Under the pieces are notes generated by a model. That model saw only the letters and a list, made by a program, of their open reading frames with translations. It was not told where the DNA came from and did no database searches. Shown here in pieces: positions 1 to 35,272 of a DNA stretch of 35,272 bases. How positions within the stretch are numbered: position 1 is the stretch's first letter; every line of letters begins with the position of its first letter. The stretch covers positions 1 through 35,272 of the forward strand of contig CAKKPE010000153.1 in NCBI GenBank assembly GCA_919901565.1, given 5' to 3'. The translations under genes were made by a program, and so were the position numbers. The DNA comes from a bacterium (lineage in GTDB: Bacteria > CG2-30-53-67).

Positions 1-95
1 AGAGTTCAAAGAGTTCAAAGAGTTCAAAGAGTTCAAAGAGTTCAAAGAGTTCAAACCGCTTGAACCTTTTAAACGGTTTGAACACTTTGAACGAT
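1..95. repeat. TTCAAA / TTGAAC short-period repeat array
   Basis: Positions 1-57 are a nearly perfect tandem array of the 9-mer GAGTTCAAA. It turns into inverted TTGAAC words up to 95, with AAACCG/CGGTTT symmetry. No ORF uses it. The same word recurs at 194-261, 22790-22837 and 25792-25837. It lies downstream of the tRNA cluster, where the spacer before a tuf gene would be expected. Confidence 0.85.
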
Positions 96-106
96 GTTTT
101 ATATCC

Positions 107-183
107 TGGAGCCCACGACCGGGATCGAACCGGTGAACCTCATCCTTACCAAGGATGCGCTCTACCGACTGAGCTACGTGGGC
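107..183 (-). tRNA. tRNA-Thr(GGT)
   Basis: The reverse complement folds as a cloverleaf: acceptor GCCCACG pairs with CGTGGGC, the T-arm carries GGTTCGATCC, and the anticodon loop TTGGTAA gives anticodon GGT. The discriminator is T and CCA is encoded (107-109). It is the last of four tRNAs read in the order Thr-Tyr-Gly-Thr. Confidence 0.97.
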
Positions 184-193
184 ACGAATAAGA

Positions 194-261
194 AACCGTT
201 CAACATGGTTCAATCGGTTCAAGCCGTTTAAACCGTTTGAACGACTTGAACCATCTTGAAC
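194..261. repeat. GTTCAA/TTGAAC inverted repeat array
   Basis: The left half carries GTTCAA words and the right half TTGAAC words around a near-palindromic centre (CCGTTTAAACCG-like), so it could fold as one long imperfect hairpin. It sits between tRNA-Thr(GGT) and tRNA-Gly(TCC), inside what should be one precursor transcript. Confidence 0.75.
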
Positions 262-272
262 TCTTATTCTAA

Positions 273-347
273 TGGAGCGGGAGACGGGATTCGAACCCGC
301 GACCCTCAGCTTGGAAGGCTGACGCTCTACCCCTGAGCTACTCCCGC
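273..347 (-). tRNA. tRNA-Gly(TCC)
   Basis: The reverse complement begins GCGGGAGTAGCTCAG and ends CTCCCGCTCCA. The anticodon loop CTTCCAA gives anticodon TCC, which reads GGA/GGG glycine codons. The T-loop GGTTCGAATCC is present and CCA is encoded. Confidence 0.97.
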
Positions 348-360
348 ACCCTCGAAAATC

Positions 361-388
361 TCAAATTTCAAATTTGAAATTTGAAATT
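361..388. repeat. AAATTTC/GAAATTT palindromic repeat
   Basis: This is a run of alternating AAATTTC and GAAATTT words, self-complementary over most of its length, in the spacer between tRNA-Gly and tRNA-Tyr. It is a different word from the TTGAAC arrays but has the same style. Confidence 0.6.
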
Positions 389-409
389 ACGCTTTCCAGA
401 GGAAAGCGT
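389..409 (-). other. Perfect 9-bp hairpin abutting the tRNA-Tyr 3' end
   Basis: ACGCTTTCC (389-397) and GGAAAGCGT (401-409) are perfect complements around a 3-nt loop. In the minus-strand transcript the hairpin starts at the nucleotide right after the encoded CCA of tRNA-Tyr. It may be a processing signal or a barrier to exonucleases. No U-tract follows, so it is not a classical terminator. Confidence 0.55.
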
Positions 410-494
410 TGGTGGGGAGGGGAGGGTTCGAACCTCCGTAGGCTTCGCCGACAGATTTACAGTCTGTTCCCTTTGACCACTCGGGAACCTCCCC
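410..494 (-). tRNA. tRNA-Tyr(GTA)
   Basis: This class II tRNA is 85 nt with encoded CCA. The acceptor GGGGAGG pairs with CCTCCCC, the anticodon loop CTGTAAA gives anticodon GTA, and there is a long variable arm (GGCGAAGCC region). The T-arm GGTTCGAACC is present and the discriminator is A. Confidence 0.97.
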
Positions 495-593
495 AGATAA
501 ACCAAGACAACAAAAGAATGTGGAAGCCGTGAGCCTGCTCTCCCAATCCCTATTCCACGATTCCCGTCTTCTTCTTTTAATACTTTTAATACA

Positions 594-669
594 TGGAGCC
601 GATGGCCGGAATCGAACCGACAACCTACTGATTACAAATCAGTTGCTCTACCGATTGAGCTACATCGGC
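594..669 (-). tRNA. tRNA-Thr(TGT)
   Basis: The reverse complement starts GCCGATGTAGCTCAATC. The anticodon loop TTTGTAA gives anticodon TGT, the T-arm is GGTTCGATTCC, and CCA is encoded. It is the first tRNA of the cluster. The order Thr(TGT)-Tyr-Gly-Thr(GGT) is that of the thrU-tyrU-glyT-thrT-tufB operon known from Escherichia coli. Confidence 0.97.
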
Positions 670-735
670 GAAGAGAATTTTCCTCAACCGATGATCAGAA
701 ACATAGAACTGTCTGATTAAAAATATGCCTACAGA

Positions 736-764
736 TCTATAACGCACAAAAAGTAAAATATTAA
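736..764 (-). promoter_or_regulatory. Possible sigma70 promoter of the tRNA cluster
   Basis: On the minus strand TTAATA (759-764) and TATAGA (736-741) are 17 bp apart in an AT-rich spacer, about 65 bp upstream of tRNA-Thr(TGT). Both boxes are imperfect. The position fits, but the match alone is weak. Confidence 0.3.
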
Positions 765-821
765 ATTAGACGATTCTATTTATAATTTCAAGTAAAAAAT
801 CACTTTTCTTCATTATTTTTT

Positions 822-1568
822 TTATTTTTCCGGCGTCTTCCTTCTTTTTCGAACGACCTCATAGAGGAGCAGGGCCGCCGCAACCGAGAGGTTCAAGGAC
901 TCTGCCCCCTCTTTCATGGGAATCGAGACCATCCGGTCACAGGTCTTCTGGACCAGCCTCCGGAGCCCCCTTTCGCCGCCGATAACCAGGGCAATGGGGC
1001 CGGAAAAATCCGCATCCATATAGGACTCGCCAGCCTGGGTAGCGGCCCCGACCATCCATATCCCTTTGTTTTTCAAGGACTCCATGGCCCTGACCAGGTT
1101 CGTGACCCGGACCACTGGAACCTTATCAAGGACCCCGGCAGATCTCTTGAAGGCCACGGCTCCAAGGGGCGCTGTTCCCCGTTCCGGCAAAATGACTCCC
1201 TGGACCCCGGTGGCCACAGCCGACCGGATCACGGCCCCCAGATTTCCGGGATCTTCCACCTGGTCCAGTACCAGAAAAAAAGGGGCCTCTCCTCTTCTGG
1301 AGGGAATATCCATCAGGTCTTCCAGCGAATAGACGGCCTTTTTACCGCACAGGGCGATCGCTCCCTGGTGGCGCGCCCCCTGGGCCAGCTCATCCATGCG
1401 CTTTTTCTCTTCAAAACTGAGTTCAACAGCGTTTTTCCTGGCCGCCTGGATGATCTTCTGCACCCTTGGATTCCTGGAACCCCGCTGGATCCAGATCCGC
1501 TCCACAGCCCCCGCCTGTAAGCCAAGGGCCTCTTCCACGGGATGAATTCCATATATAAAGTCGGACAT
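822..1568 (-). CDS. rlmB: 23S rRNA (guanosine-2'-O)-methyltransferase RlmB
   Basis: This is a 248-residue SpoU/TrmH-family methyltransferase. RlmB methylates the 2'-O of a conserved guanosine (G2251 in E. coli numbering) in the 23S rRNA peptidyl-transferase centre. The N-terminus (IYGIHPVEEAL) is the substrate-binding domain. The SPOUT motifs follow: LVLDQVEDPGNLGAVIRSA near residue 100, VIGGERGLRR near 195, and SIPMKEGAESLNLSVAAALL near 215, which form the trefoil-knot cofactor site. Length is normal. The ATG directly follows the cysS stop codon with no spacer, so translation is probably coupled. A TrmH-family member with another rRNA or tRNA target cannot be excluded, but this N-terminal domain is typical of RlmB. 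Confidence 0.93.
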   Translation of the reverse strand: MSDFIYGIHPVEEALGLQAGAVERIWIQRGSRNPRVQKIIQAARKNAVELSFEEKKRMDELAQGARHQGAIALCGKKAVYSLEDLMDIPSRRGEAPFFLVLDQVEDPGNLGAVIRSAVATGVQGVILPERGTAPLGAVAFKRSAGVLDKVPVVRVTNLVRAMESLKNKGIWMVGAATQAGESYMDADFSGPIALVIGGERGLRRLVQKTCDRMVSIPMKEGAESLNLSVAAALLLYEVVRKRRKTPEK

Positions 1569-3032
1569 TTAACGATCCCACTCCCAGTCCAGGGTCCCGT
1601 CAGGGAGGTCTTTTAAGAGAACCCCCTTCTCGGCCAGTTCCTTGCGGATCCGGTCTGCCTCAGCCCAGTCCTTTTGCTTCCTCGCCTCGGTCCTCCGGAA
1701 GATCATGGCCTGGACCTCTTCGAGGTCCAGGGTCTCCATGCCCCCAGCCCCCTTCAGGACCTCTTCGGGCCTCCCCTGGAAAAGCCCCAGGACAGACCCG
1801 ATAACCCTGATATTCTCCCGAAATCCTTTCAGGACCGATCCGATCTCCTGATTCATGTTCAGGCCTATATTTTTAAGGAACCCGTTCAGGGCACGGACCA
1901 CCTCAAAGAGGCCTCCAAGGGCCCGCGCCGTATTGAAGTCATCGTCCATGACCTCCTCAAACCGGGGGACCATCTCCTGAACCTGCAGGGAAACGGCCGG
2001 ATACCCTGCGGCCTCCTGGGATGCTGCGCTCTCCGCCGCTTTTGACAGGCGCCTGTCCACTTCATAAAGAAGGGTATAAACCCTGCGCCGGGCCCGTTCC
2101 GCATCCTTGAGGTTCTGGTCCGAGAAATCAATGGGGCTCCGGTAATGCGTGGAAAGCAGGAAAAGACGGACGGACTCGGGGTGGAATTTCTCAAGGACCT
2201 CCTTGATGGTAAAGAAGTTCCCCAGGGACTTGGACATCTTCTCCTGGTTGATATTGACAAAACCGTTGTGGAGCCAGTAATGGACAAAAGGTTTGCCCGT
2301 TGCCGCCTCGCTCTGGGCGATCTCGTTTTCATGATGCGGGAAGATCAGATCCTTTCCGCCGCAGTGGATATCTATGGTTTCACCAAGGTGGGCCCGGTTC
2401 ATGGCCGAACATTCGATATGCCAGCCCGGCCGTCCCGGTCCCCACGGGCTATCCCACGCGGGCTCCCCGGGCTTGGACGCCTTCCAGAGTACAAAATCCA
2501 GGGGATTCTTCTTTTTCTCGTCGATCTCGACCCTTGCTCCTGCAATGAGCTCATCGAGTTTTCTCCTGGAAAGCTTTCCATACCCCTCGAAACGCTCAAC
2601 CGAAAAGAGCACGTCGCCGCCCGACTCGTAGGCCGCCCCCTTGTCCACCAATAACCGAATCAGCTCCAGGATCTCCGGGATATGTTCGGTGGCCTTGGGT
2701 TCAATGTCGGCCCGGTCCACACCCAGGGCCTCCATGTCTTTCTGATAGGCCTCGATGTACCGCGCTGCAATCTCGTCGCAGGAGACGCCCTCCGCGTTGG
2801 CCCGGTTGATGATCTTGTCGTCCACATCCGTAAAGTTCCGGACATAGGTCACCTTCCAGCCCTTGTATGCAAGGTAGCGGCGAACCATATCGAAAACCAC
2901 GGCCCCGCGGGCATGCCCGATATGGCTGTGATCGTAAACCGTCACCCCGCAGGCATACATCCCCACTTTTCCCGGACGCATCGGGACAAATTCCTGCTTG
3001 GTGTCGGTCAGGGTGTTATAGATACGAAGCAT
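1569..3032 (-). CDS. cysS: Cysteinyl-tRNA synthetase
   Basis: This 487-residue class I synthetase charges tRNA-Cys with cysteine. Visible signatures are YACGVTVYDHSHIGHAR (the HIGH motif and first zinc cysteine), the CSAMNRAHLGETIDIHCGG and HHENEIAQSEA zinc/active-site segments, and KMSKSLGNF. The C-terminal helical domain is present, so it is full length. The reading frame extends 35 codons further upstream, but the ATG at 3032 matches the family N-terminus (MLRIYNTLT) and has an AGGAAAGAGGG ribosome site. A good sigma70 promoter lies about 90 bp upstream. rlmB follows immediately in the same operon. Confidence 0.96.
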   Translation of the reverse strand: MLRIYNTLTDTKQEFVPMRPGKVGMYACGVTVYDHSHIGHARGAVVFDMVRRYLAYKGWKVTYVRNFTDVDDKIINRANAEGVSCDEIAARYIEAYQKDMEALGVDRADIEPKATEHIPEILELIRLLVDKGAAYESGGDVLFSVERFEGYGKLSRRKLDELIAGARVEIDEKKKNPLDFVLWKASKPGEPAWDSPWGPGRPGWHIECSAMNRAHLGETIDIHCGGKDLIFPHHENEIAQSEAATGKPFVHYWLHNGFVNINQEKMSKSLGNFFTIKEVLEKFHPESVRLFLLSTHYRSPIDFSDQNLKDAERARRRVYTLLYEVDRRLSKAAESAASQEAAGYPAVSLQVQEMVPRFEEVMDDDFNTARALGGLFEVVRALNGFLKNIGLNMNQEIGSVLKGFRENIRVIGSVLGLFQGRPEEVLKGAGGMETLDLEEVQAMIFRRTEARKQKDWAEADRIRKELAEKGVLLKDLPDGTLDWEWDR

Positions 3033-3120
3033 CTTTTCCCTCTTTCCTCCAGCCTCCTTGGACCAGCTACCGCGCCGACTCTTTCCCGCCTGCGAATTTC
3101 GGGTGATTTTCCGGGAACGG

Positions 3121-3150
3121 ATAGTAATGGAACACAATCATTGATGTCAA
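3121..3150 (-). promoter_or_regulatory. sigma70-type promoter of cysS-rlmB
   Basis: On the minus strand TTGACA (3145-3150) and TACTAT (3121-3126) are separated by 18 bp, placing the transcription start near 3114, about 80 nt before the cysS ATG. The -35 box is perfect and the -10 box matches 4 of 6. It lies between the end of the island (res) and cysS, so the core operon keeps its own promoter. Confidence 0.55.
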
Positions 3151-3194
3151 GCTCAGAAGACCAATCCTGGTCTCATGATCATCAGTCACCTTCT

Positions 3195-6119
3195 TCAAAA
3201 CAAACTCCCTTCCACCTTTTGCCGTGTCAGTTTTGAAAACTCCATGATCTCTTTGATGGACGCACCTTTGTCCCGCATAGTATAGAAAGTCGTCTCGCCC
3301 AGCAGGACATAGTGCCACTCGCATCCCATCCTGTCCTCGGGATTCAATTCATTTATTTTTTTCAGTCTGTATAGCGTCCCCAGTTCCTTCTGTCTGACGT
3401 TCGCGTCCTTAACGTCTTTCTGCGCCTTGGTCTCCACGAGGTAAAGGTCCGCCCCGATCTTGACAATAAAATCCGGATAATAAGGAGACAGCATACCGTC
3501 CGTGCGGATATAGTTGATATGGGCGAAAGAATGGTAATAATCGCTGATCTTGAGGAAACTGTTCACTTCCGGGTCTCCATCACAGTACAGAATAAAGTTC
3601 TTCTCCAGATCTCCTTTATTCGAGGGATACGGCAGCCGCTCGTAGATCGTCTTTGCGGCTTCGAGTGAAAAATTCTCCCGCATCTTAAGCTCATCGATTT
3701 CAGAAAAAAACTTCTTGATCACGACGGCGTCTTCGACCCGGATATTGTTCTGCATATCGTAGATGGTCTGGCTCACTTCTTTAATAATGTGCTGTGTGAT
3801 CCCGGCCTGTGATAGGAGCAGCACCCTCCAGTTGTTTTCCACGAACGGATCAAAGGGCTGGTTGAACAGTCGGTTCTTAATAAAATCGTCGATCACCTTG
3901 ACCAGCATCACGTTGTTGATCTGCATGAACGGATAGTTTTTGGCACCCCGTCGGCCGGATGTACCAAACGTACCGCTGATTACCTTGACGATTTTTGCAA
4001 GGAATTCATTATAGCTCTTTGCCGTAAAGAGGTCTCCCGCCACATGGTATTCTCCGAAGCGGGTCTTAACGGTCACTTCCTCGGAAATAAACGACTCCCC
4101 TTCTTTTGGCGCCATTTTTTTCAGTTGATCGAGACTGTACCAGTCAAACTCCGCAAAATACTCGGCAGAGGGATCCATCACATGAAGGATCTCTTCTTTG
4201 TCCTGGACAATAATCGGCCAGTACAGATCATAGTCTTTGTAGTTTTCCTTCAACCCCACTCTGATAATGTCACCGAGTATGCTTTCACGGTCCACAGGCA
4301 GATCGTGCGATTCGCCGACAATCCCTTCCTTCAAGAGGTCATCATAGAACTCGTTAAACGCAGGGTGCTCGATGATACTCAAGATGTCGAGATAATTGGA
4401 CGGCTCCTGCTTCTTTTGCAGCACCCTGATCCTGTTTTCGTCTTTAATGTCCTTATAATCCTGCTCCCGCCACATGAGCCGAAGCCCCCGGCCGATGATC
4501 TGCTCAAGAAGGATCGGTGCCTGGGATGAGCGAAGAGGAACGATCACGCAGATATTGCTCACATCAAACCCTTCACGAAGCATTAGCACGGACACGACAA
4601 CCTTCGGCTTTTCATGCCGGTCCATATTAAAGAGCCGCTGCTTTACATCTTGCCACTCTTTAGCAGGGATCGAGCCCTTCCGATCCGAATCGATTTGCAT
4701 CACATCGTCGGCACCCAGCCCCTCACTGTCCACAAGAAAGTCAACGACCTTGGGTGAAACGTTCGTATCCTCGCAGATGACCAGCATCTTGGGATGTTTG
4801 TCGCTCATGCCGGACTTATCTTTTGTCAGTTCCACAAACTGCTGATCCAGTATCTTCAGCTTCTGCAAACCCGCCCGAAGCATCAACTTCTGGCCGTCCG
4901 AAAGGCCGATTACCGTATTCCCGTCGCGCACTGCCTTGAAGTCCAGTTCCATGGCCGCGATCTCTTTGCGCTTGTCGAGCGCAATGGTCTTAACCAGGCC
5001 CTTGTGGATGGCGGTCTTGAGGTCGAAATCCACGATGATGTGCGGAAAATAATGCTTAGTCCGCTTCTGGCCGCTGCCGGTAACGTCATAGGGCGTCGCT
5101 GAGAAATCGATCTGAACAAAGCGGCTCCCCTTTCCCTCGGCTATCTTGTTCAGCGACTTCTGCCACTCCACTTCCGATACGATCCCGGCCTTCTTGGTCT
5201 CGTGGATGTGATGCGCCTCATCGTTGAACACGACAAGATTATCGAGTTCAGCCAAGTATTCGATCTCCCCGCCGCTCAGGTATTGATTGTCCAGCGACTC
5301 AAGAGCATGCCCTGCCGATGTCCCGGGCGTGACCGGCAAAAGTTCCTTCACCGCCCCGGAGGGGTCTTCCAGAGGCGATACAGCTGTCGCCTCTTCTTTC
5401 TCCTCCTCGCCCACCAGCGCATGCCAGTTTGTGATCGCTATCATTCCGTCGCCAGTCACCTTCTTACCGATCTCTTCTTTCTTCACTACATTGGTCTGGA
5501 TGAACCCGAAGAGTATTTCTTTATACGCACGCGGAATGAATAGCTCCTCGAACTTATTGAAGTCCGATGTCTCGAAGCTTCTTGTCCCTCCCGGCTCCTC
5601 CTTGCCCAGGTATGCGTCCAGCAGGCGCTCATACACGATCAGGCCCGGCGCAACGATCAGGAAGCGTTTTGAGAACCTGTTGCCCGGCTTCTCCTCGAAC
5701 TTCGCGTTCAGATACTGCCAGATCAAGAGCGCATTCAAGACCCAGGTCTTCCCCGTGCCGGTCGCCATTTTGAGGCAATACTTCGGATGGCTGAACTTGT
5801 CCTTTTTCAGGTACGTCAGGTCCATCTCCGCCGCAACCTCATCGCTGATTAATGAGTACATGTCGAACACGGAATCGGTTTTTAAAATTTCATGGAGATA
5901 GACGGTGTTCAGAATGGCCTGTTTTTGACCGAGATGGAAATTGACACTACGAGACTCGCAGAACGTGTCATTAAACCAGAACCTGAGAAGGTCTTGGGTT
6001 ACAGGACTTGTTTTTGAGAAAAAGCTGCCGTCCTCCCATGCCTTGTTTACCTGGGCGGTAAGCTCTTTAGCAAATTTGAGCGGTACGTCACGAGTGCCGG
6101 TATTTACGGAAACGGTCAC
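3195..6119 (-). CDS. res: Type III restriction endonuclease Res subunit
   Basis: This 974-residue superfamily 2 translocase-nuclease is the restriction subunit of a type III system. It works with Mod, hydrolyses ATP and cuts unmethylated DNA. Visible motifs are Walker A MATGTGKTW (about 118-126), DEAHH (300-304), FSATP, and the late helicase motif QIIGRGLR. A C-terminal PD-(D/E)xK nuclease is shown by PDFIVKIGADLYLVETK (PD near 882, E-T-K near 896-898). Length and domains look complete and no frameshift is visible. The start is GTG at 6119, with GGGAGA about 8 nt upstream. It is separated from mod by 603 bp containing a dispersed repeat and repeated AATTGACGG boxes, so it may have its own promoter. 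Confidence 0.93.
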   Translation of the reverse strand: MTVSVNTGTRDVPLKFAKELTAQVNKAWEDGSFFSKTSPVTQDLLRFWFNDTFCESRSVNFHLGQKQAILNTVYLHEILKTDSVFDMYSLISDEVAAEMDLTYLKKDKFSHPKYCLKMATGTGKTWVLNALLIWQYLNAKFEEKPGNRFSKRFLIVAPGLIVYERLLDAYLGKEEPGGTRSFETSDFNKFEELFIPRAYKEILFGFIQTNVVKKEEIGKKVTGDGMIAITNWHALVGEEEKEEATAVSPLEDPSGAVKELLPVTPGTSAGHALESLDNQYLSGGEIEYLAELDNLVVFNDEAHHIHETKKAGIVSEVEWQKSLNKIAEGKGSRFVQIDFSATPYDVTGSGQKRTKHYFPHIIVDFDLKTAIHKGLVKTIALDKRKEIAAMELDFKAVRDGNTVIGLSDGQKLMLRAGLQKLKILDQQFVELTKDKSGMSDKHPKMLVICEDTNVSPKVVDFLVDSEGLGADDVMQIDSDRKGSIPAKEWQDVKQRLFNMDRHEKPKVVVSVLMLREGFDVSNICVIVPLRSSQAPILLEQIIGRGLRLMWREQDYKDIKDENRIRVLQKKQEPSNYLDILSIIEHPAFNEFYDDLLKEGIVGESHDLPVDRESILGDIIRVGLKENYKDYDLYWPIIVQDKEEILHVMDPSAEYFAEFDWYSLDQLKKMAPKEGESFISEEVTVKTRFGEYHVAGDLFTAKSYNEFLAKIVKVISGTFGTSGRRGAKNYPFMQINNVMLVKVIDDFIKNRLFNQPFDPFVENNWRVLLLSQAGITQHIIKEVSQTIYDMQNNIRVEDAVVIKKFFSEIDELKMRENFSLEAAKTIYERLPYPSNKGDLEKNFILYCDGDPEVNSFLKISDYYHSFAHINYIRTDGMLSPYYPDFIVKIGADLYLVETKAQKDVKDANVRQKELGTLYRLKKINELNPEDRMGCEWHYVLLGETTFYTMRDKGASIKEIMEFSKLTRQKVEGSLF

Positions 6120-6192
6120 TATGTAAGTCTCCCTGACGTTAGCTTGAGCTATATAATCATCGGCAAAACATCAGCTTTTCAATTGGTTAGCA

Positions 6193-6242
6193 AATAATTG
6201 ACGGGACAATTGACGGAATCCGCCTTTAGGCCGTCAATTATT
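6193..6242. promoter_or_regulatory. Repeated AATTGACGG boxes upstream of res
   Basis: AATTGACGG occurs at 6196-6204 and 6208-6216 as a direct repeat with 12-bp period. Its reverse complement CCGTCAATT occurs at 6231-6239. AATAATTGACGG at 6193-6204 pairs perfectly with 6231-6242, so two alternative hairpins are possible. The site lies 75-125 bp before the res start, with a weak promoter (TTGAAA, then TGATTAT) between them. It could be an operator for res; this is inference. Confidence 0.45.
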
Positions 6243-6635
6243 CTTTATTAGTCGCCAGCGTGCACCCGCTCCATGACCATTCAGCACTCTCTGTTCTTTA
6301 GTCCACAGAACGAATAATCCCAATCTTTAGCAGCTATTTTAGCTCATTATTATCCATATAAATCAATTCGTTATATCTTGTAGTCGTCTAAAAAATCGTT
6401 TAAATCGTTTAAAAAAGTTCGTCTTCTTAGTCTCTTGCAAAAGTTGTGTGGGTGGTTAAACAAGCGCACCATGAACGGCAAAAATAATTTCTTTTAGGTT
6501 TTTCCAATTTTGAGCCTTATGAGGCTCATAATCGGCAAATTGAAAATATCAATATAACTACAATAAGTTAAGTGATACCAATAAGAGGCGATCACCACTT
6601 TGAGTCCGTGTTTTAATTACCGTTTCACTGAAGAT

Positions 6636-6706
6636 CGTCATTCCTGCGAAGGCAGGAATCCAGTCTTTTCAAAAGCCTCTGGATGCCGGATCAAGTCCGG
6701 CATGAC
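6636..6706. repeat. Dispersed two-hairpin repeat (CGTCATTCC...GGCATGAC type)
   Basis: Two perfect hairpins lie side by side: ATTCCTGC/GCAGGAAT (loop GAAG) and TGCCGGA/TCCGGCA (5-nt loop), bounded by GTCAT/ATGAC ends. From general knowledge this is a very common intergenic palindromic repeat in proteobacterial and related genomes. It starts 17 bp after the mod stop codon, in the gap between mod and res. Confidence 0.8.
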
Positions 6707-6722
6707 AGAAAAAATACAAACT

Positions 6723-8693
6723 CTATTTCACCTCCTCCACCACCACGCTCTCAAACCCGAACACGTCCACGGCCTTCACGCATATTTTCCGTTTGCCCTT
6801 GACCTTCGGCGCAAGAATCTTGATCTGCTTCACCACGCGGAATGGATCGGCGTCATTCTCCGTATTCTCACGGTAGTCCTGCCATTTGCTCCGAAACGTT
6901 GTGCCGTCATAGTCCGGGTCCACACTCCAGTATTCGATGAGCGCAAGCGGGTCATTGGCGATAATGTCCTGCAGCTTCTCCTTGTTTGCTTCATCGAGAG
7001 GCAGCGCGTCCGGAGAAAGCAGAACATAGTTGTCCAACTCTATCGTGATCTCCTCGATGTCGGCTGAATGGTTGTTGACGACCGGCTTCTTGATCGTAAT
7101 GTACTGAAGCGACGAGAATCGTATCTTGCCGCTCTTGAGCAGAGATTGATAGCTGGATTTAGACTTGAGCTTATCCAGGAGATCCGGCGGGATCACCAAC
7201 ACCTCCAGCTTGTCGTCGTTGAGATTCTTGATCACCGTCGCGATGTCAAAGGCAAAATTCCATCCCAGCACGATGACCTTGCCCCAGCCGCCGAGGAATG
7301 ACTCCCGCAGTTCCTGTGCGCGCTTCAGCGTCGCATAGCCCGTGAGCTTCGAAGGAGAATCAACCATCACCAGCGTCCGGCTGTTCTTGATGTAGCCGAG
7401 GTTGCGGTTCGGGTTCTGGTCATCCGGGAATGGCAAAGCGCCGTAAAGGTTCAGCACGACATTCGCCAAGTCTCCCACACGCCTGAACATTCGAGAGGAT
7501 GTGAAGGCTTCCTTCTGATAGTCGCCTATAGACTGATAGATGAAGGGCTTGCTCTCCATGTCGATGAGCCGCTTCCGGCTGATCATGATGGCGGGCTTAC
7601 CAATGTCCGACATGATCCAACGACGGCCAAGTTTTTCCGCAACAGCACCGGTAGTTCCGGAACCCATGAAAAAATCAGCCACAATAGAATCCTTATTGCT
7701 TGAAGCTTTTACCATTTTCTCTAAAACTGCTTCGGGTTTCTGTGTATTATAGTCAGTACGTTCATTTGCAACTTGATTGACAATATCGATCAGCCAATAA
7801 TCGTGTGGGGCAAAACCTTTTCCTATATAATTACGCACGACAAGCTCAGGGTGTGTCTTCTCCCATTCAGGATCAACGTCTTTTGCTGATTGTATCGGAC
7901 TTCCTGAAATTCCCCTACCACACAGACGATAGTAACCAATTTCATCCTTCAGCTTGAATTTCTTAATAGTAGCTTCCGCGTATGGTTGAAGAACACCCTC
8001 TGCTTCCCAGTTGAAGATATGCTGATCGGTATTTTTTGAATACAACAGGATATCATCATGCTTTCTATTCCAATATTTTTTTGAAAACTGACGGGTCTGA
8101 TAACACCATACAACATTATTTAAAAAGTTATCCTTCCCAAAAATGTCATCCAGCAATATTTTTACATAATGCCCTACATGCCAATCAAGATGCACATAGA
8201 GCGAACCTTGACTGCTCAATAGCTCCCGCATTAGCACGAGGCGCGGATAAATCATCTGCAAATAGCTGACAGTACCATCTTTCCATGTATCAGAATAGGC
8301 AAACTGCTCCAGCACGGTCGGCTTTTGCTCGATGGTAGTTCCGGGAAGAGTGATTTTCGTGCGGTAGTCGGCCTTGCTGTCAAACGGTGGATCGATGCAG
8401 ATGAGGTCGATCTTGCCACGCATGGAAGGGAGCCCAGTCTCCAGATCGCCAGCCAGCAGCGCCTGCATCACGAGCAGGTTGTCGCCATAGATCAGCCGGT
8501 TATGCCATTCCTTCTCGTTCAGCTCTTTAACCTCGCCTCTGAACAACCCCGACTTGTCCTTCGACGGCAATACATACTCGTTCGTCTGAAGCGTCAGCTT
8601 ATTCGGTCCCGACAGCCGCTCCAGTATCTTCTCAACTTCCTTCTTGCCCTCGGCAACAATCTTCGGCAGTTGTTCAATTAATGACTCAGCCAT
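6723..8693 (-). CDS. mod: Type III DNA-methyltransferase Mod subunit
   Basis: This 656-residue adenine-N6 methyltransferase of the beta class carries DPPF (motif IV, 101-104) before FMGSG (motif I, about 342-346), the order used by type III Mod proteins. It recognises the target sequence, protects the host DNA, and guides Res. The N-terminus is predicted coiled coil. The stretch between the motifs (about 195-300) should hold the target-recognition domain. The DNA there (roughly 7660-8300) is clearly more AT-rich than the ends of the gene, which suggests domain exchange. The start ATG at 8693 has AAAGGGG upstream. It lies 45 bp behind the ParA-like gene in the same direction. Length is normal for Mod. 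Confidence 0.93.
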
Positions 8694-8738
8694 GGTCTAT
8701 GTAGCCCCTTTATCTGACTCTTTTGCAGAATCGACCTG

Positions 8739-9731
8739 TTACAAGGCGATCCCGGTTTTACCAGCGATCTTCTTCGCCAACGTAAGGAAATCACCGTACG
8801 CTTCCTGCACGGCTAAGGCATGGCTCCCGATTGCGCCGTCAGCGGAAGTGAGCCGGAAAACCGGTTTTCTATGTTCCTGAGACAAAGGAATAAGGCTCCG
8901 ATAGTGTTTGATAGTTGCAAGACACAGGGGATCATCTTCAAGCTTCAGATTCTGCGCTGGTTCATTCAGCACGCTTTCGCGATAAACAGCCGGGATGCGG
9001 TTGACCCACTTGTCATACGCCTTGACCGGGCGATTCAAGCGGACGCTGTGCTGCTGACAAAGATATCCAGATGGCTGCATGTCCCCTTTGGGAAGAGAAA
9101 ATTCCGGCTTTGACCAATTGTCCAGGCGCTTCTTCCAGAGACTGCGCCAATTCCGAAGTGTGGGGCCGAGGTTCTTCAAACCTTGTAATGAGAACAGGTC
9201 CGCGCCGAGAGGTATGATAACGTAGTCCGTGGATATGAGCACAGACCGATTAATGGCCCCGAGATTTGGGCCGACATCAACCAGCAACATATCCGCTTCA
9301 ACTTTTTTTGCCGCCAATTGCATCACTTGCCAGAACGCGGTAAGAATACGGAAAGGCCGATAGAGGTTGTTGTCACCCATGCTGTCAGGCCATACGTTTG
9401 CGAGGTTTTCTTCAAAAGCGGACAAGGCGACATCACCAGGCAACAAATATAGATCGGTCGTAATCCTTTGTAACACAGGCTCCCGTAGATCGCCGACACC
9501 TGTCAGCGGCTGAATTGCCCTGTAGATCGTGTTTGCCTCGTTGTCGAGGTCCCATAAGGCTTCGAGTTTTCCCTCGTCCAGGAAGGCGGAAGTAAGGTTC
9601 GCCTGTGGGTCCAGATCAACAGCCACCACCCGCTTTCTTTGTTCGGAAAACATCCAGGCAAGGTGATAGACCAGCGAGGTTTTCCCGACGCCGCCTTTGT
9701 TGTTAAAGAAAGTAATCACCTTCGTATTCAT
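8739..9731 (-). CDS. ParA/MinD-like AAA ATPase
   Basis: This 330-residue P-loop ATPase has the deviant Walker A motif KGGVGKTS (12-19), AVDLDPQANLT (A'), and LLVDVGPNLGAINRS (Walker B region). ParA-type proteins partition DNA or position complexes. No ParB gene or parS-like repeat is visible, so a plasmid-partition role is unsupported here. The ATG at 9731 has GAGGAGA 6 nt before it, and its first bases overlap the TGA of the AlbA_2 gene (ATGA), so the two are translationally coupled. mod follows after 45 bp. The arrangement suggests a helper of the restriction-modification locus or a separate two-gene module; the substrate is unknown. Confidence 0.8.
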   Translation of the reverse strand: MNTKVITFFNNKGGVGKTSLVYHLAWMFSEQRKRVVAVDLDPQANLTSAFLDEGKLEALWDLDNEANTIYRAIQPLTGVGDLREPVLQRITTDLYLLPGDVALSAFEENLANVWPDSMGDNNLYRPFRILTAFWQVMQLAAKKVEADMLLVDVGPNLGAINRSVLISTDYVIIPLGADLFSLQGLKNLGPTLRNWRSLWKKRLDNWSKPEFSLPKGDMQPSGYLCQQHSVRLNRPVKAYDKWVNRIPAVYRESVLNEPAQNLKLEDDPLCLATIKHYRSLIPLSQEHRKPVFRLTSADGAIGSHALAVQEAYGDFLTLAKKIAGKTGIAL

Positions 9732-10945
9732 AGCGTTCTCCTCATCGTGCAAAGCACCGCAGTCGGCGTAACCGTAAACTCGGCCAGCGGATTGCCGTTA
9801 TCCCGCAATTCCTTCTGCGCTGTCGCAATACCCACACCGAAGCGCTGAACAAAGCCGTAGACCCTCATCGCGTCGGCGATATTAGGGTTTCGATAATCGG
9901 TAAAGCCCGGCTTGCCGAAATTCTGGGCCGTTACTTCGCCGAACGGTCCGCCCGGACTGATGACTTCTATGCGGTCGTTGAACCAGTATATCCTCACCGG
10001 AGAATTTGTTCCTTCATATGTCCTGTGCATCACGGCATTACGGACGATTTGCTGCAAGGCGGGCATGGGATAATCGACGTCACGCTTTTCAGTTTGCGCA
10101 GCGACCAAATCCACACTGACCCTGTTATGCGACTCCATTTTTTCGTCGATTCGCCGCAATAGCTGACCAATCGATCCATCGATGGCATCCTCATCAATCA
10201 CCGGGGCGGATAATTCAGTCCCATCCAGGCGTAAAAACTGTATGAATGCTCCAGGAATAAAATCCTGGGGCCGGTTGCCGAGTACCAGCAGCCCGAGAAC
10301 AGTCGGCACCGGTTCATCAAGTGACGCGATCATGCCGCAGGAAGCAAGTCTTTGTTCATACGACCGGTCATTCGCTTCAAGCACATCGCGTGCGAACGCA
10401 TTGGGCAGATACTCCTGCTCGAAAAGCATCTTATTCAGATCTTTCGCTGACGCGCTTGGTATTGGATGGATATCAAACGGTATATCCCTGAAGCGTCTTT
10501 TCTCATTGAGGATTCGCTCATCCTGTGCACTCGCGATAGCCCGTCTCGGTCCGGTTCTTATCCAAATTCTGCCTTTGTATCGCACTGGCGGCGTATCCGA
10601 CGGCTGTACGGTTACTACCGCTATGTCTTTATTCTTGAGTTTTCTTTTCTCGACCGTAAGCGTGGGCGGAGACAACGTATTGCCATCAGTCTTAATATCC
10701 GCCAATGTTCGGAGAAGCTCGTCGGTGACGGATAAGCCTGATGGAGAACCATCGTTCTTAGCGCCGATGAAGAGGACACCGGGCTTACGATGATCAGGCA
10801 GATCATTGGCAAAGGCGCATACTGCCTGCCGCCCTTTCTCCGGAGCATCGCCGTCCCAGCTTTCCTTGCGTTCCGCAAGATCGGATTCACTATCATCAAG
10901 AAGAGCTTCCAGTTCCGCATCATTATAGGTCATTTTTAAGGTCAT
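9728..10945 (-). CDS. AlbA_2 (schlafen-type) domain protein with GHKL ATPase-like C-terminus
   Basis: This 405-residue protein opens with an AlbA_2 putative nucleic-acid-binding domain (AERKESWD, then VLFIGAKNDGSPSGL near 60-75). It ends with an HATPase_c_4-like domain (QQIVRNAVMHRTYEG, IEVISPGGPFG, FGVGIATAQKEL). Such proteins are often annotated as transcriptional regulators or ATP-dependent helicase-like factors, but the biochemical role is unknown. The frame extends ten codons further, into duplicated TPR-gene DNA. The ATG at 10945 has AGGAGA at good spacing and is preferred. It is the first gene of an apparent AlbA_2-parA-mod-res string and overlaps parA by 4 bp. Confidence 0.8.
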   Translation of the reverse strand: MTLKMTYNDAELEALLDDSESDLAERKESWDGDAPEKGRQAVCAFANDLPDHRKPGVLFIGAKNDGSPSGLSVTDELLRTLADIKTDGNTLSPPTLTVEKRKLKNKDIAVVTVQPSDTPPVRYKGRIWIRTGPRRAIASAQDERILNEKRRFRDIPFDIHPIPSASAKDLNKMLFEQEYLPNAFARDVLEANDRSYEQRLASCGMIASLDEPVPTVLGLLVLGNRPQDFIPGAFIQFLRLDGTELSAPVIDEDAIDGSIGQLLRRIDEKMESHNRVSVDLVAAQTEKRDVDYPMPALQQIVRNAVMHRTYEGTNSPVRIYWFNDRIEVISPGGPFGEVTAQNFGKPGFTDYRNPNIADAMRVYGFVQRFGVGIATAQKELRDNGNPLAEFTVTPTAVLCTMRRTL

Positions 10946-10958
10946 GTATTCGTCTCCT

Positions 10959-11134
10959 GTAATCAACGCTCTCAATGTTGCCTTCGATCCGTTCTCCCTG
11001 ATCCAGCCTCTCGACGAGCGCCTTGTTCACGATCGCCACTTCGTAATCCGGATCGATCTCCAATGCCTTATTCAGACATTCCAGCGCCCTGGCCTTCTCC
11101 CCCAAACCCGCGTAAGCGAGCCCAAGGTTGCCAT
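10959..11134 (-). pseudogene. Internally deleted duplicate of the TPR gene
   Basis: About 175 bp here match the 3' part of the TPR gene at 16139-16312 at roughly 95% (NLGLAYAGLGEKARALECLN in both). The DNA then jumps at GTTGCC directly to the sequence around the start of that gene (17019 onward). About 712 bp, not a multiple of three, are missing, so the ATG at 11134 is out of frame with the TPR segment. The copy ends where the AlbA_2 gene begins. It is a remnant, probably not a functional protein. Confidence 0.8.
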
Positions 11135-11145
11135 AATGAATTCCC

Positions 11146-11292
11146 TCAATATGCTTCGTACGCCGTGCAGGCCAGGGAGAGCAGATCATCAAGCTGCTTC
11201 ACCGCAGCGGGATTTTCCAGAATGATGTAGTCCTTGGAACCGTCGGCTTTTTTCACATCGTTCTTCAACCAGTTCTTCTGTCCGGCAGGCAT
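11146..11292 (-). CDS. Small hypothetical protein (48 aa)
   Basis: An ATG at 11292 with TGAGGAAA six bases upstream opens a 48-codon frame: MPAGQKNWLKNDV... to ...LSLACTAYEAY. I do not recognise a family. The last residues LSLA-x-TAYEAY are shared with a frame ending at 17038, upstream of the intact TPR gene, because that DNA is part of the duplication. The stop codon overlaps the ribosome site of the TPR start, as in the other copy. It may be the 3' part of an older gene re-equipped with a new 5' end, or a genuine short partner of the TPR gene. Confidence 0.45.
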   Translation of the reverse strand: MPAGQKNWLKNDVKKADGSKDYIILENPAAVKQLDDLLSLACTAYEAY

Positions 11293-11371
11293 ATCAATTT
11301 CCTCACTCGAGAATGCATCTGTAGGGGTTCAGCTTGAAAATTGCCATTCAAACCCAGTCACAGAGCCGGCC

Positions 11372-11390
11372 ATTTGTTTACCAAACAAAT
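11372..11390. promoter_or_regulatory. Palindrome ATTTGTTT-acc-AAACAAAT
   Basis: Perfect 8-bp arms flank a 3-bp centre. It sits 28 bp beyond the stop of the HigA-like gene and 80 bp before the 48-aa ORF. It could be an operator or a hairpin ending the higBA transcript. No T-run follows on the minus strand. Confidence 0.4.
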
Positions 11391-11417
11391 TAATTTAATG
11401 ACATCCTCACAGCCGGA

Positions 11418-12515
11418 TTAAGAACTCATATGCCCCGCAAACATAGGTCTCACTTTACCCATAAGATTTCGCAGATGCGTATAGGGCAGCATTTCCTCGT
11501 GATGCAGCCGCCCAACCACGATCGATGGATGAATGCCGAGTTCCTTTGCGAAGGCAAGAACAGCGCTCCTCGAAAAGAACGGCTTGGTTCTTGTTACAAA
11601 AGCATTGAAGCGGTCCGGCGGAATCAAAAAATCCCGAGCCTTCTGATTAATTTTTCGCTCCATCTCATTTCCCGGATCATTAATAATATCCTGATCAAGA
11701 TAGCTTCCCGAAGTTCGTGCGCCTTCCATTACATGCACCAGCTCATGCATGAGTGTGAACCAGAAATTGTCGATCCGATCCATTCTGAGAGAGAGCGCAA
11801 CGACCGGAGAGCTTTTGTCCAACCAGAATGCCGCACCGTCTACACGAGTCTGGGGCAGGTGCGGCACAAAGACAAGGCGAATGCCAAGATTGCACAGGAT
11901 CTGCGGAATCTTGGCAACTGCCGGCTCGTCTACCGAAAGAGCGGGCAAATCCTGGACTGCCTTCCGTAATTTCTGCGCTTCATAGGCTGGGCACTTTATC
12001 TTTTTTGCATCTATCTCCGTCTTTCTCACCCATGCTAAAAGCGATGGAGTGTCTATAAGTCCCCCTTCGGACTTCCGGAAATTTACCGCAATCTTCGGCT
12101 GCTCCTCCAGACTGAAGATGCCAAAATAATTAAGCACTTCGGCTTCAAGCTTATCGATATTCTTTGATGGTTTGATCCAATGGCGCTTTGCCAACTCTTT
12201 GACCGGGGCGATGCTGTATAATTTCGCCCTGCGAACAACATGGTCTGAGTTATGCTGCTCATGATGAAGCATATCCAACCGGTATGCGGACTCAAGATTC
12301 AACCAGAACTCCGGCGTGGTCCCGATGGCTTTGGAAAACAGCAAAGCAGTCTCCGGGGTTATGGCCTTCTTGCCAGCAAGGATCTCATTGATCGCCTGCA
12401 AAGGCTTGCCCGTAATCTCAGCGAAATCCCCCTGGGTCCAGCAGCGAGCATCCAGTTCCTCTTTGAGGATCTCTCCAGGCCGTATCGGTTTGTATGGCTT
12501 ATTCATTTTCTCCAT
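11418..12515 (-). CDS. higA: HigA-like antitoxin fused to ImmA/IrrE-family metallopeptidase
   Basis: This 365-residue protein begins with an XRE-type helix-turn-helix of the HigA class (PGEILKEELDARCWTQGDFA... GKKAITPETALLFSKAIGT, about 13-68). It continues into a COG2856-like peptidase domain with HELVHVMEGA (HExxH zinc site, near 258-262) and a downstream ERKINQKARDFLIP helix. HigA antitoxins usually have about 100 residues, so the fusion is large. It likely represses its own operon and neutralises HigB. The peptidase part could control antitoxin or repressor turnover by analogy with ImmA/IrrE; this is inference. The start ATG lies 1 bp after the higB stop codon. No defect is seen. Confidence 0.88.
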   Translation of the reverse strand: MEKMNKPYKPIRPGEILKEELDARCWTQGDFAEITGKPLQAINEILAGKKAITPETALLFSKAIGTTPEFWLNLESAYRLDMLHHEQHNSDHVVRRAKLYSIAPVKELAKRHWIKPSKNIDKLEAEVLNYFGIFSLEEQPKIAVNFRKSEGGLIDTPSLLAWVRKTEIDAKKIKCPAYEAQKLRKAVQDLPALSVDEPAVAKIPQILCNLGIRLVFVPHLPQTRVDGAAFWLDKSSPVVALSLRMDRIDNFWFTLMHELVHVMEGARTSGSYLDQDIINDPGNEMERKINQKARDFLIPPDRFNAFVTRTKPFFSRSAVLAFAKELGIHPSIVVGRLHHEEMLPYTHLRNLMGKVRPMFAGHMSS

Positions 12516-12516
12516 C

Positions 12517-12816
12517 TTAATTCCCGTAGTGTTTGTTGATCTTAATGATCACTACGATCTTTCCGTCTTTGTCCTTTTCAATGGTGAGTATCAGTCTCCA
12601 TGCATTATTCAGCCGAATTGAATAACGGTCTTTCCCGCCCTTTAGCTTCTCGAAATGGAGGCTCTTTAAGGCCCTCAAGTCCCGCTCGTCCGCCGCCGCT
12701 TCGATCGTCCTCACCCGCCTGACAAACATCTCGGCTATGCCTTGGGGATAGCGTTCGCTGCCAGCACCATGCAGGTAAAGTTCTTCCAGCCGTTTGTCCG
12801 CGAAGCGGTATCTCAA
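12517..12816 (-). CDS. higB: HigB/RelE-family toxin
   Basis: This 99-residue RelE-superfamily protein of the HigB type contains HFEKLKGGKDRYSIRLNNAWRL, the core RelE-fold strand region, and ends KINKHYGN. HigB toxins cleave mRNA at the ribosome; the family role is known, activity here is inferred. The best start is TTG at 12816, because a strong GGAGG stands 7 nt upstream and no in-frame ATG precedes the conserved N-terminus (RYRFADKRLEELY). It precedes the antitoxin, the usual higBA order, and both are read from one strong promoter. Confidence 0.88.
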   Translation of the reverse strand: MRYRFADKRLEELYLHGAGSERYPQGIAEMFVRRVRTIEAAADERDLRALKSLHFEKLKGGKDRYSIRLNNAWRLILTIEKDKDGKIVVIIKINKHYGN

Positions 12817-12833
12817 TAATTTTCCTCCGTTCC

Positions 12834-12862
12834 ACTATAGCGAAAAGCTTTATACTTGTCAA
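12834..12862 (-). promoter_or_regulatory. Strong sigma70 promoter of higBA
   Basis: TTGACA (12857-12862) and TATAGT (12834-12839) on the minus strand are exactly 17 bp apart. Transcription would start near 12827, leaving a leader of about 10 nt before the higB TTG, with GGAGG inside it. Confidence 0.8.
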
Positions 12863-12866
12863 GTAG

Positions 12867-12887
12867 AATTCACCCATTGGGTGAATT
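12867..12887. promoter_or_regulatory. Palindromic operator next to the higBA promoter
   Basis: AATTCACCCA and TGGGTGAATT are perfect 10-bp inverted arms around one central base, 4 bp upstream of the -35 box. This is the expected type of binding site for the HTH domain of HigA, giving autoregulation. The binding is inferred. Confidence 0.7.
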
Positions 12888-13024
12888 TAAATAATCAATC
12901 GTCTTGCCGTACAGGTATCATCCCGTAATCATTTTATCTCATATTCTGAAAGCGGAATAGAGCGTTTGGATTAAACACGGAAATAAAAATGCCGTTAACT
13001 CCCTAATAATACAAGGATAAATAT

Positions 13025-13051
13025 TTATTTACTTTCACTTAAAGTAAATAA
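13025..13051. other. Perfect 11-bp inverted repeat at the truncation point of an AlbA_2 fragment
   Basis: TTATTTACTTT (13025-13035) and AAAGTAAATAA (13041-13051) are exact complements around a 5-nt loop. The last codons of the AlbA_2 fragment lie inside it. It may be a terminator-like hairpin or the edge of a lost element. Confidence 0.5.
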
Positions 13052-13220
13052 GCGGATCATAGATACCGACGATCAATAACCCACCATCCGTGTTGGCCAT
13101 AGCAACAATTGACTGCAACACTTTATCAACACCCGCGTTAGCGGTACCCAGACGCTTGAATTCGAGAGTCCGAGATTCAGCGGGTATGGCGAGAATGGTT
13201 TCTATCAGTTTATCGTTCAT
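13035..13220 (-). pseudogene. N-terminal fragment of an AlbA_2 domain protein
   Basis: This 61-residue frame shows the beginning of an AlbA_2 domain: SRTLEFKRLG, then VLQSIVAMANTDGGLLIVGI. It stops where the domain would continue (GIYDP is followed by five residues and TGA). Full proteins of this class have 400 or more residues, so it is a truncated remnant. No clear ribosome site precedes the ATG. It is not a copy of the AlbA_2 gene at 9728-10945, since the residues differ. Confidence 0.65.
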
Positions 13221-13327
13221 ATTTAATTGGCGAACCGTCGTACGCTATTGGGATCTGACTTGAAAATTGTCCTGCCCGTTCGAAGGCCTTTACCGCTCCG
13301 TAGGGTTTAAGATTGTGCTGCAAACAT

Positions 13328-13489
13328 TTATGCAGCCGCCTTCTTTCCCATCAGGATTTCGTTCACGGCCTGGAGGGGCTTCCCGATAATCTCCGCAAAA
13401 TCACCTTGGGTCCAGCCACGGGCATCGAGCTCATCCCTCAGGATTTCACCCGGCAAAACGGACCTGTGTGGCCTCTTTATGGTTTCCAT
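13328..13489 (-). pseudogene. Truncated HigA-like antitoxin (second higBA copy)
   Basis: The ATG at 13489 opens METIKRPHRSVLPGEILRDE, closely similar to the N-terminus of the intact HigA at 12515. Similarity continues through GWTQGDFAEIIGKPLQAVNE, then the frame ends after GKKAAA at a TAA. Only the first part of the HTH domain remains (53 residues). Confidence 0.8.
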
Positions 13490-13490
13490 C

Positions 13491-13580
13491 TTAGCCCCCA
13501 TAGCGATTGTTGATCTCGATGATCACCACGATCTTTCCGTCTTTGTCCTTTTCAAAGGTCAGAATCAAGCGCCAAGCCTT
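13491..13580 (-). pseudogene. 3' remnant of a HigB-like toxin (second higBA copy)
   Basis: Twenty-nine codons, from AWRLILTFEKDKDG to INNRYGG and TAA, match the C-terminus of the intact HigB (about 23 of 28 residues). A stop codon stands directly before the first matching codon, so the toxin's N-terminal two thirds are lost. The stop-start spacing to the HigA remnant is the same as in the intact pair. Confidence 0.8.
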
Positions 13581-13632
13581 TCACATCACCATTTGCCAAT
13601 TTCAGCAGACGCGTCGCCCTGTCTCAGGGCTT

Positions 13633-14835
13633 TCAAAAATCCACTAAATAACCACCCAAGGGATCTGAGAGATCGAAATCGGCCATGGCGATATATTCCT
13701 TCACGAAATCGACAATGTCCTTTTTCCTGCTTGTATCGGAGCAGACATCCGTCATGTTTATGAGATACCCGTGCAGCCGGGTGCAGGCTTGCTTCAGATC
13801 CCATATTTCGTGCACGGCTTGCTGCTCCGGCAGATGCCAGAAGTCGTTGATAGGCATGAACCGCGGATTATAAAACACCGAAGCGTGTTCCACCTCAAGA
13901 GCGGCAACCTGTTCCTTGAGCGACGCAATGTAGAGTTTCAGCTTCTCGTCGGGTAAGGTGCCGAGATCATGGCTTTCCGATGCGACCCATTCCATTTCGA
14001 GTTTGAGAAGCGCGGCAATGTCCTTGCCGGCATAAGCCACTGTTACCTTCTTCATCAGCTCTTCTTTCCGCATTTTTTCCGCGCCGTCCATTTCGGTGTC
14101 CGGATGCAGGGCCTTGGCCAGCGAAAGATACAGGCTCCGCATGCTTTTGGTCTGCTGAATTTCTTTCCGTTTTCTGAGTTCCTCCTGCTCAATCTGCTTC
14201 TTCGACTTTTTCCTTCCGGAACAGCGTCTTTCCTGCTGTTTCCCGTTGTTCATAATTTCGCTCTGGATGCGGCTCGCAAAGCGCGCCATTTCCTCGGGCG
14301 TGCCGCCCATTTCTCCGAAATCAATGTCCAGGCCGAAAGCGCCCTTAACCTCTTCCGAAAACATCCGCTTCATGGCATCCTTCTGACTTTGAACTTCCTG
14401 TTGGTAATTCGATCTTGACCAGGCATTGTAAAACTGCTCGGTTTCAACGTCGGGCTCAATCTGGGAAAAGGCCTCGTCGCACAGAATCAGGATCACGTTG
14501 CGCACGTCAGCGGCCTGGCGCTTGCCGTATTTGATCCTTTTCGTGGTTTCACCCAGGGATTTCGCCAGCGACAGCCTGTTCGCTGCGATAGATCGCTGCA
14601 GTGCGGGTATATCCGCGTTGTACGCCTTGAGCACGGCTTCGAGCTTCGCAGAGTCCCGATGAATCGCGTTTTGAAGCTGTTCGATGCGTTTCGATAGTCG
14701 GTTAAAGGTCTGCTGATTTTTAGTCAGCTTCTTGTTTTGCACGGCGGCAATCTTCAGGTCTTTATTACGCGATCTTTCAGTTCCTAACTCACTATCATCA
14801 AACGGAGAACATGTTTTGTCGTAATGTTGGGGCAT
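13633..14835 (-). CDS. Coiled-coil protein with an internal J domain
   Basis: This 400-residue protein of no named family begins with about 100 residues of probable coiled coil (KDLKIAAVQNKKLTKNQQ...). A lysine/glutamate-rich stretch lies near 205-230. A J-domain-like segment follows, with SLYLSLAKALHPDTEMDGAE and the HPD motif at 244-246. J domains stimulate Hsp70 ATPases, so it may recruit DnaK to a client; client and role are unknown. The C-terminal 130 residues are unassigned. The ATG at 14835 has AAGGAG about 10 nt upstream. It follows the DUF4325 gene after 31 bp in the same direction, so the two look like an operon. Confidence 0.7.
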   Translation of the reverse strand: MPQHYDKTCSPFDDSELGTERSRNKDLKIAAVQNKKLTKNQQTFNRLSKRIEQLQNAIHRDSAKLEAVLKAYNADIPALQRSIAANRLSLAKSLGETTKRIKYGKRQAADVRNVILILCDEAFSQIEPDVETEQFYNAWSRSNYQQEVQSQKDAMKRMFSEEVKGAFGLDIDFGEMGGTPEEMARFASRIQSEIMNNGKQQERRCSGRKKSKKQIEQEELRKRKEIQQTKSMRSLYLSLAKALHPDTEMDGAEKMRKEELMKKVTVAYAGKDIAALLKLEMEWVASESHDLGTLPDEKLKLYIASLKEQVAALEVEHASVFYNPRFMPINDFWHLPEQQAVHEIWDLKQACTRLHGYLINMTDVCSDTSRKKDIVDFVKEYIAMADFDLSDPLGGYLVDF

Positions 14836-14866
14836 TTCAGACGCGCTCCTTTTAAAAAGAGTCCTT

Positions 14867-15904
14867 TCACTCCGCTGCGTTCGACAGCGCCCGTTGAATC
14901 ATCTGTTGAACATGCTTATTCGCCCGTAACGACATGAGATCTATGTGCGGGTGTTGCTTGACGAACACGCGGAACACTTCGTCGGCGAAGGCCTGGCCGA
15001 TGGTCTCGACATTATCGAAATCCAGGACCACCACTTTGAACCGGTCTACCCGCTCCATGAGGCGCTTTCCCTGCGAGCGTGATATAAGCTTTTCATTTCC
15101 GTACTGCGCCAGTTTGACGGGAACGACGGTCTTGGTGAAGCCGTACTCATCGCCGGTCGTGAACTCGTCTACCACCTTCTTCACGGTCCTTGCGGTATGG
15201 TTCTTCAGCTTCATGAACACGCCGGTTCCCGTCTGGAATTTTTGATTTTCCAGAATCCAGTCTTCATCCTCCGCATGGGTGTGCGAAAAAAACGCGTTGC
15301 CCGACAGGATGCGGAAATCATCGAACATCCTCGAGGAAAAGAATATCCCCTCCCCGGTGTGCCGCTCCGGATCAGTCGTCAGCTTGCCCTTGGATAGTTC
15401 CAGGACCGCATGACGTTCGTCCTCCAGGCCCAACGCATTCTGGATCTTCTTGAAAATGCCGACACCGTTATCAAACAGGACCAGTTCGGTGGACATCGCC
15501 GTTCTGGTCATGTTGATGCTGACCTGCTTCCCATCGGAATGATCGATCGCGTTATTCATCATCTCGGTAAAGCCATAGTGCCAGATGTCCCGAACATTGT
15601 CCGGCAGCTTGCCGAGCTTCGGCTCGATGTCATTTCGCCAGATGCTGTCCTCTGCGGACTTGTTCTCCAGGGTAATGATCGTTTCCCATTGGAGCAGCGG
15701 ATGCAGAAAGTAGTGGCGGTTTTTCGTGCTGCCTGACACGATCAGCGCCCCCTGTTCCACCAGACGCTGAATGTGTTTGTTGACAGCCTGCCTGGTTATG
15801 TCAAAGGTCTTGACCGCAAGGTTAGATACGTCACGCGGGTGGCTTTCCACGTTATCGAGAATAAACTGACGTATATCTTCGCCTCTTTTTCTAATGCCGA
15901 CCAT
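14867..15904 (-). CDS. HTH - GHKL ATPase - DUF4325 (STAS-like) protein
   Basis: This 345-residue protein has three parts. An N-terminal winged-helix (about 1-65: DITRQAVNKHIQRLVEQGAL) comes first. A GHKL ATPase domain follows, with N-box EMMNNAIDHSD, G1 LFDNGVGIF and G2 HTGEGIFFSS. A C-terminal STAS-like DUF4325 domain ends it (VVVLDFDNVETIGQAFADE). It resembles an anti-sigma kinase and its antagonist joined in one chain with a DNA-binding head; that reading is inference. The ATG at 15904 has AAAGG upstream. A strong promoter overlapped by AACCTTA boxes precedes it, consistent with autoregulation by the HTH. The J-domain gene follows after 31 bp. Confidence 0.8.
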   Translation of the reverse strand: MVGIRKRGEDIRQFILDNVESHPRDVSNLAVKTFDITRQAVNKHIQRLVEQGALIVSGSTKNRHYFLHPLLQWETIITLENKSAEDSIWRNDIEPKLGKLPDNVRDIWHYGFTEMMNNAIDHSDGKQVSINMTRTAMSTELVLFDNGVGIFKKIQNALGLEDERHAVLELSKGKLTTDPERHTGEGIFFSSRMFDDFRILSGNAFFSHTHAEDEDWILENQKFQTGTGVFMKLKNHTARTVKKVVDEFTTGDEYGFTKTVVPVKLAQYGNEKLISRSQGKRLMERVDRFKVVVLDFDNVETIGQAFADEVFRVFVKQHPHIDLMSLRANKHVQQMIQRALSNAAE

Positions 15905-15936
15905 ATTAACCTTTTATTCATATGTTAGGTGTAGGC

Positions 15937-15990
15937 AACCTTACCAAAAAAGATTGTAAACCTTATATATGTTATTGTCAACCTTATATG
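15937..15990 (-). promoter_or_regulatory. Strong promoter covered by AACCTTA operator repeats
   Basis: On the minus strand TTGACA (15976-15981) and TACAAT (15953-15958) are 17 bp apart. On the plus strand ATTGTAAACCTTATAT (15953) and ATTGTCAACCTTATAT (15974) are a direct repeat with one mismatch and a 21-bp period. A third AACCTTA stands at 15937, 22 bp before the first. The boxes therefore lie on one face of the helix and cover the -35, the -10 and the start region. They are probably bound by the HTH domain of the following gene. Confidence 0.75.
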
Positions 15991-16054
15991 CGGATCACTT
16001 TTATTGTTCCAACCCGCTCGCTCAAAATCTTGTTTCAGCAAGAATACCGCCGAA

Positions 16055-17026
16055 TCATTCCCCCTCCGTCCCCTGCTGCATCCACCGGAGAGTATCGGCG
16101 ATATACGATTTCTTTTTCTTGGCCCGGTACTCCCGCGTGTAATCAATGCTCTCAATGTTGCCTTCGATCCGTTCTCCCTGGTCCAGCCTCTCGACGAGTG
16201 CCTTGTTCACGATCGCCACTTCGTAATCCGGGTCTATCTCCAATGCCTTGTTCAGACATTCCAGCGCCCTGGCCTTCTCTCCCAAGCCCGCGTAAGCGAG
16301 CCCAAGGTTGCCCCACGACTGCATGTGATTCGGCTCAACGGACAGAACCCTGTTGAACAACTCACTCGCGTCTGAATACTCGCCGGCCTCCAGCTTTTGA
16401 AGCGCCGTAACGAAGGTCTCTTCGTTTTTCAGGAAAGCATCCAGCGAAATGCCGCTATGTTTGCGAACGTGCCGCTCAAAATCATCGATCCGTTCCCTTG
16501 CCTCCGCCACCAATTCATCGTCGCCGCCTACTCTCACCACTTCCCTGAATGCGGCGATCATCCCGGAAAGGTCAAGCAGGGTCAAACAGACCATCCCGAG
16601 GTTGAAATACGCTTCGGTAAAATAGGGGAAAATCTCAACGGCACGCCTGAAGCAATCCGCCGCTTCCCCGAAGTTCTTCCGCTGGATACAGCAGACGCCC
16701 ATACCGTACTGGACCATGTGATAATCCGGACGGCGCTTGAATAGGGCCTGTATGCGAGCCTCGCCCTGAGCGAGGTTCCCGGATTCAATCAGCGACAAGG
16801 CATCATCGCACTCATCGTCAAGAACGGGATCGAGCAGGGCTATAAACTTTCTCTCCTGCCTTTGATCGGACCGATATTTATCCGCAGCGCGATGATGTGC
16901 GCATCCGCCACAGGCATCCGACCGCGTCTTTGCGCAGCAGACGGGGCAAAGATGATGCTCCTTTTCCGCATGGCATATCCGTTTTGCCTTGCTTACTCCG
17001 CAGATAGTACAGCGCGTTGTTGCCAT
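16055..17026 (-). CDS. Zinc-cluster and TPR repeat protein
   Basis: This 323-residue protein starts with a cysteine/histidine-rich segment (CTICGVSKAKRICH, HLCPVCC, CGGCAHH; about 5-47) that should bind zinc. Tetratricopeptide repeats follow in the middle and C-terminal parts, for example EAYFNLGMVCL near 145 and NLGLAYAGLGEKARALECLN near 245. TPRs mediate protein contacts; partner and role are unknown. The ATG at 17026 is preferred over an upstream TTG because GAGGGAA stands 8 nt before it. The upstream gene fragment overlaps this ribosome site. A partial, internally deleted duplicate lies at 10959-11134. This intact copy is next to the DUF4325 unit, 150 bp upstream of it on the same strand. 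Confidence 0.75.
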   Translation of the reverse strand: MATTRCTICGVSKAKRICHAEKEHHLCPVCCAKTRSDACGGCAHHRAADKYRSDQRQERKFIALLDPVLDDECDDALSLIESGNLAQGEARIQALFKRRPDYHMVQYGMGVCCIQRKNFGEAADCFRRAVEIFPYFTEAYFNLGMVCLTLLDLSGMIAAFREVVRVGGDDELVAEARERIDDFERHVRKHSGISLDAFLKNEETFVTALQKLEAGEYSDASELFNRVLSVEPNHMQSWGNLGLAYAGLGEKARALECLNKALEIDPDYEVAIVNKALVERLDQGERIEGNIESIDYTREYRAKKKKSYIADTLRWMQQGTEGE

Positions 17027-17037
17027 AATGAATTCCC

Positions 17038-17161
17038 TCAATACGCTTCGTATGCCGTGTAGGCCAGGGAAAGAACGGCTTCATACTCTATCTTTTTGCC
17101 ATCCTCCGTGATCCCAAGGGAAGTCTCCATGCGAGTAGTCGCTTATCTGGCTGGCATTCAT
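17038..17161 (-). pseudogene. Frameshifted remnant upstream of the TPR gene
   Basis: One frame from 17161 reads MNASQISDYSHGDFPW and then breaks. The +1-shifted frame from 17130 reads METSLGITEDGKKIEYEAV and ends LSLAYTAYEAY at 17038. Joined at the TGG-GATC region they look like one C-terminal domain hit by a single-base frameshift. A similar tail was seen by me in small antitoxin-like proteins, but I cannot name the family with certainty. It begins directly after the larB stop, marking the island edge. Confidence 0.4.
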
Positions 17162-17178
17162 ATCGGAGAGCCTGTTAC

Positions 17179-17937
17179 TCAATCTCTTTCCCCGAGAACA
17201 TTGATCCTGTGGGCCATGGTGCCGGCGCCGAATCCGTTGTCGATGTTTACGGTGGCCAGTCCCGAGGCACAGGAGTTGAGCATGGCCAGCAGGGCAGCGA
17301 TCCCGCCGAAGCTTGCGCCGTACCCCACGCTCGTGGGAACGGCGATCACGGGCTTGTCCACCAGCCCTCCCACAACCGAAGCCAGCGCCCCTTCCATGCC
17401 GGCCACAACCACGAGGACCCTGGCCTCCTGGATCTTCTCCTTCTGGTCAAAAAGGCGGTGGATACCGGCGACACCCACATCATAGAGGGTCTCGACCCGG
17501 CTCCCCAACACCCCGGCCGTCACAGCCGCCTCCTCGGCCACAGGGATGTCCGAGGTCCCGGCGGAGAGGATCAGGACTTTCCCGCTGGTCAGCTTTTTCT
17601 TTTTCAACTGGATGACGATGGCACGCGATCGCTCATGATAGACCGCACGGGACTCCATCCGTTTTATTTTCCTGTAGACCTCCGGGGATGCCCGGGTGGC
17701 CAGGATATCGTGTCCCTTTGCCAGCATACTCTTGATGATGGCCTGGACCTGTTCTGAAGTCTTTCCCTCGCAGAAGATCACCTCCGGCGCCCCCTGCCTG
17801 AGACTGCGGTGATGATCGATATGTGCAAACCCCAGACCCTCATAAGGAAGGTCCCTGAGTCTCCGCATCCCCTGTTCCACGGAGATCTTTCCTTTGCTTA
17901 TTTCCAGGAGCATCTTCTTTAGTTTTTCCTGATCCAT
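17179..17937 (-). CDS. larB: Nickel-pincer cofactor biosynthesis protein LarB
   Basis: This 252-residue homologue of PurE-like LarB is the enzyme that carboxylates and hydrolyses nicotinic acid adenine dinucleotide in the first step of the nickel-pincer nucleotide cofactor of lactate racemase. The C-terminal PurE-like core is clear: LILSAGTSDIPVAEEA near 120, DVGVAGIHRL, VVAGMEGALASVVGGLV, and PTSVGYGASFGGIAALLAMLNSC. The ATG at 17937 follows a strong AAGGAGAG. No larA, larC or larE gene is in the window, so the pathway must be completed elsewhere or the protein serves another 2-hydroxyacid racemase. Confidence 0.9.
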   Translation of the reverse strand: MDQEKLKKMLLEISKGKISVEQGMRRLRDLPYEGLGFAHIDHHRSLRQGAPEVIFCEGKTSEQVQAIIKSMLAKGHDILATRASPEVYRKIKRMESRAVYHERSRAIVIQLKKKKLTSGKVLILSAGTSDIPVAEEAAVTAGVLGSRVETLYDVGVAGIHRLFDQKEKIQEARVLVVVAGMEGALASVVGGLVDKPVIAVPTSVGYGASFGGIAALLAMLNSCASGLATVNIDNGFGAGTMAHRINVLGERD

Positions 17938-17963
17938 GCTCTCTCCTTTAACTCGGCGGACAG

Positions 17964-18133
17964 CTTAGTGGCCCTATTCGTAAATACGGTGGCATTCGAG
18001 TGCCGTAGGGCGCTCTCCTCTGCGTTGCGCTCCTTGCGGTGTACCAGAGGGGTACGCCTCAGTCGCGCTCCTTGATGAGACCGCCCTACGACCCTCTCGG
18101 TACGTCACCATATTTACGAACAGGACCACTTAG
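17964..18133. repeat. 170-bp imperfect inverted repeat element
   Basis: The left arm (17964-18012: CTTAGTGGCCCTATTCGTAA..., ending GTAGGGCG) matches the reverse complement of the right arm (18081-18133) over about 50 bp with scattered mismatches. The arms surround a 70-bp centre. There is no transposase frame. It fills the spacer between the phosphate transporter gene and larB, and its right end supplies the transporter's TAA. It looks like a MITE- or REP-type palindromic element. Confidence 0.75.
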
Positions 18134-19767
18134 TTTTCCCCCGCAACCTCTTTAGCAATGCTTTCTGCATGGGTATTGACCTGCTTGAGGTTGCTGATCA
18201 CATCCAGGTGAATCGAGCTGGTATCAATGGTCTCCTGGAGTCCGTTATGAAGTCTCTGGATATGGGCCTTTCTGAGATCCGCCTCCAGTTTGTCGACTCG
18301 TGGAAATTGATGAAGAACTTCCTTGGCTTTCTCCGCGTCCCAGTGAACAAAAGCATCCATTACCTTCTGGAGATTTGCGTATATCTGCCCGTGCATCAGA
18401 ATGATATCCTGTTCCCCTCCGCTGGAAAAATGCAGGCCGAAATCAAACTTCTTCCTGGCGAGTTCCATCAGGTTCTTGTCGATCAGGTCTCCGATGTGCT
18501 CCAGATTATCCACTATATTAAGGAAAGAAATCTCCCTCCTGGACTGGTCTTCGGTCAGGGACCTCTGTGCCACGGAAGTCAGATACCGCGTGATGGCATC
18601 ATCCAGAAAGTCAATTTCATTGTCCATCTTCTTGATCTCCTCCCTGAGAAGGTCGTCCCCGTTCTGAAAGACCAGAACGGTCTGCCGGAGCATATCGAGG
18701 ACACGATTCCCCATCCTCTCCGTCTCCTTGCCGGCCTGCCCCAGGGCGATCTCAGGGGTATCCAGGACCTCCTCGTCCAGATAGCGGACATGAAAAGCGC
18801 GTTCCAGTTCAGGGACGATAGGAATCATAAAAGTGATCAGTTTCCGGAAGGGCGATGTAAAGGGAAGAAAGATCATGGTATTCAAAACCTTGAAGAGCAT
18901 ATGCCCGTTGGCGATCTGTCTGGAGATGCTCGCGGTAAAAGGATCGGACATCAAAAGGACCGTCTCACGGAAAAGGCCCATGAACGGGTAGATGAGCGCC
19001 GTGCCGATCAGGTTGAATAGGAGGTGGGCCACGGCCACACGCTTCCCCTCCCGCGATGATCCGAGGCTTGACAGGATCGCCGTGCTGCAGGTACCAATGT
19101 CCGCCCCGAGAAGGATGGGGATGGCGGCGCTCAGGTCAATTATCCCCTGGCTGGCCAGGACCATGGCAATTCCGATGGTGGCGGCACTGCTGTGGATGAT
19201 CCCGGTGAAAATGGCGGAAATGGCGATCGCTACCAGGGGGTAGGCCTTCATGGAGACCAGGCTCTGCAGAAAGAACGGATAAGAATGAAGCGGCTCGGTG
19301 GTATCCATAAGGATCTTGATCCCCAGGAAGATCAGACCGAAACCGAGGAGGGACTGCCCGATATACTGCACGATTCGGTTCCGCTTGAAGACCAGGAGCA
19401 TCACCCCGGTCCCGACCAGGAGCAGGGAATAATCCGAGACATTGAAAGCAATCAGCTGGACCGTGAAGGTGGTCCCGATATTGGCTCCGTAGACCACACC
19501 AATGGCCTGGGACAGGGTCATGAGCGAGGCGTTCACGAACCCGATCAGCATGACCGTGGTGGCGCTTGAAGACTGGATGGTCGCTGTCATGAGGGCCCCG
19601 ATCACGGTCCCTTTTATCGGTGTATTGGTCAACGTGCTCAGGATATTGCGCATCCGGCGCCCGGCAACCTTCTGCAATCCCCAGCCCACGGTCTTCATAC
19701 CGTAGATGAAAAGCCCTACCCCTCCGAAGAGACCGATGCAGATACGCAGGAATGCGCCTGGTGTCAT
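18130..19767 (-). CDS. Na/Pi cotransporter family protein with PhoU-like domain
   Basis: This 545-residue inner-membrane protein of the NptA/YjbB family exports or moves phosphate with sodium. Two inverted-topology repeats are visible through IQSSSATTVMLIGFVN (about 70) and IIHSSAATIGIAMVL (about 195), each followed by GANIGTT or GADIGT. The C-terminal 200 residues form a soluble helical PhoU-like domain (NIVDNLEHIGDLIDKNL). The ATG at 19767 overlaps the gpsA stop as ATGA, so I prefer it to the upstream TTG. The stop codon lies inside the inverted repeat element. Confidence 0.9.
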   Translation of the reverse strand: MTPGAFLRICIGLFGGVGLFIYGMKTVGWGLQKVAGRRMRNILSTLTNTPIKGTVIGALMTATIQSSSATTVMLIGFVNASLMTLSQAIGVVYGANIGTTFTVQLIAFNVSDYSLLLVGTGVMLLVFKRNRIVQYIGQSLLGFGLIFLGIKILMDTTEPLHSYPFFLQSLVSMKAYPLVAIAISAIFTGIIHSSAATIGIAMVLASQGIIDLSAAIPILLGADIGTCSTAILSSLGSSREGKRVAVAHLLFNLIGTALIYPFMGLFRETVLLMSDPFTASISRQIANGHMLFKVLNTMIFLPFTSPFRKLITFMIPIVPELERAFHVRYLDEEVLDTPEIALGQAGKETERMGNRVLDMLRQTVLVFQNGDDLLREEIKKMDNEIDFLDDAITRYLTSVAQRSLTEDQSRREISFLNIVDNLEHIGDLIDKNLMELARKKFDFGLHFSSGGEQDIILMHGQIYANLQKVMDAFVHWDAEKAKEVLHQFPRVDKLEADLRKAHIQRLHNGLQETIDTSSIHLDVISNLKQVNTHAESIAKEVAGEN

Positions 19768-20807
19768 GACTTCCAATCTACCCCCTCTCTGCCGCCGGAA
19801 GACTCCTGCTCCTCCCTGGGGTCCCGGCTCATGAGCTCATGCACTGCATACTTGGGGCTCGCCCCCTGATAAAGGATCCGATAGACCTGGTGAGTGATCG
19901 GCATCTCCACGTTGTGCCTTTTTGAAAGGTCATGCACGGACCGGGTGGTCCGGACCCCTTCGGCCACGGTCCTCTCATTATCAAGAATCTCCTTCAGGGA
20001 CTCCCCCTGTCCGAGCCTGAACCCGACACTCCGGTTCCTGCTCAGGTCCCCGGTGCAGGTCAGGACCAGGTCTCCCAGTCCGGCAAGGCCCATGAAGGTC
20101 ATGGGAGAGGCCCCCATGGCCGTGCCCAGGCGCGACATCTCCATAAGTCCCCGGGTGATGAGCGCTGCACGGGCATCGTAACCGAAGCCGAGGCCGTCGC
20201 TGATGCCGGCGGCAATGGCCATCACATTCTTGACGGCGCCCCCCAGTTCCACGCCCATGACATCCGGCGTGATATAGATGCGGAAATAAGGAGCGGCAAG
20301 AAGGGTCTGCATCTCCATGGCCACCGCTTTGCTCCGGCCCGCCAGAGAGACTGCGGTCGGCAGTTCCCGGGCCACCTCCAGGGCAAAACTCGGGCCGGAG
20401 AGATAGGCGAAATTCCCTTGGGGGATATGGCTCAGGGCCTGCGGAAGAATCTCGGAGACGGTCATCAGGGTATGGTTCTCGATCCCCTTGGCGGCGCTGA
20501 GCACCACTGAACCCTCGGTAATAAATGGGCGGAATCTTTCTGCAACCTCCCGGGTCACATGCGACGGCGTGACAAACAGGAAGATCCGGCAGCCCCTGGC
20601 TGTCTCCTCGCAGGAGGAGGAAGGGATGATCCTCTCCGAAAGAGGTGTGTCCGGGAGATAGACCCGGTTGAAGCGCGTCTCCCTGATTTCCCTGGCCAGG
20701 TCCTCTTCAAAGACCCAGAGGGAGACCGGATGCCCCTTCTTGGCCAGGAGATTCGCAAGTACGGTCCCCCACGCACCGGCACCGATCACGGCAACACGCT
20801 CTTTCAT
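19764..20807 (-). CDS. gpsA: NAD(P)-dependent glycerol-3-phosphate dehydrogenase
   Basis: This 347-residue enzyme reduces dihydroxyacetone phosphate to sn-glycerol 3-phosphate for phospholipid synthesis in the cytoplasm. It has the Rossmann motif VIGAGAWGTVLANLLAKKGH, AAKGIE, YLSGPSFALEVA, the catalytic-lysine segment GGAVKNVMAIAAG, and GLAGLGDLVLTCTG. The frame runs 21 codons further upstream, but the ATG at 20807 fits the family N-terminus and follows AGAGGTG. It overlaps the phosphate transporter start by 4 bp, suggesting coupled translation. Confidence 0.95.
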   Translation of the reverse strand: MKERVAVIGAGAWGTVLANLLAKKGHPVSLWVFEEDLAREIRETRFNRVYLPDTPLSERIIPSSSCEETARGCRIFLFVTPSHVTREVAERFRPFITEGSVVLSAAKGIENHTLMTVSEILPQALSHIPQGNFAYLSGPSFALEVARELPTAVSLAGRSKAVAMEMQTLLAAPYFRIYITPDVMGVELGGAVKNVMAIAAGISDGLGFGYDARAALITRGLMEMSRLGTAMGASPMTFMGLAGLGDLVLTCTGDLSRNRSVGFRLGQGESLKEILDNERTVAEGVRTTRSVHDLSKRHNVEMPITHQVYRILYQGASPKYAVHELMSRDPREEQESSGGREGVDWKS

Positions 20808-20862
20808 GTTCACCTCTTTATACAATAATTCAGTGCCCCTGCAAAAAGCTCCTATGCCTCTT

Positions 20863-20968
20863 AAAATCAAAAATCAAGGATCAAAAATCAAAATGACAAA
20901 TCAAAATTAATAAATTTTTACATTTTTATATGTATTTTTGATCTTTGATTTTTGATATTTGATCTTTT
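20863..20968. repeat. ATCAAAAATCAA inverted array
   Basis: The left part repeats ATCAAAAATCAAGGATCAA and the right part is its near-exact complement (one mismatch in 22 bp) around an AT-only centre. The right arm codes for the last residues (DQISKIKDQKYI) of the alpha/beta hydrolase, so the array has grown into the 3' end of that gene. A sister array lies at 31821-31885. Confidence 0.75.
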
Positions 20969-21738
20969 TCACCCTTAAGAAAACTGACGATCGCCCCATG
21001 GCTCTCCTCAGGCCTCTCCAGGGTCGGGCAGTGACCCGCATCCTTGATCCAGACCTGACTCGCCCCGGGTATGGTTGAAGCAGCCAGGGAAAATTCCGAA
21101 GGCCGGACGATCCCATCCTCTTGGGTCCCCATGACCAGGACAGGGACGGAAACCTCCTGCAAGCGCCGGGTCAGATCGGTCCTGCGTAAGGCCCTGGCAT
21201 GTATTTTCAGGACAGAATAAGGGACCTTCTTGGCATCCTCCGTAAACAGGGGGTCCAGGATAAAATAGTATCTTTTCATTTTCCTCAGTGCCCACAGGGC
21301 CCAGGGAATCTGCAGGCCGATCCTGACAAGAGCGATCCCCAGCGGGGTTCCTCCGATCCAGCCCCTGCCGTGCAGGGACCGTTTCCCGGAGACGGGTGCA
21401 TTGATCAGAACCATCTTCCGGACCCGTTCCGGAGACCCAAGCGCCGCCATCAGGGCGATCATCCCGCCCATGGAGTGCCCGATCAGGTCGAACTCGCGGA
21501 TTTCGAGCGCGTCGGCCAACAGAAAAATCCTCTCGACATGGCCCTCCAGTGAATATTCCATCCGGGGCTTGTCCGAATCTCCGAACCCGAGCAGGTCGGG
21601 GGCAATCACCCTGAAGTCCCGGGAGAGCACCCGGATGGTCTCCCGCCAGAAACTGGACGCTCCGGCCAGGCCATGGACCAGCAGAACGGCCCTGCCGCTC
21701 CCCTGTTCACGGTAATTAATGCGATGTCCCTGAATCAT
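20926..21738 (-). CDS. Alpha/beta-fold hydrolase
   Basis: This protein of about 270 residues has an alpha/beta hydrolase fold: oxyanion-hole strand LLVHGLAGASSFW, nucleophile elbow LIGHSMGGMIAL (Ser), acid VLVMGTQEDGIV (Asp), and catalytic DAGHCPTLERP (His). It is similar to BioH- and MenH-like or lipid esterase families; the substrate cannot be told. The frame continues upstream into moaA, so the ATG at 21738 (31 bp after the moaA stop) is taken as start, although its ribosome site is weak. The C-terminal tail is encoded by a repeat array and is probably not functional. Confidence 0.8.
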   Translation of the reverse strand: MIQGHRINYREQGSGRAVLLVHGLAGASSFWRETIRVLSRDFRVIAPDLLGFGDSDKPRMEYSLEGHVERIFLLADALEIREFDLIGHSMGGMIALMAALGSPERVRKMVLINAPVSGKRSLHGRGWIGGTPLGIALVRIGLQIPWALWALRKMKRYYFILDPLFTEDAKKVPYSVLKIHARALRRTDLTRRLQEVSVPVLVMGTQEDGIVRPSEFSLAASTIPGASQVWIKDAGHCPTLERPEESHGAIVSFLKGEKDQISKIKDQKYI

Positions 21739-21769
21739 GATCTCAGGCACGGAATTGACCCAGCCCAGG

Positions 21770-22765
21770 CTATCCCCCGATCCCGGACATGGTGCGATCA
21801 AGATGAGGGATTTTATTGAAATTGATCTTGTGTCCGGCAGGCTTATACTGAAGGGCCTCATGAAAGAGAAGCCTGAGCCCCTCATCAATGACCTTCTCAC
21901 TGCCCCCGTTCCGGAGAACCGGCTTGAGATGAATTTCCCGGTCGGAAAAAAGACAGCTCCTGAGCCTCCCGTCAGCGGTCAGCCGCAGCCGGTTGCAGGT
22001 ATCGCAGAAATGGCTGCTCATGGGGCTGATGAATCCCACGGAACCTCGCCCCCCCAGGATCCTGTATCTCTTGGCCGGGCCATCGTTGACATGGGGAGGG
22101 AGGGGTGATATCCCGGCGCATTCCGCCACCCGGGCGATGGTATCATGGGTCGGCATATAATGATCCATCTGATACGGGCCCGCCCCGGTCGGCATAAATT
22201 CGATGAACCGGATGTGATAGGGTTTTTCCAGCGCCAGCCGGACAAAGGCAGGGATCTCATGGTCGTTCACCCCTTTCAGGACCACCATGTTCAGCTTAAT
22301 AGGAGCAAACCCCAGGGCCTCGGCCGTATGGATACCGGCCCATACATCTTCGATGGACCCCTGCCGCGTGATCCTTCTGAACATCACCGGATCGAGGGTA
22401 TCAAGGCTTATATTGACCCTGCGGACCCCGGCATCAAAAAGCGGACGTGCATAGTCTTTGAGCAGGGTCCCGTTGGTTGTGAGGCTGATATCAACCAGCC
22501 CCGGGATGCGGTAGAGCCGCTCGATCAGACCGACCACCCCTCTTCGGATCAGGGGTTCCCCTCCGGTGATCCGTATCTTGGTAATCCCGTTGCAGACGGC
22601 ATATCCTGCAACCCTGATGATTTCTTCATAGGTCAGGATCTCATCATGCGGGAGGGCATCTACGCCCTGCTCCGGCATGCAATACAGACAGCGAAGGTTG
22701 CAACGGTCGATCACCGAGATCCTGAGATAGTTAATACGGCGATGATGAAGATCAAATAATGCCAT
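21770..22765 (-). CDS. moaA: GTP 3',8-cyclase MoaA
   Basis: This 331-residue radical SAM enzyme performs the first step of molybdenum cofactor synthesis, converting GTP to 3',8-cyclo-7,8-dihydro-GTP. The N-terminal cluster motif CNLRCLYC (23-30), TGGEPL, and the second C-terminal cluster CDTCNRLRLTADGRLRSC are all present. The protein ends in the GG dipeptide (GIGG) needed for activity. Length is normal. The hydrolase follows 31 bp later. No other moa gene is in the window. Confidence 0.95.
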   Translation of the reverse strand: MALFDLHHRRINYLRISVIDRCNLRCLYCMPEQGVDALPHDEILTYEEIIRVAGYAVCNGITKIRITGGEPLIRRGVVGLIERLYRIPGLVDISLTTNGTLLKDYARPLFDAGVRRVNISLDTLDPVMFRRITRQGSIEDVWAGIHTAEALGFAPIKLNMVVLKGVNDHEIPAFVRLALEKPYHIRFIEFMPTGAGPYQMDHYMPTHDTIARVAECAGISPLPPHVNDGPAKRYRILGGRGSVGFISPMSSHFCDTCNRLRLTADGRLRSCLFSDREIHLKPVLRNGGSEKVIDEGLRLLFHEALQYKPAGHKINFNKIPHLDRTMSGIGG

Positions 22766-22789
22766 GGCACGTCCAAAACCTATAAGAAG

Positions 22790-22837
22790 GGTTCAAGGGT
22801 TCAAGGATTCAAGGATTCAAGGGTTCAAGGGTTCAAG
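22790..22837. repeat. GGTTCAA / GATTCAA direct array
   Basis: Six or seven copies of the heptamer GGTTCAA or GATTCAA stand in tandem between the DUF1573 gene and moaA. This is the same word as at 1-95 and 194-261, but here only in direct orientation. The remaining 70 bp of the spacer show nothing else. Confidence 0.8.
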
Positions 22838-22911
22838 TGAAAGGATAAGACAAATACCCTGCAACAGAGACTTGAAGACTGGAATCCCGAATCCATTGAC
22901 CCATTTTTTTC

Positions 22912-23670
22912 TTAATTCCCAGGCGCCGGGGTTTGAAACTCGGGCTTCAGCATATACCTGCTGCTGACATATCCGAAAAAGGGGATCGTCATGATCCTCT
23001 GGACGGAATTGTTTCTGATCTGGATATATCCCTGAAAGATCCCTGAACGGTTTTCAGGCACGGCCGACACCTTGACCTTCATGGATTCCCCGGGCTTGAT
23101 CGTCTTTTTCTTGTCTTTGCCGGCATCGCCTACCGATACGCCGCTCCGCCCCACAAATTCCTCGATGACCAGGTCCGCTGTCCCGGTGTTGGTGATGGTA
23201 ACTTCATGAGAACTTGACGATCCAGGCTCCACCACCCCGACATCCAGGGTCATGGGCTCAACCTTCATCAGGGGCTGCTCGCCCTGATCCACCTTCCCGG
23301 TCAGCCTGACCTCCGCGTTGGGTCTTTCCGGATCATTGGAGACAATGGTCACGGTCTTGGTCTGCGGGCCGTTCCGTCCGCCGGAGTTAAAGGTCACCTT
23401 GATGGCCCCTTGTTTGCTCGGGGCGATGGTCTTATCCGAAATCACGGCAGCCGTGCACCCGCATGAGGTCTTGACATCGGTGATGATCAGGTCGGCATCT
23501 CCCAGGTTCTTGAACTTGAACTCATGGACCACCTCGGCCCCCTCTTTGATCTTCCCGAAATCATAACCCTCCTCTTCCAGGTGGATCTTCGGACCGGAAG
23601 CCCATACAACCTGAACACCTATCAGGAGCGCCGCACATAACAGCGCCGACACAAAATACAATTGCTTCAT
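22912..23670 (-). CDS. DUF1573 domain protein, exported
   Basis: This 252-residue protein has a typical signal peptide (MKQLYFVSALLCAALLIGVQVVWA, cleavage after ASG or WA). The mature part holds two immunoglobulin-like DUF1573/ASH-type domains. The first carries the family motif TSCGCTAAV (about 67-75) after YDFGKIKEGAEVVHEFKFKN; the second starts LDVGVVEPGSSSSHEVTITN. The role of the family is not established, and a periplasmic structural or adhesive role is inferred. Its own promoter (23738-23766) gives a leader of about 60 nt with a small hairpin (23700-23717). The start ATG follows GGAGATG at a slightly long spacing. Confidence 0.85.
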   Translation of the reverse strand: MKQLYFVSALLCAALLIGVQVVWASGPKIHLEEEGYDFGKIKEGAEVVHEFKFKNLGDADLIITDVKTSCGCTAAVISDKTIAPSKQGAIKVTFNSGGRNGPQTKTVTIVSNDPERPNAEVRLTGKVDQGEQPLMKVEPMTLDVGVVEPGSSSSHEVTITNTGTADLVIEEFVGRSGVSVGDAGKDKKKTIKPGESMKVKVSAVPENRSGIFQGYIQIRNNSVQRIMTIPFFGYVSSRYMLKPEFQTPAPGN

Positions 23671-23737
23671 AACGGGTCCATCTCCTTTCTTCAGATCATC
23701 CGGACATCATGGTCCGGCTGAATCGCATAGCCGTTTA

Positions 23738-23766
23738 AGTATAGAAATCTCAGATAGTTATGTCAA
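23738..23766 (-). promoter_or_regulatory. sigma70 promoter of the DUF1573 gene
   Basis: TTGACA (23761-23766) and TATACT (23738-23743) on the minus strand are exactly 17 bp apart, just downstream of the histidine kinase stop codon. A hairpin CCGGAC/GTCCGG (23700-23717) lies in the transcribed leader. Confidence 0.8.
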
Positions 23767-23773
23767 CTAAATA

Positions 23774-25774
23774 TCAGGCTTTCCGGCCCTTTGGCCCTGC
23801 GGGTCCTGCCCTCGGACTCCGGAGCGGCAATAAAAGGTTCACCCGGGTCCCTTCCCCCCTGGCACTTTCAATCGAGACCTCCCCTCCATGGTCCTTGATC
23901 ACCTTTTCCACAAATGAGAGGCCCAGACCGGTGCCACCTTTGCGGGTGGTATAAAAAGGCTCGAAGATATGCGCCATGGTTTCCTTGCTGATGCCCAGAC
24001 CTGTATCGAAAAATATGATCCGGATAAAGCCTTTCCTGTCCTTGGCCATTTTCGTGGAGATCCTGAGCTCTCCGCCTTTGGGCATGGCCTGGATCGCGTT
24101 CAAGATGATATTCAGAAAGACCTGCTTCATCTGCTTATGGCTGACCGCAATCTCGGGAGTGGACCGGGAAAACTCCTTGCGGATGGTGACGTTCTTCTCT
24201 TTGGCCTGGTAACTGATAAACCGGCTCACCTGATTGAGCAGAATCCGTATGTCGATCGGAGTGGTGACCAATTGGGCGGTATTGCTGTATGAGAGGAACT
24301 CCGTGGTCATGTCCGAGAGGCGTTCGATCTCCTGTTCCACCACATTCAGCTTCTCGGCAATCCTCTCTTTCTCCGGCGTCTCTTTTTCCAGCTCCTTTTT
24401 CAAGAGCTCCAGGTAGATCACGATGGCGTTCAAGGGATTCTTGATCTCATGGGCCACGCCTGCGGCCACGGTGCCCATGATGGAGAACCTCTCCATCTGC
24501 ATCAGCCTGGTGTGCGCCCTGTGCAGTTGGCGGTTGGACTCTGCAAGCTGGAAAATCTTCTCCTGGAGGATAGAGTAGAGCTTGGAGTTGGAGATCGCTG
24601 TGGCTGCCTGATTGGAAAAGATGCTCAGCATCTGCAGGGTGTCCTTTTCTATCTTCTTCCTGGAAAAACGGTTATCGGCGATGATCACTCCGATCGGCGT
24701 TTCATTCTCAACCAGGGGAATGGCAACAAAGCTCGCCGTATTTCCCAGAATCGTCCTCAAGTCCGGATGGACCCGTATCTTCTGCTCGCCCTGATTCCTC
24801 ACGATGACCGGGCCTTTCTCAAAGAGGGCAGCTACCGGGAAGATTTTCTTTTCCCGGGTCGGCAGGGAAAAAGACCGGGTCAGTTCGTCGAACGAAGAGC
24901 TTCCGGCCTCGATCCGGATCTCCTGTTTGCGGATCTTGTCAAAGAGACTTCTTTCGTTTTTTGCCGAACGGTTTTTCTTCGCAGAAAGGGCCTCTTCCTG
25001 GGTGGAGGGCCCCACCCCCATCTTCCCCTCCAGCTGGGTCATGTTCTCACTTAGAAGAAGAAGCATGGCACGGTTGAACCCGAATCCCTGTGATGCCGTG
25101 AGAGAGGTCAGGATCACGAAGAGTTTTTCATCCAGAGAAAGGGGGCTTTGCAGGATCTGGTTCAGGTCATAAAGTGCGATCAGCTTCTCATTCTGCCTCT
25201 TGATGTGCCTTGTGGCCTCGTCAATCTGCTGAAGGGTCCGGAGGTTTTCCGCTGAGGTCTCGGCGATCAGATTCGCCATGGCCACCAGAAGCTCCATGGT
25301 CTTGCTGACCTCTTCCTTGGAAACCGGATGAATGCCTTCCAGTGTCTTCTTGGGGATGGCCAGATCCTGAACCGTGTGGCGGAACTTTTCCTGCGGGAAC
25401 GGGCTTTTATCGTCGAGAATCTGGCTCGTGCAGCCGTTGAGCACAGCCACGATCCGGTTGTCAACCCAGACCGGGGCCGTAACCTTGACCATCCCGGCAT
25501 GGCAGGAAAAGATGGAAGACTTCCCTTCTTCCATCACGCGCTTGTGCCCCTTGTACATGCTTTCCCTGCAGCGGAAACTCCCTTCCCTGTGGTCCAGGAC
25601 ATACTTGCAGAATGGAGGACGGTCCGGGGGAGGGGCCGTAAGAAAATTCCCTTCGGTGTCGAGAAGGAACAGGGTCTGCCCCAGTCCCAGTGATGCCTTT
25701 TTCAATATCCTCTCGAAAGAAAGAAGATCCAGATCGTAAATACTCCACTGGTCATTGAACTTTTTCTTTTTCAT
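23774..25774 (-). CDS. PocR-GAF sensor histidine kinase
   Basis: This protein of about 666 residues is soluble, with no membrane segments. The N-terminal PocR-type ligand-binding domain (about 20-165) shows spaced cysteines (FCKYVLDH, FRCRES, FSCHAGM, NGCTSQ), a pattern that could bind a metal or hydrocarbon-like ligand. A GAF domain (about 205-400) and a HisKA dimerisation helix with the phospho-acceptor in AAGVAHEIKNPLNA follow. The HATPase domain has N box NIILNAIQAM, G1 DTGLGIS and G2 GGTGLGLS. No response regulator lies beside it, so the partner is elsewhere. The ATG at 25774 is chosen; upstream GTG codons at 25783-25786 are also possible. Signal unknown. Confidence 0.85.
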   Translation of the reverse strand: MKKKKFNDQWSIYDLDLLSFERILKKASLGLGQTLFLLDTEGNFLTAPPPDRPPFCKYVLDHREGSFRCRESMYKGHKRVMEEGKSSIFSCHAGMVKVTAPVWVDNRIVAVLNGCTSQILDDKSPFPQEKFRHTVQDLAIPKKTLEGIHPVSKEEVSKTMELLVAMANLIAETSAENLRTLQQIDEATRHIKRQNEKLIALYDLNQILQSPLSLDEKLFVILTSLTASQGFGFNRAMLLLLSENMTQLEGKMGVGPSTQEEALSAKKNRSAKNERSLFDKIRKQEIRIEAGSSSFDELTRSFSLPTREKKIFPVAALFEKGPVIVRNQGEQKIRVHPDLRTILGNTASFVAIPLVENETPIGVIIADNRFSRKKIEKDTLQMLSIFSNQAATAISNSKLYSILQEKIFQLAESNRQLHRAHTRLMQMERFSIMGTVAAGVAHEIKNPLNAIVIYLELLKKELEKETPEKERIAEKLNVVEQEIERLSDMTTEFLSYSNTAQLVTTPIDIRILLNQVSRFISYQAKEKNVTIRKEFSRSTPEIAVSHKQMKQVFLNIILNAIQAMPKGGELRISTKMAKDRKGFIRIIFFDTGLGISKETMAHIFEPFYTTRKGGTGLGLSFVEKVIKDHGGEVSIESARGEGTRVNLLLPLRSPRAGPAGPKGRKA

Positions 25775-25791
25775 CAGGGACACCACCCATT

Positions 25792-25837
25792 CAAACGGCT
25801 TGAACCTTTTGAACCCTTTGAACCTTTTGAACGGTTT
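25792..25837. repeat. TTTGAACC array with inverted ends
   Basis: Repeated CTTGAACC/TTTGAACC words, bounded by CAAACGG and its near complement, lie between the TatD fusion gene and the histidine kinase. The word matches the arrays at 1-95 and 194-261. Confidence 0.8.
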
Positions 25838-25845
25838 TTATTTAA

Positions 25846-27219
25846 TTATCCCACCTCATCATAATAACGTATCCGGAAGCCGACTTTCAACTCTTCCTGT
25901 GCGATTTTTCGGCATGCCGGGAGATCCACTCCGGGAAGATCAACCACCGTCACGCTGACCTCGGCAGACTTCCCGGCCTCCAGAATGAACTCCTTGACCG
26001 CCCTGTAGGTGCCCAGCCCGAAGACCGGCTTGCAGATTTCAAGATATTTTTCCTCATTTTCCGCATTCAGGCTCACGGAATAAACGTCCACCAGCCCCTT
26101 GAGTTCAGGAAGGATGTTCCGTTTGTGAATCAGGTTTCCCTGGCCGTTGGTGTTGACGCGCACCCGCCCGCCATGCTCCTTGATCCATGCAGCCACCTCC
26201 TTGACCAGATCAAGCCTGATGAGCGGCTCCCCGTACCCGCAAAAAACCACCTCCCGGCAGTTTTTCGGATCACCGATCGCCCGGATGACCTCCCCGGAGG
26301 TGGGCTCGGATGCAATCCGGAGCTTGTGTCCTTTCACAAAATCACTGTAGAACCGGACACAGAAACCGCAGGTATTGGTGCACCGGTTGGTTATGTTGAG
26401 ATAAAGGGAATCCCGGATCCGGTAGGCGATCTTTTCTTCAGCCTCACTGGAACCCATGGAGAAGAGCTGCATGGCATTGTGGCTCGTGATGCGGCCGATA
26501 TCATCGAGGTTCAATCCCTTGACCTCGGCAAGGGTCTGTGCCACAAATCGGACATAGGACGGTTCGTTGCGCTTCCCGCGGACCTGCTGGGGAGCGAGGT
26601 AGGGAGCGTCAGTCTCTATCAGGATCCTTTCGATGGGGATAAGCCTTGCAATCTCGCGCAGGGATGCGGCATTCTTGAAGGTCAGCGAACCGGAAAAGGA
26701 GATGAAAAATCCAAGGGAGATGGCCGTCCGTGCCATGTCGATGCCTCCGGAGAAGCAGTGGATCACCCCGCCGACTTCGTCCGCTTTCTCCTGTTTCAGG
26801 ATCTTCAGGGTATCCTCTTCCGCCTCCCTGGAGTGGACAATGATCGGGAGACCGGCCTCCCGTGCAACCCGGATCTGACGGCGGAAGGCCTCCTGCTGCG
26901 CGGGGACCGGTGAATGCTTGTAATGATAATCCAGACCGATCTCGCCTACGGCCACCACCCTGGGATCGGAGATGTATTCCTGCAATACCCGGACCGATCC
27001 CTCGGACAAAGTAGAGGTCTCATGGGGGTGGACACCGATGGCGGCATAAACGCCGAAGTCTTGATGCCGCCCGGCGAACTCAATAACCGAAGGCCCTTGC
27101 TCCACGCCGCCGATGGTCAGGATATGCCCGACCCCGGCTTCCCGGGCCCTGCCGAGCACCTCTTCCCGGTCTTCGTCAAACTGCGGCATGGTCAGATGCG
27201 CATGAGAATCGATCAGCAT
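25846..27219 (-). CDS. TatD-family hydrolase fused to a radical SAM domain
   Basis: This 457-residue protein joins two domains. Residues 1-255 are a TatD metal-dependent nuclease: DSHAHL, GEIGLDYHY, VHSREAEEDT, VIHCFSGG and ETDAPYLAP supply the metal and catalytic ligands. Residues about 260-457 are the TatD-associated radical SAM protein with cluster motif CTNTCGFC and GYGEPL. TatD acts as a 3'-5' nuclease in DNA repair or degradation; the radical SAM partner has no known reaction. In many genomes the two are separate adjacent genes. The ATG overlaps the metG TAA by one base, so it belongs to the tmk-holB-ricT-metG operon. Confidence 0.9.
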   Translation of the reverse strand: MLIDSHAHLTMPQFDEDREEVLGRAREAGVGHILTIGGVEQGPSVIEFAGRHQDFGVYAAIGVHPHETSTLSEGSVRVLQEYISDPRVVAVGEIGLDYHYKHSPVPAQQEAFRRQIRVAREAGLPIIVHSREAEEDTLKILKQEKADEVGGVIHCFSGGIDMARTAISLGFFISFSGSLTFKNAASLREIARLIPIERILIETDAPYLAPQQVRGKRNEPSYVRFVAQTLAEVKGLNLDDIGRITSHNAMQLFSMGSSEAEEKIAYRIRDSLYLNITNRCTNTCGFCVRFYSDFVKGHKLRIASEPTSGEVIRAIGDPKNCREVVFCGYGEPLIRLDLVKEVAAWIKEHGGRVRVNTNGQGNLIHKRNILPELKGLVDVYSVSLNAENEEKYLEICKPVFGLGTYRAVKEFILEAGKSAEVSVTVVDLPGVDLPACRKIAQEELKVGFRIRYYDEVG

Positions 27220-29132
27220 TACCTGACCCTTTTCCCGGGAACAACCGGCCCGTCCATGTTAAGGAGGACCAATCCCTTCTCCCCTTCCACGGCCAGGACC
27301 ATGCCGCAGGATTCTACCCCCATGAGCCGGGTCGGTTTCAGGTTGGCCAGCACAACCACGCCTTTGCCCACGAGATCAGAAGGGGCATAGGACTGGGCGA
27401 TCCCGGCGACCACCTGCCGGGGTTCCGCTCCTCCGATGTCCACCTGAAGCCTGATCAGACGGTCTGACTTGGGAACCGCTTCAGCCTCACGGATCACCCC
27501 GGCCCGAAGATCCATGCGGGCAAAATCCTGGATAGTGATCTCCTCTGCGGCATTGTGTTCGCTTTCCGGTCTCTCTGTTTTTTTCTTCCTGCCTTGGCTC
27601 TCTGTTTTTTCAGCGGGAACGGTCTGCTCAACCCGGGGGAACAAAGGTTCAGCAACACTGATCCGGCGCCCTTCGGGGGTCTTGCCCCACGACAGAAGGT
27701 CCCTCTGACACCACCCCTGGGCAAGGCCCAGGATGGATGCGGCCTTTTCACCGGTATCAGGCATAAAGGGTGTGATCAGCAGGGTGACGATCCGGAGCGT
27801 CTCCACCAGATCGTACATCACGTGCTCAAGCGTTCCAGCCTGAGCGGGGTCCTTGGCCAGGGCCCAGGGGGCCTGCTGGTCCACAAAGCGATTGGCGGCA
27901 TTGATGAGGCCCCAGATCTCCTGCAGGGCCCGGCTGAAGGCCAGGTCGGCCATGTAACGGTCCACGTCCCGGATCACGGCCTCGGCCTTCTCCTTGAGTT
28001 TGCCTTCATGACTCGGTGCGGGGGTTTTCCCTCCGCAGTATTTGGCGAGCATGGCGGTAACGCGGCTGAAGAGGTTCCCCAGGTCATTGGCCAGATCGCT
28101 GTTGAAACGGCCGACCAGGGCGCTCTCGGAAAAATCCCCGTCCTGGCCGAAAGGGACCTCCCGGAGGAGAAAGTACCGGAAGGGGTCTGCGCCGTACCGT
28201 TCCACCATGGCCGAAGGGTCCACGACATTCCCTTTGGACTTGGACATCTTTTCCCCTTTAAGGGTCCACCATCCGTGGCTGAAAATCTGTTTTGGAAGGG
28301 GGAGGTCTGCGGCCATCAGAAAGGCGGGCCAGTAGACAGCGTGGAACCTCAGGATGTCCTTGCCGATGACATGGATGTCCGCCGGCCAGAAGGCCCGGAA
28401 ACTTTCCTGGTCCCCCGGGTACCCCAGGGCGGAGAGATAGTTGACCAATGCATCGAACCAGACATAGACCACATGCCGGGAATTTCCGGGGACCGGGATC
28501 CCCCAGGAAAAAGTGGTCCGGCTGATGCTGAGGTCCTTGAGCCCACCCCGGACAAACTGGACGATTTCGTTCCGACGACTGGTGGGCTGAATGAAATCAG
28601 GATGCTCTTCAATATGTTTCAGGAGCTTCTCCCCGTAACGGGACATCCGGAAGAAATAGCTCTCCTCTTTGAGCCGCTCGGGCTGACGGCCGCAATCCGG
28701 GCACTTGCCTCCGGTTAGCTGCAATTCAGTCAGAAAGGTCTCGCAGGGCGTGCAGTACCAGTCTTCGTATTCTCCTTGATAGATATCCCCTTTTTCAGCG
28801 ACGGTCTTCCAGAGGGCCTGCACGGCATTGTGATGCCGGGGCTCCGTGGTCCGGATAAAATCCTGATTGGAGATGTTCAGTTTCTTCCAGAGGTCCCGGA
28901 ACCGGACCACCACGCGGTCGGCCAGCTCGGAAGGTGTGATGCCCTGTGCTGCGGCGGTCTTTTCCACCTTCTGGCCGTGTTCATCAGTCCCGGTCAGGAA
29001 AAAGACCCGGTCTCCCATCATCCTTCGGTAGCGGGAGGTTACGTCCGCAGCCACGGTGGTATAGGCATGCCCGATATGGGGGACATCGTTGACATAATAG
29101 ATCGGCGTGGTAATGTAGAAATTCTTGGACAT
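27219..29132 (-). CDS. metG: Methionyl-tRNA synthetase
   Basis: This 637-residue class I synthetase is the form with a C-terminal tRNA-binding domain. HIGHAYTT is the HIGH motif, two CxxC knuckles (CTPCETF, CPDCGRQ) bind zinc, and KMSKSKGNVV is the KMSKS loop. The last 110 residues (FARMDLRAGVIREAEAVPKS to the end) form the EMAPII-like OB-fold that helps dimerisation and tRNA binding. A lysine-rich linker precedes it. The frame extends seven codons upstream, but the ATG at 29132 has GAGGAG at 9 nt and fits the family N-terminus. Confidence 0.96.
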   Translation of the reverse strand: MSKNFYITTPIYYVNDVPHIGHAYTTVAADVTSRYRRMMGDRVFFLTGTDEHGQKVEKTAAAQGITPSELADRVVVRFRDLWKKLNISNQDFIRTTEPRHHNAVQALWKTVAEKGDIYQGEYEDWYCTPCETFLTELQLTGGKCPDCGRQPERLKEESYFFRMSRYGEKLLKHIEEHPDFIQPTSRRNEIVQFVRGGLKDLSISRTTFSWGIPVPGNSRHVVYVWFDALVNYLSALGYPGDQESFRAFWPADIHVIGKDILRFHAVYWPAFLMAADLPLPKQIFSHGWWTLKGEKMSKSKGNVVDPSAMVERYGADPFRYFLLREVPFGQDGDFSESALVGRFNSDLANDLGNLFSRVTAMLAKYCGGKTPAPSHEGKLKEKAEAVIRDVDRYMADLAFSRALQEIWGLINAANRFVDQQAPWALAKDPAQAGTLEHVMYDLVETLRIVTLLITPFMPDTGEKAASILGLAQGWCQRDLLSWGKTPEGRRISVAEPLFPRVEQTVPAEKTESQGRKKKTERPESEHNAAEEITIQDFARMDLRAGVIREAEAVPKSDRLIRLQVDIGGAEPRQVVAGIAQSYAPSDLVGKGVVVLANLKPTRLMGVESCGMVLAVEGEKGLVLLNMDGPVVPGKRVR

Positions 29133-29248
29133 GGGCGATGGCTCCTCATCCATGGATCACAGGCCCTGACGTGTAAACATCCACGCCCAGAGGACGTGAC
29201 TTTGCGTTACCCCTGGAAGGGGTTTTTCTTGCGTCTCACAGAAAATAC

Positions 29249-29415
29249 GAAATCCTAAAATCTAAATCCTAAACAAATCCTAAACTCAAAATTCATTTGG
29301 ATAAATAAGTATTGAATTTTGGATTTCGGTCATTCGAATTTGCCCTTCGAATTGGCTCAGGGCGGTGAGCTTGCCGAACCGTTTAGGATTTAGTGCTTCG
29401 AATTTCGGATTTTCC
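29249..29415. repeat. Spacer of AT-rich inverted repeats, 370-bp gap
   Basis: The gap between ricT and metG (29133-29501) has no gene. AAATCCTAAAC words at its left pair with GTTTAGGATTT at 29380-29392. CAAAATTCA and TGAATTTTG (about 29287-29321) are perfect 9-bp arms. A TTCG...GCTCA/TGAGC...CGAA palindrome lies at 29346-29378. An imperfect GC hairpin (ACCCAGCCC/GGGCCGGGT, 29448-29470) follows the ricT stop but has no T-run on the minus strand. No promoter was convincing. Confidence 0.65.
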
Positions 29416-29501
29416 CACGAAATCATACGGCACATCCTTTCAACTCTGACCCAGCCCTTTGGGCCGGGTTTTCAGATAGCCAATAAAGCAAGGGCCGGCC
29501 G

Positions 29502-30683
29502 CTACTCTTTCTTGTCTCCGGAGCCGCTGGGGGGCGAACCGGGGCTCTTTCCCCTGGAATGCCCGCGTCTGCGCCTTCGTCTGCGCCTTCTTTCCGTTTC
29601 CTGCGGGCCTTCGGACACACCGGCGATCTTTTTGATCTTGCTCAAAAGCCCTTCTTTCCGGACTTCCTGTTTCTCCTGCTCTCTGGGCGGTGAGGGCTGT
29701 GCGGCTGCAGGACGTTCTTTCTGCCTGTGGGAAAACACAGGTTCTCTCCGCATCCCCTTTGCAGCCGCCGCATCCTGCGGCAATGCCTGATCCGCCGGCG
29801 CCGGCGAAGGATTCTCTTCAAGCGGGATACCCTGTCTCAGCCTGGTCAGGTCCGGTTCGAAAATTTCAATCTGCTTTCTGTCCTGGACATGGACGGTGAT
29901 GGATTCCTTCTGCAGATTGTGGGAATAGACCCTCCCCGGCCCCTCCCTGGTCGTGATGATCTTTCCGATCTTGGGAAGTCCTTTTCTGAACTGGCAATAG
30001 ACAGCATTTTCATAGCTAAGACAGCACATCAAACGGCCGCAGGCGCCGGAAATCTTGGACGGGTTCAGAGTCAGGCTCTGCTGTTTGGCCATCTTGATGG
30101 AAACCGGATCAAACTCTCTCACAAAGGTTTTGCAGCAGAACTCCCTCCCGCAGCACCCCAGCCCCCCGACCATCTTGGCCTCATCACGTACCCCGATCTG
30201 GCGCATCTCGATCCGTGCATGGATCCGGGATGCAAGGTCCTTGACCAGATCCCTGAAGTCCACCCGGCCGTCCGCGGTAAAGAAAAAGATGGCCTTGGAC
30301 CGGTCAAAGAGGTATTCAGTATCCACCAGCTTCATCTGCATACCGCGGGCATGAATCCTCTCATAGCAGAATCTTCTGGCATCCTGTTCCAGTGCCTGGT
30401 TTTCTCTCAAGGTACTGAGATCATCCTCGGTCACCTTCCTCAGCACCTTTTTCAGCGGTTCTTTCAGGTAATCCAGACTCACCTGCTGCCTGCTGCCTGC
30501 GACCAGGCCGCAGGCCAGCCCGTTTTCGGTCTCAACAACCACCTGATCCCCGGCCTTCAGGTCCAGATCGCCCGGATCAAAGTTGTAGAGCTTTCCGCCG
30601 CTTCGAAACCGTATTCCGATAATCTTTGCCATATGCTCCTGAGAAGGCCCTGCCTTCGGCTGGTTCTCTTCCATAGTCTCCAT
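29502..30683 (-). CDS. ricT: PSP1-domain protein RicT (YaaT)
   Basis: This 393-residue PSP1/RicT family protein carries the core segments GGKLYNFDPGDLDLKAGDQVVVETENG, a cysteine-rich centre (GGLGCCGREFCCKTF, GRLMCCLSYE) that could hold a Fe-S cluster, and GKIITTREGPGRV. In Bacillus, RicT works with RicA/RicF in RNA processing and phosphorelay control; here only the family is certain. The C-terminal 100 residues are low complexity, with an arginine run (RRRRRRRRR) typical of nucleic-acid binding. Possible starts are 30683, 30674 (GGAG before it) or 30632 (AGGAG, closest to the family N-terminus). It lies between holB and metG, the conserved order. Confidence 0.85.
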   Translation of the reverse strand: METMEENQPKAGPSQEHMAKIIGIRFRSGGKLYNFDPGDLDLKAGDQVVVETENGLACGLVAGSRQQVSLDYLKEPLKKVLRKVTEDDLSTLRENQALEQDARRFCYERIHARGMQMKLVDTEYLFDRSKAIFFFTADGRVDFRDLVKDLASRIHARIEMRQIGVRDEAKMVGGLGCCGREFCCKTFVREFDPVSIKMAKQQSLTLNPSKISGACGRLMCCLSYENAVYCQFRKGLPKIGKIITTREGPGRVYSHNLQKESITVHVQDRKQIEIFEPDLTRLRQGIPLEENPSPAPADQALPQDAAAAKGMRREPVFSHRQKERPAAAQPSPPREQEKQEVRKEGLLSKIKKIAGVSEGPQETERRRRRRRRRGHSRGKSPGSPPSGSGDKKE

Positions 30684-30783
30684 CCCTTATAAGACCTGTT
30701 CCATGATCCTCATGGATACGGATCAGTCACCGCATGATATCGCCGGCCCCATCCTCTCCTGCCGGAGCTCTACCGGAGCGGCC

Positions 30784-31800
30784 TCAAACAGCGGCCTCGT
30801 TCCCCATCCGGATCAGGGCCGCCTCCAGGGCCAGCCTCTGATTAATATTCATCCTGAGCCTCCGGAGGGCCTCCTCCAGGATGTCCGCATGATTCAGGAG
30901 GTCCGTGAGATCCTTGCGGCCGGACTCCCCGGCCAGATCCGGCGCATTGTCCGCATGGGTCAGCATTCCCTTGTCCCCTGTTAATTTCATGGCAATAAGG
31001 TCCCGGTTCCACGTCACAAGGAACTCCATAAAGTCGATGGCCTCATTGGTCTTTTTTTCAAACCCACCGGACACTTCAAAAACAGACCCCACGCTCCCGG
31101 GGTCCCACCTTTGCCTCAGCTCCATGAAACGGTCCCTTTGAGAAACAAGATCCCCGGCTTCCGCGTTCAATACCCTGCCCAGGCTCCCCTGAGAATAGCG
31201 TGCCATGGTCCCGGCCTGCTCCGCGGACAGACCCCTCTTCAGCACGAGGATCTCCTCCACGGCACTGGAAGACAAGGGCTTGAAGCGGACCACCCTGCAT
31301 CGGGAAAGGACCGTAAGCGGGAGAAGGTCCGGAAATGCGGTGACCAGGATCAGGAACGAGTCCGGAGGCGGCTCCTCCAGGGTTTTCAGGAGGGCATTGG
31401 CCGCGTGATCCATCATCCGGTCCGCATCGTCTATGATAAAGATCTTCTTCTTCCCCTCCATGGCGCGCAGGAAGATCGTGGCCTGGAGCTCGCGGACCTG
31501 ATCAATATAGATCTTCTCCGTGGCCCCCTTGGTCCTGGCCTCCGGAACATAGAGCCGGACATCCGGGTGGATCCCCTGCCTGATCTTCCGGCAGGAAAGG
31601 CATTCGCCGCACGAGTCGCCGGGGACCTGGCCGCACTGGACGGCCATGGCAAAGGCAAGGGCCGTCTGCTTCTTGCCGATGCACTCCATACCGCTGAAGA
31701 GATAGGCGTGCGAGGCCCGGCCATGAGACAGTTCGCGCCTTAAAATCTCCACCGCGCGTTCCTGGCCGATGATATCTGAAAACGGCATCTCCTGCTCCAT
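30784..31800 (-). CDS. holB: DNA polymerase III delta' subunit
   Basis: This clamp-loader subunit has about 338 residues. FSDIIGQERAVEILRREL opens the AAA+ domain. The P-loop GMECIGKKQ keeps the shape but has lysine where threonine is normal, as in non-ATPase delta' proteins. A zinc knuckle is seen (QCGQVPG, SCGECLSCRK). LLKTLEEPPPDSFLILVT and TVLSRCRVVRFKPLS are sensor segments. The subunit helps load the beta clamp onto DNA. The first ATG at 31800 is used; a TTG directly before it is also possible. A 100-bp gap without recognisable gene separates it from ricT. Confidence 0.9.
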   Translation of the reverse strand: MEQEMPFSDIIGQERAVEILRRELSHGRASHAYLFSGMECIGKKQTALAFAMAVQCGQVPGDSCGECLSCRKIRQGIHPDVRLYVPEARTKGATEKIYIDQVRELQATIFLRAMEGKKKIFIIDDADRMMDHAANALLKTLEEPPPDSFLILVTAFPDLLPLTVLSRCRVVRFKPLSSSAVEEILVLKRGLSAEQAGTMARYSQGSLGRVLNAEAGDLVSQRDRFMELRQRWDPGSVGSVFEVSGGFEKKTNEAIDFMEFLVTWNRDLIAMKLTGDKGMLTHADNAPDLAGESGRKDLTDLLNHADILEEALRRLRMNINQRLALEAALIRMGNEAAV

Positions 31801-31820
31801 CAAGCATCTATGGAATATTG

Positions 31821-31885
31821 AAAATCAAAGATCAAAATTGATATTCATTTTTTATTTTTACTTTGTCATTTTGATCTTTGATTTT
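31821..31885. repeat. Perfect 18-bp inverted ATCAAA array
   Basis: AAAATCAAAGATCAAAAT (31821-31838) and its exact complement (31868-31885) flank 29 AT-rich bases in the spacer between tmk and holB. It shares words with the array at 20863-20968 and would form a stable AU hairpin in the transcript of the tmk operon. Confidence 0.85.
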
Positions 31886-31922
31886 TGATTCTTTATCTTT
31901 TATTTCCATAGACGATTCTCTC

Positions 31923-32573
31923 TTACAGAAGCGGGCCCATCAGGGAAAGGACCTGCCGGTAAGTCTGCTCCGGGCTCAGACTCCCGTCAACCACCCTGAA
32001 GCGCTCAGGCTCCAGTTCGGCCAGATGTAGATAGCCCGCCCGGACACGGTTGTGGAAATCCAGTTCCTCTTCTTCGAACCGGCCCTCTGAATGCCCGATA
32101 TCCTTATCCTTGTTTCTCTTCCTGGCCCTTGCAAGACCGATCTCTGCAGGGATATCGATCAGGAGGGTCAGGTCCGGTTTGAGTCCACCGGTCGCAATCT
32201 GATTCAGCTCCAGGATACGGGCCCGGTCGAGCCCTCTCCCATCCCCCTGATAGGCAACTGTTGCATCCGCAAACCGGTCGCAAATCACGAGCATGCCCTG
32301 ATTCAGGGCAGGAAGGACCCGGCGGGCAACGTGCTGGGCCCGGTCCGCAATATACAGGAGAAGTTCCGCCATACCCGAAAGATCGGTGTTTTGCGGATCC
32401 ATGAGGATCTTCCGGATCTGCTCGCCGATCCGGGTCCCTCCAGGCTCACGGGTCCGGATGTATGCCTTTCCCCGGGAGTCCAGCTCATGACAGATCATAT
32501 TCATCTGCGTGGTCTTACCGCACCACTCGACCCCTTCAAACGTGATAAACTTCCCTTTCATAGACCTTTTCAT
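31923..32573 (-). CDS. tmk: Thymidylate kinase
   Basis: This 216-residue kinase phosphorylates dTMP to dTDP in the cytoplasm. FITFEGVEWCGKTTQ is the P-loop, REPGGTRIGEQIR the DRX-like motif, and VICDRFADATVAYQGDGRGL the thymidylate-binding segment. The P-loop has E-W-C where most family members show glycines or small residues (EG.xGAGKTT), an odd but possibly tolerated change. The long upstream extension is rejected because a good promoter ends 12 nt before the ATG at 32573. It leads the operon tmk-holB-ricT-metG-tatD. Confidence 0.93.
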   Translation of the reverse strand: MKRSMKGKFITFEGVEWCGKTTQMNMICHELDSRGKAYIRTREPGGTRIGEQIRKILMDPQNTDLSGMAELLLYIADRAQHVARRVLPALNQGMLVICDRFADATVAYQGDGRGLDRARILELNQIATGGLKPDLTLLIDIPAEIGLARARKRNKDKDIGHSEGRFEEEELDFHNRVRAGYLHLAELEPERFRVVDGSLSPEQTYRQVLSLMGPLL

Positions 32574-32591
32574 GTCCTTTCCTTCACGGGC

Positions 32592-32620
32592 AGTATAAGT
32601 AAAACACCGGGAAAATTCAA
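32592..32620 (-). promoter_or_regulatory. sigma70 promoter of the tmk operon
   Basis: On the minus strand TTGAAT (32615-32620) and TATACT (32592-32597) are 17 bp apart. A start near 32585 leaves a leader of about 12 nt. The next 150 bp upstream to the antitoxin gene show no further feature. Confidence 0.65.
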
Positions 32621-32771
32621 GGGAAATGGTTCGAAGGGGTCTGCGACAAAACTGATGGTCCTTTGCCTGGAAAATCCAGATAATTTTTCTTGATACTTTA
32701 TCCCTGCTGATGTAGGATTGCTCATCCTTTCGTGGGCGGACGTGTGAATAAAGCGAACGCTGGACTGAGTT

Positions 32772-32954
32772 ATGAAATACACAATTGGAAAGAAGGAATT
32801 TGTTGTTCTGTCTTGGGATGATTACATGAGGATTCAAGAAATGCTTGAGGATTATGAAGATTTGAAGGAACTCCGAAGATCCAAGGAAGAAGCCAAGGGA
32901 CAAAAGACCATCACCTTTGAAAAGGCAGTCAAATCTCTGAAGCTAAAGAAATAA
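32772..32954 (+). CDS. Small antitoxin-like protein (Phd/YefM type), orphan
   Basis: This 60-residue protein, MKYTIGKKEFVVLSWDDY..., resembles the N-terminal and neck region of Phd/YefM/RelB-type antitoxins (FVVLSWDDYMRIQEMLEDYE), with a charged tail. It is one of only three genes on the plus strand. No RelE/Doc-type toxin follows; the next DNA is an attC-like site. The ribosome site is poor. It may be an orphan left by a lost pair. Confidence 0.6.
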   Translation: MKYTIGKKEFVVLSWDDYMRIQEMLEDYEDLKELRRSKEEAKGQKTITFEKAVKSLKLKK

Positions 32955-32993
32955 GCTGAGCACCGCGCTGCATTTTGTTTCCTCCTTGCCCTT

Positions 32994-33112
32994 GCACAAC
33001 GGCGCTGCGGATCAGCGGCGGGAGGAAGTGAGAGGTCACTCGCACGGACGGCCGCCCGCTGCAGCCGCTTGATGGCTGTAGCTTCGCGCCGGCCACAGCC
33101 CCCATGTTATGC
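32994..33112 (-). other. Possible integron attC site
   Basis: Read on the minus strand, GCATAAC (33106-33112, containing the hicB stop TAA) and GTTGTGC (32994-33000) are near-inverse core sites. Inside them GCTGTGG (33093-33099) and CCGCAGC (33004-33010) form a second near-inverse pair, with GC-rich DNA between. A ribosome site AAGGAGG and ATG follow directly after the GTTGTGC end, as at cassette junctions. The spacers (6 and 3 nt) are not ideal, so this is a candidate only. Confidence 0.4.
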
Positions 33113-33346
33113 GACGCTCTGCAGGCGATTCGCGAGATCACGGCCTGAGGTCGTGGGCGGTAAAGGTTTCTTGTCCTTCCGATACAGCTCTATGGCTTCT
33201 TCTACGATCTGACAAAGCTCCTCAAAGACTTGTTTCTCGTCGTCGCCGTGGCAACCGCCAAGAATCAGCCCAGGTGCGCTCCCGACATAGCACTGATCTT
33301 CTTCCGACCATTCAACGATCTTTGCGTATTTAGCGCTGTCTTTCAT
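33107..33346 (-). CDS. hicB: HicB-family antitoxin
   Basis: This 79-residue HicB-type protein carries the partial RNase-H-like fold (AKIVEWSEEDQCYVGSAPGL, GGCHGDDEKQVFEELCQIVEE), but the usual C-terminal DNA-binding part is absent or minimal (KKPLPPTTSGRDLAN). The ATG follows GGAGGAG at 9 nt and overlaps the TGA of the hicA fragment (ATGA). The stop codon is part of an attC-like core site. Its toxin is truncated, so the antitoxin may be idle. Confidence 0.8.
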   Translation of the reverse strand: MKDSAKYAKIVEWSEEDQCYVGSAPGLILGGCHGDDEKQVFEELCQIVEEAIELYRKDKKPLPPTTSGRDLANRLQSVA

Positions 33347-33513
33347 TTCTTCGACTCCTCCAAGGCCAAGCGTACTGCTCGGACCTGATAATGTTTTGTG
33401 TCATCCCCAAGTTTACCGGATATTGTCACGGGTTTCCGGGCCTTAGGATGGACAAAGTTCCGATGGCCTCCTTTGCCACCGCGATTTACGAATCCAGCCC
33501 TTTCCTCCTCGAT
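33343..33513 (-). pseudogene. hicA: 5'-truncated HicA toxin
   Basis: The frame directly upstream of hicB reads [20 protein letters not shown], then PVTISGKLGDDTKHYQVRAV and LALEESKK with TGA. This is the C-terminal two thirds of a HicA RNA-binding/cleaving toxin, with the conserved G-x-H-R-N histidine region. No start codon exists between the upstream stop (33514-33516) and the conserved part, and integrase-like coding sequence lies in another frame there. It is therefore probably inactive. Confidence 0.75.
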
Positions 33514-33577
33514 TCAAGACATGCGTGTAGATCATCGTCCTTTTCAAATCCTTGTGCCCCAATAATCCCTGAATGGT
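33497..33577 (-). pseudogene. C-terminal remnant of an integron-type tyrosine recombinase
   Basis: One minus-strand frame reads [13 protein letters not shown] followed by [20 protein letters not shown] is the box with the second catalytic His, and the Y in TMIYTHV is the nucleophile of tyrosine recombinases; the NRGG tail is typical of IntI and related integrases. Only about 27 codons remain, entered from a stop codon upstream and running out of homology at NRGGKG. It overlaps the hicA fragment in a different frame. Confidence 0.75.
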
Positions 33578-33748
33578 TTATGCCCTCGTTTTAATGATTT
33601 GGCAGTATATCTTCTGGAAATCGCTCCTGTCAAGAATAATCAGGTACCCCATGAGGTGCCAGGCAAGGAGCTTCAGCCGGACGCGGAGGCGGGAGACTTC
33701 ATTGTTTGTTATTGAAATCAACCCACTCACTTCCACGATAAGCCCCAT
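33578..33748 (-). CDS. Small hypothetical ORF (56 aa)
   Basis: An ATG-initiated frame MGLIVEVSGLISITNNEV... ends KTRA and TAA exactly where the integrase remnant begins. I recognise no family, and the ribosome site is weak. It may be a chance frame or part of the same decayed element. Confidence 0.25.
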   Translation of the reverse strand: MGLIVEVSGLISITNNEVSRLRVRLKLLAWHLMGYLIILDRSDFQKIYCQIIKTRA

Positions 33749-33753
33749 AAAGA

Positions 33754-33774
33754 AAGGCCCCGCCTGAGGCCCTT
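33754..33774 (-). terminator. Possible terminator hairpin
   Basis: In minus orientation AAGGGCC...GGCCTT forms a GC hairpin (one internal mismatch) preceded by an A-rich and followed by a T-rich stretch (TTCTTTAT). No minus-strand gene is visible upstream of it within the window, so it may be a leftover of the decayed element. Confidence 0.3.
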
Positions 33775-33783
33775 AAAAAAACC

Positions 33784-33812
33784 TTGCAAATATCAGGTAC
33801 CCTACCTATAAT
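33784..33812 (+). promoter_or_regulatory. sigma70 promoter of the DUF502-glmU pair
   Basis: TTGCAA (33784-33789) and a perfect TATAAT (33807-33812) are 17 bp apart. The start near 33819 lies 26 nt before the DUF502 ATG. Confidence 0.75.
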
Positions 33813-33844
33813 CGATTTAAAAATCATAGCGTTCAGGACCAAAA

Positions 33845-34477
33845 ATGTGGAATAAAATCAAAAGCCTGTTTAAGACCTACTTGATCACCGGACTCCTTGT
33901 CCTCCTCCCTCTGGCCCTGACCTTCTGGATATTGAATGCCCTTCTCAGGAGCATGGAGGCCCTGATCGGAGATCCGATCCAGCGCTATCTCGATATCTAC
34001 ATCCCGGGCATGGGGATTATCCTCCTGCTCTGCCTGATCCTGCTGGTCGGCATCTTCGCCAGAAACCTGATCGGGAAAAAGCTCGGCCGGATCGGCGAAA
34101 GGATCCTGAAAAAGATCCCGCTGGTCAGCAACATCTACTCCTCCTTCAAACAGCTCATCAATACGATCTTTATGCAGGGGAAAGGGAACTTCAGAGGGGT
34201 GGTGCTGGTGGAATTCCCGAGAAAAGGGGTCTATTCACTGGGATTCATTACTGGAACGGCCCTGGGCGAGGTTCAGCGCCTCACCCAGGAAAAGGTGGTC
34301 AATGTCTTTGTCCCGACCACACCCAACCCCACGTCCGGGTTCTTCATGCTGATCCCGGAACAAGATATCATTTTCCTGAAGATGACGGTCGAAGAAGGCC
34401 TCAAGATGATCATTTCCGGAGGGATGGTCACGCCTCCGGATCGCGGCGACTCTCAACCCCATGAAACAGAACGGTGA
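33845..34477 (+). CDS. DUF502 family membrane protein
   Basis: This 210-residue protein has two transmembrane segments (about 13-33, LITGLLVLLPLALTFWILNA; and about 55-75, GIILLLCLILLVGIFA). A soluble domain with the family signatures IPLVSNIYSSFKQLI and FVPTTPNPTSGFFMLIP follows. The family occurs in most bacteria and its function is unknown. The ATG has AGGA about 7 nt upstream. glmU starts 3 bp after the stop, suggesting an operon. Confidence 0.9.
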   Translation: MWNKIKSLFKTYLITGLLVLLPLALTFWILNALLRSMEALIGDPIQRYLDIYIPGMGIILLLCLILLVGIFARNLIGKKLGRIGERILKKIPLVSNIYSSFKQLINTIFMQGKGNFRGVVLVEFPRKGVYSLGFITGTALGEVQRLTQEKVVNVFVPTTPNPTSGFFMLIPEQDIIFLKMTVEEGLKMIISGGMVTPPDRGDSQPHETER

Positions 34478-34480
34478 ATC

Positions 34481-35272
34481 GTGGAAGAGACCGCTCACAA
34501 AAATAAACCCTGTTCGGTCATCATCCTGGCTGCCGGACTGGGGACGCGGATGAAGTCGGAACAGGTGAAGGTCCTGCACCCTCTCCTGGGAAGGCCCATG
34601 ATTTTTTTTGCTGCGGACCTGGCCCTGGGACTCGGCGCCGAAAAAACCGTTTTGGTGGTGGGCCATCAGGCCGAAGAGGTGCAGAAGGCATTGACCGGGA
34701 AACCCGTGGAGTTTGCCCTGCAAAAGATGCAGTTGGGGACCGGACATGCGGTCCAGCAGGCCATGCCTCATCTTCAGGGGAGCCGAGGGGAGATCCTGGT
34801 CCTCTGCGGGGATGTCCCCCTGCTCAGACCGGAAACCCTACGGAACCTGATCAGCAGCCATCGCGAAACCGGCGCAGCGGTCACCCTGCTCACCACCCAT
34901 GTCCCTGACCCTGCCGGGTACGGCCGGATCGTAAGGTCCCCATCCGGGAACATCCTGAAGATCGTAGAGGAGAAGGACGCCTCGGAGCAGGAAAAGGCGA
35001 TCCGGGAGATCAATACAGGGATCTACTGTTATGACGCAGAATTTCTCCGGACCACCATCGCTTCCCTGACCAACCGCAACGTGCAGAATGAATACTACCT
35101 CACCGACCTGGTTGAGATCGCCCAGGATGGGCACAAGCGGGTTTCGAGCCTGACGTGCCCGGACCCCGATGAGGTCATGGGGATCAACTCCAGGGACCAG
35201 CTTGCCGCAGCCGGGGCCATCCTGAGAAACCGGATCAATTTGCGGCACATGAGGGAAGGGGTGACCCTGATC
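34481..35272 (+). CDS. glmU: Bifunctional GlmU, N-terminal part (runs off the window)
   Basis: The first 264 codons are visible, starting with GTG at 34481. VIILAAGLGTRMKSEQVKVLHP is the nucleotidyltransferase signature; LCGDVPLL, GTGHAVQQAM, GRIVRSPSG and INTGIYCYD are further uridyltransferase motifs. GlmU acetylates glucosamine-1-phosphate and couples it to UTP, giving UDP-GlcNAc for peptidoglycan and LPS. The C-terminal left-handed beta-helix (acetyltransferase) lies beyond the window edge, so the gene is partial only because of the cut. No frameshift is seen. Confidence 0.93.
   Translation, partial: MEETAHKNKPCSVIILAAGLGTRMKSEQVKVLHPLLGRPMIFFAADLALGLGAEKTVLVVGHQAEEVQKALTGKPVEFALQKMQLGTGHAVQQAMPHLQGSRGEILVLCGDVPLLRPETLRNLISSHRETGAAVTLLTTHVPDPAGYGRIVRSPSGNILKIVEEKDASEQEKAIREINTGIYCYDAEFLRTTIASLTNRNVQNEYYLTDLVEIAQDGHKRVSSLTCPDPDEVMGINSRDQLAAAGAILRNRINLRHMREGVTLI

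Follow-up and report, generated by a model that had tools for sequence, protein, structure and literature searches.

The closest described counterpart of the regulator treated here is the CapKS system, the Controller of associated pathways (Chambers et al., EMBO J 2026, PMC13373217). CapK is an ssDNA-activated kinase with the domain order HTH-STAS-GHKL. It phosphorylates CapS, a STAS-wHTH repressor with a conserved phospho-serine that binds TTAA palindromes, and together the two proteins control immune operons in response to DNA damage. The gene capS follows capK in 443 of 443 cases, and 88 of the 443 systems lie directly downstream of a restriction-modification system (PMC13373217). In a literature search for precedents, CapK and CapS alone came close. 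DUF4325, the STAS-like domain of the new regulator, proved essentially undescribed in the literature covered, with mentions in two unrelated papers.

The locus lies in the window, a stretch of 35,272 nucleotides on a bacterial contig. Two minus-strand genes, here termed D and J, are separated by 31 bp (Table 1). The initial annotation had described them as neighbours behind one strong promoter inside an island of defence and toxin-antitoxin genes. Both open reading frames and the gap were recovered as described, and the promoter agrees with the consensus in 11/12 positions. The island setting was corroborated by type III-like restriction-modification genes, SLFN_AlbA and a HigB/HigA-IrrE module. 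A scan of the D-J gap for a terminator-like site found none, and J is probably read from the D promoter as a passenger in a predicted co-transcript. At a probability of roughly two in three, D acts alone as an autoregulator spread by horizontal transfer, which would bind its own tandem repeats and sense through its GHKL and STAS-like domains, with J as a downstream passenger.

Table 1. Features of the window and domains of the D protein.
Feature	Position	Strand	Remark
D	14867..15904	(-)	345 aa; winged HTH, SpoIIAB-like GHKL ATPase and STAS-like DUF4325 in one chain
Winged HTH of D	residues about 8-66		MarR-like HTH under the Pfam cut-off; AF2
SpoIIAB-like GHKL ATPase of D	residues about 80-240		Pfam, AF2, Foldseek
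STAS-like DUF4325 of D	residues about 255-342		Pfam, AF2
J	13633..14835	(-)	400 aa; coiled coil and J-domain, HPD at residues 244-246
Promoter TTGACA-N17-TACAAT	15981-15953	(-)	-35 within repeat 1, -10 within repeat 2
Operator-like repeat 1, AAGGTTGACAAT	15974..15985	(-)	holds -35 TTGACA
Operator-like repeat 2, AAGGTTTACAAT	15953..15964	(-)	holds -10 TACAAT; 21 bp from repeat 1
Degenerate third repeat, AAGGTTGCCTAC	15931..15942	(-)	22 bp from repeat 2; sequence reading
AAGGTT half-repeat	15908..15913	(-)	just ahead of the D start codon; weak, chance possible; sequence reading
HigB-like toxin (PF05015), then HigA-like HTH with IrrE-type protease	11418-12834	(-)	the latter matches PD-Lambda-2_B, 168 bits
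Broken second HigB/HigA-IrrE copy	13328-13580	(-)	directly past J; N-terminal part of the antitoxin, C-terminal fragment of the toxin
Truncated SLFN_AlbA_2 domain	13035-13244	(-)	41/118 positions; remnant of a gene resembling 9728-10975
Type III-like restriction (ResIII) and methyltransferase genes	3195-8693	(-)	
ParA-like gene	8739-9752		adjoins the restriction/methyltransferase genes
SLFN_AlbA gene	9728-10975		adjoins the restriction/methyltransferase genes

The D protein had been read as DNA-binding, anti-sigma-kinase-like ATPase and STAS-like domains in one chain, and each domain was recovered. The Pfam cut-offs are exceeded for DUF4325 (PF14213; 55.2 bits, gathering cut-off 23, residues 278-320) and for HATPase_c_2 (27.7 bits, cut-off 27.4, residues 100-200). 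AlphaFold2 with a 23-member alignment returned a model (pLDDT 86, pTM 0.79) in which a winged HTH is followed by a GHKL domain, and an alpha/beta STAS-like domain closes the chain at its C-terminus. The best solved-structure match of the central domain is SpoIIAB, the sporulation anti-sigma kinase (Foldseek E 3.7e-5, TM 0.73 by target length). D has the N, G1 and G2 box residues and the fold of SpoIIAB-like GHKL (Bergerat) ATPases, and two alignments show no variation at E114, N118, D145, G147, G149, G184 and G186; H182 is likewise invariant. The family phrog_3364 matches D partially, over residues 62-239; the match does not extend to the STAS-like domain.

Residues 302-306 of the STAS-like domain read I-G-Q-[AG]-F almost without exception. 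This motif has no serine, and its G303 and Q304 occur in 23/23 rows of alignment A2 and in 22/23 of A3. The motif was equated with the serine position of SpoIIAA and CapS by its sequence pattern, not by superposition. Because a near-invariant Gly-Gln stands at this phospho-serine position, switching by serine phosphorylation is less likely, and switching by docking and nucleotide state is the more likely mode. Phosphorylation of a serine in cis is unlikely, while a different acceptor is possible.

The repeats in front of D match each other over up to 16 bp in the window. In distant relatives, GTTGACAAT stands in the same arrangement upstream of D, and other D clades carry different repeated words at the same upstream places. 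For a general test, the best direct-repeat score at any lag of 9-45 bp was taken from the 160 bp upstream of D and compared with dinucleotide shuffles. The control set comprised 205 intergenic upstreams belonging to genes other than D at these loci. This design replaced a fixed 9-mer repeat test, which was weak for many loci. Of 52 distinct D upstreams, 35 had their best lag at 21-24 bp vs 31 of 205 controls (Fisher p = 6e-13), and so did 20 of the 30 loci found after the hypothesis had been formed (Fisher p = 1e-8). The relatedness of the loci makes these p-values optimistic, but most D proteins share only 30-58% identity with the D of the window, and their repeat sequences differ. Other best lags were 11-12 bp (7 upstreams) and 43-44 bp (5 upstreams), and 47/52 lie near multiples of the helical repeat. 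The lags of control upstreams were flat. Repeats were significant at p<=0.05 against shuffles in 32/52 D upstreams and in 8% of controls. Some D loci, e.g. L186, L196 and L221, have weak or no repeats by this test.

The D motif sites cluster within 200 bp upstream, and most D loci, the window included, have repeats only there. At six loci (L130, L131, L134, L135, L136, L137) the upstream repeats recur at or just past the 3' end of D. A 41-bp repeat 72-112 bp after D in L134 is near-identical to the upstream copy, spacer included. A looping operator and a mobility signal are candidate readings of the 3' copies in this clade. D is flanked on both sides by one and the same hairpin-like sequence in L128 and in L123 (AAAGCCCAGAGGAGATATC; AATTCCGCCATTGGGCG), which again suggests a duplicated flank.

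The similarity of repeat motifs was correlated with the identity of D residues 35-48, the recognition helix. Among 41 loci, which are related and whose motifs were picked by eye from upstream DNA with the helices not looked at, the Mantel r was 0.355. With the effects of the GHKL domain, the STAS-like domain and the remaining wHTH taken out, a partial r of 0.318 (p 0.002) was left. The corresponding partial values were near zero for the rest of the wHTH and for the GHKL domain, while the STAS-like domain retained 0.135. Recognition helices and repeats pair as RQAVNKH with GGTTGACAAT, RTTVHRH with TAGTTATAA and SLNTVYRY with TATAGTTAAA. Several of the motifs look like promoter hexamers.

The 2.96-Mb genome of the window contains the tandem site a single time, at the promoter of D itself. 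In eight relatives, the D gene accounts for 18 of 19 paired GTTGACAA sites, and the remaining one is in G390. A search of the window genome for a regulon gave 42 one-mismatch single sites vs 27 for a reversed-pattern control, which is not a clear enrichment. Since tandem sites are nearly confined to the D gene, D seems to be dedicated to autoregulation, with no regulon of such sites in view; single sites elsewhere are possible. An autoregulator without any other visible target is odd, which suggests a further output of D beyond autoregulation.

Relatives of D were collected from 386 genomes, of which 24 (about 6%) gave a match, from further phyla and from IMG/VR. D is present in IMG/VR and in many prophages; tblastn searches of plasmid and phage collections found none. 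The settings, with neighbours named by eye from their sequences, range from positions between housekeeping genes and in islands to lone genes in prophages near terminases, integrases and tail genes. A codirectional gene follows within 60 bp at 6/71 loci and is a different gene each time. Across 59 D loci, a neighbour family was shared by 5 loci at most. The largest cluster, a DUF4143/AAA ATPase in 5/59 loci at varied positions, was rejected as a conserved partner. This DUF4143/AAA_14 ATPase was seen near D in L132, L178, L183, L188 and L189, with varying sides and strands. D is an orphan gene without a conserved partner.

The second gene had been annotated as an HPD J domain behind a long coiled coil, which was upheld by its family. 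The J protein of the window scores 15.6 bits against Pfam DnaJ, under the cut-off of 27.8. DnaJ is matched by 26 of 32 family members (best 9e-07), and HPD is invariant in all 32. The structure model has a helix-HPD-helix arrangement behind the coiled coil, with helices 212-242 and 251-269 flanking HPD. A J domain was absent from the whole-chain Foldseek matches. At the family level the J-domain is genuine. Annotators named the relatives 'J domain-containing protein' or 'molecular chaperone DnaJ'; the genes beside them differ from locus to locus. Plasmid proteins with these names from Burkholderia, Pandoraea, Azotobacter and Thiothrix are homologous to the J of the window over the full length, have an invariant HPD and share its helical layout; unlike the window J, they all stand without a D-type neighbour. 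The idea of a conserved J partner was rejected, as only orthologous synteny among Nitrosomonas MAGs emerged. A search of viral contigs did not find J.

In the preferred reading, the winged HTH of D would bind the tandem direct repeats, which overlap both boxes (-35 and -10) of the D promoter, and D would in this way control its own transcription. D would probably repress itself by covering both boxes, a sign taken only from the overlap with the hexamers. Several D protomers may sit side by side, about two turns apart. The SpoIIAB-like ATPase and the C-terminal STAS-like domain would form the sensing part within the same chain. Nucleotide and/or ligand would alter the GHKL-STAS contact, change the grip of the protomers and release the array. 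In the window, J would be transcribed from the D promoter as a passenger. A wider reading is tentative and somewhat less likely than not: D may represent an undescribed class of one-protein partner switches, with repressor, SpoIIAB-like ATPase and STAS-like module in one chain. They would occur in prophages and islands of many bacterial lineages, each clade having a tandem operator of its own that evolves together with the recognition helix, and would capture whichever gene stands downstream.

The initial annotation had offered a switch model, in which the regulator releases its own promoter and the J protein directs Hsp70 to a target. Its first half, an action of D on its own promoter, has strong comparative support from tandem repeats that track the recognition helix. 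Its second half, a functional pair of D and J, is not supported by the co-occurrence of the genes. A dedicated two-gene switch, with D controlling the operon and J recruiting Hsp70 to D or a target, could draw on the close spacing, the single promoter, the lack of a terminator-like site and the genuine J-domain. Its chances are nevertheless very slim, as the adjacency is not conserved. The J loci comprised 80 of 463 confirmed relatives from a GTDB scan with the J alignment and 6 annotated plasmid loci; in 78 of these 86, the available sequence reaches 1.3 kb or more beyond J on its upstream side. Searches by phmmer and with two D profiles gave a D homologue near J in 0/86 among the matches listed. 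The sole weak profile match (L048, E 0.002-0.004) is marginal and concerns a different, non-adjacent open reading frame. J relatives with 37-45% identity stand without D. In the opposite direction, no J-family gene was found near D relatives outside the window in the genome and IMG/VR loci examined. On these neighbourhood counts the two-gene system was rejected both ways, and D and J are almost certainly not a two-part system. The initial annotation had itself named rare adjacency elsewhere as refuting its model, and rare adjacency is what the counts show. J is an ordinary member of a stand-alone J-domain family, unrelated to D. Since 40 relatives of the window genome lack J and most of them lack D, both genes are patchy, and they appear to have arrived independently. 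One genome of the same family (G005) retains only a 78-aa STAS-like remnant of D (L138:1662-1898), so D has been lost as well as gained.

Three further explanations compete with solitary autoregulation by D. The most serious of them, though unlikely, makes D a CapK-like kinase that acts on a substrate encoded away from the locus, either a CapS-like repressor or some other STAS protein. Autoregulation would then serve homeostasis and phosphorylation would be the output. The intact N, G1 and G2 boxes, the resemblance to SpoIIAB and the phosphorylation of CapS by CapK (PMC13373217) agree with this explanation, and another output is plausible because the tandem sites are confined to the promoter of D. 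However, every reported capK is followed by capS while D loci have no recurrent neighbour, the domain order of D differs (HTH-GHKL-STAS), and its own recognition helix tracks its predicted operator. An explanation of the repeats as recombination or mobility sites, with D as a mobile cassette of a single gene whose product binds the cassette ends, is improbable. The patchy distribution, the frequency in prophages and the 3' copies of the six loci, including the long repeat of L134, would fit a cassette, but at most D loci the repeats stand only upstream, D has no nuclease or recombinase domain, and the promoter hexamers of the window fall within the repeats. Still less probable is binding of the repeats by another host factor, or a mere resemblance to promoter boxes. 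The TTGACAAT-type repeats do hold both a -35-like and a -10-like hexamer; against this, the lag preference is absent in the 205 control upstreams, the window repeats match over up to 16 bp, and the sequences of other clades differ and track D's own recognition helix.

With D read as a solitary autoregulator, the anonymous family of proteins with DUF4325, HTH and GHKL gains a testable mechanism, namely a predicted operator per clade together with a predicted recognition helix. A loss of serine-phosphorylation switching is predicted for the same family. What appears new is the set of tandem repeats upstream of D and an orphan switch with a co-evolving predicted operator. Closing the two-gene hypothesis spares effort on a complex of D, J and DnaK.

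Among the known partner switches, SpoIIAB/SpoIIAA and RsbW/RsbV resemble D in the central domain, which is closest to SpoIIAB, and in the STAS-like domain; unlike these pairs, D fuses both domains in cis with a DNA-binding domain. With CapKS, D shares the anti-sigma-kinase-related GHKL domain, the STAS and HTH domains and an autoregulatory theme, and the D of the window likewise lies in an island with restriction-modification and immune genes. CapKS consists of two proteins, whereas D is one chain in a different order. The gene directly downstream is capS there, while J follows D in the window and no neighbour recurs in the 59 D loci. The STAS domains of the CapS/SpoIIAA type hold a phospho-acceptor serine, and D has Gly-Gln at the motif equated with it. 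D further differs by its tandem direct repeats and usually stands without an adjacent immune operon. As domain order, adjacent capS and phospho-serine all fail, D is neither CapK nor CapS. It is best read as a one-chain relative in kind of CapK/CapS, switch-like in outline, which would widen the CapKS theme of 2026 to a single-gene form common in prophages.

Follow-up and report, generated by a model that had tools for sequence, protein, structure and literature searches.

Phased direct-repeat boxes make up the promoter, and probably the operator, of a transferable wHTH-GHKL-DUF4325 gene

CapK is a GHKL kinase that senses single-stranded DNA and phosphorylates the STAS-wHTH repressor CapS, which reportedly binds and represses its own promoter, binds TTAA palindromes and steers the adjacent operon (PMC13373217). 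CapK has the order HTH-STAS-GHKL and is reportedly succeeded in each of 443 cases by CapS, a separate STAS-wHTH protein, the pair being located ahead of many different immune operons (PMC13373217). This is the nearest studied design that we found for the gene described here, which lies at 14867-15904 on the minus strand of a window of 35,272 nucleotides (the whole stretch of DNA that was analysed) and encodes a protein of 345 residues, the presumed binder of the boxes in its promoter. HTH, GHKL and STAS parts are present in both systems, but the window protein lacks two features that define CapK (PMC13373217): its order is wHTH-GHKL-STAS-like within one chain, and no capS-like gene follows it in the window, nor does any widely common downstream family in 66 loci. 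It differs from CapK/CapS also in its direct repeats, in having no conserved operon and in lacking the usual STAS serine. The kinases SpoIIAB and RsbW share its GHKL fold, being its best structural matches, and its conserved ATP-site motifs; however, the STAS antagonist of these anti-sigma factor kinases is a separate protein, and they bind sigma factors, whereas the window domain is fused to a wHTH and to DUF4325. Autorepressors of the MarR/ArsR type are small wHTH proteins with an operator across their own -35/-10, usually one inverted repeat per dimer. The gene resembles these in its small wHTH and in the position of its boxes over its own -35/-10, but here the boxes form a series of direct repeats, mostly three and in one locus five, at steps of two helical turns.

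The DUF4325 family name carries no function, and we found no described function for wHTH-GHKL-DUF4325 proteins; a phmmer search of the protein against the PDB gave a best E value of 0.11. Its domains were assigned from Pfam and from an AlphaFold2 model built from 58 sequences (mean pLDDT 82). The N-terminal winged helix, residues 1-70 (15695-15904, minus strand), is modelled over residues 2-67 with helices at 2-18, 26-34 and 38-50 and strands at 54-57 and 64-67, the recognition helix lying around ITRQAVNKH; R38 and Q39 are invariant across 26 aligned main-clade wHTHs, and one locus outside that alignment, L043, has M at position 38. Residues 71-237 (15194-15694, minus strand) form a GHKL ATPase domain with a SpoIIAB-like fold, which Pfam detects barely above its cut-off (PF13581, HATPase_c_2; 27.7 bits against 27.4). 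Structural comparison with VIA-align matches this domain to SpoIIAB (1til_E; Z 15.4, 133 aligned, rmsd 2.2), RsbW (Z 12.5) and UsfX (Z 12.2). Anti-sigma kinases occupy ranks 1-7 and 9-10 (Z 12.0-15.4), the response regulator LvrC takes rank 8 (12.3), and the remaining GHKL proteins among the matches listed reach a Z of at most 9.9. The C-terminal domain, STAS-like in the model over residues 258-344 (14873-15133, minus strand) and matched by Pfam over 278-320, is a clear member of DUF4325 (PF14213; 55.2 bits against a cut-off of 23, E 6e-15) and the one DUF4325 match in its own genome. By our own reading, it carries IGQAF at the position where STAS antagonists usually have the phosphorylated serine, and that serine is absent; the GHKL domain may have a partner STAS serine in trans.

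The original prediction held that AACCTTA boxes cover the promoter of this gene, with a 16-bp word repeated at a period of 21 bp with one mismatch and a third core 22 bp away. The sequence agrees with this to the base. On the gene's strand the 16-mers are ATATAAGGTTGACAAT (15989-15974) and ATATAAGGTTTACAAT (15968-15953), with one mismatch between them; the AACCTTA cores start on the plus strand at 15937, 15959 and 15980, which gives steps of 22 and 21 bp, and the third core reads GTAAGGTTGCC on the minus strand. The proposed spacing of two helical turns is more exactly a step of 21 bp followed by one of 22 bp. Read as 13-bp boxes on the minus strand, the copies of TAAGGTTGACAAT begin at 15986, 15965 and 15943, with steps of 21 and 22 bp. 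Box 1, TAAGGTTGACAAT (15986-15974), matches the consensus at 13 of 13 positions and holds the -35; box 2, TAAGGTTTACAAT (15965-15953), matches at 12 of 13, ends in the -10 and is the most informative box of the family; box 3, TAAGGTTGCCTAC (15943-15931), is degenerate (10 of 13), lies 22 bp past box 2 and spans the predicted start point. The triple scores 35/39. A promoter scan placed the -35 hexamer TTGACA at 15981-15976, within box 1, and the -10 hexamer TACAAT at 15958-15953, within box 2, both on the minus strand, and the boxes thus lie over the -35, the -10 and the start point, as had been claimed. The two hexamers and their 17-bp spacer match the promoter consensus at 11 of 12 positions; the scan returned 2 sites in 2.8 kb against 1.8 in shuffles, and the other site scores 9. 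The boxes therefore make up the promoter of the gene, beyond merely covering it: because the 21-bp step puts TTGACA and the end of the next box 17 bp apart, the array would be promoter and operator together.

Within the 2.96-Mb genome, the 16-mer has no second site within one mismatch. At up to two mismatches the 13-mer has 58 sites there, with no second close pair among them, against 31 for a reversed-pattern control, an excess of single sites that is perhaps due to the promoter-like TTGACA. A possible fourth half-box, AAAGGTTAATATG, lies at 15914-15902, and no counterpart to it was seen in the homologous locus L015. A literature search for the box core gave, among the matches listed, papers that were unrelated by title.

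Homologs were sought in about 85,000 species genomes, and 75 loci were found. Upstream DNA was readable at 65 of these and in the window, 10 loci being left out, and the resulting 66 loci consist of 13 of a Lachnospiraceae type and 53 of a main clade (52 homologs and the window). Searching for phased boxes upstream of homologous genes had been proposed as a check, and three-box arrays, called at a triple score of at least 27/39, are found at 45 of the 53 main-clade loci as against 2 of 4261 control windows. The spacings are 21/22 in 27 of the 45 arrays, 21/21 in eight, 22/22 in four, 22/21 in four and 20/22 in two. Eight loci do not reach this threshold (L030, L048, L052, L057, L061, L063, L064 and L087), some of them keeping one or two boxes, and no single box reaching 10/13 was found in L043, L052 or L063. 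The upstream regions are mostly dissimilar otherwise, yet boxes of the AAGGTTGACAAT type recur in them; 51 of the 66 loci have one or more boxes scoring 10/13 or higher within 200 bp upstream, and such boxes occur elsewhere in the loci at 167 per 1.2 Mb of strand. Independently of any motif, the self-similarity of the upstream regions over lags of 14-59 peaks at 21, 22 and 43, and more weakly at 42 and 31. Array positions are near-constant relative to the gene, and one locus from Acidobacteria (L041) has five boxes at steps of 21, 22, 21 and 22 bp. By their record titles the carriers span about nine phyla, although most are metagenome bins and single cases may therefore be misbinned; the titles of array carriers name Nitrospirota, Gamma- and Betaproteobacteria, Planctomycetota, Cyanobacteria, Deltaproteobacteria, FCPU426, Acidobacteria, Binatia and Anaerolineae. 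From these sequence comparisons, we propose that the boxes are very probably the operator of an autoregulated, self-contained and transferable gene, whose product is a presumed autorepressor.

The protein could instead be a local controller of an adjacent operon in the manner of CapK and CapS, with the boxes as a shared control region, which we consider unlikely. Its domains are similar to those of CapK/CapS (PMC13373217), and the next gene in the window (13633-14835, 400 aa, no Pfam family at E 0.001) lies 31 bp downstream. The arrangement at other loci argues against such a role: a downstream gene was called in 41 of the 46 full-gene main-clade loci, and 22 of these genes are convergent and 19 co-directional, six of the 41 being co-directional within 100 bp. 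Even the most widespread neighbour family is found at no more than 6 of the 66 loci (crude ORF calls). The 110 neighbour proteins scanned, out of 168, fall into scattered housekeeping families together with some restriction-modification and other defence models, and the leading families each match at most three of the 110 among the matches listed (the best 25 of 175 and the best 25 of 172 families), in a scan that used crude ORF calls without a control set. The clearest conserved neighbourhood is that of three Competibacteraceae-type loci (L029, L035, L039), which have upstream and downstream gene families in common. A general role as operon leader or as part of a defence island is disfavoured by the orientations (19 against 22) and by the mixed neighbours.

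Several further features were observed around the gene in the window. The DUF4325 gene and a HigBA pair lie in a block (11.2-16.1 kb) flanked by direct repeats of a TPR gene (10958-11181 and 16138-17073; 175 nt at 95% and 55 nt at 93%), an arrangement that suggests either an insertion or a duplication with internal deletion. Positions 12364-12606 and 13338-13580 form a 74% identical repeat around the HigB-HigA pair, perhaps the remnant of a second copy, and an antitoxin-like protein at 11418-12515 matches the PADLOC model PD-Lambda-2_B (E 6.8e-50). At 3195-10975 a defence-like island adjoins this region; it groups type III restriction-modification genes with a ParA-like ATPase and with an AlbA_2/HATPase_c_4 protein that matches pAgo-associated PADLOC models (E 2e-17).

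With regard to mobility, a homolog in a Woeseiaceae record (L033, about 4790-6150) is bounded by near-identical attC-like sites, 85 bp before its start codon and 7 bp after its stop, and resembles an integron cassette that brings a promoter of its own; since these sites flank just the boxes and the gene, the mobile piece there would be the boxes plus the gene alone. Cassettes are the exception, and a general integron-cassette origin was rejected, because a looser attC motif found candidates on both sides in that one of 57 complete loci only (upstream in 4 of 57, downstream in 1 of 57, with a background of 7 in 1224). A strict attC search, with a finder that proved too strict, gave 0 hits in the 66 loci and one in reversed sequence.

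It is quite unlikely that the boxes are merely a strong constitutive promoter, a tandem of TTGACA elements that travels with the gene and has no specific regulator. It is true that a TTGACA-like core is present in every box and that a step of 21 bp leaves the ideal 17 bp as spacer. However, sigma-70 needs neither the bases before TTGACA nor box 3, and across the family the G preceding TTGACA is kept at about 80%, the A's before it at 60-84%, and box 3 in its entirety. In addition, the -10 formed in most homologs is the weak GACAAT, and the sequence of the boxes tracks the wHTH. The information content is about 15 bits for box 1, 18.5 for box 2 and 16 for box 3, and at most 0.2 bits for most columns outside the boxes; these values are raised, because they come from 45 loci picked and aligned for high score. 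The box consensus was itself derived from the same upstream regions. Box 3 lies past the -10 and yet is conserved to about the degree of boxes 1 and 2, so that a promoter alone is an insufficient explanation.

A different host protein, whether another regulator or an alternative sigma factor, might also be the reader of the boxes, the gene's own product being their presumed reader; in our view this is very unlikely. Arrays occur in about nine phyla (by record titles) without a widely conserved neighbour gene, and in the carrying genomes searched the one strict pair away from the gene stands before a fossil of it; the gene's own protein is therefore the only one that is surely present. The strict pair, GGTTGACA-12..14-GGTTGACA, was searched for in 31 carrying genomes (about 110 Mb) and gave 21 hits in 15 genomes, 20 of them (in 14 genomes) directly upstream of this gene and the remaining one (G065:C16:112774) before a decayed copy, with 0 hits in the 31 genomes away from the gene or its fossil. 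The pattern detects the gene's own array in just 14 of the 31 genomes and is too strict for it in the other 17, so that the test is specific rather than sensitive and weaker sites elsewhere would escape it; within that reach, no wider regulon was found. A stricter pair, searched in 398 genomes of the phylum of one homolog (L017, whose own genome is included), gave one hit, before the L017 gene itself. The fossil, a decayed second copy in Candidatus Spongiihabitans thiooxidans (L091, 4270-4455), retains an intact box pair, and the gene survives as two recognisable fragments: it is 77% identical to the gene over 90 nt spanning the boxes and the gene start (E 5e-12), its N-box is 72% identical over 75 nt (E 5e-6), and the intervening stretch has been lost and an in-frame stop is present.

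The boxes also vary together with the wHTH. Among 39 related loci, and in a test that is less than fully phylogenetic, the partial Mantel correlation of box sequence with the wHTH, given the C-terminal part, is 0.25, a value reached by 3 of 2000 permutations, against 0.08 for the box with the C-terminal part given the wHTH; inter-box and flanking DNA correlates with the wHTH at 0.12 (without permutation). Single box positions are associated with wHTH residues 26, 47 and 62 (p 0.0015-0.0026, uncorrected for column number or phylogeny), which is only a hint. The Lachnospiraceae-type clade has a recognition helix of the ISLNTVYRY type in place of the usual I[ST]RQAVNKH, and its own set of boxes, namely an inverted TTAACTTTACA at the -35, a TATAGTTAAA-like box at the -10 and a third copy 21 bp further. 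By our own reading this set is present in 8 of the 13 loci of that type and in three virus contigs (L093, L097 and L098), of which L098 has the same DNA as L079. Another locus, L071, has its own AAGGTGACT box type at steps of 21 and 21 bp. Differing reading heads thus pair with differing boxes at the same two-turn step, and these comparisons support the suggestion that the operator co-evolves with the wHTH of its gene.

Iterons typically take the form of direct repeats of 21-22 bp to which winged helices bind, and the boxes of this mobile gene resemble them, but that the boxes are iterons or a mobile-element recombination site rather than an operator is hardly credible, given that they are fused to a sigma-70-like promoter at a near-constant distance from the gene, that no recurrent neighbour such as a replication gene accompanies them and that 72,556 plasmid records gave no match to the protein.

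We return to the boxes as the operator of an autorepressor. The original prediction took the two-turn spacing to suggest cooperative binding by the winged helix of the gene's own product, and the comparisons support this reading. The wHTH would bind at every box, approaching from one face of the helix, probably with cooperativity between boxes; the bound protein would cover the -35, the -10 and the start point and so repress the gene. Repression rather than activation is read from the position of the boxes, repressor sites classically overlying these three elements. As the boxes are direct repeats, neighbouring proteins must stack head to tail. A plausible glue would be a grip of the GHKL domain on the STAS-like domain of the neighbouring chain, and such pairing in trans would build an open-ended row of chains, which the five boxes of L041 would suit. 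The row would come apart, and the gene would be switched on, once a nucleotide or ligand is bound; by analogy with CapK/CapS, the input is possibly stress or DNA damage.

Phased boxes are also found in virus contigs. We scanned IMG/VR for GGTTGACAA pairs at 20-22 bp, taking as high-scoring those with a full-box score of at least 23/26. The scan returned 90 stretches. As controls, spacings of 25-27 bp and of 15-17 bp gave 23 and 14 stretches, and a CC version of the pair, again at 20-22 bp, gave 19. Of the 90, 30 reach 23/26, each with a step of 21 or 22 bp; in the three control sets 4 of 23, 1 of 14 and 2 of 19 do so. Counted by lineages that share no flanking DNA, the figures are 24 of 58 against 1 of 12, 1 of 10 and 1 of 15 (controls together 3 of 37). 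Part of these 24 lineages may be incidental, since 13 of the 30 high-scoring pairs lie inside an open frame of at least 100 codons on either strand and six (L126, L130, L134, L149, L158, L170) have spacers alike at six or more positions, as a duplication would give; the rest of the 30 show neither sign or just one. In L117 and L126, phage ORFs with heptad-like coding repeats (DKVDN..SDKVDK, our own reading) mimic the 21-bp step and are false positives. Phased pairs or triples of TAAGGTTGACAAT occur in L101, L108, L119, L120, L130, L134, L136, L140, L179, L180, L188 and others.

Chosen proteins beside the arrays were scanned at 14 loci, and in seven of these a late gene heads the stretch behind the array. 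A terminase follows after a small frame in L108 (L101 and L140 being alike) and after one small gene in L188; the major head protein follows in L130, with L134; a head scaffold, between portal and head, follows in L136; and the array leads to a baseplate gene in L119, a head-tail adaptor in L120 and an endolysin in L145. Late genes lie further down in L138 (a head protease after a ParB-like gene) and L170 (a baseplate hub), L180 has nuclease- and replication-type genes in opposite orientation, L175 has a phosphatase, and no family was found for the scanned proteins beside the arrays of L152, L169 and L179. No such wHTH was found in any of the 21 array-bearing virus records searched (of 30; 4 to 108 kb, many of them fragments), with the positive controls found in 4 of 4 cases; an earlier protein search of 22 array-bearing virus records, run without a positive control, was likewise empty. 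Phage records gave no match to the window protein, and seven virus contigs encode relatives of it, mostly of the Lachnospiraceae type. The relatives of the phage proteins, all less than 60% identical, belong to phages of Vibrio, Alteromonas, Methylophilales, Leptolyngbya and many others, whose hosts overlap the carriers of the gene only loosely.

These arrays allow a tentative and rather doubtful extension, in which the protein would act in trans on the late promoters of incoming phages that carry phased TAAGGTTGACAAT arrays. It might silence them, as a free-standing, horizontally moving 'immunity repressor' serving as a defence, or the phages might exploit it as a host-borne sensor that keeps their late genes off. 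In that case the recognition system would be directed at phages, and the operator of the host gene would be its autoregulatory copy.

The results of the current study give a defined candidate DNA target to a widely transferred wHTH-GHKL-DUF4325 family, in which the operator in cis moves between phyla together with its gene. The combination of direct repeats with a chain that holds kinase-like and STAS-like halves suggests a head-to-tail switch, a design of which we found no example in the literature searched. If the phage arrays are real targets, they would represent a new way for a single mobile host gene to meet phage late transcription.
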